In this document: in pieces, positions 1 through 64,000 of the stretch
How positions within the stretch are numbered: the first letter of the stretch is position 1
How the letters are laid out: each line of letters starts with the position of its first letter
Source of the DNA: Haloferula luteola
GTDB lineage: Bacteria; Verrucomicrobiota; Verrucomicrobiia; Verrucomicrobiales; Akkermansiaceae
Length of the DNA: 64,000 bases
Assembly (NCBI RefSeq): GCF_014201715.1
Contig: NZ_JACHFD010000008.1
Span: 124,001-188,000 of the forward strand
Direction: 5' to 3'
Translations under genes and position numbers: made by a program
Notes under the pieces: generated by a model
Seen by the model: the letters and a program-made list of their open reading frames with translations, nothing else
Told to the model about the DNA's origin: nothing
The model's database searches: none

Positions 1-205
1 CGATGGCTCCATTTCAGGCATCGCCTTCATGCAGAATGCGAATGGCACGACCCTGAATGGTGGAGATCGACGGCTCATCGTTTTCAGTGATGAAAACCTC
101 ACGTCCTCCAATCTCCCCGGCCTCCTCGTGACCCAAGTTCCCGAGCCCTCAACGGCGATTCTTGGCCTCCTGGGATCCCTCGCCCTGCTGCGCCGCCGTC
201 GTTGA
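1..205 (+). CDS. PEP-CTERM sorting domain protein (C-terminal fragment)
   Basis: This is the 3' end of a gene entering from the left edge, read from base 2 to the TGA at 203-205. The visible 67 residues end in a PEP-CTERM tail: a VPEPST motif, a hydrophobic stretch (AILGLLGSLALL) and a terminal RRRR cluster. In known systems such tails are recognised by an exosortase, which processes secreted proteins into the extracellular matrix. The part upstream of the tail is too short to assign a function. The exosortase itself is not in this window. Confidence 0.85.
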   Translation, partial: DGSISGIAFMQNANGTTLNGGDRRLIVFSDENLTSSNLPGLLVTQVPEPSTAILGLLGSLALLRRRR

Positions 206-256
206 TGATTTCCCCCTAACATCGAAAACTGAATAGCAAAAAACAAGCCTCCATTT

Positions 257-2122
257 ATGAACTCAAAGTCCAACCTCATGGGTACCGCCTTCCGATCGGC
301 GGTCCTGATGTCCGCTCTTACCGGGATTTCCCACGCTCAAGCCGTCGCTGGCAGTGCTGGAGTCGATATGGGAGATACGGGCAATATCTACAATGCGCCC
401 TACATCAACTACCCGTCACTCTATCCAGGTAGCCTCGACTGGTCTTCGCCAAGTCTGCAGGGATTTATCGTTCCTGCCGCCCAATTGACGGGGATTGACA
501 CCTCGGGGAATGATATCAGCTACCTCGATCTCCTGCCGCTGCAATCGCAGTCCATGACGGTTGTGGACTCGACAGGTCCTGTGATCGCGATGACTGCAGG
601 TGCCAGCGCCGGAGACCCCGGTGTCATTCAGATTTACGATCCGGTGAGTGACTCGATGATTTCGGTGCTCTCCGTGGACAGTTCGGGCAATCCGACGGTG
701 GGTGGTTCTCCAGTGGTGACCAGCGCGAATGCGAGCACCTTGGGGGTTTCTCAATGGACGGATGCAGGAACTTACATCCACCCCAAAGACAATGACGCCA
801 CCACGGGTTTTGCTGTCGATAAAACTTCAGGATTCGCCAGAATCGGAAGTGGGGGTAGCATTACGGATCATGCTCTGTCGGTAGCGAGAAGTAGCGACGA
901 TCAGAATGCAAAATATGCGATTTATGCAGCAAATATATCTTCTGCTTCTTCCAATCAAAATACGACGAATGTCGGCGTTTATGCACGCCAACGTGTGAGT
1001 ATTGCGAGTGGAACTTCGAACTCCGGTTCTGGTATTTCGGTATTGGGTCTTGCCGAGATGGGTGGTGCTGGTACGATGAATGTTCTCAACGCCATCTATG
1101 GCGGAGTGGGAGCGCGATCTGCTGCGGAAACTGGGACGGTAAGTCTGGTTCGAGGTGTCTACGCAAATCCTGGGGTCGCAACGGGGCATAATGTGAAGTT
1201 CAGCTCAATCATTGGCGTTCAATCCACTCCAAGCAACTATGGTAGTCAAACGACCAGTACGATGTATGGGGGTTCGTTTGCTGTGCAGAGTTCTGGAACT
1301 CTATCCGGGGCAGTGACGACCGCGACAGGTTTGACAGTGTCAGTCGGTAATTCAAATTTCCCGAATCAAATCTCCACGGGCTACGCGATCAATGTTGGTC
1401 CGGTAGTTGCACAGGACTCATACGGTATCTATCAGACCTCGTACAATAATCAGAACTACTTGAATAGCCGCGTTGGAATAGGGGGGGTGGCTCCAGCTAT
1501 TTCTCAAGCCTATGTCTATAATTCTGGTTCGGAGTCATCGGTGGGTGTCGCAAGCGGTTCTTCAGCGCAGTGGGGTGTATACACCTTGGTGAATCCGAAC
1601 GTGAGTTTGTTGGCTGCGGCTTCCGCAGGCGCTAGAAATACCGGTGGTGCGTTCACTGCTAACTATCTGAATGAGACGGGAAGTCTCTCGACGCAAGTCG
1701 GCTCGGCCTCCTATGCAGGTACGCTATATACGGCGAATGCAGCAACGGTGAATGAAGTTACGGCTCTTTCCGGGATTGTTTACTCTCAGCAAGGGACCAT
1801 TGGGACGGCATATGGCTTGTATTTGGGTGCAAGTAGTGCGGTAACCGTTGGTGGAGTGACTTACTCTGGAACGATCACCAATAATTTTGGTGTATATCAA
1901 AGCGTTTCCGCACAGACCAACTACCTCGCGGGGAATATTGGTCTTGGGGTGATCGCTCCGACCACCCGTCTTGATCTTAATGGTCGAATGACCATTCGCC
2001 AGAGTTCTGCACCCACTGCAAATCCTCCGACTGGCTGGACGATGTGGGTCGATAGCTCAGGGGTGCTGAAGGCGACCTCTGCCAATGGAACGGTTGCGAC
2101 GTTGGCCACTCCCAATCCGTAG
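257..2122 (+). CDS. Secreted beta-rich, tail-fibre-like repeat protein
   Basis: This 621-residue protein has an N-terminal signal peptide (hydrophobic segment around residues 12-25, cleavage near AHAQA). It is rich in Ser, Gly, Thr, Ala, Asn and Tyr, as in beta-helical surface fibres. Two elements resemble the GIG...P...LDVNG motif seen in phage tail fibres and surface fibres: VGIGGVAPA near residue 407 and IGLGVIAPTTRLDLNG near 562. The last ~60 residues (Thr/Asn/Pro-rich, WTMWVD) resemble the end of a fibre tip. Repeated segments of the type YGxYQ/YGLYLG suggest stacked rungs. No enzyme motif was seen. It is followed by a strong hairpin. The function, probably adhesion or envelope display, is inferred. 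Confidence 0.75.
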   Translation: MNSKSNLMGTAFRSAVLMSALTGISHAQAVAGSAGVDMGDTGNIYNAPYINYPSLYPGSLDWSSPSLQGFIVPAAQLTGIDTSGNDISYLDLLPLQSQSMTVVDSTGPVIAMTAGASAGDPGVIQIYDPVSDSMISVLSVDSSGNPTVGGSPVVTSANASTLGVSQWTDAGTYIHPKDNDATTGFAVDKTSGFARIGSGGSITDHALSVARSSDDQNAKYAIYAANISSASSNQNTTNVGVYARQRVSIASGTSNSGSGISVLGLAEMGGAGTMNVLNAIYGGVGARSAAETGTVSLVRGVYANPGVATGHNVKFSSIIGVQSTPSNYGSQTTSTMYGGSFAVQSSGTLSGAVTTATGLTVSVGNSNFPNQISTGYAINVGPVVAQDSYGIYQTSYNNQNYLNSRVGIGGVAPAISQAYVYNSGSESSVGVASGSSAQWGVYTLVNPNVSLLAAASAGARNTGGAFTANYLNETGSLSTQVGSASYAGTLYTANAATVNEVTALSGIVYSQQGTIGTAYGLYLGASSAVTVGGVTYSGTITNNFGVYQSVSAQTNYLAGNIGLGVIAPTTRLDLNGRMTIRQSSAPTANPPTGWTMWVDSSGVLKATSANGTVATLATPNP

Positions 2123-2163
2123 TCGATGATGGGAATGGGGGAGAGTTGCTCCCCTGTTCACAT

Positions 2164-2206
2164 GAGGCCCCTTCTCTTTCGTAGAGCAAGGGAGGGGGCC
2201 TCTTCG
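2164..2206 (+). terminator. Hairpin terminator after the fibre-like gene
   Basis: A perfect 8-bp stem GAGGCCCC (2164-2171) pairs with GGGGCCTC (2195-2202). Inside it, CCTT/AAGG and CTCT/AGAG also pair around a TTCGT loop. The U-tract is poor, so termination strength is uncertain. Confidence 0.55.
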
Positions 2207-2242
2207 GTGGCTCGGCTGCCGATTTTTACCAACATTTGCGTT

Positions 2243-2248
2243 TATAAT
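2243..2248 (+). promoter_or_regulatory. Probable -10 box upstream of the small anchored protein gene
   Basis: A perfect TATAAT lies 20 bases before the ATG at 2269, in an AT-rich stretch just after the preceding terminator. The -35 region (about 2220-2225) is a poor match, and the leader would be only ~14 nt long. Confidence 0.4.
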
Positions 2249-2268
2249 TTGCAGTTTCGTTCCATGTT

Positions 2269-2871
2269 ATGAAGAGGTCACCTTTAATCTATTTTTCTGT
2301 GGCGTTGATCATTTTGGGAGGGGTCATCGCCGGTCGGTTGCACCGGGCAAACGCTGGGTCGAATGCTTCGAACGTCAGTGAGGGCTCTACAACCGAAACC
2401 CCAGCTTCTAGGCAGCGCCCATTAGGGATACCAGAGCTGACTCCTCCCCGTGCAGGGGAACGTCCTTTGGCAGCTGTTCGGCCGTCCCCATCCCAAGGGT
2501 CTTCCGCCGAGATTGCCGAGGTCGTTCTTCCTCCTGCTCCGGAATCGGTCGATGATTCAAGCTCTGTCCGAGAGCTAACAGCTTTTCGGCTAAAAGAGCG
2601 ACGTGATCACGGCGAACCTGTGACGAGGGAGATGGCGATGCACATTCCCAATGAAAGTGAGAACAATCGAGTGGCGCTATTGAATCGTGCTGCCGACCCG
2701 TGGGATCTTCCGGATGAAGAGGGTCTCACTCCTTCTCCTCCGCCGAGTCGTATGGATGTGTCGATACTCAATCCTCCTCGTCATGAGCAGGTAGAGGAAC
2801 CTGCGGAGCCGACAGAAATGACCCCCGAGATGCCACCTGCAGATGATGATTCGCAAGGGAATTCATTCTGA
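2269..2871 (+). CDS. Small N-terminally anchored, proline-rich hypothetical protein
   Basis: The 200-residue product starts with a short basic segment and one hydrophobic helix (residues ~5-22), which could be a signal anchor or signal peptide. The rest is low-complexity, rich in Pro, Glu, Ser and Ala and likely disordered, with no Cys pattern or catalytic motif. It sits between the fibre-like protein and the Sel1-repeat protein, all in the same direction. I do not recognise a family. The gene call rests on its own TATAAT box, the coding bias and the absence of a competing frame. Confidence 0.6.
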   Translation: MKRSPLIYFSVALIILGGVIAGRLHRANAGSNASNVSEGSTTETPASRQRPLGIPELTPPRAGERPLAAVRPSPSQGSSAEIAEVVLPPAPESVDDSSSVRELTAFRLKERRDHGEPVTREMAMHIPNESENNRVALLNRAADPWDLPDEEGLTPSPPPSRMDVSILNPPRHEQVEEPAEPTEMTPEMPPADDDSQGNSF

Positions 2872-2981
2872 ATCCATTTGAAAGCCGATCAAGATATATT
2901 GGATTGGGTATTATGGCGGGATCGGATCTAAGGCATATTGGGTTCGGTGATGGATGTGGTCAGTCAAATGGAAGTTTTGTT

Positions 2982-4601
2982 ATGTTTAAGGTGTCGCTCA
3001 AATCTCTTCTCCTTCCCACGATCGCCTTCATGGTGTTCAACCCCAAACTGGTCGTGGGAGGGGAACCCCAGCAAGGGCAGGGGGGCTCTTCCGAATCGTC
3101 GGTGGCCCGTGTTGTGCCTTTACCCCCTGCCCTTGCGCCTTCCTCTCTTCCCGCTGCCCCCGGGCTGTCGGCTTTAGGCACGGAGAACCTGCTGGTTCAG
3201 GAAGTCTCTCCATTGCTGGCTGAGGGCAAGATGGGAGAAGCGGCGGAAAAGGTGGCCCAGGCTGTCGAGAAGGGCAGTGCAGATGGACGATTCCTGGCGG
3301 GCTGGCTGGCCTCAACCGGAAAAGGAACATCAGATGGGAAGCCGGATTTTGTTCTGGCGGAGAAAGACTATCGAGCGGGGAAAGAGATGGGACATGAGGC
3401 ATGTTCGCTGAATCTTGCGATACTCCTCTTCGAGAGTCGGGATCCAGCGAAGATGAAGGAAGCCGCCGAGATCTTAAGGAAGCTCGTCGAGACGGATCCC
3501 AAGGAGGCTGGCTTTTGGTTGGGGCAAGCGTGGATGGCAGGAGTCGATTCCGAACCGGATTTTTCCAGTGCGATGGAACTTTGGTCGCATGCCGCTGAAG
3601 CGGGGAATGGGGATGCCTATCTCCATGAGGGTTTGGCATGGGCAGGACAATATGGGTTTCCGGCGCGAACGGATCTCCATAAGGCTGCGGCGGTCTGGAA
3701 AGCAGGAGCCGAGGCCGGGAATGCCGCCTGCGCCCTGCGACTTGGCCATCTGCTCTTGATCGATGCCCACGCTGCAGGGATGTCGGAGAATGATGCGGCG
3801 CGATGGATTCAGCAAGCGAGTGCCGGGTTGGAGGTGGAGGGGACTTATCTTTTGGCGGAACTCAAGCGCACTGGAGGAGGTGGTATCGAGGCGCGAGATC
3901 AGGAGGCTGCTGCGGGACTTTATCAATTGGCTGCCGAGGCGGGTTACGTTCCTGCCATGCTTCGACTGGCTCAAATGCTGGAGGAGGGGGATGGGGTGCC
4001 CAAAGATGAGGCAGGCGCGGTCTCCGCTCTCCAGGCCGCGGCCAGCCGGCGAAATCCAGAAGCCTACCGGAAGCTCGGCGTGATTCACCGAGATGGGAGC
4101 CATGGTCAGAAGGTGGATGAAGCATTGGCAGGGAAGGCTTTCCTCACGGGGGCGATTCTAGGAGATGCGATGTGTGGCCGCGAGCTTGGCAAGGCCTATC
4201 GAAAAGGTCAGCTCGGGTTTCTCCCGGACCCGGCGGCGGCGCGTGTGTGGCTTGAGCAATCGACACGAGCGGGGGATGCCCAGGCGGCCACCGAGTGGGC
4301 GGAGATGATGATGTATGGGGAGGTGCCAGGAGCTCAAATCGAGGCGATTCGTTCTCTTCTGGTGCAGGGCACTCAAGGGAAGGTGGCACGAGCGGGCCTC
4401 TTGTTTGGGATGCTGCTCGAAGATGGACGGATGTTGCAGCGGAACCCCGTGACCGCCTTGGCGTGGTATCGATGGGCGGAAGCTGCGGGCGACCCCGATG
4501 CCCATGCCAGGGCCGAGAAGCTTCAGAGTTCGATGAACAAAGACGACGTGGAGGCCGCCGTGAAACTCTCAGCAGAGCTGAAGGAGCCGTCGAGCGGTTG
4601 A
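2982..4601 (+). CDS. Secreted Sel1-like (TPR-related) repeat protein
   Basis: The ATG at 2982 is chosen because the product (539 aa) then begins with a typical signal peptide (MFKVSLKSLLLPTIAF). An in-frame ATG at 2904 would add 26 hydrophilic residues. After a Pro/Ser linker, most of the protein consists of alpha-helical units of the Sel1 type, with recurring A-x-G/A-L-Y-x-x-A-A-E-A-G and A-x-x-W-x-x-A-A-E-A-G-x-x-x-A patterns (for example YQLAAEAGYVPAMLRLAQML and WYRWAEAAGDPDAHARA). Sel1 repeats generally mediate protein-protein contacts, and no enzymatic domain is present. The specific partner is unknown. Confidence 0.8.
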   Translation: MFKVSLKSLLLPTIAFMVFNPKLVVGGEPQQGQGGSSESSVARVVPLPPALAPSSLPAAPGLSALGTENLLVQEVSPLLAEGKMGEAAEKVAQAVEKGSADGRFLAGWLASTGKGTSDGKPDFVLAEKDYRAGKEMGHEACSLNLAILLFESRDPAKMKEAAEILRKLVETDPKEAGFWLGQAWMAGVDSEPDFSSAMELWSHAAEAGNGDAYLHEGLAWAGQYGFPARTDLHKAAAVWKAGAEAGNAACALRLGHLLLIDAHAAGMSENDAARWIQQASAGLEVEGTYLLAELKRTGGGGIEARDQEAAAGLYQLAAEAGYVPAMLRLAQMLEEGDGVPKDEAGAVSALQAAASRRNPEAYRKLGVIHRDGSHGQKVDEALAGKAFLTGAILGDAMCGRELGKAYRKGQLGFLPDPAAARVWLEQSTRAGDAQAATEWAEMMMYGEVPGAQIEAIRSLLVQGTQGKVARAGLLFGMLLEDGRMLQRNPVTALAWYRWAEAAGDPDAHARAEKLQSSMNKDDVEAAVKLSAELKEPSSG

Positions 4602-4658
4602 TGCCTTTCCCGAAGTCCCACCCCCCCCTTTGATTGATTTTACCCTTACACCACAAAA

Positions 4659-4991
4659 ATGAATGCATCGATTTCCCCTGGATCGGTTCGAGATCGCGTT
4701 TCGGCGCGAAGGTTGAATGAAATGGTTCGGAGAAACCCCCGGTTCGGATCGTGGGTCATCAACGGATCGCCAGCGATCTCGGACGCGAATCCCACGATGG
4801 CCCTGGAGTTGGTCCTTAGAGGGGACGAACCTGTTGGCTTCTCGGGTCGACGCGTTCTTGGGGTCATGGGTGGATTTTGGGAGGTGACCTGGCGCCTTGG
4901 CGTTCGGTCGCCTGACCGGTGGATATCATGGCATCGGAGACTTCGACGCCGAGATCGACGAGAGGAGAAGGAGGGCCGCGGAGAGGTTTGA
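4659..4991 (+). CDS. Possible small basic protein, uncertain
   Basis: An ATG-started reading frame of 110 codons fills most of the 409-base gap between the Sel1-repeat gene and the next PEP-CTERM gene. It is Arg-rich with no signal peptide and no recognised motif. Its C-terminal third runs through Arg-heavy codons as expected of random GC-rich sequence. It could be a real small gene or simply an open frame in a long leader. Apart from this frame I see nothing in 4602-5010. Confidence 0.25.
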   Translation: MNASISPGSVRDRVSARRLNEMVRRNPRFGSWVINGSPAISDANPTMALELVLRGDEPVGFSGRRVLGVMGGFWEVTWRLGVRSPDRWISWHRRLRRRDRREEKEGRGEV

Positions 4992-5010
4992 ATTCCACCG
5001 ATCTCCTGTG

Positions 5011-6210
5011 ATGAAGGCCCTATTGGCACTTCTCGTCGGTTGTGGGGGGTGGGTCGAAGCGCAATGCGTTCCCAGGCAGGTCATGATGGGTTGTGATGTC
5101 AATATGAGAGAGCTTGGAGTGGCCGCCGAAACGGCAAGGCCACCGAAGAGGTGGGTGACATCGGGGCACCGGAACGGACGTCTCATGGAGGAACGGACGA
5201 TTTCGGGTGGGTCTTTTGAGGATGGGACGTCGAAGTCCTGGGGTTGGCCGAAGCTCAGGAGCGCTTGGCTCCCGTTCATGGATGAAGTCGTCGAAGGGGA
5301 TCGCGAACGATTCGTTGTTTCTGCGCTCCCGGAAGTGGTGGGTTACTGGGTCATTGGGAGCTCACTCGGAGATTCGGTTGGGGATTCGGAAGGACGGTGG
5401 ATGGAGTCTGTGAGTTATTTTGCGATGAGTCGCGCCGCATGGCGGGGACAACCGCCGATGGGATCGGATCTGCAGCGTGGTTCACTCTTGGGATCTCAAT
5501 GGGATGAAACCTCCGATGGGGTGATTTGTGTCCCGGTGGTGGATCGGAGTCTCTTCCGGGATTTTTGGGGGACGATAGAGCCTGCCATTTTCAGCTTCAT
5601 GACCTCAGGAGATCTTCCCTCCATCTCCTCGATGGAGCCGACCGAAGATGCCTTGAGCGGCCACCGTCTCGGTGAGATCCCGGTGGATGGCGAGCCGCCA
5701 TGGATCGTCGAGGAGGATGCGGGTTTTGAGTTGGGTTCTCTATCCGCCCGGGGGAGGAGCGGTGAGGATGGCGAAGAAGAGGTCACTCAACGGAACCGTG
5801 AAACGTGGTCCTTCGAGATTCCTGAGGATTTGGCGTTGGATCGCCTCATGGATTTTCCGTTCGGATTTCGTCCTCCGGTGGAGAACCATGGGATGACTTT
5901 TGAGGAGAAGCCGGAGCGACATTTTGCCCTCCCCCAAGAGCAACCCAGCGGGGTGGTTTCGTTGGCCGACTTGTGGGAAGTGGAAGAGAGTTCGAGATCA
6001 CTTCTTGAGGATGAGTCCAGCTCGGCGGAGAAGTGGAAGCAGCGGTCGGTGGTGGTGTGGGAAGGCGCGAATTCTCGACGGGTGTTATTGAGCAACGGTG
6101 ATGTGGGGGTTTCCACGGTTCCGGAGCCTCGGGTCGTGGTGATGGTGGGGGTGGCCGCCGTCTGGGGAGCGGGGAGACGGCGAAGGGCATCCAACTTGAA
6201 AGGAAGATGA
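5011..6210 (+). CDS. PEP-CTERM sorting domain protein
   Basis: The ATG at 5011 gives a 399-residue protein beginning with a signal peptide (MKALLALLVGCGGWVEA). It ends in a PEP-CTERM tail: VPEP, a hydrophobic stretch (VVVMVGVAAVWGAG) and RRRR, followed by a short extension. The long middle part is acidic, rich in Glu, Ser, Trp and Gly, and matches no domain I recognise. The tail predicts export and exosortase-dependent sorting. The stop codon overlaps the start of the next gene (ATGA at 6207-6210), so the two are translationally coupled. A TTG-initiated longer form from 4897 is possible but would bury the signal peptide. Confidence 0.75.
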   Translation: MKALLALLVGCGGWVEAQCVPRQVMMGCDVNMRELGVAAETARPPKRWVTSGHRNGRLMEERTISGGSFEDGTSKSWGWPKLRSAWLPFMDEVVEGDRERFVVSALPEVVGYWVIGSSLGDSVGDSEGRWMESVSYFAMSRAAWRGQPPMGSDLQRGSLLGSQWDETSDGVICVPVVDRSLFRDFWGTIEPAIFSFMTSGDLPSISSMEPTEDALSGHRLGEIPVDGEPPWIVEEDAGFELGSLSARGRSGEDGEEEVTQRNRETWSFEIPEDLALDRLMDFPFGFRPPVENHGMTFEEKPERHFALPQEQPSGVVSLADLWEVEESSRSLLEDESSSAEKWKQRSVVVWEGANSRRVLLSNGDVGVSTVPEPRVVVMVGVAAVWGAGRRRRASNLKGR

Positions 6211-7589
6211 ACACGGAAGATTTGATCCATTTTCAATGTCCGGCATGTGGTCATGCTCTGACCTCTCCGCATTATGGAGAAGAAGGGCCTTGCCCGATTT
6301 GTGGAGGCCGAGTGGTGGCTCCAAGTGAGCCGGTGCCGGGAAGGAGTTCGATGGATGGGTTTACTTTTCTGTCGGGGAGGGCCGGCCGTCTTGAAGCGCG
6401 ACCTGATCGATCGCGAGTCACCTTGGAGCATCGAAATTCACCCGTGCCTCCATCGCCCATGGCGGAGGAAGAGCTGGCAGGGAATGAAGAAGTCCACGAG
6501 ATGGGAAAGTGGAGTCGCACGGGGATTCAAAACTTCATCCCTCTCGGCGCGGTCTCTCGGAAAGAGGAGGCCTCCGAGCGCAATCGGAAGAGAGACCCGG
6601 AGGGAGGGCTATCGAAATGGGTTTGGTTGGGAGGAGGGCTGGGTGTGTTGGCAGTGGCCGCGTTGTTTCTGGGATCCCTGGGTTGGCGGCAATCTCGGGT
6701 GATTGCGGAGGAGACGGAGATCACTCCGAACCTGTCGTTTGATGATTTTGTCGTTGCTCATGAGTCGTTGAAAAGGGAGGCCGCGGAAAGCTTCGCGAGA
6801 TTCTTGGCAGAGGAAGACGCCTTGGGAAAATGTCGGTGGCTCTTGGGCGAGACTCGGCGTTTGCAGGAGTTGGAGGACTATTTGGAGAGTGGTGGTCGTT
6901 TTCCTGTGGTGACGGAGGGGGACCAGTTTCATTTGTCGCCGATGGTATTGCCGGACCTGAAGAAGGGGTATCTGGCGATTCAGTATGTCCCGGTGGAACT
7001 TGTCGAATTGAGTTTGGAGAAGCCGATTCTTCCCTCGGAGGTGTCTTCGGGTGCAGAGGCTCCAGGGTTTTTGGAGGAGGCGACAATGGCTTCGGTGACG
7101 GTGCAACAAGGACGACCGAATCGCGCCGCATTGCTGGTCTATCAGCGGAGAGGTGAGAGACTGCTCCTCGATTGGGAGATCTTCTTTCAGACATGGAATC
7201 GCCGATTGGCGGCGTTTCGTGATGGGGATCTGGGGGACGGGCCGATGCGTTTTTGTGTCTTGGTTTCGGAAGATGTGGCGGTGAGTGCGAATGGCGAGAC
7301 GCGGGCCAATTCCATCTTCCGCATTGAGGACCCCGTCCACGAAGCGGACCATGTGCGGGTCGAGATGATGTCATTCGACCCCTCTTTGGGGCCGATGCGG
7401 CCGGTCACGACGGGCCAGAATGTCACGGACCCTTTGGAGATGGCAAAGCCACGTGCCGCTACGCTCGATTTGAAGAGGGATCCCAAGTCCGGAAAAGTCG
7501 TGATTGCTCGATTCGTGGGATGGGGAATTTCCGGGTTTGGAGATGGCGTGGATCAGTATGCGGAGGGAGGAGTTCGCGAGGACGGATGA
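6207..7589 (+). CDS. Zinc-ribbon, single-pass membrane protein of unknown function
   Basis: The 460-residue product opens with a zinc-ribbon: CPACG near residue 11 and CPICGG near residue 29 supply four Cys. A ~110-residue polar linker follows, then a transmembrane helix (about 148-168, VWLGGGLGVLAVAALFLGSLGW). The remaining ~290 residues would lie on the far side of the membrane. The topology suggests a cytoplasmic metal-binding head linked to an extracytoplasmic domain. Both ends overlap neighbours by ATGA, so it lies in a coupled trio with the PEP-CTERM gene and a XylR-like regulator. Its function is not known. Confidence 0.75.
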   Translation: MNTEDLIHFQCPACGHALTSPHYGEEGPCPICGGRVVAPSEPVPGRSSMDGFTFLSGRAGRLEARPDRSRVTLEHRNSPVPPSPMAEEELAGNEEVHEMGKWSRTGIQNFIPLGAVSRKEEASERNRKRDPEGGLSKWVWLGGGLGVLAVAALFLGSLGWRQSRVIAEETEITPNLSFDDFVVAHESLKREAAESFARFLAEEDALGKCRWLLGETRRLQELEDYLESGGRFPVVTEGDQFHLSPMVLPDLKKGYLAIQYVPVELVELSLEKPILPSEVSSGAEAPGFLEEATMASVTVQQGRPNRAALLVYQRRGERLLLDWEIFFQTWNRRLAAFRDGDLGDGPMRFCVLVSEDVAVSANGETRANSIFRIEDPVHEADHVRVEMMSFDPSLGPMRPVTTGQNVTDPLEMAKPRAATLDLKRDPKSGKVVIARFVGWGISGFGDGVDQYAEGGVREDG

Positions 7590-8797
7590 AGCAACGGAGA
7601 AAAGGGGTTCGCTTGGCTGCCGCTCGCAGGGATCGCCAGGCAAACCAGAAGAGCGCGATGCGCTTGGCCGTGGTGGTGAGCGATGCGCATCTGGGGAGTC
7701 GAAGAGAATTCTGCGATGCCGTCCGCGATGCGGCGTCGGGTGAGCCGGGTGTTCGGGTCTATGAGCTGACCCCGAAGTCATGGAGACATCTCAGAGGAGG
7801 CGGCCTTGAGCCACTCGATGGAATCATTGCCTGGGTGGGCAGCAATGATGAGGAGATGGTGGACGTATGGCGCTCGGGGATCCCGGTGGTTCATTGTGGA
7901 CGGGGCTTCGAGGGGCGAGTGCCGACGATTCGTGCCGATGGAGGAGACGAATTGTTGGGCAGGTTTTTAGAGGAGTTTGGAGCGGAGGCGGTAGCGATCG
8001 TCACGAGTCGAGAGGCGGATGCGAGCCACCTTCGGGGTCCGCATTTTGAGAAGTTCTCGGCGGTCTTTTCGGGCGTTAGAATCGATCCAAGTCTTGAGAA
8101 GGAGGCATTGTGGAGCTTGGCGGAGGAGCCGGAGTTGGATGCATTTTTGAGGTCATTGCCCAAGCCCTGCCTGATTCAAGGTGTGCATGATGAAATGGCC
8201 GTCATGATCTGGAAGCGGTCCGTGATGCTGGGATTTCAGGTGCCAGCGGAGGTGGCGGTGTGTGGATGGGGCGACCATGCTGTGGGCCAGGCGGCGGCGG
8301 CGGGGTTGTCCACGGTTCGGATGGATGTGCGACGGCTGGGCGATGAAGCGGTCCAGTACCTGATGGCCCATTTGAGGGGGAGGCGGCTTTTGGATGAGGC
8401 GATGGAAGTTCGGATTCCCGGGTTGGTTTCGGTGATCGAACGTCGATCCACGGGGGGGAGGATGACGCCCCTTCGGGAGTTCGCCGAGATCCGGAGATGG
8501 CTGAAGGCTTACCCAGATGGGGGGGTGACGGTGGAGGCGATGATCGCGAGTAGTTCGATTCCACGGGTGCGCTTTTACCAGGCATTCATGGCGACCTTTG
8601 GGACTTCACCGGGGAAGGCGATTCGTCATTCAAAGCTCGCGAAAGCCAAGCGGCTCCTTCAATCTCATGAACTCTCGATGGCGGAAATTTCCAATCGATG
8701 TGGATTCTCCGCTGAAGGAGATTTCGCGAAGTTCTTCAAACGCGAAGTGGGTTGGGGGCCGGCGGAGTGGAGAAGAGAGAATTCGGAGATTTGCTAG
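7586..8797 (+). CDS. XylR-like AraC-family transcriptional regulator with LacI-type sensor
   Basis: The ATG at 7586 overlaps the preceding stop codon; an internal ATG at 7658 (MRLAVVV) is an alternative start. The N-terminal ~280 residues resemble a periplasmic-binding/LacI-type ligand domain: an alternating hydrophobic fold with GIIAWVG, GIPVVHCGR, a CGWGDHAVG segment and AAAGLSTVRMD. The C-terminal ~100 residues form an AraC-type double helix-turn-helix (GTSPGKAIRHSKLAKAKRLL, then MAEISNRCGFSAEGDFAKFFKREVGWGPAEWR). Family members bind sugars or related ligands and activate nearby genes. Here the regulator is translationally coupled to two envelope-protein genes rather than to sugar catabolism. 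Confidence 0.88.
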   Translation: MKQRRKGVRLAAARRDRQANQKSAMRLAVVVSDAHLGSRREFCDAVRDAASGEPGVRVYELTPKSWRHLRGGGLEPLDGIIAWVGSNDEEMVDVWRSGIPVVHCGRGFEGRVPTIRADGGDELLGRFLEEFGAEAVAIVTSREADASHLRGPHFEKFSAVFSGVRIDPSLEKEALWSLAEEPELDAFLRSLPKPCLIQGVHDEMAVMIWKRSVMLGFQVPAEVAVCGWGDHAVGQAAAAGLSTVRMDVRRLGDEAVQYLMAHLRGRRLLDEAMEVRIPGLVSVIERRSTGGRMTPLREFAEIRRWLKAYPDGGVTVEAMIASSSIPRVRFYQAFMATFGTSPGKAIRHSKLAKAKRLLQSHELSMAEISNRCGFSAEGDFAKFFKREVGWGPAEWRRENSEIC

Positions 8798-8833
8798 AAC
8801 GCCGGCACGAAAAGGGCCCGTTGGGGAAGCTTG

Positions 8834-8858
8834 AAGGGGGGCGGAATTCCCCCCTTTT
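8834..8858 (+). terminator. Rho-independent terminator after the regulator gene
   Basis: GGGGGG (8836-8841) pairs with CCCCCC (8849-8854) across a 7-base loop, extended by AA/TT and followed by TTTT. It lies 37 bases after the regulator stop codon and closes the three-gene unit. Confidence 0.75.
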
Positions 8859-9222
8859 CAGAAATACGAATGCCCTGAAAAAAATACGCAATACGTCTAG
8901 GGATTCATTTCATTAGGTGATAATGATATTTCACTGATCCTAAGTAATGGGATCTCTCTCCTCCCCCTCCCCCCATTTGATCGTTGCTGAGCTCGAGTTA
9001 TCGATGGCGTGCATCAAGTGAGGTCCCCCTGGGTGTGGATTTTCCCCATGGACTGGATCGTGTTTCAGATAACGGATGTGGCCCGGATTCTCGATGCCAA
9101 CGAGAGGAGTCCGTGGGGATGGCGGGTGGATTGGAGGAGGAAGCTACGGGGTGGGGAGGCGAAGGGAAGGGCACCTCGACGAGAAGGATTGGATTTCAGT
9201 TTAACTTTTAATTCTAGAAACG
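8859..9222 (+). promoter_or_regulatory. Upstream region of the autotransporter gene, with AATACG repeats and a GATAAT box
   Basis: No convincing gene is present in these 364 bases. The first ~90 bases are markedly AT-rich for this genome. AATACG occurs three times in direct orientation (8863, 8883, 8890), and a possible -10 box GATAAT is at 8919-8924. The remaining ~290 bases would be a long leader before the autotransporter ATG at 9223. Direct repeats suit AraC-type proteins such as the regulator encoded just upstream, but that link is inference. Confidence 0.35.
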
Positions 9223-12200
9223 ATGAAGCGGAAGCGGAATAGCAAGGTGAAGGGTGTTCGATTGGGATCTCAGGTGATTCCATCGTTGGTGGTGGCGTTG
9301 GGTGCGGATGCGGCATGGGCCGCGGCCGGGGGGATGGGAGGGACAGGTGCCGCAGTGACGGAAGGGGCGTCGGTGATCCATTCGGGTGCCGTGGCCGGAG
9401 GAGTGGGGGGGGCGGGAGGTTCGGGAAGCTTGGGTGAATCGGGCGCGTCAGGATTGGCGGGTGCGGCTGGGTCGAGTGGGGCGTCAGGGAATGCCGGGGC
9501 GAATGGGACTTCTGGAAATGCAGGGGTGGCGGGTGCTGGTGGTGTTTCTGGTGCCGCTGGTACGAGAGGTTCCGTGGGTGTGAATGGGATCGATGGAAGT
9601 ACGGGATCTGCAGGAAGTGTTGGGCAGCAGGGGGGAGACGGTGCTGAGGGTGCTGAAGGGATCGCGGGCGCGGATGGGGTTTCCCTCGGCGAGTTGAGTC
9701 GAGGGGCGGACGGAGCGGATGGATTGGCCGGAGCGGACGGAGCGGATGGGTTTGGGGCTTCCGGAGCTCGTGGTGGGGATGGTGCGAATGGGGGCAACGG
9801 GACCCAGGGAGGTGTTGGAGGTCCGGGGGGTGCGGGAGGTGACGGTGCGGAGGGAGCCGCCGGAGGCGATGGCTTGGTGGGAGCGGCGGGATCGACGGGG
9901 TTTCAAGGAGGAGCGGGTGGAAATGGGGGCACCGGAGGGATGGGAACGAGCGGAATTGCGGGCGGAAATGGAGTGGCGGGAACTGCCGGAGGGGATGGGA
10001 TTCAGGGCGGAGCTGGAGGCTCTGGTGATGATGGGACGGCGGGCTCAGCGGGCTCAGCAGGGGTTCGTGGAGGCGATGGAGTGGCGGGTGGTGATGGAAT
10101 TCGCGGGACGGATGGGGCTGATGGAACGGATGGAGGTGACGGTGAAGATGGGGGCGACGGTGGAACCGGTTATGCGGTGGGGATGCATGCGATTTTGGTA
10201 AATCGTGGAGAGATTTATGGAGGAGATGGTTCTGTGGGTGGCGACGGAGGAGATGGGGGTGATGGAGGGAAAGGCGGCGATGGGGGAACTGGTGGTGATG
10301 GTGGGGATGGCGGTACCGGTGGTGCTGGTGGGACGGGCGGCGACGGCGGTTCCGGGGGAGTTGGCGGCGACGGCGGTGTGGGAGGTGATGGAGGAGTGGG
10401 TGGCGACGGTGGTTCCGGGGGAAGCGGCGGGGTAGGTGGGCAAGGGGGCATCGGTGGCGACGGTGGCCTGGGTGGCGAAGGAGGTACGGGGGGCACTGGA
10501 AGTGCCGGAGGCGATGGAGGAGATGGCGGTAGCGGTGGACAGGGAGGTAGCGGAGGAGATAGCACCGGTGGTACCGGAGGTGACGGCGGCAATGGTGCTG
10601 CGGGGGTGCAAGGGGGCGACGCGGCTCTTGGAAGTGAACTGGATGGTGGCGACGGAGGTGATGGGGGTGACGGCGGCGACGGAGGTGACGGCGGCAATGG
10701 AGGCATCGCAGGCAACGGTGGTGCTGGTGGGCAAGGTGGAGCTGCGGGTGATGGCGGCGGGGGAGGGGTCGGAGGAGATGGAGGGATCGGAGGAGCGGGC
10801 GGAAATGGGGGAGCAGGAGGGATTGGGGGCGCCGGTGGCCGAGGGGGAAATGGCGCTGCTGGAGGACTCGGCGGAAATGGTGCGTCGGGTGGGGATGGTG
10901 GAAGCGGTGGATCGGGTGGGGATGGAGGAAATGGGGGTGCTGGCGCGGCGGGTGGAAGTGGAGCGATGGCAGGGAATGGTGGCGACGGCGGGACCGGCGG
11001 TGCGGGTGGCGTTGGCGGTCGTGGTGGCCGAGGTGGGCAGGGGGGCGTGGCAGTGCAGTTGGCTCAGGGAGCCACTTTACGGAATGAAGGAACCATCGCT
11101 GGAGGTCATGGAGCTCAGGGGGGTGGTGGTGGGGCCGGAGGTCTCGGTGGAGCCGGAGGTCTCGGCGGAGCCGGTGGAGTTGGTGGTGAAGGAGGGCTTG
11201 GCGGAGAGGGTGGTCTCGGTGGCGAGGGCGCTCTTGGTGGAGAAGGGGGGAACGGTGGTGCCGGAGGATTGGCTGGTGATGGAGGTGCCGGTGGAACTGC
11301 GGGAGCAGGTGGCCTCGGTGGTGCCGGTGGAGTCGGCGGTGCTGCGGGCCTCGGTGGTGCCGGGGGCATGGGTGGGACCGGAGGCGCTGGTGGTCTTGCG
11401 GGATTGGCCGGAACGGGAGGAGCGGGCGGACTGGGTGGTTCCAGTGTGGGTGGTGCCGGTGGGATAGGGGGGCTTGCTGGCCTCGGTGGTGAAGGTGGTG
11501 CCGGGGATGGAGCGGGTTCTGCCGGGCAACGTGGAGAGGATGGAGTCGCGGGAATGAACGGCGATGCGGGCCTGGCTGGAACGAGCGGCCTGGCAGGTAT
11601 CGCGGGAGAGGCAGGTGCTGAGGGTTCTGCTGGGGCTTCGGGCATCGGCGGTGTCGATGGTGAGGCTGGTGCCAGTGGCATTGCGGGCTCGACCGGAATG
11701 GACGGCGTCCAGGGGATCGACGGGCTCCCGGGTGCGGAAGGATTGGCAGGAACGGCTGGTTCTACTGGAGCGGTAGGACTTTCAGGAGAAAGTGGCTCGG
11801 CAGGCACTGCCGGGGCTGACGGTGGAGCTGGTGCATCAGGGGCGGCCGGTGCGGTTGGTGCCGATGGCTTGGCGGGGGTCAGCGGTGCCACCGGTTCGGC
11901 GGGTACCGACGGATTGGGTGGGGTCGCGATTCAGGGGGAGGGTCAAACGACGGTGATCAATGCGGGGACCTTGTCGGGCGGTTTGGCCTATGATGGGGTG
12001 ACTCGCGCCCGGGCAGTGGAGTTCACGGGAGGAGGAAACCGCCTGGAGCTTGAGGCAGGGTCGGTCATTGAAGGCGATGCGGTGGCCATCCATGACGATG
12101 GCGAAATCGATACTCTGGCCCTAGGCGGTATCGAAGATGGGAGCTTCGATGTGTCCGCGATCGGGGTGCAGTACCAAGGGTTCAATGCCTTTGATAAATC

Positions 12201-14181
12201 AGGGAGCAGCGTTTGGACCTTGGAGGGAGAAACCTCGGAAGTCACTCCCTGGAGTCTGAGTGAGGGGGTGTTGGCGGTTTCTCGCGAGGAAAGCCTGGGC
12301 GCGGAGAGTGGTTCGCTCACTTTTGATGGAGGAACCTTGCGAGTGGTGGGAACGGAATATGGCGGTACGAGCCGGGAGGTGACGCTGCTTGATGGAGGAG
12401 GATCGTTTGAAATCGAGGAGGGCGCGGCAGTGTTCACGGTGGAATCTGCCATCACGGGTTCGGGAGATTTGGCGAAGCTCGGGGAGGGAACCTTGGTTCT
12501 GAATGCGTGCAATCCGATCACGGGGACGACCTTTGTGGATGAGGGGACTTTAGTGATCGGATCGACTGAAGAAGACTCAGGTGCATGTGTGGATGGAGAT
12601 GCGGTCGTGGCTCGCCAAGGGACTCTGGCTGGCTTTGGGACGGTTGGTGGTCAGCTGTCCAATGAGGGGACGGTTTCTCCGGGATACGGAGACGGTGAGG
12701 TGGGGACCTTTAGCGTGGGAGGAGATTTCACTCAGGGCTCAGGAGGCACCTTTTTGGTGGATGTGGCAGGGGATTCGAATACTGCCGATCGATTGGACGT
12801 GGAAGGAAGCGCGACGCTTGATGGGGCGTTGGAAGTGCGAGTCGGTGGTGAGCCGGATTGGTACCACCAGCACACGGTGGTCGATGCCGAAGGTGGGGTG
12901 AACGGAGAGTTCGCGACGGTGGCGACGGATCGGGAAAACGTCGATGGAATCGTTCAGTATGTGCCGGGTGAGGTGCAATTGGAGCTGTTCCGAAATGATG
13001 TGGTGTTCACGCGAGAGGTCCCGAATTTGACTCCGAACCAATTCAACACGGCGGGTGGGCTGCAGGGGGTGGATCCAGAGGGTGAGGTTTACCGAAACGT
13101 TCTGATTGCGGGGAAAGCGCAGGCTCCGCGGACGTTGGATCAGCTTTCAGGGGAGGGGCATGCCGGGCTTGCCTCCGCGATGGTGGCGTCGGAACGAATC
13201 ACGCGAGGGATCATGGTGGATCGGATGCGACAGGGGGTGGCTTCTCACGCGGAGAAGGGGACTTCGGGGCCGAGTGCGCCATCGTATGGTGATAGCAAAT
13301 CCGGGGATGTGGTGAGTCCGGTCGAGGATCCCAGGGCTCGGGGATGGGAGCTGTGGGCGGAGGGGGTGAGTGATGAGCTGGACTTGGATGGGGATTCGAA
13401 CGCGGCTTCGGTGAGCCAATCGCTAGCGGGGATCTACGTGGGAGGGAACCTGATGCTCGGAGGCGGTTGGGTGGTCGGCGCAACTTATGGTCATACGGCA
13501 GGCGACGTGACGGTTTCGGATCGCCGGTTCGGCGCGGACGTCGAGAACAACGTGTTTGGTCTTTCCGCAGGCAAGCAATGGGAAGTCTCGGACGATGGGT
13601 TGGTGCGCTGGGTGTTGGGTGGTTCCTACACCATGAGTTCGATCGAGGCGGAACGAAGCGTGGCCTTTGGTCGGCTCAACGAGCGATTAAGTTCGGAGTA
13701 TGATAGTACTGCGACGCAGTGGTTCACGGAGATCGGCTATGAAAAGCGGGTGGCGAGTCGCACCTTCTTGGAGCCCTATTGGAATCTCGCATGGACCTCG
13801 TATTCATCCGATGGATACCAAGAGCGAGGTGGGGCGTCCGCGTTGCGGGGGCAGGGCTCGGATCTGGACCAGGTGACCTCGGTGGTCGGGGTGCGGGTGA
13901 GGCGGGAGTTCGATCTCGGAGCATTGCCGGCCTGGCTTCAGGCAGGATTGGGATGGCAGCATGTGTCGGGAGATCTGGCGGGAGTATCCAGTCATGCATT
14001 TGCTGGGGGGCCCCAGTTTCAAGTGACGGGTGCAGCGATCGATCGCGAATCACTGATGCTGAATCTTGGTGCCGGATTGCGGATTACGGATTCACTGACG
14101 GTGGGTGCCTCATACACGGGGACCTTTTCGGAGCAGAATACGGAGAATACCTCGCGTCTGCATGTGGAGTGGGGATTTTGA
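9223..14181 (+). CDS. Giant autotransporter with three Gly-X-X block domains
   Basis: The 1652-residue product has a basic N-terminus and a hydrophobic signal region (to about 35, AWAA). Residues ~61-316, 335-606 and 630-896 are almost unbroken Gly-X-X triplets. The first is collagen-like (GAS/GNA/GAD), the second GGD/GGT/GGV-rich and the third GGA/GGL-rich, passing back to GxA types. Short non-repeat segments near 41-60, 315-334, 607-629 and 897-922 each read like one beta-helix rung (V..G...V.N.G.I.GG). Residues ~923-1370 are ordinary autotransporter passenger, including an autotransporter-associated strand motif ([15 protein letters not shown], near 1076). Residues 1374-1652 form the C-terminal beta-barrel, ending in Phe (HVEWGF). 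It should be displayed on the cell surface; its ligand is unknown. Confidence 0.85.
9403..11910 (+). repeat. Gly-X-X coding repeat tract in three blocks
   Basis: About 2.4 kb of GGN-NNN-NNN triplet-periodic DNA encodes the glycine blocks of the autotransporter. The blocks span roughly 9403-10164, 10225-11040 and 11110-11910, giving 256, 272 and 267 residues. Codons vary (GGT, GGC, GGA, GGG mixed), so the tract is a protein-level repeat more than a perfect DNA tandem repeat. Locally similar units such as GGTGGCGACGG recur and could recombine. Confidence 0.85.
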
Positions 14182-14195
14182 GGAAGACGGCAACG

Positions 14196-15062
14196 ATGGA
14201 TGGTATGATGAAGCGTAGAAATGACAGGCCGTTTTGGAGGGTCGGACTCACCATGGCGCTGGTGGGGGGACTGGTTTCTTGTCGGCGGGCTGGGTCCGAC
14301 GAGGCTGGAGATCGGATTTCAGGGATTTCAGTTCCACAGGAGGGATTCTCTTTCTCGAGTCGGGAGTATCGGGAGAGCGATTTCACCGCGTGGATGAGCA
14401 AAGCAGAGCTGCAGGTGACTCAGGACCGGCTGCCGCAAGACATGTATTTGGCGAGGGTTGAGGGTCGGCTGGATCGAGGTCGGACGGAGTATCGAGGCGT
14501 GATGGCCGTTTTTCCTCGCGATCGATTCGACCAATGGGCCGTGATGTGGGGGCTGGATGAGGACGAGTTGTTCGAGTGGGAGGTGTCGTTGTTGCGGGCG
14601 GGCTTCCAGAGGCAGGAAATGCAGGTGTTTGCGGATTCGATGGGGAGGAGCCTTCATCAGATGGTGTGGCTGCAACCGCGTGGTGTGGCAGAGGACGGGG
14701 AGGCGTCGGTGACGGCGGTCGCCGCCGAACCGGGGGAGTTGGCGGATGAGATTCGTGCGGGAGTTCCAGAATCTGCGGAGGCCCCGGGCGAGTTGAGCGA
14801 GGCCGCTGCGAGGGCCGAGCAGAATGACGAAGTTTCGAGGCCGGCTGAGTCCAGCTCGGCGGATTCGCGTGAGGAGCGAAGGGAGGAGCCTTCCGGGAGG
14901 GCGCGAGAATATGTGGTTCGGCCGGGGGATACCCTCAGCGGAATTGCGAAGCGCTATGGGGTCTCGGTGGCACAAATCAAGCGCGACAATGGGTTGCGTT
15001 CGGACATGTTGCGAATTGGCCAGAAGTTGTCGATCAAGGGAGGATCCGGTGCCAAAAGGTGA
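14196..15062 (+). CDS. LysM-domain lipoprotein
   Basis: The ATG at 14196 follows GAGGAAG by about ten bases; an ATG at 14208 is a possible alternative. The product (288 aa) has a short basic N-terminus, a hydrophobic stretch and a lipobox-like LVSC near residue 29. A ~190-residue acidic, Ala/Glu-rich region follows. A C-terminal LysM domain (YVVRPGDTLSGIAKRYGVS, ending IGQKLSIKGG) occupies the last ~50 residues. LysM domains bind peptidoglycan, so this is probably an outer-membrane or periplasmic wall-binding lipoprotein. It starts 14 bases after the autotransporter and is likely cotranscribed with it. Confidence 0.8.
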   Translation: MDGMMKRRNDRPFWRVGLTMALVGGLVSCRRAGSDEAGDRISGISVPQEGFSFSSREYRESDFTAWMSKAELQVTQDRLPQDMYLARVEGRLDRGRTEYRGVMAVFPRDRFDQWAVMWGLDEDELFEWEVSLLRAGFQRQEMQVFADSMGRSLHQMVWLQPRGVAEDGEASVTAVAAEPGELADEIRAGVPESAEAPGELSEAAARAEQNDEVSRPAESSSADSREERREEPSGRAREYVVRPGDTLSGIAKRYGVSVAQIKRDNGLRSDMLRIGQKLSIKGGSGAKR

Positions 15063-15282
15063 GTGGAAGGACGGGTCTGGGAGAATTCGGGCCGGGCTGA
15101 AGTGGGGGCGAGGCATCCCCCTTGAATGGGGAATTGCCGGATAGCCAATGACAAAGGTGGGGGTGCTGCAGGGGGGGTGGTGAAAGGGTGGTGCTCAGGG
15201 CTTTGGTAGTGAAGAGATTCGGCTTGCATGCAAGGGGTTTCCAGATTACCCCCACGGCGATCAGTCATCCGGCGCACGAACG

Positions 15283-15307
15283 GAGTGGGTGGAATACCCA
15301 CTCTTTT
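15283..15307 (+). terminator. Terminator-like hairpin in the nusA leader
   Basis: A perfect 8-bp stem GAGTGGGT (15283-15290) pairs with ACCCACTC (15296-15303) around a 5-base loop, followed by TTTT (15304-15307). It lies 220 bases after the LysM gene and only 38 bases before the nusA start. It may end the upstream unit or act as an attenuator of nusA. The rest of 15063-15282 contains no gene. It holds a weaker GC hairpin near 15111-15136 and no convincing promoter. Confidence 0.65.
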
Positions 15308-15345
15308 GCGTCTCTAGACTTCCGCTTTCCGCCGCCTCAGCAGCC

Positions 15346-16635
15346 ATGACCAACGACATCGTCGCTCTCATCGACTACTACGAGAAGGAAAAGGGCATCG
15401 ACCGTGATAAGGTGGTTGCCGCCCTCGAGTACGCCTTCATTTCCGCGTACCGGAAGATGGTACCTGGTGCAGATGCCATCGAAACCCTGCGTGCGGATGT
15501 GAATCCCAAGAAGGGAGAAACCAAGATCCATGCCACCCTTCGGGTTGTCGAAGACGAGGAATACTCGGACAAATTCAACGAGGTTCCTCTGAAATTGGCG
15601 TTGCAGCGCAATCCCTCAGCCCAGCCGGGTGATGAGATGGAGTTCAATGTGACGCCCAAGGATTTCGGTCGGATCGCGGTGCAGACGGCGAAGCAGACGA
15701 TGATGCAGCGTTTGCGCCAGGCCGAGAAGGAGATGATCTACGAGGAGTTCAAGGATCGTGCAGGAGATATTGTTTCAGGCACGGTGCGGCGCTTCGATCG
15801 CAATGACGTTCTGATCGACCTCGGCAAGTTCGAGGGCGTGATGCCTTCTCGCGAGCGCGTGCAAACGGAGGAGTACAACATCGGCGACCGCATCCGGCTG
15901 TATGTGGTGGCCGTGGAGAACGAAGGCCGTGGACCGGAGATCGTGCTTTCGCGGAGCCATCCGAATTTTGTCCGCCGGTTGTTTGAGGCGGAGGTGAACG
16001 AGATTTCCGACCGCACGGTAGAGATCCGAGGGATCGCCCGTGAGGCAGGCTACCGTACCAAGGTGGCGGTTTGGAGCAATGATCCCAAGGTGGACCCGGT
16101 GGGCGCCTGTGTGGGCATGAAAGGAGCGCGCGTGAAGAACATCGTCCGCGAGCTCAACAATGAGAAGGTCGACATCATTCGTTGGAGTGAAGACCCTGAA
16201 GAATTTGTCCGCGAAGCGCTGAAGCCAGCCCAATTGCGGACCATCAAAATCGACGCCGATGCCAAGGTGGTTCTCGTCACGGTTGACGAAGAGGACCTGA
16301 GCAAGGCGATCGGGCGGCGGGGGCAAAACGCCCGCCTTTCCTCACGTCTCATGAATTGGGATGTGCAAGTCCGCAAGGACGAGAGCAAGAAGGAAGAGTT
16401 TGAAGCGAAGGTGGCTGGTGCCGCCCACTCGGTTGCCGAGCAACTGGGGATCGACGACGATCTCGCTGACAAACTTTTCCGAGCTGGGGGCACCAGTGTG
16501 GAGATGGTGGTCGACATGCCTGTCGAATACATCGTCCCGATGCTTGAGGTGACTCCTGAGCGTGCCCGGGAGATCCTGGTGCGCGCGCACGAAGCCGCGG
16601 GTCGACCGCTGCCGCCTGAGCTTTCCGAAGCTTGA
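15346..16635 (+). CDS. nusA: Transcription termination/antitermination factor NusA
   Basis: The start at 15346 (MTNDIVALIDYYEKEKG) matches the usual NusA N-terminus. The 429 residues contain the RNA-polymerase-binding N-terminal domain (1-~125), an S1 domain (about 130-200, GDIVSGTVRRFDRNDVLIDLG) and two KH domains (VDPVGACVGMKGARVKNIVREL near 247; KAIGRRGQNARLSS near 322). A short helical C-terminal region ends the protein. NusA binds RNA polymerase and nascent RNA, affecting pausing, termination and antitermination. It is followed by infB and rbfA, a classic order. rimP, often the gene before nusA, is not present here. Confidence 0.97.
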   Translation: MTNDIVALIDYYEKEKGIDRDKVVAALEYAFISAYRKMVPGADAIETLRADVNPKKGETKIHATLRVVEDEEYSDKFNEVPLKLALQRNPSAQPGDEMEFNVTPKDFGRIAVQTAKQTMMQRLRQAEKEMIYEEFKDRAGDIVSGTVRRFDRNDVLIDLGKFEGVMPSRERVQTEEYNIGDRIRLYVVAVENEGRGPEIVLSRSHPNFVRRLFEAEVNEISDRTVEIRGIAREAGYRTKVAVWSNDPKVDPVGACVGMKGARVKNIVRELNNEKVDIIRWSEDPEEFVREALKPAQLRTIKIDADAKVVLVTVDEEDLSKAIGRRGQNARLSSRLMNWDVQVRKDESKKEEFEAKVAGAAHSVAEQLGIDDDLADKLFRAGGTSVEMVVDMPVEYIVPMLEVTPERAREILVRAHEAAGRPLPPELSEA

Positions 16636-16700
16636 TCGGTTCCGGCCCTTATCCCACTGCCCCTATTTTTCTGATACCACGAACGACCGAAAGCCACCGA

Positions 16701-18830
16701 ATGCCTGACGACAGCGAAAGCAATAAACCGAAGCGCAAAGTTCTCGATCTGATCGACGAGAAGAAGTCCCCGTCGCGCCGTGAACGGCAGCGTGCGGAGG
16801 CCGCGCAGCGGAAAACCGTCGAGGATGCAAAAAAGGAGGCGTATGATCCTTTCGCCGAGGAGAAGAAGCCGAAGGTGCGCAAGACTCAGCAGTCCGGGAA
16901 GCCGGTGCTGCCGACCATTTCCAAGCTGTTGGAGGAGGAAGATCCTTCGATGGTGAAGATGCCTGCGGTTGCCGCCCCGGTTCCGGTTGCATCGGATGAA
17001 GCTCCTGCACCCGAAGTGGTGGAGGAGTCGAAGCCGAAAGTCAGCGACGACAAGGTGATCAGCGTGAAGCCACCGATCGTGGTGAGCGAGTTGGCGACGA
17101 TGATGGGCTTGAAGCCCTTCCAGCTGTTGGCCGACTTGATCAAGCTTCAGGTGTTCGTGGCGCCTCATCAGGCGATTGAGCCCGACATTGCCGCTCTGGT
17201 TTGTGAGCAGCACGGATATGTCTTCGAGCGGGAGAAACGCGAGAAGGGCGGCGGTGTTCACAAGGTCGAGGAGGTCATCGTCGAGCCGGAGGCTCCTGCC
17301 GATGAGCCGGAGGAAGCGCTGAAGTTGCGTCCGCCGATCATCACGATCATGGGGCACGTCGACCACGGGAAGACCACTCTCCTCGATCGAATTCGGAAGT
17401 CTCGGATCACGGCCAGCGAAGCGGGCGGGATCACGCAGCACATCGGTGCTTACAAGATCGAGCACGATGGCAAGCCGGTGACCTTCATCGATACGCCGGG
17501 CCACGCGATTTTCTCCTCCATGCGGGCACGGGGTGCTGATATCACGGACATCGTGGTGTTGGTGGTGGCTGCCAATGATGGTTTGATGCCTCAGACGCTG
17601 GAGGCGATTGCCCATGCGAAGAAGGCTCAGAAGACGATCATCGTGGCGATCAACAAGTGCGACTTGGAATCTGCCAATCCGATGCATGTGAAGTCCCAGC
17701 TTGCTGAGCGTGGGTTGCAGACTACGGACTTTGGTGGAGACACAGAGTGCGTGGAGATTTCCGCCCTGAATGGAAAGGGTGTGGATGAATTGCTCGATTT
17801 GCTGGCACTCCAGGCAGAAGTTTTGGAGCTGAAGGCAAATCCGAAAGGTCACGCCCGTGCATCGATCATCGAGGCAAAGTATCAGCAAGGCCGTGGTGCG
17901 GTGGCTTCGGTCATCGTCGAATCGGGCACCTTGCGGACTGGCAAGCCATTCATCTGCGGGCCATTTGCTGGAAAAGTGAAGGCGTTGATCAACGATCGTG
18001 GAGAAGCCATCAAGGAAGCCACTCCGGGGACCCCGGTGGAGGTGATCGGCTTTGAAGAGCTCCCCCGAGTGGGCGACTCGCTGGTCGAGATGGAAAACGA
18101 TCGTACTTCCAAGAAGCTCGCGGGTGAGCGTCAGGAAGAATTGCGTGCGGAGCGTTTGAAGGTTCCCCAGAAGAGCCGGATGGAAGATCTTCTGGCTCAC
18201 GCCCACGATGGCGGGGCGAAGGCGATTCTGCGCTTGATCCTGAAGACCGACGTGCAGGGCTCGGTGGAAGCGATCCGCAATGCTGTGCTCGATATTGAGT
18301 CGGACAAGGTGGACGTCAATTTCCTGTCAGCTGCTGCTGGCCCGATTACGGAAGGTGACGTGCAGTTGGCCAGTTCGTCGGATGCGGTGGTGATTGGTTT
18401 CAACATCAAGGTGGAAGCCAAGGCTGCCCGTCTGGCCAAGGCGGAGGGAGTTCAAATCAAGCTCTACTCGGTCGTTTACGAACTTATCGATCAGGTCCGC
18501 GAAGCAATGCTGGGCCTGCTGGAGCCGGAAACCCGCGAAAAGATCATCGGCCACGCCGAGGTGAAGCAGGTGTTCAAGGTTCTGAGGGGTCGTGCGGCAG
18601 GGTGCTACGTGAAGGATGGCAAGGTGCACCGGAAGGCGCACGCCCGTGTCATTCGCGACGGAGTGCCGGTTTTCGACGGCAAGATGTCGACGCTGCGTCG
18701 ATTCCAGGACGAGGTCCAGGAGGTCAAGAATGGCATCGAGTGCGGGATTCGCTTGGGAGACTTCAACGAGTATCTGGAAGGCGATATCATCGAGTGCTAC
18801 GAGCTCGAAAAGATTCCTCAAACGCTGTAA
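16701..18830 (+). CDS. infB: Translation initiation factor IF-2
   Basis: The ATG at 16701 begins [20 protein letters not shown], 65 bases after nusA. The 709-residue protein has a charged N-terminal region, an IF2_N-like segment ([20 protein letters not shown]) and a GTPase domain with G1 GHVDHGKTT (near residue 217), G3 DTPGH and G4 NKCD. Domains II-IV complete it, ending in the fMet-tRNA-binding C-terminal domain ([20 protein letters not shown]). IF-2 delivers initiator tRNA to the ribosome and promotes subunit joining. Its N-terminal extension is shorter than in enteric bacteria, which accounts for the modest length. Confidence 0.98.
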
Positions 18831-18837
18831 GTTCCCT

Positions 18838-18899
18838 AGGGGACGCGGGCAACTGAGGTTCGGTTTTCCTGAGAGGACCGAACCGTTGCGGGCGTCCCT
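18838..18899 (+). other. Two-tier hairpin in the infB-rbfA spacer
   Basis: An outer stem pairs AGGGGACGC (18838-18846) with GCGTCCCT (18892-18899) with one bulged G. An inner perfect 8-bp stem pairs GGTTCGGT (18857-18864) with ACCGAACC (18877-18884). There is no U-tract, so it is more likely an RNA-processing, stability or partial-attenuation element than a terminator. Confidence 0.5.
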
Positions 18900-18916
18900 G
18901 CTACCCCGAAACTCCG

Positions 18917-19282
18917 ATGTCTCTTCGTTTAACCCGAGTCAACGAGCTGCTGAAGCGCGAGATTGGAACGGTGATCCAGCGTGACTACGAGTGGCACGGC
19001 GCCCTGGTGACGGTGAGCGCCGTGGAAGTGACTCAAGACCTGAAGGAGGCGAAAGTCTGGATCAGTGTGTTGGGAGGCAATTTTACCAAGGTGATGGAGA
19101 AGCTCTCGCACGAACGAGGGGCGATCCAGAACAAGGTGATGAAGCGGGTGGTGTTGAAGTCGACCCCGGTGCTTGCTTTCCGCCACGATGGTTCTGCGGA
19201 GCGGGGTGTGGAGATGGTGAATCTCCTCGAAGAAGTCGACAAGTTGCCCAAGGCACCGAGCGACGAGGAGGAGACGCCTTGA
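18917..19282 (+). CDS. rbfA: Ribosome-binding factor A
   Basis: The 121-residue product has the RbfA fold signature: MSLRLTRVNELLKREIGTVI at the start, then VTVSAVEVTQDLKEAKVWISV and the C-terminal TPVLAFRHDGSAERGVEM...LL. RbfA is a KH-type protein that binds the 30S subunit during late 16S rRNA maturation. It follows infB after 86 bases containing a structured spacer. Its 3' end faces the convergent polX gene 28 bases away. Confidence 0.95.
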   Translation: MSLRLTRVNELLKREIGTVIQRDYEWHGALVTVSAVEVTQDLKEAKVWISVLGGNFTKVMEKLSHERGAIQNKVMKRVVLKSTPVLAFRHDGSAERGVEMVNLLEEVDKLPKAPSDEEETP

Positions 19283-19310
19283 ACGGACCTTGGGGGTTCG
19301 CGGGCTGAGG

Positions 19311-21050
19311 TTAGCGACGCTGATTTTTCGGGGTGGAGAGGTAAGTCTTCACCTCTTCGAGAGTCCGGGTGTTGAGGACATCGTCTTTTCGCAGCCAGCC
19401 TTTGCGGGCGATGCCGATGCCGAAGCGGAGGAACTGGAAGTGGTCAGGATGATGGGCATCGGGATTGATGGAAGTGAGCACGCCGAGGTCGCGAGCCTTC
19501 TTCCACCAGCGCCAGTCCATATCGAGGCGTTTGGGAGCGCAATTGAGCTCGATGATGGTTCGGGTGGCCGCGGCGCAGTCGAGGATCTTGTCGATCTGGA
19601 CAGCGTAGGCATCACGTCGGAGGAGGAGCCGTCCCGTGAGGTGTCCGAGCATGGTGACATGGGGGTTTTCCATGGCTCGGATAAGGCGTCGAGTCATGGT
19701 TTCTTCATCCAGGGTGAAGGAGGCGTGGACGGAGGCGACGGAGTAGTCGAGTTGGGAAAGGATCGAGTCGTCGAAGTCGAGGGAGCCATCCTTGAGAATA
19801 TCGACTTCCGAACCGGCGAAGATCCAAAGTTCATCGCCTCGGGTCTGATTCCAGTGGCGGATGGTTTGGATTTGCTCGGCGAGTCGATCTTCATTGAGCC
19901 CGTTGGCCTGGAAGGAGGCTTTGGAGTGGTCGGCGATGCCGAGGTAGCGGAGTCCGAGGTCGAGAGCGGCTTCGGCCATTTCTTCGAGGGAAGCGCGGCC
20001 GTCGGATGCGGTGGTGTGGTTATGGAAGGTGCCTCTGAGGTTCTCGAGTTCGATCAAACGAGGGAGTTGACCTTGAGAGGCGGCTTCGATCTCGCCGCGG
20101 TTCTCGCGCAATTCGGGCGGAATGCATTCGAGGCCGAGGGTTTTGTAGATTCCGGCTTCGTCGTGGATCTCAGGGATCTCCCCATCGCCGGTGAATCCGT
20201 ATTCGTTGAGGGAAAGCCCCTGTTTGAGTGAGAGGGATCGCAGGGCGACGTTGTGTTCCTTTGAGCCGGTGAAGTACTGGAGAGCGAAAGGGTATTGGGA
20301 ATTGGAAACGGCGCGGAGGTCGCATTGGAGGCCATTCTCAAGACGAATGGAGCATTTGGTGTCTCCCTGAACGATGACGCTCTCGGCGATGTCCAGTTGA
20401 GCGAACCAGGCGGTGAGCTCGGCGGGTCGGGAGGTGGCTGCGATGAAGTCGAGGTCGCCGATGGTTTCCTTGGAGCGACGGAGGGAGCCGGCGTGCTGGG
20501 CGCGAAGGACCTTCGGGTGCTCGCGGAGGCGAGTGAGAATCATCTCGGCGGCGTGCTGGGCGATGTCGATACGGAAGCGATCGGCGAAGGCGTCTCTGCG
20601 GGCGAGTGCCTCGAGAATCTTGGCCTCCGTTTTGGCTCCAAAGCCGCTGAGGGTAGCGACTTTTCCAGTTTCGCAGGCGGCTTTGAGGTCGGCGATGGAG
20701 CCGATGCTGAGTGCCTGATGAAGGGCGCGGATTTTTTTGGGTCCAAGGCCTTCGACTTCGAAGAGTTCGAAGAAGGAGTCGGGGTACTGGCTGCGCAGTT
20801 TCTGGTGAAAGTCGAGTTGGCCGGTGGTGGCGAGTTCGTGGAGTTTGTCCTGAAGGGCGTCCCCAATTCCTTTGATTCCCTTGAGGTCGTTGTCTTTGGC
20901 GCGTTGCACGATATCGTCATCGAAGTCGCGGACGATGTCGGCGCCTTGACGGTAGGCGCGGGTTTTGAAGGGATTCTCCCCTTGGATTTCGAGGAGCAGG
21001 GCGATTTCCTCCAGAACCTGGGCAAGGGACTCGCGGGTGACGTCGGGCAT
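19311..21050 (-). CDS. polX: DNA polymerase/3'-5' exonuclease PolX
   Basis: The 579-residue protein joins an N-terminal family X polymerase to a C-terminal PHP domain. Visible parts are the 8-kDa and helix-hairpin-helix regions (GIKGIGDALQDKL near 58; EGLGPKKIRALHQ near 100), the palm motif GSLRRSKETIGDLDFI (188-203) with Asp199 and Asp201, and a third acidic residue in CDLRAV (Asp244). The PHP domain starts at FHNHTTASDGRASLEEM (342-358) and contains GIADHS. Bacterial PolX fills gaps in repair, and the PHP domain supplies Mn-dependent exonuclease activity. It is the last gene of a same-strand run with dnaX and ybaB. Confidence 0.93.
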   Translation of the reverse strand: MPDVTRESLAQVLEEIALLLEIQGENPFKTRAYRQGADIVRDFDDDIVQRAKDNDLKGIKGIGDALQDKLHELATTGQLDFHQKLRSQYPDSFFELFEVEGLGPKKIRALHQALSIGSIADLKAACETGKVATLSGFGAKTEAKILEALARRDAFADRFRIDIAQHAAEMILTRLREHPKVLRAQHAGSLRRSKETIGDLDFIAATSRPAELTAWFAQLDIAESVIVQGDTKCSIRLENGLQCDLRAVSNSQYPFALQYFTGSKEHNVALRSLSLKQGLSLNEYGFTGDGEIPEIHDEAGIYKTLGLECIPPELRENRGEIEAASQGQLPRLIELENLRGTFHNHTTASDGRASLEEMAEAALDLGLRYLGIADHSKASFQANGLNEDRLAEQIQTIRHWNQTRGDELWIFAGSEVDILKDGSLDFDDSILSQLDYSVASVHASFTLDEETMTRRLIRAMENPHVTMLGHLTGRLLLRRDAYAVQIDKILDCAAATRTIIELNCAPKRLDMDWRWWKKARDLGVLTSINPDAHHPDHFQFLRFGIGIARKGWLRKDDVLNTRTLEEVKTYLSTPKNQRR

Positions 21051-21117
21051 GCCCGCATTCCATCTGACGGGTGGATTCGGGAAAAGGCTTTTGGTGGGCT
21101 CGCGGAGCCAGGGGGAT

Positions 21118-22140
21118 TTACGACTCGAGGAGAAGATCGGCGACGACGAAGCGGTGGTCGGAGTGGCGGGTGGTCACTGCACGGCAGCCGAGGGGTTTGA
21201 AGTGGCGAGTGGCGTGGATTTGATCGATGCGCAGGATGGGGATGCGGCGTTGGAAAGTATTGCCCCACCCGGTGCCGGCTTCGTCGAAGGCATCGAGAAA
21301 ATCCTGGGAGAGAAGGCGATGGATGGGATCGGTCGGTGGCGCATTGAAGTCGCCAGCGAGGATCACCGGTTGGGCGCCGGGGAAGCCGCAGGTTTCTTCG
21401 AGGATGCGGAGGGCGACGGAGATTTCGAAATGGCGGGCGCGGCGATTTTCGCGGTGATTTTTCCAGCAGGTGGGGCGCCACAAGCTGAGGTCGGTGGCGG
21501 CCGAAGTGAGGTGCAGGTTGCTGACTTCGACGGTCCGACCATTGGGGAGCCGGATGGTGACGTTGTGGTTGAAGAACCGGAAGCGGATGTTGGGGTTGCG
21601 TACTTCGCGAACGATGGGCCATCGGCTGGCCACGGCGTTTCTGGAGTAAGCGCGGAAGTGAGCCTCCTTGCCGAAGAGGGCATCGGCGATTTTCTGCGCA
21701 TGGGCGGGACTGATTTCCTGGAGGAGGACGATGTCGGGCTGCCAACCGCGGAGGTCGGCGGTGGGGTCTCCATAGAGAAAATGGGCCGCATTCAGGGTGA
21801 TGACCCGAATCGGCTGGGTGCCGTGGTAGGCGAGGGGGGGGCCGGGCTGGGGCGGCCGCGCATGGAAATGGCCGATCACCCGGGCTTCGTCGGCACCGAG
21901 GAGAAGGGTGAATGCCCAGACGGTGGTGACGACGAGGGAAAGCGGGGCTCGAAGGGCGAGGAAAGCGAGGCAGGAGGCGAAAAGCCCGAGCCCTCCCCAT
22001 ACCCATATGGGCATGACGGTAAAGGCGGCCAGCAGGGATGGCTGGCGGTAGTAGGCGAAGACGGTGACGAAGTGGAGCGCCAACGAGCCGCCGATCAAGA
22101 GCCACCCGAGGCGGCGTGTGAAGCGGGTCGATGGGCGCAT
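21118..22140 (-). CDS. Membrane-anchored endonuclease/exonuclease/phosphatase family protein
   Basis: The 340-residue protein starts with two or three membrane helices (about 10-32, 37-60 and 62-83). The EEP fold follows: IRVITLNAAHF (catalytic Asn), DIVLLQEIS (metal-binding Glu), VSNLHLTS, ILAGDFNAPP (Asp and Asn) and C-terminal SDHRFVVADL (catalytic His). All core catalytic residues of the family are visible, so it is likely an active Mg-dependent phosphodiesterase or nuclease facing the periplasm. The substrate cannot be told. It lies between ybaB and polX on the same strand, with gaps of 60 and 67 bases. Confidence 0.85.
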   Translation of the reverse strand: MRPSTRFTRRLGWLLIGGSLALHFVTVFAYYRQPSLLAAFTVMPIWVWGGLGLFASCLAFLALRAPLSLVVTTVWAFTLLLGADEARVIGHFHARPPQPGPPLAYHGTQPIRVITLNAAHFLYGDPTADLRGWQPDIVLLQEISPAHAQKIADALFGKEAHFRAYSRNAVASRWPIVREVRNPNIRFRFFNHNVTIRLPNGRTVEVSNLHLTSAATDLSLWRPTCWKNHRENRRARHFEISVALRILEETCGFPGAQPVILAGDFNAPPTDPIHRLLSQDFLDAFDEAGTGWGNTFQRRIPILRIDQIHATRHFKPLGCRAVTTRHSDHRFVVADLLLES

Positions 22141-22169
22141 GGATCCGAGGGGGGTAAGGATCGACAGAA

Positions 22170-22188
22170 GGGGGATCTGGAGCCCCCC
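22170..22188 (-). terminator. Possible weak terminator after ybaB
   Basis: GGGGG (22170-22174) can pair with CCCCC within 22183-22188 across a ~9-base loop, just after the ybaB stop codon on the minus strand. The following minus-strand bases are TTCTGT, a weak U-tract. Confidence 0.3.
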
Positions 22189-22200
22189 AGTTTTTGGGGA

Positions 22201-22506
22201 TCAGAGCCCCGGAATTCCGAGGCCGCCAGTCAGCTTCTTCATTTCGGCCGCAGAGGCTTCTTTGCCTTGGGCAACGGCTTCCTGAACCCCCTTGAGCACG
22301 AGGTCCTGAAGGAATTCGACGTCGGAGGGGTCGACGATGGACGGGTCGATGACGATGGATTTGACGTCGCCAGCGCCCGTGGCCACGACGGTGACTTTGC
22401 CGCCCCCGACTGAGGCGGTGAAATCGGTGGAAGCGAGTTGTTCCTGCTTGGCGAGCATGCCGGCCTGCATGGCTTGGGCTTGCTTCATCATTTTGGCGAT
22501 GTTCAT
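22201..22506 (-). CDS. ybaB: YbaB/EbfC family nucleoid-associated protein
   Basis: The 101-residue product starts MNIAKMMKQAQAMQAGMLAKQ and carries the family core (VGGGKVTVVATGAGDVKSIVIDPSIV) and the C-terminal Met/Lys-rich helix. YbaB/EbfC dimers bind DNA and are usually encoded next to dnaX, as here (69 bases downstream). In many genomes recR follows; here an EEP-family gene does. Confidence 0.93.
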   Translation of the reverse strand: MNIAKMMKQAQAMQAGMLAKQEQLASTDFTASVGGGKVTVVATGAGDVKSIVIDPSIVDPSDVEFLQDLVLKGVQEAVAQGKEASAAEMKKLTGGLGIPGL

Positions 22507-22575
22507 GGCGGGATAGTGACGTCTAGATCGTGGGGAGAGGAAAGCGCCAATTTTGCGGGAGGCGAGGGAGCGGGA

Positions 22576-24123
22576 TCAACGGAGCTTGGCTTCGAAGATT
22601 TCGAGCGCCTTGAGAATCAGTGGATCTTTGTAGAACTCGTCTTCTTGAGGTTCTGGCGGAGGCTCGGGAGTCACCGGCCCAGCGGCCGACGGGGGTGTCG
22701 GATCGAATGGAGGCGGCGACTCAGGTTCGGGTTCCGGAGGGGCTTCGGGAGCGTCTGCCTCCAAGGCATCGAAGGAGGCATCAAGGTCATCAAAGCTTTT
22801 GATCGCGATCGGTGCCGTTTTTTTTTCCGCGGGAGTCTCGGGGGGGCTTTCGTTCTGGGCTTCAGGATCAGGCTGAGTTGGAGGCTCAGGTCCTGGCTCG
22901 GCGGCCGGGGCCGAGGGTTCGACCGCAGCGGCGGGTGCTTGCGGGACTGGGCTCGAGGGCACCGAGATGGCGGGGGCCTCGGGCATTTGATCGGCGACTC
23001 CGGCGAGGACCTTGATGAGGTCGTTGATGCGGACTTCGCCAAGGATCTGAACGGCTTTGATAAGGCCGAGTTCGAAGTGCATGCGTTTGTTGGTGGCCCA
23101 GCGCATGCGGCCTTCGGTTTCGGCAAATCCGTCAATGACGGCGAGCAGGCGGTCCGGCGGGTGGGCTGACGCGGTTTGGACCAAGGCTTTCCACAACTCT
23201 TCAGGAATGCCGTCGCCGCCGGATGTTGGATCGATTCGGGCGACTAGCAGAGCGCGAAGGCAGCCGATGAGTTCGCCGAGGAGTTGGGAGAGCTCGCGGC
23301 CGGCGTCGGCCTCCCGCTGAACGATTCCGAGGGCTTGAGCGCTTTCTCGCTCAAGCAGGGAGGTCGCCAAGGCCGCGACGGTTTCGCGAGAGGTGAAGCC
23401 GAAGACGTCGAGAACGTTGGCTTCGGTGATGGAGTCGCCGCAGAAGGCCACCAACTGGTCGAGCATGGACTGGGCGTCACGCATGCCGCCATCGGCCCCT
23501 TTGGCGATGGCCCAAGCGGCGGCTTCGTCGAGGCCAACGCCCTCTTGAGAGGCGATGTAGAGAAGATGCCGGGAGATGATTTCGGCGGGAATCGGGCGGA
23601 GATCAAAGCGTTGGCAGCGCGAGAGAATGGTGGGAAGAATTTTGTGCGGCTCGGTGGTCGCGAAGATGAATTTGACGTGTTCGGGGGGTTCTTCGAGGGT
23701 TTTCAACAGCGCATTGAATGCGGAGTTGGAGAGCATGTGGACCTCATCGATGTAGTAGATTTTGAATTGCCCTGAGGAAGGGGCGTAGCGGACGGTTTCG
23801 CGCAGTTGGCGAACTTCTTCGACGCCATTGTTGGAGGCGCCGTCGATTTCGAGTACATCGAGGGAGCGGCCTTCGGCGATTTCCTGGCAGATGGTATCGT
23901 CGGGATTGAAGTCGGCCTTGGGTCCACCGGGGCAATTGAGGGCCTTGGCGAGGATGCGTGCGGTGGTGGTTTTGCCGGTGCCGCGAGGGCCGACAAATAG
24001 GTAGGCGTGGGCCAGGCGATTTTGGGCGATGGCGTTTTTCAATGTCCGCACGACATGGTCCTGGCCGAGGACGTCGTCGAAGGTGCGGGGCCGGTATTTC
24101 CGGGCGAAGACCTGGTAGCTCAC
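22576..24123 (-). CDS. dnaX: DNA polymerase III subunits tau/gamma
   Basis: The start is GTG at 24123 (VSYQVFARKYRPRTFDDVLG), the conserved DnaX N-terminus. Longer in-frame starts to 24345 would add unrelated Pro-rich sequence. The 515-residue tau form has Walker A GPRGTGKTTT (near 45), the DEVH Walker B element (YYIDEVHMLS), the sensor region FATTEPHKILPTILSRCQRF, the domain III collar and a Pro/Glu-rich C-terminal region. The zinc-module segment keeps only Cys64 and Cys79 of the usual four Cys. A run of nine A residues at 22826-22818 (codons 433-436) could produce a shortened gamma form. The protein loads the sliding clamp at replication forks. Confidence 0.95.
   Translation of the reverse strand: MSYQVFARKYRPRTFDDVLGQDHVVRTLKNAIAQNRLAHAYLFVGPRGTGKTTTARILAKALNCPGGPKADFNPDDTICQEIAEGRSLDVLEIDGASNNGVEEVRQLRETVRYAPSSGQFKIYYIDEVHMLSNSAFNALLKTLEEPPEHVKFIFATTEPHKILPTILSRCQRFDLRPIPAEIISRHLLYIASQEGVGLDEAAAWAIAKGADGGMRDAQSMLDQLVAFCGDSITEANVLDVFGFTSRETVAALATSLLERESAQALGIVQREADAGRELSQLLGELIGCLRALLVARIDPTSGGDGIPEELWKALVQTASAHPPDRLLAVIDGFAETEGRMRWATNKRMHFELGLIKAVQILGEVRINDLIKVLAGVADQMPEAPAISVPSSPVPQAPAAAVEPSAPAAEPGPEPPTQPDPEAQNESPPETPAEKKTAPIAIKSFDDLDASFDALEADAPEAPPEPEPESPPPFDPTPPSAAGPVTPEPPPEPQEDEFYKDPLILKALEIFEAKLR
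22790..22827 (-). promoter_or_regulatory. Putative programmed slippage site in dnaX
   Basis: The coding strand reads G followed by nine A (22826-22818) within codons GAA-AAA-AAA-ACG (E433 to T436). A -1 shift, or one extra A in the transcript, leads to the stop TGA at 22792-22790 after nine new codons (N-G-T-D-R-D-Q-K-L). The predicted short product is 444 residues. E. coli dnaX (ribosomal -1 shift) and Thermus dnaX (transcriptional slippage at an A9 run) make gamma by equivalent means. A short palindrome (GATCGCGATC, 22801-22810) follows the run. Confidence 0.6.
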
Positions 24124-24254
24124 GCGGCGAAGTCTAGGGGGGGATTCCGGAGAAGGGGAACTGGATAATTGGGAAGCTTTGGGAAGGGGCGGAGGAGGGA
24201 GACGAACGTGGATCGGACTAGCCGGAAGGAAAGCTCGTGGTAGGGTGGCGGTGC

Positions 24255-25769
24255 ATGACGGAAAAGGACCCGAACACGATCGAAGGGGTGGGAAAGCGCC
24301 GCCCTCAGGAAGCTCCGAGGAAGGGTTTCCCATGGATTCGGGCATCGATTTTTGTGCTGGCCGTCGGAGCCGCAGGGGTTCCTTTCACGGAGCAGGGGAA
24401 GGATTTGATGCGGGCTGCGCTGGCTCAATGGAGAGGGACTATTGAGTCGAAGGATGTGGAGGATGCGGATCTTTTTCGACAATCTGAAGCTCGGTTGCGC
24501 GAGCAGTTTGAGGCGGACCTTGCGCAATTGCGGGAGCAGGCTCGGGCCGCGGAAGAAGCAGCTCGGAAAGCTCAATCCGCAAAGGATGAGACTTTGCCGC
24601 CGATCAATGAGCACACGGCTCAGAGTGGAGGAGATGTCAGAAAACTGCGTTCGGAAATCACCCTGAAAACCGAAGTGGAGATCGCACCTGGCACGCTGGC
24701 TTCGATCGAGCGCAAGGACGACGACGCGTATTCCGCGACCTACAAGTTGAGTGTGCGGGTGCCCGCGCCGGCGAAGACATTGGCAGAGCTGGAGCGGGTG
24801 AGTCCTGGGCTCGGCAAGATGCTTCCGGGGATGGCGCCGATGTTGGAAAAGGCAGAGGTTTCGCGCTGGTTCTATCAGCTGTATGAAAACAAGACTACGC
24901 GAGTCCGGCGGGATGCAACGCAGCTCAACGAGTTGCTGACGCGGCACAATTTTTACGACTGCGAAACGATGCTGAACCTGCGTCATCCTGAGTCGGGACG
25001 ACGGGTGTTTTTGATGCAGGCGGAGATGGACGTGGTGTCCGACGGCTCGGATGGTGATCGTTTGGCGACGATGCCGGATGAGATTGTTAATTCTACTTAC
25101 TATCAGCCTTTTACGAGCTACGGGTGGAAAAAGCAGACCCAGAAGCCCAACCCGATGGTGGCGGGTTGGGAGCGCCGAATTGGAAATGCGGACCGGGAAT
25201 TGGCGGATCCGAAAACGACTGCGGCACGCAAGGCGTGGCTCCGGGATCGCAAGGACTATTTGAGACGCGGGATTGAGGACATGAAGTATCGGAGTTTCCT
25301 GATTGCAGAGTACGACCCGTTCATCGTGATTCCTGTCAATTTGCTGAGCTCCAGCGGCGATGGGTTTACTCCCCGAGTTGGGGACTATGCGGTGGTGGTG
25401 CACGAGGGGGTCTTGTACCCTGCCATCGTGGGCGATGGAGGTCCGACCTTCAAAGTGGGTGAGGCTTCCTTGCGAATGGCGAAACAGATCAATCCACGAT
25501 CTTCACCGTATTCCCGCCCCGTTTCCGATTTGACGGTGACTTACTTGGTTTTTCCGGGGAGTCGGGAGAAGGAGCGAACTCCACCGGACTATCAGAAGTG
25601 GCGAACTCGCTGTGGGGAGTTGGTGGCGGAGATGGGCGGATTGGGAGCAGGAACGCAGCTCTTTGAATGGGAAGACACTTTGCCGAAAAAGGTCGAGCCG
25701 GAACGCGAACCTGCAGCCCTGAGCGAGCCGGCGGCCGTTGACGTGCCGACGAGCCCGGAGGGTGAGTGA
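24255..25769 (+). CDS. Membrane-anchored coiled-coil protein of unknown function
   Basis: The ATG at 24255 ([13 protein letters not shown]) is divergent from dnaX. The 504-residue product has one N-terminal transmembrane helix (about 31-46, [15 protein letters not shown]). A Glu/Ala-rich coiled coil follows (about 75-115, [20 protein letters not shown]). The remaining ~380 residues contain globular segments such as [38 protein letters not shown] and [20 protein letters not shown]. No catalytic motif is recognised. The C-terminal tail is Pro/Glu-rich. The mix of anchor, coiled coil and extracytoplasmic domain suggests an envelope role, which is inference only. Confidence 0.7.
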
Positions 25770-27479
25770 TCAGTCGGAGAGCCGTTCTCCAAGGCGATCG
25801 AGCAAGGCTCGTAGCGGAGCGGGCTCGGCAATTTTTTCGGGGGTGTCGAATCCGAGCCAGATGGCGGTCGATCCGCCAGGGCCAATCCGAAACAGCCAAG
25901 CATCCCGTTCGGAACCGGTGTGACCCTCGAAGCATCGGCTGACGCCGACGGATTCGAAGAGAGAAGTTGCCTCCTGAGCGGCGGCGGGGGTGATCGCCTG
26001 GGAGAGGTCGGCTTCTCGGGTATAGAGGACCTCACCGCTGGGGTTGGAGATGCGGGAAACGAGGAAGGGCGAAGGTCGCTTGCCTCGATTGGCGAGGGTG
26101 GTGAGGGCCACGGCGGCCTCCATGGGGGTGCTGGCGACGCTGCCGCGAAAGAGGTCCTCGGTCTTCTGAAACGGACCGCCGATGCCGCAGCGCTGGGCAA
26201 TGCGTGCGGTTTCAATGGGCCCGATCTGGCGCCCGGTGAGCATGACGTTGTTGGGGAGGACGCGCTTTCCGCGTTCCGCCGCGGCCGCTGCGACCCAAGG
26301 GGTGAACGCGGTGCCGAGGTCGCGGCGGGCTCCGGTGCTGCGATCGTAGCGGGAGTCGAGGAAATCTCTGCCGCCGACGAGTGCGAGGACCGCGCCTGTG
26401 CGGCTTTCCAGAGTCACGGCAGCACATTGGAGGTAGGCGGGAGAGCTGCCGGCAGTGTGTTGCTGATGGGTGGGGTGATCCCATTTCCCTCCTCGCTCGG
26501 CTTCAAGCAGGCAGTTGGAGATGTCGGTTTCCAGGGTCAACTGCCAGCCGGGAGAGAGGGTGGTGTGGACGACCAATCCGTCGAGGCGGATATCAAGGGC
26601 GTCGAGGATATCATCGAGTTCCTTGCGTACGGCCTGTACGGCGTAGGAGCGTTCGGCACTGCGTTGTTCTTCGGGAATGATTTCGATCGGTTGGGCCTGG
26701 ATGCGGGTTTTATCTGCCGCGGTGATCCGGCCCATGGCGATCAGGCGGTCGAGAACTTCGCTTTGTTGCGCCCGGGCTCCGTCGAGATTGCGGGCGGGGG
26801 AGAAAAGGTGGGGCCCGCGGATGATGCCGACGATCATGGCAGATTCTCCCTCACTCAGTTGGGAGACGGGTTTGCCAAAGTAGGTGCGTGCCGCTTCGTC
26901 CACGCCATGACAACCGGCGCCGAAATAGATGCGGTTGAGGTAGTGGGTCAGGATCTCGTCTTTCGAGTAGCGTTGCTCGATGCGCAGCGTGAGGGCGATT
27001 TCGAGGAGTTTCCGTTGGATGGATTTTTCGCGGATTTCGAAGGTATTCCGCGCCAGTTGCATGGTGAGGGTGGAAGCCCCTTGGGTGAAATCGCCGTCCT
27101 TGAGATTGCGCACGGTGGCGCGGGCGAGGCCGCGAAAATCGACGCCGCAGTGGTGGAAAAAGCGAGCATCTTCCCGGGCCTCCAGGCATTGGACGAGGAA
27201 GGCGGGGAGGTCTTGTCGATTGGCCAGATGTCGGGATGAACCCCAGCTGACTTCGATCGGGTTGTCATCCCGATCCAAAATGGTAGTCCGCGCGGGCATG
27301 GCTTCGACTTCATCGAGGTCGAAACGGGCCGCCCGAGCGAAGAAGAACAGGGCAAGACAGAATCCGATGAGGGCTCCTCCGAGCGTGCCCCATAGGAGAA
27401 ATTTGAGCAGCGTCAAAACCCACCCGGGCAGCCAGGCAAGCCAGCGGGGAGGGCGGGAAACAGGACGCCAGGTGGACAT
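25770..27479 (-). CDS. Class A PBP-like glycosyltransferase with degenerate transpeptidase domain
   Basis: The 569-residue protein has one N-terminal transmembrane helix (about 22-48) and a GT51 peptidoglycan glycosyltransferase domain with intact motifs: REDARFFHHCGVD (catalytic Glu103), GASTLTMQLARN (134-145) and a RKLLEIALTLRIE segment. The C-terminal domain aligns with a penicillin-binding transpeptidase but lacks its active site. The SxxK motif reads TAFT (Thr390, Thr393), the SxN region is missing with a deletion of roughly 45 residues, and KTG reads HTG (520-522). It should polymerise glycan strands without crosslinking. It lies 45 bases downstream of a full-length PBP1A and is probably cotranscribed with it. 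Confidence 0.88.
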   Translation of the reverse strand: MSTWRPVSRPPRWLAWLPGWVLTLLKFLLWGTLGGALIGFCLALFFFARAARFDLDEVEAMPARTTILDRDDNPIEVSWGSSRHLANRQDLPAFLVQCLEAREDARFFHHCGVDFRGLARATVRNLKDGDFTQGASTLTMQLARNTFEIREKSIQRKLLEIALTLRIEQRYSKDEILTHYLNRIYFGAGCHGVDEAARTYFGKPVSQLSEGESAMIVGIIRGPHLFSPARNLDGARAQQSEVLDRLIAMGRITAADKTRIQAQPIEIIPEEQRSAERSYAVQAVRKELDDILDALDIRLDGLVVHTTLSPGWQLTLETDISNCLLEAERGGKWDHPTHQQHTAGSSPAYLQCAAVTLESRTGAVLALVGGRDFLDSRYDRSTGARRDLGTAFTPWVAAAAAERGKRVLPNNVMLTGRQIGPIETARIAQRCGIGGPFQKTEDLFRGSVASTPMEAAVALTTLANRGKRPSPFLVSRISNPSGEVLYTREADLSQAITPAAAQEATSLFESVGVSRCFEGHTGSERDAWLFRIGPGGSTAIWLGFDTPEKIAEPAPLRALLDRLGERLSD

Positions 27480-27524
27480 GTTCGAGAAGGCAGGTCGGAG
27501 GAAGACTCAGGGAAGCTGTGGGGC

Positions 27525-29909
27525 TCAGTCAACCGGGATGGCACGAGGCACCGGTTCTTCTTCCACGGGGATCGCACGGGGCACGGCATCCGTATCGGGA
27601 TCGGCCACCGGGCGGGCTTTGGGAGCCTTTTCCGAGGAGTCCGAGTTGGCGGGGACTTCTGTGTTCGGGTCAACGATTTGGGCCTTCGGGGCATCTTCGA
27701 CGACTTGAGAAAGCAGGTCGTTGTGTTCGGTGCAGAGGTCATCCTCTGGAGGGAGGTGGTCACTTGGAAGGCTTTCCGTGTAAGCGGTGCCGGCGATTTC
27801 GCATCCTTGGGTGGCGCGTTTTCCGGAAGTGCGGCAGATTCGGGCTTCGGCGAAAGGTTCGGTGGAGACGAGACCTTCGGCTTTGTAGCCGAGCCGTTCG
27901 GCGGTTTTCATGACTTCGACCCAGACGGGCAAGGCCATGGTGGAGCCATAGGCGCGGTCGAAGATGGTTTTCGGTTGATCGAGGCCCACCCACACGGCGC
28001 AAGTGAGGCTGGAAGTGAACCCGGCGAACCAGGCGTCTTTGTAATCGTCGGTGGTGCCGGTTTTACCGCCGCAGGGGTGATTGAAACCGAGTCGCTTGGC
28101 CGCGGCTCCGGTGCCCCGGGTCATGACTTCGCCGAGGATGCGGGCGGTGTTGCGGGCGGCGTCGCTTTTGATGGATTGGTAGTGGACTTGATCTTTCGTG
28201 TATTCGATTTCGCCCTTTCGATTGCGGATTTCGGTGATGATGCGGGTGGGGTACCGCACGCCGCCATTGGGGAAGACGGTGTAGGCGGAAGCGACTTCTT
28301 CGGGCGAGGCCTGGAGGGTGCCGAGGTAGGAGACGGCCGTCATTTCCATCGGGCTGGTGAAGCCGACTTGGCGAACGACGTCGGCGACATGCTCAAGCCC
28401 GGCATAGTTGCCCACGCGTACGGACATGGTGTTCCGGGACCGGATGAGGCCGATGTCGACCGGCTGGTAGCCGAGGAAAGTGCCATCGGAATTGCGTGGA
28501 GACCAGGTGCCCGCTTTGCGGATTTCACCCCGGGCCAGGGGGTCGTCGGAAATCATGGCATCGGTGCGCATGCCCGACTCGAATGCGGCGGCGTAGACGA
28601 AGGGTTTGAAGGTCGAGCCTACCTGACGGCTGGCCTGAATGGCGCGGTTGTATTTCGACTCGTCGGCATCGCGGCCACCGACGGTGGCGATGATGGCTCC
28701 GGTGAGGTTTTCGATCACCACCACACTGCCTTGGAGGTAGGCGGGGTTGGGGCGAGGTTCTGGCAGCTCCTGCCAGGTGGCGCGAGTTTGGTGGCGGTAG
28801 CCGGAGCGCCGTTCGAAGGTGCGGAGATGGCGATTGAGCGCTTCTTCGGCTTTGTTTTGGACGGCGAGATCGATGGTGGTGGTGATTTGCAGGCCGCCAA
28901 ATCCGATTTTTTCCTTCTCGAGGATGCGTTCAAGTTCGGGGCGGATGGCGTTGAGTGCCCATGAATCGTGGAAGACGCGGCGCCATTCGGGGCGGACTTT
29001 CACTTCTTCGGCCTTGGCCTTTTCTGCCTGCTCGGGGGTGATGAATTGGGCGACCACCATGCGATCGAGAGTGGTGTCCCGCTCATGAACCGCATCGGAG
29101 AGATCGCGAAATGGGGAGAAGGCATTGGGGCCGCGAACAATGCCGGCGAGAAGTGCCGACTCGGAGAGGGTCAGATCGCTGGCGGGCTTTTCAAAGTAAG
29201 TGCGGGAGGCTTCTTCGATGCCGCGGATGGTGTGACCCCAGAAAATGCGGTTGATGTAGTGCTCAAGGATCTCCTCTTTCGAGAAGTTGGCCTCAATCCG
29301 GTAGGTGACGGCCATTTCGAGGAATTTCCGATCGAGGTCTTGGAGGTTCGGCGAGAATTCGAGCCAGCTCGCGTAGAGGGGAAATGAATTCCGGGCGAGC
29401 TGCATGGTCAGGGTGGAGGCACCCTGGGTCATCGAGCGATCCTTGACGTTGCGCAGAGTTGCCCGTCCAAAACCTATCCAGTCGACTCCGTGGTGGGCAA
29501 AGAAGCGTTCGTCTTCTCGGGCGAGGATGGCGTAGATGAAGTCCTGTGAGACTTTTGATAGGGGGATGATGTCGCGTTTTTCTCCGCCAATGCGGCCGAT
29601 TTCCTCGCCGTGGCGATCGAGCACGACGCTGCGTTCGGGCATTTCCTCGACCTTGGCCATGTCGTAGGACCGAGCTCGGGCGTAGTAGAAGAGGGCCATG
29701 GGAATGGCCACGATGGCGCCGAGCAGGGCCGGGTGGGCGATGAGGCGAAGCGCCCAACGGACCGGCAGGGGGAAAGGTGCGGTGAGTTTTTGGATGAGGA
29801 AAAACGGCCACAGAAGGACCAGCGTGCCGAGTCCACGGCGTTTCGGCTGGGGCTTGCGTCGGCGGTTGCTGCTCTCCGCCAATTCTTCGTTCGGTTTGCG
29901 TTTGGCCAT
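27525..29909 (-). CDS. Bifunctional penicillin-binding protein 1A
   Basis: The ATG at 29909 (MAKRKPNEELAESS) gives 794 residues. The protein has a basic cytoplasmic N-terminus, a transmembrane helix (about 57-76) and a GT51 domain (REDERFFAHHGVD with Glu132; TQGASTLTMQLARN). The transpeptidase domain retains every catalytic motif: STFK (Ser432, Lys435), SRN (491-493) and KTGTT (616-620). It polymerises and crosslinks peptidoglycan at the inner membrane. The C-terminal ~100 residues are Pro/Glu-rich and probably disordered. It is divergent from an htrA-like gene 90 bases away and is followed by the degenerate relative. Confidence 0.94.
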   Translation of the reverse strand: MAKRKPNEELAESSNRRRKPQPKRRGLGTLVLLWPFFLIQKLTAPFPLPVRWALRLIAHPALLGAIVAIPMALFYYARARSYDMAKVEEMPERSVVLDRHGEEIGRIGGEKRDIIPLSKVSQDFIYAILAREDERFFAHHGVDWIGFGRATLRNVKDRSMTQGASTLTMQLARNSFPLYASWLEFSPNLQDLDRKFLEMAVTYRIEANFSKEEILEHYINRIFWGHTIRGIEEASRTYFEKPASDLTLSESALLAGIVRGPNAFSPFRDLSDAVHERDTTLDRMVVAQFITPEQAEKAKAEEVKVRPEWRRVFHDSWALNAIRPELERILEKEKIGFGGLQITTTIDLAVQNKAEEALNRHLRTFERRSGYRHQTRATWQELPEPRPNPAYLQGSVVVIENLTGAIIATVGGRDADESKYNRAIQASRQVGSTFKPFVYAAAFESGMRTDAMISDDPLARGEIRKAGTWSPRNSDGTFLGYQPVDIGLIRSRNTMSVRVGNYAGLEHVADVVRQVGFTSPMEMTAVSYLGTLQASPEEVASAYTVFPNGGVRYPTRIITEIRNRKGEIEYTKDQVHYQSIKSDAARNTARILGEVMTRGTGAAAKRLGFNHPCGGKTGTTDDYKDAWFAGFTSSLTCAVWVGLDQPKTIFDRAYGSTMALPVWVEVMKTAERLGYKAEGLVSTEPFAEARICRTSGKRATQGCEIAGTAYTESLPSDHLPPEDDLCTEHNDLLSQVVEDAPKAQIVDPNTEVPANSDSSEKAPKARPVADPDTDAVPRAIPVEEEPVPRAIPVD

Positions 29910-29999
29910 GAGATAAGGGAGGCTGGGGTCATCGGCGGCGAATGTCGTTCCGCGCAGACGAAGCACGGAAATTGCGTCGCTATGACGGTTGAGAAAGCG

Positions 30000-30995
30000 A
30001 TGAAGAAATCACGAATTTTGTATGCCGGGTGGATTTCGCTGATTCTGGCGAATTCGCTGTGGGCTGCGGAGCCCATTCATTCGCTGCAGGATGTTCGGTC
30101 TTTGGAGCAGAAAACCGTGACCTTGTCGCAGAAAGTCATGCCTGCGGTCGTGGCTTTGATTTCGACGAACACCGGGGCATCGGGCTCGGGGACGATCGTC
30201 AATGCCCAGGGGTTGATTTTGACTGCCGCGCACGTGACGCAAGGGGCGGATGTGGTTCAAGTCGTCTTTGCCAATGGTCGGCAAACATCGGCGAAGGTGC
30301 TGGGCTCGAATTTTTCTAAGGATGTCGGCATGGCCCAGATCACGGAAGAGGGCGAGTGGCCATTTGTGGAGTTGGGGGAATCGAAGCCGCTGCAGGCGGG
30401 CGACTGGGTGGTGGCGATGGGTCACAGCGAAGGATACGATCCGAACCGAACGCCTCCGGTGCGCTTTGGGCGGGTGGTGTCGGATGGCCCGGGGACGTTT
30501 TTGACGACGGACTGCACGTTGATTGGCGGTGATTCCGGGGGGCCTTTGTTTGATTTGGAGGGGAAGCTGGTGGCGGTGAATTCGTCGATCGGTGAGTCCT
30601 GGTCGAATAACAATCATGCGGGGATTGATGGTTTCCGGGAGGATTGGGATCGATTGCTGACCGGCGAGGCTTGGGGGGAATTGGAGTTGAATCCGCTGTT
30701 GAATGAGGAGCGTCCGGTGCTGGGCATCGATATCGCCGGCGAGCGGAGAGATGGGGCCGTGGTGGTGGACGACGTGACCCCCGGAGGTCCCGCACAGCGA
30801 GCTGGATTGCGCGCTGGCGATGAGATCGTGACCTTCGACGGTCAGCGGGTGCAGGGCGGTCGGGGATTGATCAATCTGGTGATGAAGAAAGAAGACGGCG
30901 ATCACGTCCAGGTGGGAGTCCGTCGCGGGCGTGAGACCTTTGAGGTGGAAGTCGTTCTTTCCCGCCTGGATAAATTGGAAGTACCTCGTCGATGA
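30000..30995 (+). CDS. HtrA-like trypsin-fold serine protease with PDZ domain
   Basis: The ATG at 30000 (MKKSRILYAGWISLILANSLWAAEP) yields a 331-residue precursor with a signal peptide; an ATG at 29982 is an alternative start. The catalytic triad is complete: His78 in LTAAHV, Asp108 in SKDVGMAQ and Ser179 in GGDSGGP. One PDZ domain spans about 238-320 (VLGIDIAG...PGGPAQRAGLRAGDEIVTFDG). Proteases of this family degrade or check misfolded envelope proteins in the periplasm. The stop overlaps the start of the next gene (ATGA at 30992), coupling it to a degenerate relative. Confidence 0.92.
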   Translation: MKKSRILYAGWISLILANSLWAAEPIHSLQDVRSLEQKTVTLSQKVMPAVVALISTNTGASGSGTIVNAQGLILTAAHVTQGADVVQVVFANGRQTSAKVLGSNFSKDVGMAQITEEGEWPFVELGESKPLQAGDWVVAMGHSEGYDPNRTPPVRFGRVVSDGPGTFLTTDCTLIGGDSGGPLFDLEGKLVAVNSSIGESWSNNNHAGIDGFREDWDRLLTGEAWGELELNPLLNEERPVLGIDIAGERRDGAVVVDDVTPGGPAQRAGLRAGDEIVTFDGQRVQGGRGLINLVMKKEDGDHVQVGVRRGRETFEVEVVLSRLDKLEVPRR

Positions 30996-32200
30996 ACATG
31001 AGAACTTGGAAGCTTTTGTTGGGTGTGTGGGCTGCAGTGGCACCTCTCTCCGCGCAGGTGGAGCCTGAGGTGCCGCTTCAGCGGCCCGAAGAGGAAGCGG
31101 TGACAAACCGCCAATCGGACATGCTTTTTGATGCTTTGCTCCCTGTGAGTCAGACTGCTGCCGGATCGAGTGTGTGGATTTGGTCGGGCGGGCGCCAGGT
31201 GGCGATGGGCACGGTGGTGGGCGATGGCCGACGGGTGCTGACGAAGTGGAGTGAAGTGGCATTCTCCCGTGGGCCCTTGTCAGTGGTGGGAAAAGACCGC
31301 CAAGAAGCAACGGCGCAGGTGGTCGGCGTCTATGAAGATGACGACTTGGCGTTGTTGGAGATCGTCGAGGAGGACGTTTCCTGGCTGCCGGCGGAGTGGT
31401 CGGATGGTCCGTCTCCTGAGTTGGGGCGGTTTCTGGTTGCGGCGACTCCGGAAGGAATGCCCTTGCGATCAGGTGTGGTTTCGGTGGCAGAACGGGCGGA
31501 GCGAGCGTCCGACCAGGTGCTCTTCGGGGTCTATCTTGAGAAGTCCGATGACGGAAAGGCGGTGGTGATCGGGAAGATCGAAGAAGATGGTGGGGCTGAG
31601 CACGCCGGATTGAAGATCGGAGATCAGTTGTTGACGGTCGATGGGGCGGAGCTCCACGAGCCTTATGATCTCAAGGAGATGTTGGCAGGTCACTCTCCGG
31701 GGGATTCCGTGGAAGTGGAGTATTTGCGCGGAACTCAGAAAGCCAAGGCGGAGGTGATCCTCGGAGATCGGACCCGTTTCGAAGAGGGGATCCCGCAAGG
31801 TCGACTGAGAGTGATGCGGGCGATGGGCGGGCAGATCAGTGTGCGCGGCGAGAACTTTCCGGTGGTGATTCAGTCGGACATGCAGCTGAAACGGGAGCAG
31901 TGCGGGGGGCCGATTGTGGACCTCAATGGCAAGGTGGTGGGGATTTCTATCTCCCGCACTGACCGGACGCGGACCTATTTGATTCCGGCGTCACGGGTGA
32001 AAGAGCTCTTGGAGACGGAGCCGGCGAGTCCGGAATTGGTGACGCCGCTGGCCCAGGAGGGTGGCGGCGAGGAGGGAAGACCACGAGTGGAAGTGGTTCC
32101 TGTCCCCCAGGGCGCGGCGAATTCCCTGCGTTCTCATCTCGAGGAGATGAGCGAATTCATCCGCCGCCTGGAGGAGGAGATGGAGCCGTTCCGGCGTTGA
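30992..32200 (+). CDS. Degenerate trypsin-like protein with an internal PDZ domain
   Basis: This 402-residue exported protein (signal peptide ~1-21) has two halves of a trypsin-like barrel: about 50-170 (VWIWSGGRQVAMGTVVGDG; DDLALLEI) and 270-345 (MGGQISVRGENF to TYLIPASRVKELL). They are separated by a PDZ domain (about 183-258, GAEHAGLKIGDQLLTVDG). The catalytic positions are altered: the His position is Ser87 (LTKWSEV) and the nucleophile motif reads EQCGGP with Cys304, although Asp118 remains. It is therefore unlikely to be a normal serine protease. It is translationally coupled to the intact protease upstream and may act as a partner, adaptor or regulator. The C-terminus is a polar helix. 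Confidence 0.82.
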   Translation: MNMRTWKLLLGVWAAVAPLSAQVEPEVPLQRPEEEAVTNRQSDMLFDALLPVSQTAAGSSVWIWSGGRQVAMGTVVGDGRRVLTKWSEVAFSRGPLSVVGKDRQEATAQVVGVYEDDDLALLEIVEEDVSWLPAEWSDGPSPELGRFLVAATPEGMPLRSGVVSVAERAERASDQVLFGVYLEKSDDGKAVVIGKIEEDGGAEHAGLKIGDQLLTVDGAELHEPYDLKEMLAGHSPGDSVEVEYLRGTQKAKAEVILGDRTRFEEGIPQGRLRVMRAMGGQISVRGENFPVVIQSDMQLKREQCGGPIVDLNGKVVGISISRTDRTRTYLIPASRVKELLETEPASPELVTPLAQEGGGEEGRPRVEVVPVPQGAANSLRSHLEEMSEFIRRLEEEMEPFRR

Positions 32201-32259
32201 TCAGGATGAGGCAGGGGGGAGGGCGCCGCTCGGAGCTCTCTCCCGGTCACCGGGCAGAA

Positions 32260-33093
32260 TCAAAGGCAGAGACGGCGAAACAGCTCGGAGAGAGGAAGCT
32301 GCATGCCGATGTAAAAGTCGCCAAACTCGCCATAGCGGGCAGAAACTTCGTCAAAGCGCATTTCATAGACGATCGATTTGATATCGATGGTGTCTTTGGC
32401 GAGGAGGGTCACCCCCCATTCATGTTCATCGAGGCCGGTGGATCCGGTGATGAGCTGGAGAATCCGGCCGGAATAGGCGCGTCCGGTGCGGGCGTGGCCG
32501 CCCATCAGTTCTTTCCGTTCTTCGAAGGGAAGGGAATACCAGTTGTCTGCACCACTGCGGCGTTTCGACATCGGGTAGAAGCAAATGGCCGGCCAGTCGG
32601 GGAGAACCGGATAGAGTCGATGCTTGAGGTAGTGGGCCATCCGCTCTTCGAATTCCTTCATCGCGGCGGCGTATTCCGGAGATTCCGGATCGAGGCCCTT
32701 TTCGCCGATGAGGGTTTCCTCGGAGTACTGGGCCGAGGTGGTGGTGTATTCGGAGCTCTCGGTTTGGGAGAGGTAGGAATAGGCGGGCGTGAGAATGTCC
32801 GGGCCCAGGGAAAGCGTCAGCCGTTTTTCAAAGGCGTTGGCGACCTGAAGGTCGGGAGTGAGCAGCATGAAGCCGAGGTCGGCCTTGGGGGTGGCGATGG
32901 AGAAAACCAACAAGTGAGTGTCGTCGGTGCTGCGGATTTCCTGCACCAATTCAGTCAAGCGGGTCTTGGCTTGGCGGCGATCCTCATCGTCGAGCATGGC
33001 CCATTGGGCGTGGTCGACGTGGTAAAAGAGGTGCATGACATGCCAGCCTTCGCGAGGGACCAGCGGGGTGACGGCAGAGTCGGAGTCGTTCAT
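32260..33093 (-). CDS. hemQ: Coproheme decarboxylase, chlorite dismutase family
   Basis: The 277-residue protein shows HemQ/Cld-family features: GWHVMHLFYHVDH near residue 16, the two-ferredoxin-like-repeat pattern with WYSLPFEERKELMGGHARTG (about 186-205), FYPMSKRR, and ITGSTGLDEHEWGVTLLAKD followed by YGEFGDFYIGMQL. HemQ converts Fe-coproporphyrin III to heme b in the cytoplasm, the last step of the coproporphyrin-dependent pathway. True chlorite dismutases are close relatives, but the motif set and length fit HemQ better. No other heme genes are adjacent. Confidence 0.9.
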   Translation of the reverse strand: MNDSDSAVTPLVPREGWHVMHLFYHVDHAQWAMLDDEDRRQAKTRLTELVQEIRSTDDTHLLVFSIATPKADLGFMLLTPDLQVANAFEKRLTLSLGPDILTPAYSYLSQTESSEYTTTSAQYSEETLIGEKGLDPESPEYAAAMKEFEERMAHYLKHRLYPVLPDWPAICFYPMSKRRSGADNWYSLPFEERKELMGGHARTGRAYSGRILQLITGSTGLDEHEWGVTLLAKDTIDIKSIVYEMRFDEVSARYGEFGDFYIGMQLPLSELFRRLCL

Positions 33094-33123
33094 GAAAAAG
33101 GAGATCCTGGCCGGAGTGGGGGC

Positions 33124-34143
33124 TCAGTCGTGTTTGGGAAACAGAGGGGTCACCAGTAGCTTTTTGAAATCACTGCCGGAGGCATTCAACGAAGAGGCTT
33201 CGTAGACTTCAGCGGTCCACCGGTCGTCGTCGACGCGGTAGCCATTGAAGGCGGCGATTTGATGGAAACCATCGGTGGCAGCAAATTCGGCGGTTTCCGA
33301 TCCTGATCCGGTGAATTTTCCTGCGGAGATGCTGTGGGAAATGGGATCGCCGACGAAATTTCCATCGGCGTCTTTGAACAGCACACGGAGGGCTCCGGAG
33401 CGATCGTCATCGAGAGTCACGGAGAGCACCGGGATGTAAAGGGCGGACGAAGTGGCGCGGTCGGCATGATCCCCTTCACGAATGGGCTTTCGCCAGTAGG
33501 TGTCGATTTTCTCGATGCGCACGAATTCTCCTTTGGCAGGGAGGTCTGGGAGATCGCCCCCCAGTCCTGTGGTGCGAACACTGGAAAACAGACCGGAGAG
33601 CCACCAGATCCCGAGACCGAGGAGAATGGCAGCCAAGGCACCCAAGCCGAGCATCTCGATTTTTGCCGATTGGGAGCGCGAGGCGGGAGTTCTTTGGGCC
33701 TCGGGTTCCTTGGGTGGTGTTTCGAGGGAAGGAGCCGGAGCAGGGGCAGAAAGGGTGGCGGGTGGTTCGGACGAAACTTCCTCGACGGCATCTACGGGAG
33801 GGGCCGCATCATCGGGGTCTTCGTCATCAAGGGCCAGTTCGTCTTGGTGGGGGCGAAGCGCGGTGGCTTTGCGTTCGATTTTCGGCCGCGGCGCAGCGGC
33901 TTCGGGAGCCTTCGGTTTGGGCTTGGAGGGCTTCGGGTCGGTGCTCGAAGCCGGGGGCGCGGCCGGAGAAAACTTCTCGCCGGTGGGAGCTCTGCGAGGT
34001 TCGACTTCGACGGCGGAAGGTGCATCGTCACGCTCCTCGTCGTCCAAATTCCAGAGGTCATCCTCCAGCGTTTCCTTGGAAAGATCGGAGAGGATCGGCC
34101 GGTGGCGGCGGGGCGTGGCGGCGTTGTCGGGCTCTTCGGGCAT
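33124..34143 (-). CDS. Single-pass membrane protein with long disordered acidic N-terminus
   Basis: The 339-residue product has about 165 residues of low-complexity sequence rich in Pro, Ala, Glu and Asp. A transmembrane helix follows (about 170-190, LGLGALAAILLGLGIWWLSGL). The C-terminal domain is ~145 residues (VRIEKIDTYWRKPIREGDHADRA...LPVLSVTLDDDRSGALRVLFKD) and probably beta-rich and periplasmic. No family is recognised. It lies 30 bases upstream of hemQ on the same strand and is divergent from the ferredoxin gene. Confidence 0.7.
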   Translation of the reverse strand: MPEEPDNAATPRRHRPILSDLSKETLEDDLWNLDDEERDDAPSAVEVEPRRAPTGEKFSPAAPPASSTDPKPSKPKPKAPEAAAPRPKIERKATALRPHQDELALDDEDPDDAAPPVDAVEEVSSEPPATLSAPAPAPSLETPPKEPEAQRTPASRSQSAKIEMLGLGALAAILLGLGIWWLSGLFSSVRTTGLGGDLPDLPAKGEFVRIEKIDTYWRKPIREGDHADRATSSALYIPVLSVTLDDDRSGALRVLFKDADGNFVGDPISHSISAGKFTGSGSETAEFAATDGFHQIAAFNGYRVDDDRWTAEVYEASSLNASGSDFKKLLVTPLFPKHD

Positions 34144-34285
34144 CGGTCAGGCCCCGTGATAGGAATCGGGAGATGACTTGGCCAGAGCAAACCCCGGGCG
34201 GTGATGCCACGGCCGACAAGGAAAAGGATTGCACGGCGTGCGTCGTGGCGCGATGCAAAGGCCGAGAAACTCGACTCCATTTCCC

Positions 34286-34522
34286 ATGGCTGACCGCGAA
34301 GACAAGAATGAGGAAAACGTCGCCGGTAAGTTCTACGTCGATTCCCAGTGCATCGACTGCGACCTTTGCCGCGAGACCGCGCCAAACAATTTCACCCGCT
34401 CCGACGACGAGGGCTACTCCTACGTGTACAAGCAGCCGGAGAATGACGACGAGGTGGCCCAGTGCCGCGAAGCGATGGAAGGCTGCCCCGTCGAGGCGAT
34501 CGGCGAAGACGGCGACGAATGA
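34286..34522 (+). CDS. Single-cluster 4Fe-4S ferredoxin
   Basis: The ATG at 34286 (MADREDKNEEN) gives 78 residues. A CxxCxxC motif (CIDCDLC) and a distal CPVEA Cys supply the four ligands of one [4Fe-4S] cluster. The protein is strongly acidic, as is usual for soluble electron-transfer ferredoxins. A fifth Cys (QCREAMEGCP) lies near the last ligand and might form a disulfide. Its redox partner is unknown. One base separates its stop from the dciA-like gene. Confidence 0.9.
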   Translation: MADREDKNEENVAGKFYVDSQCIDCDLCRETAPNNFTRSDDEGYSYVYKQPENDDEVAQCREAMEGCPVEAIGEDGDE

Positions 34523-34523
34523 T

Positions 34524-34895
34524 ATGGCCCGTGGCGACCGGTTGGCTCGGATCCGTCGCGCCATCCTCGCAGAATGGCGGGGAGGCGAGGAACCGAAACA
34601 CCCGGACGTCGGACTTCATCGGCCCCAGGAATACCTTGGGGCCATTCTCCAGTCGGTCGGGGCCCAGGAGGGCATCGATGAAGAGCAACTGAGGGAGCTG
34701 TGGCGTGAGATCGCCGGTGACTTGGTGGCTCGGCACGCCGCTCCGGAATCGCTGAAGAACGGCTGTCTCACCCTCAAGGTGCTGCAGCCGGCAATGCGTT
34801 TTCAGCTGGAACAGATGAAAGGACGGCTGCTCGCCAACCTCCGTGCCTCGCTTGGCGAGGGGAAAGTGAAATCCATCCGATTCTCGCTCGGCTGA
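34524..34895 (+). CDS. DciA-like (DUF721) protein
   Basis: The 123-residue product has an N-terminal helical, basic stretch and the C-terminal DUF721 core (LRELWREIAGDLVARHAAPESL, then LTLKVLQPAMRFQLEQMKGRLL). DUF721 includes DciA, the ancestral bacterial replicative-helicase operator that helps load DnaB where phage-type DnaC is absent. No SD is seen, and it follows the ferredoxin gene by one base, so translation is probably coupled. Confidence 0.82.
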   Translation: MARGDRLARIRRAILAEWRGGEEPKHPDVGLHRPQEYLGAILQSVGAQEGIDEEQLRELWREIAGDLVARHAAPESLKNGCLTLKVLQPAMRFQLEQMKGRLLANLRASLGEGKVKSIRFSLG

Positions 34896-34904
34896 GCGGT
34901 CCTG

Positions 34905-35942
34905 ATGTTCCGCAATTTGATTTTCGACTGGTCGGGCACCTTGGTGGACGATCTTCCTCCGGTGCTGGATGCCACCAATCAGGTGCTCGGCGTGTATGGG
35001 GTGCCACCGATGGACCGGGAGACCTTCCGGCTCCGCTTCCGGTTACCCTATCGCGAGTTTTACGAGGAGATGCTGCCGGGGGTTCCGCTCGAGGAGCTTG
35101 AGGTTCATTTCCGCAAAGCATTTTCTGGGTCTTCGGAACCGGTCACGGTTCTGCCCCATGCCCGGGAGAAACTGGCCTGGTGCCAAGCGCAAGGGATTCG
35201 ATGTTTCGTGCTCACGAGCATGGATTCGGATGCCTTCCGCGGGCAGCTTGAAGATTTTGGCTTAGCTGGGTATTTTGAGGCGACTTACTCCGGTGTGCTG
35301 GACAAGCGGGAGGTGATTCTTGAGATCCTTGATCGGCATCGACTGGCTCCGGGGGAAACGGCGTTTGTCGGGGACATGACTCATGATGTGGAGACGGCTC
35401 ACCATGCCCAGCTCACCTCCGTGGCGGTGCTTACCGGATACACCCACGCTGGAGCCCTGGCATTGGCGCGGCCGCATCTCACGGTGCAGGATCTCGATGG
35501 GCTTCGCCGATTGATGGAGCGCCCCACCGGCAAGGCTCGCCCGGTCGCCACCGTGGGAGCCCTGATTGAGAATGATGAAGGTCAGGTGCTGATGGTGCGG
35601 ACTCACAAGTGGGGACATCGCTGGGGCATTCCCGGTGGCAAGATCGAGCGGGGGGAAAATGCGGCTGCCGCCTTGGTGCGCGAGGTTCGGGAGGAAACCG
35701 GATTGGAAATTGCCGAGCCGGTTTTTGTGATGGTGCAGGACTGCATCGATTCGGATGAATTCGAGCGCCGCGAGCATTTTCTGCTGCTCAACTACCTGGC
35801 GCGGAAGACGTCTGGTGAGGTGTGCCTCAATGACGAAGCTCAGGAATTCCGGTGGTTGACCCCGGAGGAGGCTCTGAAGTTGGACCTCAATCAACCGACT
35901 CGTCTCCTGATCGAGGAGGTCTTGGAAGGAGGCACGCCATGA
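34905..35942 (+). CDS. HAD-superfamily phosphatase fused to a Nudix hydrolase
   Basis: The 345-residue protein joins two hydrolases. Residues ~1-205 form a HAD domain of the phosphoglycolate phosphatase/phosphonatase type: motif I DWSGT (Asp8, with Ser10 where most phosphatases have Asp), motif II LTS near 104, motif III Lys134 and motif IV VGDMTHD (157-161). Residues ~212-345 form a Nudix domain with a complete Nudix box (G245 to G266, including Glu251 and RE/EE). The likely substrates are phosphorylated small molecules and nucleotide-type pyrophosphates. The stop overlaps the folB start, so a role near pterin synthesis is possible but unproven. Confidence 0.88.
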   Translation: MFRNLIFDWSGTLVDDLPPVLDATNQVLGVYGVPPMDRETFRLRFRLPYREFYEEMLPGVPLEELEVHFRKAFSGSSEPVTVLPHAREKLAWCQAQGIRCFVLTSMDSDAFRGQLEDFGLAGYFEATYSGVLDKREVILEILDRHRLAPGETAFVGDMTHDVETAHHAQLTSVAVLTGYTHAGALALARPHLTVQDLDGLRRLMERPTGKARPVATVGALIENDEGQVLMVRTHKWGHRWGIPGGKIERGENAAAALVREVREETGLEIAEPVFVMVQDCIDSDEFERREHFLLLNYLARKTSGEVCLNDEAQEFRWLTPEEALKLDLNQPTRLLIEEVLEGGTP

Positions 35943-36295
35943 GCAACGGCTGGATTCACGTTCGCGGGCTTGAGGTCACGACGCGGATTGGCGTCCCGGA
36001 TGAAGAGCGGGCAACGCCGCAGTTGCTGAAGGTCGATCTTTCGATGAAACCGGCCTGCGGTTTTGACGAGATGGCCGATGAGGTGGCGGCCACTCTGGAT
36101 TATCACGCCATTTCGCTGGCAGTGGCGGATCTGGCAGGGCGCGGGGAACGGCGATTGGTGGAAACTCTCGCTGATGACATCGCAGAGTTGGTTCTCGGTT
36201 CCTTCGGCGCGACGACGGTGAAGGTAGAGATCCGAAAATTCATTTTGCCACAGACCGAGTGGGTCGGAGTGTCTCTTGAGAAAAATCGGCGATGA
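35939..36295 (+). CDS. folB: Dihydroneopterin aldolase
   Basis: The 118-residue product begins with the FolB pattern IHVRGLEVTTRIGVPDEER and has VAATLDYHAISLAVADL and LVETLADDIAELVL, then the end VKVEIRKFILPQTEWVGVSLEK. FolB cleaves dihydroneopterin to 6-hydroxymethyl-dihydropterin in folate synthesis, acting as an octamer in the cytoplasm. It overlaps the HAD-Nudix gene upstream and the ArsC-like gene downstream by ATGA, so the three form one translation-coupled unit. A Nudix enzyme also acts on dihydroneopterin triphosphate, which fits the gene order. Confidence 0.9.
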   Translation: MSNGWIHVRGLEVTTRIGVPDEERATPQLLKVDLSMKPACGFDEMADEVAATLDYHAISLAVADLAGRGERRLVETLADDIAELVLGSFGATTVKVEIRKFILPQTEWVGVSLEKNRR

Positions 36296-36654
36296 AAGTG
36301 TATGTTTACCGCGGCTGCGACACGTGTCGGAAAGCTTTGAAATGGCTCGCAGCTCAGGGGGTTGCCTTTGAGGAAATCGCGATTCGTGAGCAGCCACCCT
36401 CGGTGGACGAATTGCGGCAGGTGCGGGATGCGTTGGGCGATCTCAAGCGGCTCTTCAACACCGCAGGAGGAGACTATCGTGCGCTTGGACTCAAGGATCG
36501 GCTTCCCGGCATGAGCGAGGACGAGGCCTTCGAATTGCTCGCTGAGAATGGGAACTTGGTGAAGCGACCGTTTGTGGTAGGTGAGGGATTTGGATGGACT
36601 GGCTTCAAGGAAGAGGAGTGGAAGCAGGCCTTGGGTTTGGGCGAAGAAAGTTGA
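36292..36654 (+). CDS. ArsC/Spx-family thioredoxin-fold protein
   Basis: The 120-residue product starts MKVYVYRGCDTCRKALKWLA, with the CxxC redox motif of the ArsC/Spx/YffB family. It continues with the family patterns ELRQVRDALG, LFNTAGGDYRALGL and LLAENGNLVKRPFVV. Family members include glutaredoxin-dependent arsenate reductases and the regulator Spx. The RP(F/L)VV motif is present, but no other ars genes are nearby, so arsenate reduction cannot be claimed. It overlaps folB by ATGA. Confidence 0.85.
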   Translation: MKVYVYRGCDTCRKALKWLAAQGVAFEEIAIREQPPSVDELRQVRDALGDLKRLFNTAGGDYRALGLKDRLPGMSEDEAFELLAENGNLVKRPFVVGEGFGWTGFKEEEWKQALGLGEES

Positions 36655-36678
36655 AGTCGAGAGCGGTTTCGTCGCGCG

Positions 36679-37494
36679 TCACATTGAGGCTTTCGACCAG
36701 ATCGATCCCTCGCGTTTGAAGGCGTGGGTGGAGTCGATTTCGTATTGGGTGTCCCGGAAGCAATGGCGGGTGATTTCGACCGATTGGTCGCCCGTCGCCA
36801 GCGTATGGAAGCCCATGGGTTCTCCCTTGGTGCGATGGGAGAACACCGTGGAGACATGAGAGAGGACCACGTTGCCCTCGCCCATTGGAAGAGGCATGAG
36901 GTCGATGAAGGAGCGGTGAAAATGCCCGGCCAGCAGCAAATCGACCTTCGCTGTGGCGAGGGATGCGAGCAGCAAGCCATTGCGGCGTAGAAGTTTGCGG
37001 GTTTGCTCGGCTTCTGCCTTGAGGGGGTGATGGATCATCACGGCGCGGAGCCCGGAATCCGAGCTGAAGCGGAATGGCAGCGTCGCGCATTGTTTCACAC
37101 TGACGGCTCCATGGGACCAATCGAAGGTCGGGGGAACGCCCCATGCCCGAGCTGTGTTGAGGCCGACGACTTCGAGATCAGCGAATTGCGCGTGTGGTTC
37201 CGGGTCGCTGGAAATGCTTTTCCGATAACGGCGGAATGGATGGAAGATCCGATCGAAGGGTTGATTGGCTGCCGGAATGTCGTGGTTTCCTGGGATGGAA
37301 ATGACGGGAACCGAAATTTTCTCCAGAAAGGCTCGCGAAGCCTGCCACTCGTGTCGCCGGGCGCGCATCGTGTAGTCGCCACAGCAGAGCACGGCGGCGG
37401 GGCGGGTTGCGGCAATATGGGTGAGGAGGGCCTCTACGGCCTGGGGAACTTCCGCGCCGAAGTGGAGGTCGGAGATCTGGATGAAGGTGGCCAA
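36679..37494 (-). CDS. Calcineurin-like metallophosphoesterase
   Basis: The 271-residue protein shows all signature motifs in order: ISDLHFG (7-13), CGDYTM (37-42), PGNHDI (68-73), HHPL and GHFHRS. These supply the two-metal centre of the calcineurin-like phosphoesterase fold. The length and motif spacing resemble cyclic-nucleotide phosphodiesterases of the CpdA type, but the substrate cannot be fixed from sequence alone. There is no signal peptide. It lies 6 bases after the lipid-kinase gene on the same strand and converges with the ArsC-like gene. Confidence 0.9.
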   Translation of the reverse strand: MATFIQISDLHFGAEVPQAVEALLTHIAATRPAAVLCCGDYTMRARRHEWQASRAFLEKISVPVISIPGNHDIPAANQPFDRIFHPFRRYRKSISSDPEPHAQFADLEVVGLNTARAWGVPPTFDWSHGAVSVKQCATLPFRFSSDSGLRAVMIHHPLKAEAEQTRKLLRRNGLLLASLATAKVDLLLAGHFHRSFIDLMPLPMGEGNVVLSHVSTVFSHRTKGEPMGFHTLATGDQSVEITRHCFRDTQYEIDSTHAFKREGSIWSKASM

Positions 37495-37500
37495 GGCGAG

Positions 37501-38442
37501 TCAGTCGGGGTGATCGCCAGGGCGCAGCACGTGGAGCGCCCCGGGCCGGAGATCGAGCCGCAGCGGCAGCTCAATGTCGAGAATTTCACCATCCAGAGAA
37601 GCCGGCAGGGTTCGACGTCGGCCGGAAGTGAGGGTGAGTCCGCGGCTCCGCAGAAGCTCCAGTTCGGGTTCCTTTTCCATGAGGCCGAAAAGGTAGGCAA
37701 ACATGCCGCGGACGAGAGATGGGAGGGTGCGATGATGCGAAAGGTAGATTCCGAGCGTGCCACCATCCATGATCTGTCGCCGCGGAATCAACGAAAGGAT
37801 GTCCTCGTATTCGCCGGGAACCAGAGCGGCAAAGCGGGTGGTGCGGGTGATTCTCCCTCGTTCATCGGTATCCAAGTCGAGCCGCAGGGGAGGGCAGTCG
37901 TGAAAAGCTTTGCGAAGATCGACCAGGATGCGGGTGGTCTTTCTCCACCAAGCTCGGCCATGAAATTCCTCCTGTTGGCGCGCCATGGCGGGATAGAATC
38001 CTAACATCAAGTTGCACAGGCTGATGCGGCCACCAGCGTCGAGAACATCAATGGCGGTGCTGGGAGCCGTACCGAGAGCCCGAGCGGCCTCCAAGACGTC
38101 GAGGGGAATGCCCAGGTCACGCGCTGCGAGATTGAAGGTGCCACAGGGGAGAATCCCCATGGGCATCTCGGTGCCGACCAGTTGCGCGGCGGCGTGGGAG
38201 ACGGTGCCATCGCCGCCGCCGACGATCACGGCATCGGGGCTGGCCTGACGCGCTGCCCGTAGGGCGGAATCGAGTTGCTTTGCGGTTCCGGCATGGAGCT
38301 GGACGTCGGCGCCTCCTTCGCGAAAGGCTGCGGCCAATTCATCCGGAAAGCCCTCATGCCAGAGATCGCGTAGGGTTCCGGATTCTCGGTTCAAGACGAC
38401 TTCGAAATGGCGGCGTGTGGGTGGCATGCGATGGAGCAGCAT
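37501..38442 (-). CDS. Diacylglycerol/lipid kinase family protein
   Basis: The start at 38442 (MLLHRMPPTRRHFEV) is preceded by GAGAGG at a six-base spacing; an ATG at 38427 is also possible. The 313 residues contain the kinase loop VIVGGGDGTVSHAAAQL, the motif MGILPCGTFNLAARDLGIP and a beta-rich C-terminal domain (SLDGEILDIELPLRL). Members phosphorylate lipids such as diacylglycerol or sphingoid bases using ATP at the membrane face. It is divergent from xerD, 74 bases apart. Confidence 0.88.
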   Translation of the reverse strand: MLLHRMPPTRRHFEVVLNRESGTLRDLWHEGFPDELAAAFREGGADVQLHAGTAKQLDSALRAARQASPDAVIVGGGDGTVSHAAAQLVGTEMPMGILPCGTFNLAARDLGIPLDVLEAARALGTAPSTAIDVLDAGGRISLCNLMLGFYPAMARQQEEFHGRAWWRKTTRILVDLRKAFHDCPPLRLDLDTDERGRITRTTRFAALVPGEYEDILSLIPRRQIMDGGTLGIYLSHHRTLPSLVRGMFAYLFGLMEKEPELELLRSRGLTLTSGRRRTLPASLDGEILDIELPLRLDLRPGALHVLRPGDHPD

Positions 38443-38516
38443 CGATCGCCTCTCGAGGATCGCAACCGGAGCTTGATCGACTTGATCCGCAAGACCTCGG
38501 AGGCGAGGGTAGGGAA

Positions 38517-39401
38517 GTGGAGCGCGAAATTGATGCATTCATTCGCTATCTGGCGACCGAGCGGGGGTTGTCGGACGCCTATCAGTTGTCGGTCCGTCAA
38601 ACCTTGGAGGAACTGGAGCGATGGATGGCAAAGTCGGCCTTGCCGCTGGAAGATATAGGGACTGAAGAGCTTTCGAAATTTCTCGGCCAACGGAAAAACG
38701 AGGGACTTCAAGTTTCCTCGCTGCGCATTGGGAGCGTGCATCTGAAAGTCTTTTTCCGGTGGCTTGCTGGCACGGGGCGCTTGTTGATGGATCCGGCTGA
38801 ACCTTTGATCTCGCCGCGGCCCGAGAAGTATTTGCCGGAGACGATGAACCGGCAGGTGGTGGAGCGTTTGCTGGAATCGATCGAGCCGATCGATGCCTTG
38901 AGTCGACGGGATCGCGCCATCCTCGAATTGTTTTATGCATCGGGCCTTCGGCTCTCCGAGCTGTGCCAGCTACGGATGGAGAAATATGATGAGGAGGAAT
39001 CGTTTCTGCGTGTGACTGGGAAAGGTGACAAAACTCGTATGGTGCCGGTGGGGGGCAAGGCACGGGAGGCTATCCGGGATTATCTGGCCCACGCGCGACC
39101 GGAGTTGGTGAAGTCCCGCACCGGTTCCCATCTGTTTCTCAGCGTTCGCGGCGGGGCCTTGTCGCCCGACCGGGTCCGCCAGATTGTCAAAGAACGGGCA
39201 GCGGCGGCAGGCATGGATTTGAAGGTGTATCCTCACCTGCTTCGGCATTCCTTTGCCACCCACCTTTTGGAGGGCGGAGCAGATTTGCGGGTGATTCAGG
39301 AACTGCTCGGACATGCCGACATTTCGACCACCCAGGTGTATACCCATATCGATGGATCTCGCCTGAAATCGATCCATCGACGCTTCCACCCGCGCGGTTG
39401 A
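38517..39401 (+). CDS. xerD: Tyrosine recombinase XerD-type
   Basis: The GTG at 38517 (VEREIDAFIRYLATERG) is chosen because AGGG lies just upstream and the resulting 294 residues match the usual ~298. The catalytic residues are complete: Arg145 (GLRLSELCQL), Lys169, His240 and Arg243 (HLLRHSFATHLLEGGA), His266 (LLGHADISTTQ) and Tyr275 (VYTHI). XerC/XerD resolve chromosome dimers at dif. No integron or phage context is present and the gene lies among housekeeping genes, so a chromosomal XerD or XerC is likelier than a mobile integrase. Which of the two it is cannot be settled here. Confidence 0.92.
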   Translation: MEREIDAFIRYLATERGLSDAYQLSVRQTLEELERWMAKSALPLEDIGTEELSKFLGQRKNEGLQVSSLRIGSVHLKVFFRWLAGTGRLLMDPAEPLISPRPEKYLPETMNRQVVERLLESIEPIDALSRRDRAILELFYASGLRLSELCQLRMEKYDEEESFLRVTGKGDKTRMVPVGGKAREAIRDYLAHARPELVKSRTGSHLFLSVRGGALSPDRVRQIVKERAAAAGMDLKVYPHLLRHSFATHLLEGGADLRVIQELLGHADISTTQVYTHIDGSRLKSIHRRFHPRG

Positions 39402-39462
39402 AGGTTTTTTGGAAAAGGTTCTGAGGGGCGGTTTTTTCTTAAAGAAACTTAAATTCAGCAGG

Positions 39463-39491
39463 TTGAAACTGCGTTGAACCACGCATAAGTG
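39463..39491 (+). promoter_or_regulatory. Possible promoter for the secreted three-gene unit
   Basis: TTGAAA (39463-39468) and TAAGTG (39486-39491) are spaced by 17 bases, in the only AT-rich part of the 299-base gap 39402-39700. The -10 match is moderate, and the start codon lies 209 bases downstream. The rest of the gap shows no gene. Confidence 0.3.
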
Positions 39492-39700
39492 AAAGGTTTT
39501 CCAGGAATCTTGTTTGAAAACGGAGCTTGGGTGAATCTTGCAACTGTTCGGATTCGCTGACTTCCCGATAAGTCGAAGATCCCGGACTTCACCCCCTGTC
39601 ACGAGGAGTTGGGATTCCCCAAGATTCGCCCGCTCCTGGTGACGGTGCCCCGCCTCCTGGCACTCCGGTGTCCGGGAGCACCCTTGCCTTCAAACCTGCC

Positions 39701-40567
39701 ATGAAATCTCCCGTTCGCTGGATCGGGAAGGTCTTTTCCGGGATCTTCCTCGTCCTTTCCATCCCCAGTCCCGCCCAGGTCGAATGTTGGGCCCCCGGCA
39801 TGGACACCTCCACGGTGCTTCAGGAATCGACCCGCTATCGTCAGGTATCGCTGGGACGTCCTTACCGCTACGATGTGTTTGGAGTGGCAGGTCGACTGAC
39901 TCTGGGTGGCCGCGCGTTGAATGCCGCGGTGATGGGTGGAAAGTTCCATCCCAAGGTTCTCGGACTTGTGAACCCCTATCAGGTGGTCAATTCGGACATG
40001 GATGTGATCCTGCAAACCGGACTTCTGAAGTACTACCCGGAACGTCTCCATGTCTCGGGCAACTCTCCTGGAACGACGGTCGGACCTGTGCAAATCTACG
40101 GGGAGCGTTGGACCTTGTGCGATCCCCGTCATCCGGCAGATGTGAACCTGGCTTTTCATCTCACAGGTTCTTCATTGCTGGGGAGTGTCCTCGATTCGCT
40201 GCTGAGCTCGGCCAATTACAACCTGAATCCGGAAGGATATTTCTATGTGCTGGGGGAATGCCATCTTGCTCCGCCGAAGATGGAAGGGCGCCTTGCGGTT
40301 GCCGCGGACACCGCCCTCTATGGTTCAGGCGTGGAGGTGGTCTTCGAGATCGATCGCGAGTATGCGCCGGTGTATCGGCCTCCCTTTCTTGGGCTCGACC
40401 TGGGGGATGTGAATTTGACGGTTCTCGGGACGCCGCCATCGGATTCGGGGAGCGACACCGGAATGATTTCGCTGCCAGAGGTGGAGGTGCCCGATCTTGT
40501 CCAAGTCACGATCGACCTGAGCGGCCTGGGAGGCGCGGGTTGGAGCCGGAGGACCGCGCAGCCATGA
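39701..40567 (+). CDS. Secreted protein of unknown family (first of three)
   Basis: The ATG at 39701 (MKSPVRWIGKVFSGIFLVLSIPSPAQ) gives a signal peptide and a 288-residue precursor. The mature part is beta-rich with a Cys pair near the N-terminus and mid-protein (VECWAPG; WTLCDPRHP; GECHLAPP). The C-terminal third has Asp/Val-rich strands (LGLDLGDVNLTVLG). No catalytic motif or known domain is recognised. Its stop overlaps the next start (ATGA), so it is the first gene of a coupled trio of secreted unknowns. Confidence 0.7.
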   Translation: MKSPVRWIGKVFSGIFLVLSIPSPAQVECWAPGMDTSTVLQESTRYRQVSLGRPYRYDVFGVAGRLTLGGRALNAAVMGGKFHPKVLGLVNPYQVVNSDMDVILQTGLLKYYPERLHVSGNSPGTTVGPVQIYGERWTLCDPRHPADVNLAFHLTGSSLLGSVLDSLLSSANYNLNPEGYFYVLGECHLAPPKMEGRLAVAADTALYGSGVEVVFEIDREYAPVYRPPFLGLDLGDVNLTVLGTPPSDSGSDTGMISLPEVEVPDLVQVTIDLSGLGGAGWSRRTAQP

Positions 40568-41097
40568 AAGTTTTCATCATTGTCCTGGGGGGAATCTCGA
40601 TGGTTCCACTGGCGACTGCCCAAACAGGGTCCTGGGGGGGACCGGGAACAGTTTCGCCGGAATATGGGACTGCCGGACGGGAATTGCCGAGTGATGCGGA
40701 TATCCGCGCACTCCGGTCCGCCGGTGGAATCATCGAACCCCGCCCGGTGCCGCGACGGCGCGATGGCTTCGGTCTCGAAGCGCTCTCGGAATACCTGATC
40801 GGATTTGGCACCCATGCCATGCTGCCGAAGGGATCGATTCTTTTTTGTCCCGATGCGCGTGCGTCCCAGCGGGCTGGCCAAGCAAAAGGGAGACCCACTC
40901 CCTGGCCGGATTTTCTGGCAGGCAATCGCGGATGGGTGACCACTTTTGAAGTCAGCCTCGCACAAATTCGCGGCGAGGAACCCGTGCCTGCCGAAAAATG
41001 GGAGTCTTTCTCTGCTGATGGCAAGGTGGTGGTAGCGACCCATCGAGGTCTGCCTGTCACCGTTCTTGCTCCACCCCCTACCGTTCCCTCGCCATGA
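40564..41097 (+). CDS. Secreted protein of unknown family (second of three)
   Basis: This 177-residue precursor has a signal peptide (MKVFIIVLGGISMVPLATAQ) and a Gly/Pro-rich mature part. A C-terminal segment (LPKGSILFCPDARASQRAG; WVTTFEVSLAQIRG; KVVVATHRGLPVTVLAP) could fold as a small beta domain. It overlaps both neighbours by ATGA. I recognise no family, and the tight coupling suggests a shared complex or pathway with its neighbours. Confidence 0.65.
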   Translation: MKVFIIVLGGISMVPLATAQTGSWGGPGTVSPEYGTAGRELPSDADIRALRSAGGIIEPRPVPRRRDGFGLEALSEYLIGFGTHAMLPKGSILFCPDARASQRAGQAKGRPTPWPDFLAGNRGWVTTFEVSLAQIRGEEPVPAEKWESFSADGKVVVATHRGLPVTVLAPPPTVPSP

Positions 41098-42254
41098 AAA
41101 TGTTCGTTTGGTTCCTGCTGGGCTGCGTTCCCTCCGTGAGAGCCGTGGATTTCATTCGCCAAATTCAGCTCATCGACGGGCGTACGGTGGTGTATGACAT
41201 TCCGGTTTCAGGAACGACTGGAAGCATTCTATCGAAACCGTTGGAAGGAGATGGGGCCTTGTTTCAGCTCTATGCCTATCAGGATGAGTCGTACGATCCC
41301 TTTAGTTTGCTTGATGCGAACGTGGGCACGATCGCGAATGTGAATGTGTCTCTGGATTCTCATCTGGTGGACGTCGATTTGTTGGGCATCCACTTGGATG
41401 TGCTGTTGGGAGGCTCGGGAGACGAAACCGAAACTCCCGAGCGGCTTGATGAAGTGGTGGTGGGGACTTATTTGCCATCGGCGACGGTGGTTCTTCACTC
41501 ACGGGACCCGTATCCGGTGCCGCGCACCCGAGCGGACCAACCCTTTGGGATGACTTTGCAGCTGCGTCATCTCGCTTTGCCAGACGATCCCAAGGGAGGG
41601 ATTCATCAGGCGGAATTGGTGCGTGATTTTCGACTCTATCACCCCGAGTTGCACGCTCCCTACCCGGATGGTTCGGGCCAAGGGAGCTATGCCGATGTTT
41701 TCGATTTTACCGCCAACGGTGATTTCTCCGATAGTAGCATCTATCAGGCTTTGCCCGTGGCCCGCCCGAGTAAGGCGTCCGGAGAAGAAACTTTTGCCGC
41801 GCGGGTCGCCCTCGGAAGCGAAGGGGAGATGGCCGTGATTGGATCTGCCACCATGCAAGTTTGGCCGGTCTGCGAAGGTCGCATCGAAGGCGTGGAAGAA
41901 GGCGTGGTCTATAAGACGCTGCCTAGTGAGGTTCGGTATGTGTGCGATGACCTCTATCCGGACAGTGTGACTTACGCCCAAATTTACGCGGGTTCCGCCG
42001 CGTTGGGTGCCTCAGGGAAAGTGGTGGCTTCCTCGGTAGTCACGTTCAATACGAGCTCGCCTCAAGATGCGGTGATGCCGATCGAACTGGAAGACCTGGA
42101 AGCGGATGTTCTCGAGCAAGATGGTGTTTACACCATCGAGCTGCTGACGGTGACGCCCTTCTTTGATCGGGAGCCGGAACGTGTGGCGGCGGTGAGTTTC
42201 GAACTCGACCGAACGGTCGAAGTGCGGGCGACTTTGGCGACGACGAGCCACTGA
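41094..42254 (+). CDS. Secreted protein of unknown family (third of three)
   Basis: The 386-residue product starts MKMFVWFLLGCVPSVRA, a signal peptide with a Cys in the hydrophobic core. The mature part begins VDFIRQIQLIDGRTVVYDIPV and continues as a beta-rich, Asp/Val-rich protein with several Thr/Tyr strands (LVDVDLLGIHLDVLLGG; SVTYAQIYAGSAALGASG). No enzyme motif, PEP-CTERM tail or anchor is seen. It closes the coupled trio, and its 3' end faces the amidotransferase gene 5 bases away. Confidence 0.68.
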   Translation: MKMFVWFLLGCVPSVRAVDFIRQIQLIDGRTVVYDIPVSGTTGSILSKPLEGDGALFQLYAYQDESYDPFSLLDANVGTIANVNVSLDSHLVDVDLLGIHLDVLLGGSGDETETPERLDEVVVGTYLPSATVVLHSRDPYPVPRTRADQPFGMTLQLRHLALPDDPKGGIHQAELVRDFRLYHPELHAPYPDGSGQGSYADVFDFTANGDFSDSSIYQALPVARPSKASGEETFAARVALGSEGEMAVIGSATMQVWPVCEGRIEGVEEGVVYKTLPSEVRYVCDDLYPDSVTYAQIYAGSAALGASGKVVASSVVTFNTSSPQDAVMPIELEDLEADVLEQDGVYTIELLTVTPFFDREPERVAAVSFELDRTVEVRATLATTSH

Positions 42255-42259
42255 TGATC

Positions 42260-42955
42260 TCAGTCCCGTAGCAAATAGTCCAAGACCTTGCCGAGATGGA
42301 GCTGTTGGTAGTCCTCCGGGCGATCCGCAAGTAGCTGAGATTTCGTTTGAACAAAGGGCCCGGGAACGAGATCGCTTTCGCCGTGCTCGACAAGTTGGGC
42401 ACAGGAGGAGGGTGTCGTTTCGAGATGAAACTGGAGGCCAATGGCTTTTGGACCCCATTGAAATCCTTGCTGGGGGCAAGCCACGCTGCGGGCCAGTGGA
42501 AGAGCATCGGGTGGGAGGTCGAAGGTCTCGCCGTGCCAGTGAAACGCCATGAATGAGGAGTCGAAAGAGAAGCCCTCCAGTTGGGGAATGCTCTCGACAG
42601 GGAACCACCCAATCTCTCGATCCTCTTGGCGACGCACGGTCGCGCCCAAGGAACTTGCCATGAGTTGTGCACCCAGGCAGATGCCAAGTGTCGGACGGCC
42701 GGATTTCAACCACTGTCCGAGATATTCCTTCTCTCGGACGAGCCAGGGATGGGATTTCTCGTCGTGGACGCTCATGGGGCCGCCCATGAGGATGAGGAAA
42801 TCGATTGTTTCGGGATCCGGCAGGTTATCGGCTCGGTCCATGAGACTACGAGTCACGTGGTGGCCACGTTGGGTGAGCCAGGGATCGATCGCGGCAGGAC
42901 CTTCAAAGGGGACGTGCTGGATGACGTGGACGTGCATGACGAGAGCGATTCTCAA
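42260..42955 (-). CDS. GMP synthase-like class I glutamine amidotransferase
   Basis: The 231-residue stand-alone domain has the nucleophile elbow GICLGAQLMA (Cys93), the LILMGGPMSVHDE oxyanion-side motif and the His177/Glu179 pair in LQFHLET. The catalytic triad of class I amidotransferases is therefore complete. No synthetase partner is fused or adjacent, so the acceptor of the ammonia or the actual gamma-glutamyl substrate is unknown. The start overlaps the stop of the gene upstream (ATGA at 42952-42955). Confidence 0.88.
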   Translation of the reverse strand: MRIALVMHVHVIQHVPFEGPAAIDPWLTQRGHHVTRSLMDRADNLPDPETIDFLILMGGPMSVHDEKSHPWLVREKEYLGQWLKSGRPTLGICLGAQLMASSLGATVRRQEDREIGWFPVESIPQLEGFSFDSSFMAFHWHGETFDLPPDALPLARSVACPQQGFQWGPKAIGLQFHLETTPSSCAQLVEHGESDLVPGPFVQTKSQLLADRPEDYQQLHLGKVLDYLLRD

Positions 42956-43659
42956 TCCAAATCCGGAGCCAGGCGAAGCCTGAAAAATCGCCGAGGAGAC
43001 GGCGCATTCATCGCGGGGAGGGAGATGGTGGTGGTGTTTCCTTCGCTCTCAAGATTGGAGTCTACCGCCACCCAGCCCGATGCGCTGAGGGTGGTGGATG
43101 TTTCCAAAATGGCTCCCGGCGGTAGGGCGGGGCTGACGGTCCACTGCTGATTGCCGGGTTCTAGGGAATGGGTGGTAAGGTGGTCACGAGGGTCTCGCGG
43201 GTTGGTGCCAAGGAGGAACTCGGCGCGATTGCTGAGGCCATCCCCGTCGGTGTCTTCACTCCCGTCTGGGGTGTCCGGGTCGAAACCGAATTGGCTTTCA
43301 AACGTGTCTGGGAGTCCATCGCCATCTTCATCCGCCTGGGTGGGCCCGGAGGCAGTGATGATGAGAGACGGGGGCTGCCCCGAAGTGCTCAGGTCGATGC
43401 CCTCGGGTTCTTCCGCGAGAGCGAACTGGACGTTGGCCGGGGCAGGAAGCAATGGACCCCATTTGATTTTTCCACGGGACTCATCGTAGGAGCCTCCATG
43501 GCTGATGTGAGTAACTCGAGAGCCCGCAGGCACTTCCAGTTCAAGGAAGACGTGCGAGGAGTTCGGAGAGAGTTGCAGGGAGTATTGGCCGGCAAGGAGT
43601 GGGAGGGGCAGTAGGCAAAGGAAGGCAGGGATCTTCATTGGTGGGAGGGCGGAGTTCAT
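42952..43659 (-). CDS. Secreted protein with thrombospondin type 3-like Asp repeats
   Basis: The ATG at 43659 overlaps the stop of the upstream giant gene; an ATG at 43638 (MKIPAFLCLLPLPLLAGQ) is an alternative and gives the cleaner signal peptide. The 235-residue protein has an N-terminal beta domain and then Ca-binding-type Asp repeats (DEDGDGLPDTFE; DTDGDGLSNRAEF). A C-terminal region (WTVSPALPPGAILETS...FFRLRLA) resembles the short C-terminal domain found on many Verrucomicrobia and Planctomycete secreted proteins. It is translationally coupled to the giant gene and the amidotransferase gene. Confidence 0.75.
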   Translation of the reverse strand: MNSALPPMKIPAFLCLLPLPLLAGQYSLQLSPNSSHVFLELEVPAGSRVTHISHGGSYDESRGKIKWGPLLPAPANVQFALAEEPEGIDLSTSGQPPSLIITASGPTQADEDGDGLPDTFESQFGFDPDTPDGSEDTDGDGLSNRAEFLLGTNPRDPRDHLTTHSLEPGNQQWTVSPALPPGAILETSTTLSASGWVAVDSNLESEGNTTTISLPAMNAPSPRRFFRLRLAPDLD

Positions 43660-46600
43660 TCGCGGCTCGATTGAGGAAGCTTCGAGAGGGTGAATGTGGT
43701 GGCGAAGTCGGGCAGGGAATAGGTGATGCTCCCGGTCGTGGTGGCACCGGCCGCGGAGTAGCGGACGATGAAATCGGAGAAGGATGCCATGTGGAAAACC
43801 AAGTCGGGCCAGCCGTCGTCATTGAAATCGGCGAGGGACATGACCTCACGGAAATCAGGGCGTTCCATGGTGAGGTCCGTGAGAATGTTGCCTGCGGAGC
43901 TGAGAATTTGATGACGATAGGTGGTGGTATTTGGAGATTCGCAAAGGACGACGGTGGTGCCATCGGGATTGAGGGCGGCGGCGCGCGGAATCCAGTCGGC
44001 CTGGGCGCTCAACAGGGTGATTGGCGAGTTGGAGACTCCGTTGACCGTGCCGCGACGTACCCAAAGGTCCGCTTGGGCGTTGCGCCCTGCGAAGTCGAGT
44101 TGGCCGTCTTGATCGAAGTCTCCCATGCCGATGACATGTTCTCCGGCATTGAGAGAAAACAGGGTGCGACCGATGAGTTTCCCGGTGACGGAGTCCTGCT
44201 GCCAGAAGTCGAAGTGGAGGTGCCCATCGAATTCCCGTTCGACGAAGAGCCCGTGCTGACCGGTGTCCCCCAGACGCCCATACAGGACGACGGTGAGACT
44301 GTCGGCGATGGCATCGCGAGTTTCCTGATTCAAAAGTACGGTGCTGCCGAGAAGCGCTCCTCCTTGGGAGAAGGTTCCTAGGCGAATGCCGGAGGCGGTG
44401 GTGTTGAAGAAGTCGGTCGCGTCATAGGGATAAAGCCGGTTGTTGGAGTCCACGATGGCGCCGCTGATGGAGGTCGACGGCAGGGGTGTCGATGGTGCGG
44501 GGAAGCTTGCATCGCCATCCAAGTCGGCTGGGGAGTCCGTGAAGGAGTCCGCGAGTTCGTCCGGAGTGTCTTGCGGATCCGGGTCGGGATCGGGATCAGG
44601 ATCCGGGTCGGGAAAATCTTCAGGAGGATTCGGATGGTCTTCACGGCGTTTTCGGATTTCGCCACAGTAGAGGAGATCGGGATCGCTGTTGTAGGTGTCG
44701 GTGACGATCAGCGATCGACCAAGATCGGGGTCGTCCGGGGAGTAGAAGGAGAGAAGGGCGAAACGTCGGGCGGCGCCGCGCACAGGTTCGTAGTCGTCGA
44801 GTTCAATCCCGCCGCAACAGCTATGGTAGATCGCGAAGGGGGCCGAGCGGGGTGCGGTGCCGGGATCGGCTGGGCCGCAGAACACCAAGCGATCCTCGGT
44901 GATGGGGAAGCGCAGGGTGCCCTCGGTGTTGACGGCGATTTTTCGGTAAACGAAGGTGGCAGAGGAGTAGAGGGAATCGGAGTCTCCGTTTGTCGAATCA
45001 GGATAGGAGATGGTTCCGGAGAAGGTCAGGTTGACGTCGGGGAGGGTGACTTCATCGAGGTATTCGATGGTGGCCGAGACGAGATAGTTTTCTGGGTCTC
45101 CCGGATCCACGGTGGGTCCAGTCGTCGAGATCACGGTTCCGCGGTTGCTGAGCCAGGTGACGGCGAGTCCGGTTTCGTCGACCGAATCGGAGTGAGTCAG
45201 GCCGTATTCAAAGTGAATCTGGTAGGCGCCGTTGGTGGTGGTGACGGCAGTGGGGGGCGAGGTTCCATCCCCTTTGCCGAAACTGGGAGCCCAGACACTT
45301 TCACGTGGATCGGCGGCGAGGTCATCTTCGCTGAAGTAGCTGCCTCCAAGGGTGGCGTCGGGGATGTTGATTAAGGCGGTTGGTTCCAAGAAGTCGACGA
45401 GGCCAATGACGGTGCCGAAGCTCTCCACTTCGAAGAGTCGGGTATCGGCTGAACCGGAGTCGAGCTCCTGGGTGAAGTGGGTGACCAGTTGTCCGATTCC
45501 TTCGATCATTTCGACGCCCTGGTAGCCGGTGGGTGTGACCCATGGTTGGCCGAGGTCCTCGGGGATGAAGTCGCCATATCCGACGAGCAGGCTGAAGGTT
45601 TTGGTGGGGTGCACGGCACCCTCAACGAGGGCTGCCGGGTCGAGGTCGTAGTGTTGGGTGGTCTGAACGTAGTTCAGGCAGGGCCCCGTGGAGTAGTAGC
45701 CTTGGGCGATGAAGTCATCGGCCCCGGTGGCGCGAAGGGTGATTTCGGCTTGGGGCTCGGGTGGAAAGGTGAAGCTGGCGGTGGTGTCGTCGATCGGAGT
45801 CAGAGTGCCTCCCCCGTGGGCGATCTCCCATTGCACGACCTTGAAGTTGGGATCGGGTTGGGCGGGGATGGCCGTGACGGTGATCGTTTCGCCTGGCTCC
45901 CTGCAAATGCGGCTGGGGGAGAGGTCGAAGACTTTGGCAAGGTAGTAGATGGTGGCCGATGCCTGAACCCGCTGGTTGAGGGTGCCTTCGATGCAGCCCA
46001 TGGCTTGGGACTCAGCGATGCAGAGTAGGGGGTATTTCTGAGCATCGGTCGGCACCGGATAGTTCTCCAGAGTGTGCGTCGAGGTGGTCGAAAAGTCCGG
46101 AGTGGAAACTTCGGTGAGGGTATCGTGAACCAATTTCCCGGTGACGTCGTAGATCTTCCAGCGGAGCTTCTCGTTTTCGTAGGACGAGGAAATGTCGACG
46201 GTGAGACGGGGAGGGTTCTGGACGTCGTCGACGGAAACCGCGGGCGGACGGAAGTCAAGATGAGGGGGCTGAAGTGTGAGCTTCTCGGTTTGTTTGTAGG
46301 GGGGAGTGTTCGGAAGGTTATTGGTACCTCCTTCGGTGGCGTCCGTGGTTTTGATGGCGATTTCGATGAGATCGGGTCCCGGGGACTTGGGGATCACTCC
46401 GTTGGCGGAGAAGGCGTCGACTTCAAAGCGACCGGAGAGGCTCTTGAAGGTGAGTTTGGGGTCGGCGCGGGTTTGTGGGATGGAGATGTCGGACCAGACG
46501 CAGGGGGTGGGTTTGTAGTCGAAGTCCTGGATCGGGTCGTAGAGTTGGTCGATGACCTTTTTTCGAGCTTGGCCGAGCTGAGAGGAATAGTAGTCGGTGA

Positions 46601-47990
46601 CGCCGCTGGCGAGTTGGCCCGCAGGGCCTTTGACCCATTCGGCAAGGTCCTCGGGATTGGGCAATTTTTCTTCGAGGAGATACTTACCGAGCGAGAAGCC
46701 TTCGGAGGTGATGGTGGCCTTGAGTTCCTGGAAATAGATGTGGATGCATTCTCCGTCGTAGGGGCTGTCGGTAGGAAGCGTGGGGGTGAGGGGGACGGCA
46801 TTGCCATCCCGCAGTTCATAGGAGATGTGGGTGAAGGTTTTTGGCAGGGTCTTCATGTCCCACTCGTTGAGTAGGGAGTAGAGTTCCAGGGGGATGGAGA
46901 AGGCGAGACCTACTCGTTTGGAGAGGGTCTTGGAGTCCGAGACGAGCTTTTTGCCGAGCTTGGTGGCTTGTTCGGTGAGGGCATCCAGCGCCTTTCCAGT
47001 GAGTTGTTTGGTGAGGGATTTGTCGTCGGCTTTTGCTTCCAGCTTTGCCCGATATTGGGTGAGCAGGATGAGCTCGTTCCACTGGTCGATCTGGGTGCAA
47101 TGAGAGGAAGACGTTGCCCGGGCGCGCGTGGCTGCGGCGGGGAGAAGGACGGCAGAGTCTTGGAGGGCTTCGAAGGTGCCATTTCGGGTGGCGGAAAGGG
47201 CCAGCAGTTCGCGGGCGATGAAGGTTTCGATTTCGGAATCGGGGCCGGCAGGATGGTTTTCGAGCAGGCGCATCGACTCGGCGGTGTGCCGGAGGTAGGC
47301 GTAGGTGTAGCCCATGAGCCGTTGGAAATCGGTCACGGTCTGGTCGGCGGCGATGGCCTGGACGGTGGCGTCGGGATTCCAATCGCCCCGTGCCGCCAGG
47401 GCGTCGGCGGTTTCGTCGAGGAAGCCGGGAATGGAGATGCCTGCGGTGTCGATGGGAAGGAGTCGGAAGATGCCGGCGCGGTAGGTTTGGCCATCGGCAT
47501 CGACTTCGATTTCTAGGTCGCGAGTGGGCAGCCAGGGAGACGGGACGTAGGGGGCGGCGAAACTGAGGTGGGAGCCGCTGGCATCGACTTCGAAGTTCAA
47601 CCACTCGCCGGTTTCGACGGGTCGGTAGCGACCTGCGAGGGTGCTGGGTTGGCCCGGCAGGCCGTGGATTTCCACGGTGGTGAGGGGGAGTCCGATGCGG
47701 GAGGAGAGGGAAATGTAGGGAGCCCCCGATGATGGGTTGGGGAGCCAGCGATGGGGTTCGGAGAGGGACGGGTCGTCCTGATAGTTTTCGCCCTCGCGCC
47801 AGAGAAACCACGCTTGGGCGAAATCGGGGTCAGCCATGGCCTCGTCACTGGAGGCAAATCCCCCCAAGGTTGCGGGATAGGCGGCGATCTCGGCGAGGTC
47901 GATGCGCTGGTCGGAATTGGTGTCTGCCGGGTGAGTTGCGGCGAAGAGGGTGGAGGACAGAAGGAGAACAATGGACGGCAAAAACCTCAT
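43656..47990 (-). CDS. Giant secreted multidomain protein with EF-hand-like and VCBS/FG-GAP-like motifs
   Basis: The ATG at 47990 (MRFLPSIVLLLSSTLFA) gives a signal peptide and 1444 residues. A dockerin/EF-hand-like Asp motif lies directly after it (ADTNSDQRIDLAEIAAY). The middle holds helical and beta-rich regions with Ig-like strands (for example VQASATIYYLAKVFDLSP, SATIEYLDEVTLPDVNLTFSG). A Pro-Asp dipeptide run lies near residue 1130 (44550-44620). The last ~250 residues contain two VCBS/FG-GAP-like units (MGDFDQDGQLDFAG; LADFNDDGWPDLVF). No catalytic site is recognised. It probably has a surface or extracellular structural role and is coupled to the TSP3-like gene. Confidence 0.75.
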   Translation of the reverse strand: MRFLPSIVLLLSSTLFAATHPADTNSDQRIDLAEIAAYPATLGGFASSDEAMADPDFAQAWFLWREGENYQDDPSLSEPHRWLPNPSSGAPYISLSSRIGLPLTTVEIHGLPGQPSTLAGRYRPVETGEWLNFEVDASGSHLSFAAPYVPSPWLPTRDLEIEVDADGQTYRAGIFRLLPIDTAGISIPGFLDETADALAARGDWNPDATVQAIAADQTVTDFQRLMGYTYAYLRHTAESMRLLENHPAGPDSEIETFIARELLALSATRNGTFEALQDSAVLLPAAATRARATSSSHCTQIDQWNELILLTQYRAKLEAKADDKSLTKQLTGKALDALTEQATKLGKKLVSDSKTLSKRVGLAFSIPLELYSLLNEWDMKTLPKTFTHISYELRDGNAVPLTPTLPTDSPYDGECIHIYFQELKATITSEGFSLGKYLLEEKLPNPEDLAEWVKGPAGQLASGVTDYYSSQLGQARKKVIDQLYDPIQDFDYKPTPCVWSDISIPQTRADPKLTFKSLSGRFEVDAFSANGVIPKSPGPDLIEIAIKTTDATEGGTNNLPNTPPYKQTEKLTLQPPHLDFRPPAVSVDDVQNPPRLTVDISSSYENEKLRWKIYDVTGKLVHDTLTEVSTPDFSTTSTHTLENYPVPTDAQKYPLLCIAESQAMGCIEGTLNQRVQASATIYYLAKVFDLSPSRICREPGETITVTAIPAQPDPNFKVVQWEIAHGGGTLTPIDDTTASFTFPPEPQAEITLRATGADDFIAQGYYSTGPCLNYVQTTQHYDLDPAALVEGAVHPTKTFSLLVGYGDFIPEDLGQPWVTPTGYQGVEMIEGIGQLVTHFTQELDSGSADTRLFEVESFGTVIGLVDFLEPTALINIPDATLGGSYFSEDDLAADPRESVWAPSFGKGDGTSPPTAVTTTNGAYQIHFEYGLTHSDSVDETGLAVTWLSNRGTVISTTGPTVDPGDPENYLVSATIEYLDEVTLPDVNLTFSGTISYPDSTNGDSDSLYSSATFVYRKIAVNTEGTLRFPITEDRLVFCGPADPGTAPRSAPFAIYHSCCGGIELDDYEPVRGAARRFALLSFYSPDDPDLGRSLIVTDTYNSDPDLLYCGEIRKRREDHPNPPEDFPDPDPDPDPDPDPQDTPDELADSFTDSPADLDGDASFPAPSTPLPSTSISGAIVDSNNRLYPYDATDFFNTTASGIRLGTFSQGGALLGSTVLLNQETRDAIADSLTVVLYGRLGDTGQHGLFVEREFDGHLHFDFWQQDSVTGKLIGRTLFSLNAGEHVIGMGDFDQDGQLDFAGRNAQADLWVRRGTVNGVSNSPITLLSAQADWIPRAAALNPDGTTVVLCESPNTTTYRHQILSSAGNILTDLTMERPDFREVMSLADFNDDGWPDLVFHMASFSDFIVRYSAAGATTTGSITYSLPDFATTFTLSKLPQSSRE

Positions 47991-48150
47991 GGGATGGGGC
48001 TCAGGGTGAATGGGTGGCGGCACGCTAGCGGAAAATTACGCAGGGAAGAGCCTGAAATGGCATTTTTTCACATCCCATGGGAGTTCGAAGGGAGGGGCTG
48101 CCATGGGTTTTCTCCTTGGCCGCGGGGCGACTGATCCGTTTTGCTCGGGC

Positions 48151-48963
48151 ATGCGGTTCGCGGTGCTGGGGAGTGGGAGTGGTGGCAATGCCACGGTGAT
48201 CGATGCCGGGGGCGTGCGCGTTTTGGTGGATGCGGGGCTTTCTGCGAAGCAGATCACGCTGCGGCTGGCCGCGATGGGCATTCCTCCTGAGTCATTGGAT
48301 GCGGTGCTGTTGACCCACGAGCATGGCGACCACATTCGCGGGTTGCGGGTGCTGATGAAGTCTTTGAAACGGCCGATCTACGCGACGCCGGCGACTTCTC
48401 ATGTGGTGCGGGAGGGGTTGGGTCCCGTGAGCTGGAAGGTTTTTGAGAGTGGGGGGCGGTTTGAGATCGGAGCGCTGGAAATCGAAAGTTTTGCGGTGCC
48501 GCACGATGCCGTCGAACCGGTGGGGTTTTTGTTCCGGGCGGCGGGCCGATCGTTTGGATTGGTGAGTGATTCCGGGCATGTTACGCCGCTCATGCGAGAG
48601 CGTCTGCGGGGGGTGGAGGCCTTGTTCATTGAGGCCAACTACGATGACGAGTTGTTGGAGGCCGACCTCAAGCGTCCATGGAGCACGAAGCAGCGGATTT
48701 CCTCGCGTCATGGGCACTTGTCGAATCGGCAGACCGCCGAGTTGGTGCGTGAGCTGGCAGCGGAAGGATTGCAGCGTGCGGTGTTGGGTCATTTGAGCCG
48801 CGATTGCAATGCTCCGGCGCGGGCGTTGGAGATGGTAGGAGCGTGTGGAATCTCGGTGTGTTGTGCCGGTCAGGACGAGCCGAGTGGCTGGCACGAGGAG
48901 AAGCCACCTTGCTCGATTGATTTCGCGGCCGATGAATTGTTCGGGAGCTCGGTCCAGGGTTGA
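48151..48963 (+). CDS. MBL-fold metallo-hydrolase, YycJ/WalJ-like
   Basis: The ATG at 48151 (MRFAVLGSGSGGNATVIDAGG) gives the family N-terminus at 270 residues. The metal-binding signature THEHGDH (55-61) is intact, with further ligands in FAVPHDAVEP and VSDSGHVTPL, and HLSNRQTAELVREL in the C-terminal part. YycJ/WalJ proteins are putative single-strand exonucleases linked to mismatch repair or cell division. There is no signal peptide. The downstream membrane-protein gene follows within a few bases. Confidence 0.88.
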   Translation: MRFAVLGSGSGGNATVIDAGGVRVLVDAGLSAKQITLRLAAMGIPPESLDAVLLTHEHGDHIRGLRVLMKSLKRPIYATPATSHVVREGLGPVSWKVFESGGRFEIGALEIESFAVPHDAVEPVGFLFRAAGRSFGLVSDSGHVTPLMRERLRGVEALFIEANYDDELLEADLKRPWSTKQRISSRHGHLSNRQTAELVRELAAEGLQRAVLGHLSRDCNAPARALEMVGACGISVCCAGQDEPSGWHEEKPPCSIDFAADELFGSSVQG

Positions 48964-48971
48964 GGCGGTTG

Positions 48972-50366
48972 ATGGGGACGCAAGGAGAGGGTGGGGGCGA
49001 GAAGCGCACCGAGACTTGCCAGCGGAGCGAGGTTGGCGAGATTGGGGCTGTGGCGGATGCACCCGAGGAACGATGGACGCTGGCGGAGTTGATTGACTTC
49101 GAGGCGGCCTTGTCGTCGTGGGATGGTTCGCGACCCGAGCGGGTGGCGGGAATGTCTCGAATGGCGGCGATGAAAGCGTGGCTTGAGGCGGAGGAGCGGG
49201 GAGGGATCGGTCGCCGCTGGTTGGCGGCTTTGGGGGGCATTGGGTTTCTTTTGATGGTCGTGATGGCGTGCTCCGGGGTGGGTGCCGTGTGGGGAGTGTT
49301 GGATCTGGAAACCAAGGGCATGAATGTGGTGTGGATGCTGGGGGTGGTATGGGTGATGCCGTGGGGACTGATGCTGTTGGCGGTGTTGCTATGGTGGATG
49401 CGGGGGAGGATTCCCGGAGGCGGAATGGTGGCATGGGTTGCGGAGCGGGTTTCGTTGCGGTTTTTGGGTGAGGAAACGAGAGAGGCGATCGAGCGGGTCC
49501 GCCGAAGTGGGGAGTTGGCACGGGTGATCGGGTGGCGCATGGCAGCGCTCACCCAGATGGTGGCGGCCTCGTTTCATGCGGGAGCCTTGGTGGGATTGGC
49601 GACGATGGTGTTGGTGAAGCGGGTCGGATTTTTCTGGGAGTCCACGACTCAAGGAGCGATGCGGCATTTCTTGGAAGAGGCGGTGCGGGTGTTGGCGTTG
49701 CCATGGTCCTGGGCGTTACCGCGGATGGTTCCGGATGTGGCAGCCTCGGAAGTCACTCGGAATTGGATGGCGAATGGTGTCGGCTGGTGGCCGTTTTCGT
49801 TGATGGTGCTTTTGGTGTGGGGGGTGGCCCCGCGATGGTTGCTTTCGACCTGGGCGCGGGTGAACGAAACCCGGGCTTTGAGAAATCTGACCTTTCAGGC
49901 GCCGGCGCATCGCAAGTTGTGGCGGGCAATGACGGAGGTGAAGCGAGGCGAAGAGCCGAAGGGACCTGTCGACGGAGCGTTGGTGATTTCATTGGGAGCT
50001 GAGGCCCATCCGGAAGCCTTGCGGCCGTTTCTCCTTCAGAGATTGCGCCTGAATCCAACTGCTTGGGAGACGATGGGGGTGATGGATACAGGGCGGGAGG
50101 AGGCGGCGCGCACGGCCTTGGCGAAAGCGCCCGCGGGGGTGGTTCTGGTCGGAGAAGGATGGTCGTTGGCGCCGCGCCAAGTGGAGCGCGCGTTGGCGGA
50201 GATTCTGAAGGTTTCCGAGGGGAGGAGAGTGGCGGTGGTGGTGGGAAATCCAAGCTCGAGCGGGATGAGCAGCCCCACCGAGGAGGAACGTCGGGAGTGG
50301 GAGCGTTTCATGGATCGACGGGAGGAGAGTGGCAGCACGGAACTTTGGTTTTTTGAGTCGGCATGA
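48972..50366 (+). CDS. DUF2868-like membrane protein, partner of the adjacent GTPase
   Basis: The ATG at 48972 is chosen; a TTG at 48960 overlapping the previous stop is an alternative. The ~464-residue protein starts with a soluble region (WTLAELIDFEAALSSWDG) and has membrane helices near residues 85-112, 120-145, 195-215 and 275-300 (for example FLLMVVMACSGVGAVWGVL, PWGLMLLAVLLWWM). A cytoplasmic C-terminal domain follows with a Rossmann-like pattern (VDGALVISLGAEA; AGVVLVGEGW; VAVVVGNPSS). Gene order and architecture match DUF2868 proteins paired with DUF3482 GTPases. Its role is unknown. Confidence 0.75.
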   Translation: MGTQGEGGGEKRTETCQRSEVGEIGAVADAPEERWTLAELIDFEAALSSWDGSRPERVAGMSRMAAMKAWLEAEERGGIGRRWLAALGGIGFLLMVVMACSGVGAVWGVLDLETKGMNVVWMLGVVWVMPWGLMLLAVLLWWMRGRIPGGGMVAWVAERVSLRFLGEETREAIERVRRSGELARVIGWRMAALTQMVAASFHAGALVGLATMVLVKRVGFFWESTTQGAMRHFLEEAVRVLALPWSWALPRMVPDVAASEVTRNWMANGVGWWPFSLMVLLVWGVAPRWLLSTWARVNETRALRNLTFQAPAHRKLWRAMTEVKRGEEPKGPVDGALVISLGAEAHPEALRPFLLQRLRLNPTAWETMGVMDTGREEAARTALAKAPAGVVLVGEGWSLAPRQVERALAEILKVSEGRRVAVVVGNPSSSGMSSPTEEERREWERFMDRREESGSTELWFFESA

Positions 50367-51808
50367 GTGAGGATTGGTGGCAGCCAGAAATCCCGTCGTT
50401 CGTGGTGGTGGGCCGCGTGAATGCAGGGAAGACTTCGACTTTGGCGACGTTGCTGGAGGTGGATGACGATGCGGTGTTGCGCATTTCCGCGACGCCTGGG
50501 GAGACGACGGGAGTGCTGCCATTGCCGGTGAGGTACGACGGCGAAGAATGGATCCGCTTCCTGGATACTCCGGGTTTTCAGCAACCCGTGGAAGCGATGC
50601 GGGTGATCCAAGGATTCGCGGGTGAGCGGGTTCCTGGCCCGGATGAGCTGCGACAATTCGTGGAGACCTGTGGAGACCGGTTTCCAGACGAGGTGCGCTT
50701 GTTAGAACCGATCATCCGGGGAGCTGGCATTCTGTATGTGGTGGATCCTAGCAAACCTCTGCGGGATTCGTTTCTGGCAGAGATCGAGATTTTGCGGTGG
50801 AGTGGTCGCCCCCGGTTGGCGCTGTTGAATCCGCAGGGAGAGGAGACGGGCTATGAAACGGAATGGCGCGAACGGTTGGGGACTGCCTTCAATTTGACGC
50901 GGACATTTGACGCCCATGCGGCCCGGTTCGATGAGCGAAGGAAGTTGATGCTCGCCCTGCTGCAGATTGAAGAGCGGCATGCGGAGAGAATCGAGCGGGT
51001 GCTGGAGGCGATGGATGCCGAATGGGACCAGCGGCGCGAGGATGCGGCGGAGGCCTTGGTGGACTTGATGGAGAAGGCGCTGACGCTACGGGCGCGAGAT
51101 GGGCTCGATGAGCGGGATCTCGGCGTGCCGGCGCGGCGTGAGCGGAAGCTGGCGGCGTTGGTCGAAGACTATTTTGCCAGGTTGGCGAAATTGGAGGCGG
51201 AGTGCCTGGAAGCTTGGCTGAGGACGTATCGGCACCATTTGTTGCAAGCCGAGGGTGATCCTCGCCATCACCGGGGGTTGGATTTGGAGCAGGAGGAAAC
51301 GTGGCGGAAGTTTGGTCTAAATCGTTGGCAGCTGGCTGCGGCGGGTGCGGGACTTGGGGCTGCGGCGGGTGCTGCGTTTGACTTGGGAGTGGGAGTTCAC
51401 AGTCTTGGGGCAGGGACGGTGATTGGAGCTTTGGGTGGAGGGGCGGCTGCGTTCTTGAAAGGAGGGGCGCTGCCGGAGCTGAAAGTCAGCGGTTTGGGGC
51501 GGATCGGCTTAAAGTCCGGGGAAGGGAGGACCTTGGTGGTTGGGCCGCCGAGCAGCCCGAACTTTCCTTGGGTCCTTTTGGATTCGATGCTGGTACGGTA
51601 TGCCGGGATTCTGCAGCGGGCGCACGGGCGGCGGGATCGGACGACCTTAGAGGACGCGGAGGGTGAGGGCCGGGTGCGCGAGTTTCCGCGAGAGCGTCGG
51701 GCGGTGCTGCAGAAATGGTTCACCAGCTGCCTCAAGGGCCGACCGGACCGTGGGGCAGAGCCTGAGGTTTTCGCGGCGATGGTGGCCTCGCTCGAAGAGC
51801 TGAGTTGA
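50363..51808 (+). CDS. Era/TrmE-like GTPase with DUF3482-like C-terminus
   Basis: The ATG at 50363 overlaps the upstream stop codon. The 481-residue protein has an N-terminal P-loop GTPase domain: G1 GRVNAGKTS (13-21) and G3 DTPGF (near 69). The usual NKxD is replaced by LLNPQGE (near 150). The C-terminal part has a helical region and then glycine-rich hydrophobic hairpins (AAAGAGLGAAAGAAFDLGVGVHSLGAG) that could insert in the membrane. This matches the DUF3482 GTPases encoded beside DUF2868 membrane proteins. It may remodel or sense the membrane; that is inference. Confidence 0.85.
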   Translation: MSEDWWQPEIPSFVVVGRVNAGKTSTLATLLEVDDDAVLRISATPGETTGVLPLPVRYDGEEWIRFLDTPGFQQPVEAMRVIQGFAGERVPGPDELRQFVETCGDRFPDEVRLLEPIIRGAGILYVVDPSKPLRDSFLAEIEILRWSGRPRLALLNPQGEETGYETEWRERLGTAFNLTRTFDAHAARFDERRKLMLALLQIEERHAERIERVLEAMDAEWDQRREDAAEALVDLMEKALTLRARDGLDERDLGVPARRERKLAALVEDYFARLAKLEAECLEAWLRTYRHHLLQAEGDPRHHRGLDLEQEETWRKFGLNRWQLAAAGAGLGAAAGAAFDLGVGVHSLGAGTVIGALGGGAAAFLKGGALPELKVSGLGRIGLKSGEGRTLVVGPPSSPNFPWVLLDSMLVRYAGILQRAHGRRDRTTLEDAEGEGRVREFPRERRAVLQKWFTSCLKGRPDRGAEPEVFAAMVASLEELS

Positions 51809-51811
51809 GGC

Positions 51812-52534
51812 TCAATGGGTGACGACTGGCTGAACTTTCTCAGCGGTAAATCGGATGGCGGTCTGGTAAGCATCGCCTTCCCGGCTGGTTCCAAGAAGGG
51901 CACTGCCGCCATGGGGAAGATGCCAGAGGTGAGAGCCGAGGAAGCCCCCGTCGGGCAAAGCCTCTTTTTTCGGGTAGGAGGCGTTCTGGACAGGTTTTCC
52001 GTGGAGTTCCGTGAGGAGTCCGATGAGTCCTTCCCACGTGGCGCGGAGGGAACTGTCATAGGTGCTTGCGGGGCCGCCGTCGGTGCGGAGGAGGATCTCG
52101 GAGAGGGTATCCTGGTTCCAGGTGAAGAAGAGCAGGCACGGTTGGCCTCCGATTTTCTGACGGGTGCGGAAGCTGCCATTGAGGCCCATGCGGCCGAGAA
52201 ATTTGGGATCGACGATGGGTTCGACCACTTTGCTTTTCAGCAGCTTGGCTTCGACGTCGGCTCGGGTGTCACCGAAGCAAAGGGTATCGAAGACCGCCTC
52301 TTCAGGTGGGGCGTCTTTTTGCGCCAACCAGGTGAGATCGTCGGTGTGCAATTTGGACTTACTGAGCTCGAATTCTTTGCCGTCGGACCGCCGGATGGTG
52401 ACGGTGGCCGCGGTTTCTGCCACCCACTCCCCTTCGAAGGACGACGAGGCGTCAGTATTTTTCCAGATCCGGGGTTCCGCCTTCAGCACCGGGACGAGGA
52501 CGGAAAGGAGGAGCAAGGAGCGCAGGGTGGTCAT
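51812..52534 (-). CDS. Secreted SHD1-like domain protein
   Basis: The ATG at 52534 (MTTLRSLLLLSVLVPVLKAEP) gives a signal peptide and a 240-residue protein. Residues ~20-75 (RIWKNTDASSSFEGEWVAETAATVTIRRSDGKEFELSKSKL) resemble the SLA1-homology (SHD1) domain common in Planctomycetes and Verrucomicrobia, which folds as a small beta unit. The rest is a globular alpha/beta region with DTLCFGDTRADVEAKLL and LLFFTWNQDTLSEILL. No catalytic residues are recognised. It converges with the GTPase gene. Confidence 0.72.
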   Translation of the reverse strand: MTTLRSLLLLSVLVPVLKAEPRIWKNTDASSSFEGEWVAETAATVTIRRSDGKEFELSKSKLHTDDLTWLAQKDAPPEEAVFDTLCFGDTRADVEAKLLKSKVVEPIVDPKFLGRMGLNGSFRTRQKIGGQPCLLFFTWNQDTLSEILLRTDGGPASTYDSSLRATWEGLIGLLTELHGKPVQNASYPKKEALPDGGFLGSHLWHLPHGGSALLGTSREGDAYQTAIRFTAEKVQPVVTH

Positions 52535-52601
52535 GAATGCGTGAAAATACGTTGATGCAGGAAAGAACGCCACGGAAATTCCGATTTGCCTGTTTTGGGG
52601 C

Positions 52602-52635
52602 AAAAAAAATCCCGGCAGTGCAACACTGCCGGGAT
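52602..52635 (-). terminator. Strong bidirectional-looking hairpin terminator
   Basis: A perfect 12-bp stem, ATCCCGGCAGTG (52609-52620) pairing with CACTGCCGGGAT (52624-52635), has a 3-base loop. On the minus strand it is followed by a run of eight T (52609-52602). It ends the TIGR04073-like gene 25 bases after its stop and is the strongest intrinsic terminator seen in the window. Confidence 0.92.
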
Positions 52636-52659
52636 CGAAAAGTTCAGCCAATCGGTACT

Positions 52660-53091
52660 TTAGAAGCGCTGGGTGCGGCTGTGGCTGTAGTAGACTTCAA
52701 AGCCAAGGTCCGGCGGGAACTCGGAGAGACCGTCATGGACGTTCATCTCGATGCGGTTGTCGGTGCCGCACTTTTCGTACGGGGGCTTGAAGGTGCCACG
52801 GTAGGTGGGGCAGGTGAAGGTGAAGAGTTCGTAGAAGCCATAGCCCAGGCGACGAAGGGCACGATGGCCGCCATCGACGGCTCCGTAGGACCAGCCTGCC
52901 TTGCGGCCGTAGGTATCGGTCTTGCGAACGATCTGCTCAGGAATCTCGACGAAGCCGTAGAGGATGTTGCTCACGGCACGACCCAGCTTGCGGGTAGCGG
53001 TGTACTGCGATCCAGGAGGCGCTTGGATGTCGGCGGAGGCCATGCCGGTGAAGGCAAGGGCAGCGGTGGCAAGGACAAGGAGTTTTTTCAT
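52660..53091 (-). CDS. Exosortase system-associated protein, TIGR04073-like
   Basis: The 143-residue precursor has a signal peptide (MKKLLVLATAALAFTGMASA). Its core, ATRKLGRAVSNILYGFVEIP followed by GAVDGGHRALRRLGYGFYELFTFTCP, fits my recollection of the TIGR04073 family pattern (R..GR...N...G..EIP). That family is found in genomes with PEP-CTERM/exosortase systems, in agreement with the two PEP-CTERM proteins in this window. Two C-terminal Cys (TCP; KCG) may form a disulfide. The family assignment rests on motif memory, not a search. Its molecular role is unknown. Confidence 0.65.
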   Translation of the reverse strand: MKKLLVLATAALAFTGMASADIQAPPGSQYTATRKLGRAVSNILYGFVEIPEQIVRKTDTYGRKAGWSYGAVDGGHRALRRLGYGFYELFTFTCPTYRGTFKPPYEKCGTDNRIEMNVHDGLSEFPPDLGFEVYYSHSRTQRF

Positions 53092-53109
53092 CTGCTGAGG
53101 GAAGTTTGA

Positions 53110-53149
53110 AATAGCGGATCGTGGGTTGGCAACGGGAAAGTTCGCTATT
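53110..53149 (-). other. Inverted repeat between the synthetase and the TIGR04073-like gene
   Basis: AATAGCG (53110-53116) and CGCTATT (53143-53149) form a perfect 7-bp inverted repeat with a 26-base loop at the synthetase stop codon. On the minus strand only TTC follows, so termination is uncertain. It may be a weak terminator or an operator of the gene downstream. Confidence 0.25.
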
Positions 53150-56100
53150 GAGCCCCGGATTTCGGGGGGGTGGAGAGGATTTTTCTGAGCACCGCGGCGA
53201 CTTCTCCCGCGGATTGATGGCGGAGGAACTCTTCGTGGCGTCCGGAAACCTGATGAATTTCAAGGGGCATGGTGGCGGTCCAGCCCAGTTGGGGGTCGCG
53301 GGGGAGCCACCCTTCGTCGAGAGCACGGATGAGCACCAGGCGTCCGTGCGAGGGGAGGCGATGAGGGTGACGATGGAGCGCTTCCCAATGGCGGAGGGCT
53401 CGTTGGCGGGAGGGCTCGTCGAGGAGATCGAGGTCGAGGACGCCTCGTAGGTCGGGGATGTCTTGAGTCCGATGGACGAGGCTATCGACCTTTGAGGAAG
53501 CGGCGCGCTGTTTCATTTTTATGCGGCGACCGACGGTATCGAGGTCCCGCTGGGCGAGACTCCACAAGCGACGGGGGAAGCGTTGGAGAAGCCGGGTCCA
53601 GTGAGTGGGATTTCGCCACCAATCGCGGTGCCATGAGCTTTGAGGTGGGCTGGCTTCAAGGAGCAGGAGGAGTTCGATGGATTCGCCTTGATCCTCAAGT
53701 TGGCAGGCGATTTCTGCTGCGAGGTTGCCGCCAAAACAAAACCCGGCGAGGCGGTAGGGGCCCTTGGGTTGAAGGGAGCGGAGGCTTTCCACGTGGGCCG
53801 CGGCGAGATCGCGTAGCGAGGAGAAAGAGGCGGAGCCTTCGGCCATGCCATAGGAATCGGTGAGGTCGGCCAGTTGCAGGGCGGCCTCGCGGTAGGGGAG
53901 GAGGCCCATGCCCCCATCGACCAGAGTATGAATCCAGAAGAGAGGGGGTCCTCCGCGTCCGCGGGCGAGGGGGATGGGTCGCGGGCGCTCCAGGTCAGGG
54001 GCGGAATGGCTGCGCCATCGGGCCGCCATGCCGGCGGGGGTGGGCTGGTCGAAAAGCCAATCGAGCGGGACGGAGAGTCCGGTGCGTTCGGCGGTGACGG
54101 TGGCGAGACGGGCAGCGAGGAGAGAGTGTCCGCCGAGCGCGAAGAAGTCATCGTCAGGGCCGACCTCTGGGACGCCGAGTGTCTCGGCCCAAAGGCGGGT
54201 GAGTTCCTGGAGGAGGGGATCGGCAGTCCCTCGCCGGTCGGGGGCGGCGTCGGCAGCTGGAATGGGAAGGGTGGCGAGCCGGTTTCGGTCGATTTTGCCA
54301 CTGGGAGTGAGAGGGAAGTTCTCCAGAGGAAGAAGCCGGGAAGGCACCATGTAGTCGGGAAGGCGCCGGCGGAGGTGATCGTGAAGGTCGGCAATGGGGG
54401 AGGAAGACCGAAACCAAGCGATCAGGCGGTCGTCGGTCCAGACGGTTGCGGCTTCTTGGACATTGGGATGATCGAGAAGGGCGGCATCGATTTCCCCCAG
54501 CTCCACGCGGAAGCCACGGATTTTGATTTGGGCATCGGTGCGGCCGAGGCATTCGAGGCTGCCGTTGTGAGTCCATCGGGCAAGGTCGCCGGTGCGGTAA
54601 AAACGCTGGTGGTCCAGGGTGATGAATCGTTCGGCCGTGAGTTCCGGGCGCTGCCAATAGCCGATGGCCAGTCCGGCGCCGCCGATGAGCAACTCGCCAG
54701 GAACTCCGGGGGGGCAAACTTGGTGGTCGGTGGAAACGATCCGTAGGGTGGTATTGGCGATGGGGGTGCCGATGCGAATCGGTGCCGGATGGGAGATGGG
54801 GGGCACCGCCCAGAGGGTCGACCAGATGGTGGTTTCGGTCGGGCCGTAGAGATTCCACATTGCTGCGACTCGCGGGCGTAGGCGGTCGGCAAGGGGGCGG
54901 TCCAGGGCCTCTCCTCCGCAGAGCAGACGAAGTTTCGGGGATCCGGACCAGCCGTCATCGAGGAGCATTCGCCAAGTGGCAGGCGTGGCCTGCATGAGAT
55001 CGGGATCGGCGGCTTGGAAACGCTGGCGCAGGGCGCTGGGGTTGCGGGCTGTGGTGCTGTCGACGAGGTCGATGGTGCCCCCGGCGACGAGGGGCAGAAA
55101 AAGTTCGAGGCCGGAGATATCGAAGGAGACGGTGGTGACGGCGAGGAGCGTTTCCCCAGAGGTCATGCCAGGAGTTTCCGCCATGGAGAGGAGGAAGTTG
55201 GCGAGAGCACGATGAGGGATGACGACGCCTTTGGGCCGGCCGGTGGATCCGGAGGTGTAGAGGAGATAGGCGGGATCTTCAGGGGAAAGCTTTGGGAAAG
55301 ACTCGGCAGGGTCTGGAGGAGTTTCGAAGTGGGCTGGAAGCAGAGGGAAAGCTTGGGTGCCTAGGGGAAGATAGGATTCAAGCCCGGGGGAGACGAGGGT
55401 GAGAAGGGGGGCCTGATCTTCGAGGATGAGGCGGAGTCGTTCTGGCGGATTGGAGGGATCGAGGGGGACGTAGGCGGCTCCGCACTTCCATACTGCAAGG
55501 AGCACGCAGGGGAGGTCCGAAGTGCGTTCTATCAGGAGGGCGACGCGGTCTCCTGCCTGCACGCCATGCCGGTGCAGGTGGGTCGCAAGGGAAGCTGAGC
55601 GGGCTCCGATTTGACGGTAGAGTCGATGTGCCCCCGGCGTGGTGATGGCAATGGCATCAGGCTGCCGAGCGATCGTGGCACCGATGAGTTCCAGCGCGTG
55701 AGTGTGGGTGAAATGCGGACGTTGGGGCCCATGGGAGAGGATTTCGAGTTGCTGGCGATCGGCGGAGGTGAGCGCTGCGAATGGCTGGGCCGGAGCGTTG
55801 GGAGATTCGCATGCGGCTTCGAGTAACACGAGATAGCGATCCAACAGGGCCTGCGCGGTTTGGCGGCGGAAGAGATCTTGTCGAAACTCAAGAAACAGCT
55901 GGGTGCAGTCGGGCCACTGCAGGCTCACCATGGCGAGGTCGAACTGGACGGCACCGCGGTGGAGAGGGCGGGGGCTGGCTGTGAGTTCGGGAGTCCAGGA
56001 AAGCGGGAGTGGATATTCCTGATGGTCGAAAAGAATCTGTGCGATCGGAGCGCGGTCCCGACTGCGTTCGGGCTGGACCGCTTCGATGATCTTTTCGAAA

Positions 56101-58961
56101 GGGGCCTCCTGATGGGCCTGCATGGCGAAGGTGGCTTCCCGGACCCGAAGCAGCAGGTCGCAGAAGCGATCGTTGTCGGCCAAGGTGATGCGCAGCGGCA
56201 GGGTGTTGACGAGGGTGCCGATGAGTTCTCCCGCCACGGCGTGGTGGCGATTGGCGACGGGCACGGCCGTCACCAGATCGTTGCCGGCTCCATGGGCGCG
56301 CAGGGTGAGCATCCATGCCGCGAGCCGGACCATGAAGGGAGTCGCACCGTGGGCGCGGGCCACGGCAGCGACGGCGGATTCGAGGGTTGCAGGAAGGGGG
56401 GCGGAAACGACATCGCCCTGCCAAGATGGCTTGGTTGGGCGGGGGAAGTCGGTGGCAAGTTCGAGCTTCCCGGAATGACCGGATAGGGAGCGTTTCCAAT
56501 AGTCAATCTGGTGGTCGATGGTGCCGCTATCGAGGCGTTGGCGTTGCCAAGCCGCGTAGTCGATGAAGTCGGGCCCAAGGGGTTTGGCAGGAGGATCGAT
56601 CCCCCTACGGTAGGCTTCGTAGAAGTGGGCGAGTTGCTGGGCGATCACGCGCATCGACCAGCCATCGACCACGATGTGATGGCCGCAAAAGGCGAGGACA
56701 TGGTGGTCGTGCCGGCAAGCAATGATGCCGGCGCGTGCAGGAGGTTCGCGGTCCAAGTGGAAGGGTTGGCGGGCCCAGCTGGGTAGGAGCACGTCAGGGT
56801 CTCCGTCGAGGATTTCCAACGGAGAGGGAGGACCGAGATGCATGCCCGAGTCCGTGTGCCGGGTTCGAAGAATGGGGTGATCGGAGAGCAGCCGTTGCCA
56901 AGATTTCTCCATCGCTTCCAGGTCGATGGGCCCATGGAGGTCGATGGCCCCAAAAACGTGGTAGGCAGGGCTTTCTGGCTCCAGCCGATGGAGGAAGGCC
57001 ATGCGCTCTTGGGAGTGGCTGATGTTTCCGCTGGCGAGTCCTGAACCGATCTCGATGGGGAGCTCCGTGAGGTGGGGATGAAGGGGGAGTTGTTCGGCGA
57101 GGGCGATGAGACTTGGGGCTCGGAATAGGGCGGCGAGATCGAACGAGACTCCGGTTTGCCGATGGAGTAGGGCGGCGAATCGCGTTGCTTCGATGGAGCT
57201 GACCGCCAGGCTCGAGAGGTCGTCGTGGGGTCGGGCATCGTCTCGATGGGTGGCCTGCCGGAGGGCCTGCAGCACTTGTTCAAGCCGGTCTCGCTGATCG
57301 TCAGGAATGGTAGGGAGTGGATCGGTGGCACTGTCATGCAGCAGTGGCAGGGACCCTTCGAGAAAGGCATCGCGGGTCGCTTGGCGTCGGATTTTTCCAC
57401 TGGTGGTGCGGGGGAGAAGTCCTGGGCGGACGATGAGCACGCGATCGATGGAGACCCCGGTGTGATGGGTGACTTGTCCGGCGAGGGCATGGGGGTCAAG
57501 TTCACGACCTTCGACGGCAAGGATGACCCTTTCGCCCTCACCGGAATCCTGCCCGAAAGCGGCGGCAGCGGTGATGCGTGGATTGAGGGTGGCCGCAGCG
57601 TCTTCAAGGTCCTCCGGGGCAATGTTGCGGCCTTCCCGGATGATGAGATCCTTGAGGCGGCCGACGACGAAAAGCTCGCCCTCTTCGAGGAACCCGAGGT
57701 CGCCGGTGCGCAGCCATCCGTCGACCCAGGTGTGTGAGGTCAGTTCGGGCTGCTGCCAGTAGCCGCCCGCCAGCGAGGGGGAAGAGACTTCGATTTCTCC
57801 GGTGGTTCCTTCGTTCAATGGGAGGTGGGTCGTGGGGTCGACAACCCGGACCTGGGTCCCGGGAAGGGGCGCCCCACAGGAGATCTGTTGCGGATCACGG
57901 CTGGAACATTTCCACGAGCCGGGCGACACGACTGGTCGGGAAGTGACGACCAGGGTGGCCTCGGCCAGCCCGTAGCCCGGGCAGAAGGCTCGGGAATCGA
58001 AGCCGCAGGGTTCGAATCGTCGGGCAAAGCGTTGGAGGGTTTCGCGGCGGATGCGTTCGGCGCCTGTGGGCGCAAATTTCCAGGAGGAAAGATCGAGTTG
58101 AGCGAGTTCGTCATCGGTGACCGCTCGCACGCACCAATCGAAGGCAAAATTGGGCCCTCCGCTCATTTCAGCCCGGTATCGGTGGATGGCTCGAAGCCAG
58201 CGAGCGGGACGCTGGACAAAGGCGTCCGGCGAAAAGGTGATCAATGGGATGCCGGCGTGGAGGGCATAGAGCAATTTGAGCACGAGGCCCATGTCGTGGT
58301 AGGGCGGAAGCCAGCTGAGGACCGAGCGAAAGCGAACGTCCCCGGCGTGGCGGTGAAAGGCGGCAAGCTGTTCCTGAAGGGCCTCAGCGGTGAGGATTAC
58401 TCCCTTGGGTGCGGAGGTGGAGCCGGAGGTGTATTGCAGCAAGCAGGGGCCAGTGGAAGAGACCGGGTCGAAGTGAGAATCGACGACTGAGGAGGGGGAA
58501 AGGAATTCGAGTCCGTCGACCGTGCGGAGGGGGATCTCGCCGAGGGCGAGGGTGGCTTGGCAATCGTGCCGGACGGCCTCCAATCGTGCCCGGTGGCGGC
58601 TGCCTTGAGGTGGATAGGCGGGGACGGCAATGGCACCGGCCATCCAACTGCCCAGCAATGAGCTGAGGAAATCGGGTCCAGGAGGGGCGGTGATGAGGAC
58701 CGGCTGACCGGAGAGGCGTCGTTCGGTGAGTGCCGCTGCCATGCTCATGGCACGGCGCGCGAGGTCCTTCCAGGAGACGAGAGATTCTGCACTTTCGCCA
58801 TCGGTCAAATGGCAGGTAGCGGGGACGTCCGGAACGGTTGCGGCGCGCCGGATCAGGAGTCGCGACCAGGTTTCTCCGCAGGTTGCGGGAGGGACATCAG
58901 GGAGGGTGGAAGGGTCAAACATTGAAGCACTTTCGTCCTGGGTGAAGACGACGTCGGGCAT
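53145..58961 (-). CDS. Single-module lipopeptide synthetase FAAL-ACP-C-A(Gly)-PCP-TE
   Basis: Domains in the 1938 residues: fatty acyl-AMP ligase (~25-545; YTSGSTSAPKG, SWLPPYHDMGL, GPNFAFDWC), acyl carrier (~555-625; Ser589 in LAVSSIEA), condensation (~640-1060; HHIVVDG 761-767), adenylation (~1075-1565; YTSGSTGRPKG, NLYGPTETTIW), peptidyl carrier (~1580-1650; GGHSLL, Ser1613) and thioesterase (~1670-1935). The specificity positions read D-I-L-Q-L-G-L-I-W with the invariant Lys, a recognised glycine code. The thioesterase elbow is GFCFGG, giving Cys1742 as nucleophile. Prediction: a fatty acid is activated, condensed with glycine and released as an N-acylglycine or derivative. No accessory biosynthetic genes adjoin it. 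An ATG at 58922 is an alternative start. Confidence 0.93.
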   Translation of the reverse strand: MPDVVFTQDESASMFDPSTLPDVPPATCGETWSRLLIRRAATVPDVPATCHLTDGESAESLVSWKDLARRAMSMAAALTERRLSGQPVLITAPPGPDFLSSLLGSWMAGAIAVPAYPPQGSRHRARLEAVRHDCQATLALGEIPLRTVDGLEFLSPSSVVDSHFDPVSSTGPCLLQYTSGSTSAPKGVILTAEALQEQLAAFHRHAGDVRFRSVLSWLPPYHDMGLVLKLLYALHAGIPLITFSPDAFVQRPARWLRAIHRYRAEMSGGPNFAFDWCVRAVTDDELAQLDLSSWKFAPTGAERIRRETLQRFARRFEPCGFDSRAFCPGYGLAEATLVVTSRPVVSPGSWKCSSRDPQQISCGAPLPGTQVRVVDPTTHLPLNEGTTGEIEVSSPSLAGGYWQQPELTSHTWVDGWLRTGDLGFLEEGELFVVGRLKDLIIREGRNIAPEDLEDAAATLNPRITAAAAFGQDSGEGERVILAVEGRELDPHALAGQVTHHTGVSIDRVLIVRPGLLPRTTSGKIRRQATRDAFLEGSLPLLHDSATDPLPTIPDDQRDRLEQVLQALRQATHRDDARPHDDLSSLAVSSIEATRFAALLHRQTGVSFDLAALFRAPSLIALAEQLPLHPHLTELPIEIGSGLASGNISHSQERMAFLHRLEPESPAYHVFGAIDLHGPIDLEAMEKSWQRLLSDHPILRTRHTDSGMHLGPPSPLEILDGDPDVLLPSWARQPFHLDREPPARAGIIACRHDHHVLAFCGHHIVVDGWSMRVIAQQLAHFYEAYRRGIDPPAKPLGPDFIDYAAWQRQRLDSGTIDHQIDYWKRSLSGHSGKLELATDFPRPTKPSWQGDVVSAPLPATLESAVAAVARAHGATPFMVRLAAWMLTLRAHGAGNDLVTAVPVANRHHAVAGELIGTLVNTLPLRITLADNDRFCDLLLRVREATFAMQAHQEAPFEKIIEAVQPERSRDRAPIAQILFDHQEYPLPLSWTPELTASPRPLHRGAVQFDLAMVSLQWPDCTQLFLEFRQDLFRRQTAQALLDRYLVLLEAACESPNAPAQPFAALTSADRQQLEILSHGPQRPHFTHTHALELIGATIARQPDAIAITTPGAHRLYRQIGARSASLATHLHRHGVQAGDRVALLIERTSDLPCVLLAVWKCGAAYVPLDPSNPPERLRLILEDQAPLLTLVSPGLESYLPLGTQAFPLLPAHFETPPDPAESFPKLSPEDPAYLLYTSGSTGRPKGVVIPHRALANFLLSMAETPGMTSGETLLAVTTVSFDISGLELFLPLVAGGTIDLVDSTTARNPSALRQRFQAADPDLMQATPATWRMLLDDGWSGSPKLRLLCGGEALDRPLADRLRPRVAAMWNLYGPTETTIWSTLWAVPPISHPAPIRIGTPIANTTLRIVSTDHQVCPPGVPGELLIGGAGLAIGYWQRPELTAERFITLDHQRFYRTGDLARWTHNGSLECLGRTDAQIKIRGFRVELGEIDAALLDHPNVQEAATVWTDDRLIAWFRSSSPIADLHDHLRRRLPDYMVPSRLLPLENFPLTPSGKIDRNRLATLPIPAADAAPDRRGTADPLLQELTRLWAETLGVPEVGPDDDFFALGGHSLLAARLATVTAERTGLSVPLDWLFDQPTPAGMAARWRSHSAPDLERPRPIPLARGRGGPPLFWIHTLVDGGMGLLPYREAALQLADLTDSYGMAEGSASFSSLRDLAAAHVESLRSLQPKGPYRLAGFCFGGNLAAEIACQLEDQGESIELLLLLEASPPQSSWHRDWWRNPTHWTRLLQRFPRRLWSLAQRDLDTVGRRIKMKQRAASSKVDSLVHRTQDIPDLRGVLDLDLLDEPSRQRALRHWEALHRHPHRLPSHGRLVLIRALDEGWLPRDPQLGWTATMPLEIHQVSGRHEEFLRHQSAGEVAAVLRKILSTPPKSGAQ

Positions 58962-59080
58962 GCTGGAGGACCGCCACGCGGTGTGGCAATCTCCCAGTCG
59001 AGAAGCGGAGGGGAATCTAGGCCTGAGAGTCGGGACGTGGCTTGCGTGGGTGCAAATCCTCCGAGGAACTTCCTGAATGC

Positions 59081-59118
59081 AAAAATGCCGCCGCCTCTCG
59101 AAGGAAGCGGCGGCGGCG
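59081..59118 (-). terminator. Terminator after serA
   Basis: On the minus strand an 8-bp GC stem (GCCGCCGC, complement of 59107-59114, with GCGGCGGC, complement of 59087-59094) is followed by ATTTTT (59086-59081). It lies between serA and the synthetase gene, separating the two transcripts. Confidence 0.85.
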
Positions 59119-59158
59119 AAGATCGCAAGATCCCGTGTGAGGAATCGTGGAGGAGAAT

Positions 59159-60763
59159 TTAGAGCGAAACTCCGGTCGCCAAGGTCACGCCGGGGATGGC
59201 GCGAATGGCGGACATGAGGTCGCCATCGGCCGGAGCATCCAGTTCGATGACCGAGAGGGCGTTGCCGCCGGACTTGTCGCGTCCGAGGGACAGGTTTGCG
59301 ATGTTTTGTCCGTGCTGGCCGAGCAAGGTGCCGACGGCACCCACGATGCCGGGGCGGTCGTCGTTGCGCACGATGAGCAGATGGCCGGTGATGGGGACGT
59401 CGACGAACAGGCGGTCGATTTCGACGATGCGCGGGCTGCGGCCGATGATCGTACCGGCAATCCGGAATTTCTGATCGCCCTTGCGAAGTTCGACGACCAG
59501 CAAGTCGTTGAATTCGGTCTGGGCGTTGATGGTCGACTCGACGAGATCGAGGCCCATGGCCTTGGCGACGGCGGGGGCGTTGACCAGATTGACTTGGCCG
59601 TCCTGGCGTGACTGCTCCAGGAGTCGGTAGAGGGCGGTGCGGGAAACCAAGCCGGTGTCCTTGCCGGCGAGGTCCCCGTGGTAGGAGACCCGCAGGGAGT
59701 CGGCATTGTCCGGACCGAGCTTCGCGAGAAGGGCCCCGAGGGCTGCGGCCAGATCGAGGTAGGGTCCCAGCTCGCGCAAGGCTGTCGCATCGAGCGAGGG
59801 CATGTTGATCGCATTGCGAATCTCGCCAGTGGCGAGGAAGTCGCGAATTTGAATGGCCACTTCGATGCCTACGTTCTCTTGGGCCTCGTTGGTGGAGGCA
59901 CCGAGGTGGGGCGTGAAGGTGACGTGTTTGCCGAGAGAAAACAGCGGGTGATCCGCAGGCGGGGGCTCGACTTCGAACACGTCGAGCGCGCAGCCGGCGA
60001 TGTGGCCAGAGTCGATGGCGGCCTTAAGGGCGGCTTCATCGATGAGTCCGCCGCGGGCGCAGTTCACGACGATGGCTCCTGGATTCATTAGGGCGAGGCG
60101 TTGCTCGTTGAGGAGATGCTGGGTGGACTCGGTCAAGGGCACGTGGAGGGTGACCACGTCGGCGCCGTTGAGAGCGGCGTCAGGGGATTCGGCAAGGGTG
60201 ACCTTCAACTCCCGGGCGCGGCTTTCTGTGAGGAATGGGTCGTAGGCGACGACTTCCATGTTGAAGGCTTGAGCGCGCTTGGCGAATTCGGAACCGATGC
60301 GACCCATGCCGATCACGGCGAGGCGTTTGCCGTTGAGTTCGATGCCCTGGAAGGCCTTGCGGGCGGCCTTGAAGTCCCCGGCAAGCACGCCGGCGTGAGC
60401 CGGGCCAATGTTGCGGGCGCAGGAAAGCATCAGAGTGAAGGCGTGTTCTGCGGTGGAGATCGTGTTCCCCGTGGGGGTGTTCATCACGATCACTCCGTGG
60501 TCGGTGGCGGCCTGACGGTCGATGTTGTCGACGCCGACGCCGGCGCGGCCGACAGCCTTCAGTTTCGTCGCCGCGGCCAAGACCTCGGCGGTGACTTTGG
60601 TTTGGGAGCGGACCACGAGGGCGTCGTAGTCGCCGATGATTTTGAGGAACTCCTCGGGAGGGAGACCGGTATGGACGTCGACCTCGATGCCGGGAGCGGC
60701 GGCAAGGGCTTCAACCCCCTTGTCCGAGATCGGATCTGAAACGAGCACGCGAAAGTTAGCCAT
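59159..60763 (-). CDS. serA: D-3-phosphoglycerate dehydrogenase
   Basis: The ATG at 60763 (MANFRVLVSDPISDKGVEAL) gives 534 residues, the long SerA type. The order is a substrate domain, an NAD-binding Rossmann core (LAVIGMGRIGSEFAKRAQAF), catalytic elements GRAGVGVDNID, NCARGGLIDE and TPHLGAST (His), an intervening domain, and a C-terminal ACT domain (GHLLIVRNDDRPGIVGAVGTLLG). It oxidises 3-phosphoglycerate in the first step of serine synthesis, and the ACT domain commonly mediates serine feedback. A structured ~220-base leader precedes it, and a strong terminator follows. Confidence 0.95.
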   Translation of the reverse strand: MANFRVLVSDPISDKGVEALAAAPGIEVDVHTGLPPEEFLKIIGDYDALVVRSQTKVTAEVLAAATKLKAVGRAGVGVDNIDRQAATDHGVIVMNTPTGNTISTAEHAFTLMLSCARNIGPAHAGVLAGDFKAARKAFQGIELNGKRLAVIGMGRIGSEFAKRAQAFNMEVVAYDPFLTESRARELKVTLAESPDAALNGADVVTLHVPLTESTQHLLNEQRLALMNPGAIVVNCARGGLIDEAALKAAIDSGHIAGCALDVFEVEPPPADHPLFSLGKHVTFTPHLGASTNEAQENVGIEVAIQIRDFLATGEIRNAINMPSLDATALRELGPYLDLAAALGALLAKLGPDNADSLRVSYHGDLAGKDTGLVSRTALYRLLEQSRQDGQVNLVNAPAVAKAMGLDLVESTINAQTEFNDLLVVELRKGDQKFRIAGTIIGRSPRIVEIDRLFVDVPITGHLLIVRNDDRPGIVGAVGTLLGQHGQNIANLSLGRDKSGGNALSVIELDAPADGDLMSAIRAIPGVTLATGVSL

Positions 60764-60803
60764 GGCGAGCCGCTCATAAGGGTCTGCTCGCCAGTACGCA
60801 AGC

Positions 60804-60877
60804 GTCCCGCCGAGGATTTCTGCCGCGGCGGGACGGGAATCAAGCAACCGAATTCCGGAGACCGGGCCATCGCCCGG
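60804..60877 (-). promoter_or_regulatory. Structured 5' leader of serA with two GC hairpins
   Basis: The minus-strand leader contains a perfect 9-bp hairpin (60804-60812 with 60826-60834, 13-base loop) starting 40 bases before the ATG. A 6-bp hairpin with a short loop lies at 60862-60877. Neither is followed by a U-tract. No known riboswitch core was recognised. An AT-rich patch at 60980-61037 probably holds the promoter. The inverted repeat AATAC-N5-GTATT lies there at 60992-61006. Confidence 0.35.
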
Positions 60878-61037
60878 CTCTTCCTCACCGCCCTGATCCT
60901 GGGTTTGCATGGGAGTCCCCGATGAGGGGGAAGTTTCCCTTGGCGGTATGGAACGAGCCGGCGCGATGACGGTTCCATGCAATTAACGCGGTAAATACAT
61001 TGCGTATTCTCAGTGTATGCGCAAGGTAAATTCTTTT

Positions 61038-62363
61038 TCAGGTCGCATCGGGCTTAGGGATTTCACGCAAGATGGTTTTGGAATCGACGAATTCGAGGAT
61101 TCCGGCGCGGCCCAACTCGCGTCCCCAGCCGCTTTCGCGGGTCCCTCCAAAGGGAAGGCGGGGATCGGAAACCACTTGGGCGTTGATGCCGACGGTGCCG
61201 GCCTTGAGTTGGCGGGCGACGCGATGGGCGAGGTCGAGATCCTCGGTGAAAACCGCAGCGCCGAGACCGAAGTGGGTGGCGTTGGCGAGTTCGATACCGT
61301 CGGACGCCCCATGAACGCGGGAAATGGCTGCCACCGGCCCGAAAGTTTCCTCGTCGAAGAGCGGCGTGCCGCGGCGAACTCCTGCGACCAAGGTGGCGGG
61401 ATACCAGGGCCCGGGCTGCTGAGGGATTTTCCCGCCGAGAATGAGGCGGGCGGAGGTGGCGAGTCCGCGCTGGACCTGATCGTGAAGGGTATCCCGCAAG
61501 TCGGTGCGAGCGAGCGGTCCGAGTCGGGTGTTGGGATCGAGAGGGTCCGCCATTTCGTATTGCGAGAGTTCATGGCGGAGGAGTTCCACAAATGCGTCGT
61601 GGACGGGTGCGGCGACGATGAGGCGTTTGGCGGCGATGCAGCTTTGCCCGTTGTTGATCATGCGGGCCTTGGCGCAGGTGGCCGCGGCGTGGGCGATATC
61701 GGCGTCTTCGAGAATGAGGTAGGGATCGCTGCCACCAAGTTCGAGAACGCACTTTTTCAGGTGCTGGCCGCAAGCTGCTGCGAGCTGGCGACCGGCCTGG
61801 GTGCTACCGGTGAAGGTGACTGCTGCCGTGCGGGGGTCGGCAATGAGCTCGGCGACCTCCTTGCCGGGAAGGGTGACGTGGACCAGCAAATCATCTCGGC
61901 CCGTGGCCTGGGTGATGATTCGCTCGATGGCGGCGGCACAGCCGGGCACATTTGAGGCGTGTTTGAGGAGGATGCGGTTGCCGGCAGCGAGGGCGGGAGC
62001 GGCAAAGCGAAAGACCTGCCAGAAGGGGAAATTCCATGGCATCACCGCGAGAACGATGCCCATGGGGGCATGGGTGACAAAGGACTCGGCGCGGCCGGTT
62101 TCTAGAGTTTCATCGGCCAGAAATGCTTCGGCATGGTCGGCATAGTAGCGACAGACCCAGGCGCATTTTTCGGCTTCCGAACGTCCTTGGGAAACGGGCT
62201 TGCCCATTTCCTGAGCCATCAGTTGAGCGAGAGAATCGGCCTCGGCCACCAATTGGTCGGCGATGGCCCGGAGCGCGGCCGTGCGATCCTGGAGGCCCGT
62301 CAGGCAGGAATCGGGGAGGGGCGTGGCGAGGCGATCAATAGCGTGTTCGAGCGAGGGTTTCAT
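61038..62363 (-). CDS. NAD(P)-dependent aldehyde dehydrogenase, succinate-semialdehyde type
   Basis: The 441-residue protein is an aldehyde dehydrogenase with the catalytic Glu208 in LELGG and Cys242 in NGQSCIAAKR, a cofactor-binding region FTGSTQAGRQLA and the N-terminal PWNFPFWQVFR. Length and motifs (KHASNVPGCA; INNGQSCIAAKR) resemble the shorter Sad/YneI group of succinate-semialdehyde dehydrogenases. The product would be succinate for the TCA cycle, although other short-chain aldehydes are possible. It lies 274 bases upstream of serA on the same strand. Confidence 0.9.
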   Translation of the reverse strand: MKPSLEHAIDRLATPLPDSCLTGLQDRTAALRAIADQLVAEADSLAQLMAQEMGKPVSQGRSEAEKCAWVCRYYADHAEAFLADETLETGRAESFVTHAPMGIVLAVMPWNFPFWQVFRFAAPALAAGNRILLKHASNVPGCAAAIERIITQATGRDDLLVHVTLPGKEVAELIADPRTAAVTFTGSTQAGRQLAAACGQHLKKCVLELGGSDPYLILEDADIAHAAATCAKARMINNGQSCIAAKRLIVAAPVHDAFVELLRHELSQYEMADPLDPNTRLGPLARTDLRDTLHDQVQRGLATSARLILGGKIPQQPGPWYPATLVAGVRRGTPLFDEETFGPVAAISRVHGASDGIELANATHFGLGAAVFTEDLDLAHRVARQLKAGTVGINAQVVSDPRLPFGGTRESGWGRELGRAGILEFVDSKTILREIPKPDAT

Positions 62364-62372
62364 GGGGTAGTT

Positions 62373-62858
62373 TCACCCGGATTGCGGGGAAATTCCATCG
62401 GGGATCCTGTCTTCTTCCTGGGCTCGGTCCCGGGCCTCGATTTCCATGGGGGCCGTCGCATAGCCGTGGTGGATGCATTCGCGAAGATAGCGCCGCATGA
62501 ATGGTAGGTGGCCACCGAGTCGTTGGTATTGAAGGGTGTGAACCAGTTCGTGACGAAGCAGACGCGAATCCGGTGACACCGCGCAGATGCCTCTCCCCAA
62601 GCTCATTCCGGCGGCGCTCAGGATCGGAAATCCTAGCCTGCTGAAGGCATGGGCCATCGCAGAGGGAAGGGGAAGGGGCACTTCGTGGACGAATTGGACC
62701 CTCAAGTTTTCGGGAGCGTGGATGCCAAGCTGGCGAGCAAACGTTAGGGCCTCAGGAGGTAAGGGAGACCCGACTTTCAGCAATTGATGTTCCCTGAAGC
62801 GTGACCAGCAGGCGGCCAGGGGAGCCATCAGCACGGCGGCAAGGGAGGCCAGAAGCAT
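62373..62858 (-). CDS. Putative HExxH lipoprotein (zinc metallopeptidase-like)
   Basis: The ATG at 62858 (MLLASLAAVLMAPLAAC) gives a 161-residue product with a lipobox-like LAAC, so it may be a lipoprotein. Residues around 105-110 contain RHELVHTLQYQRLGG, an HExxH motif in the HELVH-xxQ form of zinc-dependent peptidases and DUF4157-like proteins. A third ligand candidate lies in CIHHGY. Length and features fit a small peptidase-like protein of unknown substrate. It ends 9 bases before the aldehyde dehydrogenase gene and could be cotranscribed with it. Confidence 0.65.
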   Translation of the reverse strand: MLLASLAAVLMAPLAACWSRFREHQLLKVGSPLPPEALTFARQLGIHAPENLRVQFVHEVPLPLPSAMAHAFSRLGFPILSAAGMSLGRGICAVSPDSRLLRHELVHTLQYQRLGGHLPFMRRYLRECIHHGYATAPMEIEARDRAQEEDRIPDGISPQSG

Positions 62859-62914
62859 GAGCGCAATCTGCGCTGGAAAACAGGAAAGTGCGAATCCGGG
62901 TGAAGGATGACGAC

Positions 62915-62948
62915 AAAAAAACCGGCCCACTCAAGAGAGAAGGCCGGT
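62915..62948 (-). terminator. Terminator of the choice-of-anchor gene
   Basis: ACCGGCC (complement of 62942-62948) pairs with GGCCGGT (complement of 62921-62927) around a 14-base loop. It is followed on the minus strand by a run of seven T (62921-62915). It lies 25 bases after the stop of the right-edge gene. Confidence 0.88.
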
Positions 62949-62972
62949 CGGAGGATCGGAGGTGTTCCGAGA

Positions 62973-64000
62973 TTATTCGGTCACAGAGATCTGATAGAGG
63001 GTGGTCGTCCCGCTGACCTCATTGGCAACGATCAAGAGAGGCTGCCCCGTCGGGCTGTCCTTTGCGGAAACGAAGTCGAGTCCTTCCGGACCGAGGTCTC
63101 CAGCGGCGCCGAAGTTTTCGAGGTGGTCCTCATCGAAGCTCACGGAGAAATCCCGGTTGAGGCCGAAGCCGGACATGGTGACGGAGTGCGGATTTGTGAT
63201 GTCGAAGACGGCGATGCCGCTGAAGCGCTCAAGGGCGATAAAGGCGTAGGTGTGGCCATCGATTTCTCCGAGGGTCACCGTTTCGGGCTCAGGGCCTTTG
63301 GCATCGGAGCGGCTATCGAAGCTGTCGCTTTCGTCATGGGCGCCGTTGAAGTCCTCTGGGTAGTGAGTGGCGATGTAAGTTTCCAGGAGGTCTCCGCTGT
63401 CGAACACCAGGGTGCCGTTCTCATCAAAAATCGAGAAGGAGCGGGTGCCAAAGCTGTAGAGTTCATCGTAATCCCCATCGCCATCAATGTCGCCTTCGGT
63501 GGTGATGGCGGCGAGGCGACCGAGGTGGGCATCGAGCTGGAGGGTTTCCGCCAAGGGGAAAGCGCTGGGGTCGAGGTTGAGGCTCTTGATGCGGGCTTCG
63601 TCGGTGTAGTCGCCCCATTCCCGGGCATCTCCCTCATTGGCAGTGACGAAGTAGGTTTGGGTGCGGCGGCCGTCGCGTGCCCGGTAGGCGGCGATGCCAT
63701 CGGGCATGAACAAACCTTGAATGGGCCAGTTGGCGATGCGGATCGCATCGTCTTTGTCGGAGACATCGAGAGCATGTCCGAGTTTTGAGTGATCGATGGT
63801 GCCGAGTGGCAGCACCGCGGCGATGCGCCGCTCGGTCAGGTTGATCTTGATGACCGCATTGTTTTCCTGGCAGGTGACGAAGGCGTGTTGGCCGGAGATG
63901 GCGACGTATTCAGGTTCGAGATCTTGGGCAATGGTCGTGCCTTCGGGTCCACTGATGCGCACCCCTTCGACATCGTCGGCCGTGAGACCTCCAAAGGTGA
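62973..64000 (-). CDS. Choice-of-anchor I family protein (C-terminal part, runs off the edge)
   Basis: The open frame continues without a stop to the window end, so the start and anchor lie outside. The ~342 visible residues resemble the choice-of-anchor I beta-propeller family: [65 protein letters not shown], and [10 protein letters not shown]-type Ca/Asp-rich blades ([19 protein letters not shown]). Related proteins are secreted, often carry sorting or anchor domains and include phosphatase-like members. No anchor is visible at the C-terminus here. Confidence 0.85.

Follow-up and report, generated by a model that had tools for sequence, protein, structure and literature searches.

A single gene in the window, the 64,000-nucleotide stretch of Haloferula luteola DNA analysed here, encodes what is probably a self-contained lipoamino-acid synthetase that joins a fatty acid to glycine and releases the acylglycine through its own thioesterase (TE), with N-acylglycine as the most likely product. 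The fatty acyl-AMP ligase (FAAL) domain would adenylate a fatty acid and load the fused acyl carrier protein (ACP) domain, the adenylation (A) domain would charge the peptidyl carrier (PCP) domain with glycine, and the condensation (C) domain would join the two as N-acylglycyl-S-PCP. The chain would then pass to Cys1742 of the TE and be released, most simply by hydrolysis. Both carrier domains would need priming in trans, a task that probably falls to one of two phosphopantetheinyl transferase (PPTase)-family proteins encoded elsewhere in the genome. All of these reactions are predictions from sequence, as are the fatty acid substrate, the way the product is released and a role as surface-active lipid or signal. 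An earlier, sequence-only reading of this DNA had arrived at the same overall interpretation, and the FAAL-like start and glycine-type A domain described below support it, although the product itself is reached by inference.

The open reading frame has exactly the extent and the 1938 residues that had been claimed, and lies on the minus strand, which had not been given (Table 1). The proposed order FAAL-ACP-C-A-PCP-TE is borne out by Pfam, NCBIfam and the catalytic motifs. Pfam places two AMP-binding domains (4.6e-132), AMP-binding_C (6.5e-9), two PP-binding domains (7.2e-26), Condensation (1.6e-76) and Thioesterase, starting at residue 1708 (2.5e-19), in the protein; given these E-values and the conservation in relatives, we do not regard the synthetase as a chance arrangement. 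The HHxxxDG motif, the carrier serine, and the TE nucleophile and histidine are all present, as in a C-A-PCP-TE termination module. In the alignment of relatives, the Ser589 position is serine in all 13 rows covering it, and His762, Asp766 and Gly767 are likewise kept in 13/13 rows. In the PDB, the C domain is matched best by those of Txo2, Txo1 and 5u89. A second in-frame methionine at residue 14 offers an alternative start; by eye, no clear Shine-Dalgarno sequence was seen ahead of either candidate.

Table 1 Features of the synthetase gene and its upstream flank, in window coordinates.
Feature	Residues	Position	Strand	Basis and key residues
FAAL-ACP-C-A-PCP-TE synthetase gene	1938 aa + stop	53145..58961	(-)	ORF, Pfam, NCBIfam, relatives
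Fatty acyl-AMP ligase domain	32-540	57342..58868	(-)	NCBIfam, PDB; FAAL-specific insertion stretch of 19 residues
Acyl carrier protein domain	560-632	57066..57284	(-)	Pfam PP-binding; attachment Ser589
Condensation domain	647-1072	55746..57023	(-)	Pfam, PDB; HHIVVDG, second His = 762
Adenylation domain	1097-1562	54276..55673	(-)	Pfam, PDB, alignment; code DILQLGLIWK
Peptidyl carrier domain	1585-1648	54018..54209	(-)	Pfam; GGHS, Ser1613
Thioesterase domain	1665-1930	53172..53969	(-)	Pfam, PDB alignments, conservation; nucleophile Cys1742 (GFCFGG), His1909, acid Glu1769 and/or Asp1882
Terminator-like hairpin		59087..59114	(-)	11 pairs followed by ATTTTT; separates serA from the synthetase gene

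As had been proposed, the N-terminal domain resembles a FAAL. Among the 25 of 106 NCBIfam matches listed, the FAAL models PRK09192 (361 bits) and PRK05850 (359 bits) lead over residues 37-537, followed by a model named for a CoA ligase (322 bits); both FAAL scores, which count bits over the whole protein, fall below the models' cut-offs (600 and 775, respectively). Against the PDB, 7r7g (named as a polyketide synthase) comes first, then 3kxw, then FAAL-named chains (e.g., FadD23, 3pbk). The FAAL insertion is shortened relative to distant FAALs, though not clearly missing altogether, a feature that the earlier reading missed: the stretch after YGLAEAT has 14-19 residues in 13/13 family members, versus 32-36 in the four distant FAAL-bearing loci measured of 18 (L025-L028), and it has 36 residues, counted by eye, in 7r7g. 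This difference in length would fit a relaxed ligase, one that makes acyl-CoA as well as acyl-ACP, instead of a strict FAAL. We consider that improbable: FAAL models score highest, the best solved matches include FAAL-named chains, an ACP is fused to the domain, and PMC8460268 attributes CoA rejection by FAALs more to a blocked canonical pocket than to the insertion.

For the A domain, reading the specificity positions (residues 1281, 1282, 1285, 1324, 1347, 1349, 1371, 1379, 1380 and 1556) confirmed the claimed ten-residue code, which is kept in all 12 complete A domains read, with the conservative L/F, L/M and I/V as the sole changes. A 121-residue core fragment has AB3403 (4ZXH, 111 bits) as its best solved match and DhbF (92 bits) as its second. 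Its pocket residues are identical to those of DhbF (5U89) at 9/9 aligned positions and to those of AB3403 at 7/9; the tenth code residue, lysine, lies outside the fragment and is present in the full protein as K1556. Both AB3403 and DhbF are reported to use glycine, and PMC11253843 assigns D656, Q699 and W755 of DhbF to the glycine pocket. The spacings D1281-Q1324 (43) and D1281-W1380 (99) equal those of D656-Q699 and D656-W755 there. Proximity to these two solved glycine A domains favors glycine specificity. The code had been called a published one: it holds up as a glycine-type code, but a text search of the literature did not find the exact string, so its published status leans here on DhbF and AB3403. 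No MbtH match was found in the organism's own genome, and the A domain therefore probably needs no MbtH partner.

The TE has a cysteine nucleophile, which had also been overlooked: where Ser-type NRPS thioesterases have GxSxG, it has GFCFGG, and the nucleophile is cysteine in all 11 TEs read, a set that does not include the TE of one relative (G005). Also invariant among the TEs read are Glu1769, at position I, and Asp1882, 27 residues ahead of His1909 and near position II; for SulM, the position-II acid is placed 30 residues before its histidine (PMC11298585). Among NRPS TEs a cysteine nucleophile is the less common type and has been linked to beta-lactone or beta-lactam release in ObiF and SulM, so hydrolytic release is not assured. 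The same assembly might instead release the acylglycine by transfer to an amine or alcohol acceptor, as a lactone through the hydroxyl of a hydroxylated fatty acid, or as an azlactone. We give this some, though limited, likelihood. The consistent cysteine and the pairing of invariant acids at position I and near a SulM-like position II speak for it. However, AB3403 likewise pairs a cysteine with a position-I aspartate in its TE, which PMC11298585 calls uncharacterised; among 23 solved chains that the TE matches, NocB ranks first and neither ObiF nor SulM appears; glycine lacks a side-chain nucleophile with which to close a strained ring; and Phe-Cys-Phe stands in place of the SulM-type Gln-Cys-Asn. 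For the PCP-TE part, the best solved match is AB3403. Hydrolysis to N-acylglycine is the reading that we prefer.

The flanking genes are as the sequence-only reading described them: a SerA-type phosphoglycerate dehydrogenase and a TIGR04073 protein (73.3 bits, cut-off 50), with an aldehyde dehydrogenase encoded beyond serA (Pfam). The hairpin in Table 1 suggests that serA and the synthetase gene are transcribed separately, although it is suggestive only, as the region has 7 terminator-like sites versus 6.2 in shuffles; no promoter-like sites were found in the region scanned. A serA-NRPS operon that would supply glycine via serine was set aside because the hairpin intervenes and serA is unmatched around the gene in 11 relatives. 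None of the ten neighboring genes, in fact, has a match in the stretches around the synthetase gene of these relatives (about 20 kb long in nine of them, 11 and 8 kb in the other two). The claim that no transport or PPTase genes are adjacent stands for the ten neighbors by Pfam, which assigns three of them no family at all; the two PPTase-family genes that the genome carries away from the synthetase gene had been overlooked. The stand-alone character of the synthetase is supported by the unshared neighbors and by the lack of an evident partner assembly line: the genome's only other Condensation domain sits in a PKS-aminotransferase-NRPS that has a TE itself. The draft assembly (84 contigs, 95.5% complete) could lack partners or an MbtH.

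These observations bear on whether the synthetase could serve to load a larger lipopeptide assembly line encoded elsewhere, with its TE in an editing role. One relative (G029) has a TE-less homolog (46% identity) adjoining a C-A-PCP-TE NRPS and a PPTase, and at least this relative may thus hand its acylglycine on. For the window gene we judge such a role very improbable, since it has a TE of its own, its ten neighbors are unmatched in the relatives' stretches, and the sole other C-domain protein is the PKS-NRPS with its own TE. The stand-alone synthetase remains our reading. A divergent gene pair adjoins the synthetase gene in 6/11 relatives' loci (G008, G007, G009, G010, G003 and G005), and in G016 one gene of the pair lies about 5 kb away. 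In G008, whose copies were assigned by Pfam, the pair encodes PSCyt2/PSD1 and DUF1501 proteins. It is absent beside the window gene, so it was rejected as a conserved partner and judged local synteny, with no link shown. We also considered a Bacteroidetes-type glycine-lipid pathway, whose GlsB-type N-acyltransferase we take to fall in Acetyltransf_5 (PF13444). This was rejected, as the family has no match in the organism's own genome; among 14 control genomes, E. coli and Bacteroides ihuae match.

The synthetase belongs to a conserved family that recurs within the genus. The TE probe matches in 11/18 genomes of the genus and 12/260 of the family (E <= 1e-20), leaving 7 of the 18 without a match at that threshold. 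A TE alignment (E <= 1e-25) matches 7/387 genomes of the phylum, an undercount, as at most 6 candidates per genome were scored: five are of the genus, this one included, and two are distant, with frames of 1486 and 1560 residues that both carry GYCFGG and no FAAL-type motif found in their stretches. Scanning genome contigs with patterns built from the single window sequence, by which relatives can have been missed, yielded 18 loci with best segments of 24-38% identity and no close relative. A plasmid search matched 2880 records, and four places were examined for compact homologs. None was accepted: H1, H10 and H3 lie within coding sequences of about 3,200 residues or more and are probably multi-module, and H2 has no annotation. 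Trees of the individual domains are partly in conflict, so domains may have been exchanged. Among the literature matches listed, no paper title names such an enzyme. It is unlikely, in our estimation, that this is a genus-level one-gene family in which the Cys TE (Cys1742, His1909, Glu at position I, Asp near position II) transfers or cyclises the acylglycine without hydrolysis, giving uncharacterised glycine lipids from a FAAL with a shortened insertion. If our preferred reading is correct, the gene is a minimal route from free fatty acid and glycine to a lipoamino acid, simple to reconstitute and engineer. It would also give simple access to two questions: the function of Cys-type TEs like the one in AB3403 (called uncharacterised in PMC11298585), and the extent to which CoA rejection by a FAAL depends on a full-length insertion.

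Among known systems, the closest is the A1S_0112-A1S_0119 pathway of Acinetobacter baumannii with its NRPS A1S_0115/AB3403 (PDB 4ZXH/4ZXI), which is likewise reported to combine a FAAL-like ligase and an ACP with a glycine-binding C-A-PCP-TE that has a Cys TE. There, however, these reside on separate proteins, whereas here they form one fused polypeptide. The A. baumannii operon is also reported to include genes for an acyl-CoA dehydrogenase and for an RND transporter, neither of which is among the ten neighbors here (three without a family), and the product linked to it, Ac-505, is described as more complex than an acylglycine. The AB3403 TE motif, GWCFGG, shares its cysteine with GFCFGG here, but its position-I aspartate (PMC11298585) contrasts with our glutamate plus invariant aspartate near position II. 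DhbF module 1 (5U89), of the bacillibactin synthetase, matches in glycine pocket and spacing, but its pathway differs, its construct has no FAAL or TE, and it is described as crystallised with an MbtH-like protein (PMC11253843), of which this genome gave no match. The Cys-type TEs of ObiF1 and SulM resemble the arrangement predicted here in their nucleophile and in having an acid near position II, but they close a beta-lactone or beta-lactam ring with side-chain nucleophiles, and glycine provides none; the SulM motif at the cysteine is Gln-Cys-Asn, ours Phe-Cys-Phe. Finally, in FAAL-initiated NRPS/PKS lines such as those for puwainaphycins (PMC4219810; FAALs reviewed in PMC11837247), a FAAL-activated fatty acid starts the line, as would be the case here, but those systems feed longer lines, whereas here one module closes in a TE.

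The sequence-only reading had proposed a single protein with a stand-alone FAAL-ACP-C-A-PCP-TE organization lying between serA and a TIGR04073-like gene, and each part of this held. The predicted frame is intact, Pfam and NCBIfam recovered the domains in that order (FAAL, PP-binding, Condensation, AMP-binding, PP-binding, Thioesterase), and the flanking genes encode a SerA-type phosphoglycerate dehydrogenase and a TIGR04073 exosortase-associated protein. Terminator-like hairpins lie between serA and the synthetase gene and past the TIGR04073 gene. As such sites are not above chance in the region (7 vs 6.2 in shuffles) and no promoter-like site was found in it, the hairpin separation from serA is suggestive only.

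Coordinates of the synthetase gene and other features (window positions unless a locus is named)
Feature	Position	Strand	Basis
FAAL-ACP-C-A-PCP-TE synthetase, 1938 aa	53145-58961	-	ORF, Pfam, NCBIfam
Codon of the Ser in the ACP attachment motif	57195-57197		
Adjoining DUF2868 and DUF3482-GTPase genes, ends overlapping	48960-51808	+	
TE-less synthetase gene and its flanking genes in G029	L052:6829-17589		
PKS-aminotransferase-C-A-PCP-TE protein, 3592 aa (own-genome contig C7, outside the window)	L054:8361-19139		

For the first ligase unit, FAAL models were top among the matches listed (25 of 106 NCBIfam families), with scores under their cut-offs. Its best solved match was 7r7g (328 bits; named polyketide synthase in its file), with 3kxw next and chains named as FAALs, FadD23 and 3pbk among them, after it. 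The FAAL-specific insertion stretch is short in all 13 members: 19 residues in the window protein (counted from the tail of the sequence) and also in nine relatives, and 14 in the other three; it has 32–36 residues in the four distant loci measured (L025-L028, of 18 loci). The ACP attachment motif reads VSSIE, with S preceding the attachment Ser in 10 of 12 aligned rows covering the position (R in G029, G in the relative G005). The usual carrier attachment motif is DSL. Since a blocked canonical CoA pocket weighs more than the insertion, according to PMC8460268, the first domain may be a true FAAL despite its short stretch.

The ten specificity positions of the A domain read DILQLGLIWK, as originally proposed; this exact string was not found in the literature searched. 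Against solved structures, the whole A domain matched LgrA chains best (526 bits, two domains summed), then AB3403 (376) and 5u89 (371), while a 121-aa core fragment placed AB3403 (111 bits) and 5u89 (92 bits) clearly ahead. In alignments of this fragment, 9/9 pocket residues are identical in DhbF (5U89) and 7/9 in AB3403, the tenth, Lys, lying beyond it. PMC11253843 describes both 5U89 (DhbF) and 4ZXH/4ZXI (there spelled AB3404) with Gly and a Q699-W755 hydrogen bond in DhbF, whose D-Q (43) and D-W (99) spacings are identical in the window A domain. PMC5376624, crediting Drake et al. 2016, reports that the AB3403-type A domain binds and prefers glycine.

The TE nucleophile motif is GFCFGG, and the Cys, Glu1769, Asp1882 and His1909 are each conserved in the 11 TEs compared, a set that leaves out the TE of G005, found with the TE probe. 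Both acids are candidates for the catalytic acid: Glu1769 aligns with the position-I Asp of EntF, and Asp1882, 27 residues ahead of His1909, is near in placement to the position-II acid of SulM (Asp2926, ahead of His2956; PMC11298585). Among structurally characterised NRPS TEs, the same source names ObiF, SulM and AB3403 (called uncharacterised) as those with Cys. AB3403 (motif GWCFGG) is the best solved match to the PCP-TE part (73 bits). The TE alone matched 23 solved chains, led by NocB (47 bits); ObiF and SulM were absent from these, which counts against a close tie to either.

Domain order, motifs and pocket are established at the sequence level, and from them we infer the chemistry: the FAAL would pass an activated fatty acid to the ACP, glycine would be loaded on the PCP, the C domain would make the amide bond and the Cys TE would release the product. 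The simplest form of release would be hydrolysis, giving N-acylglycine; its main rival is transfer or cyclisation.

A whole-protein search of 57 genomes (own included) found near-full-length, split or fragmentary orthologues in 10 other genus members and a TE-less one in G029, which belongs to a different genus. The TE probe (E <= 1e-20) matched 12/260 family genomes: G133 and 11/18 genus members, the own genome among them; no match was found in G002, G004, G006, G012, G013, G014 and G017, all of the genus. The relatives' main piece is 45–56% identical to the window protein (BLAST), and by domain identity is 51–65% for TE, 52–62% for A, 48–54% for FAAL, 43–54% for C, 37–72% for PCP and 30–48% for ACP. 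The domain trees are concordant only in part: the relative G008 clusters with the window protein and G015 in the C-A tree (97/96) and with G011, G007 and others in the FAAL tree (97/96). Several forks stay open, above all in the TE tree (4/8). This partial agreement makes domain exchange within the family possible.

By tblastn (E <= 1e-8), ten neighbouring window genes all lacked a match in the regions retrieved around the synthetase gene in 11 relatives, and all-against-all clustering concurred. A divergent pair of clusters, PSCyt2/PSD1 and DUF1501 by the single copy scanned, is common to 6/11 relatives' loci. In G029, the TE-less gene is flanked by a PPTase gene and, across one small ORF, a C-A-PCP-TE NRPS, an arrangement that may show the relation between a larger cluster and the stand-alone synthetase. 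The own genome holds two PPTase-family genes away from the synthetase gene, of which one, divergent, adjoins the PKS-aminotransferase-NRPS gene, and gave no MbtH match. Open frames of ~3500–3700 aa in several relatives also match the window protein and are candidates for being the same protein as that own-genome one.

The window gene is not a member of the A. baumannii operon type, since none of its ten scanned neighbours could be recognised as an acyl-CoA dehydrogenase or a transporter gene. A. baumannii A1S_0112/0114/0115 comprise a separate ligase, ACP and C-A-PCP-TE, and the window protein resembles that set fused into one chain. Judged by its sequence, it is a real, conserved and compact lipoamino-acid synthetase, a variant on a known kind of system.
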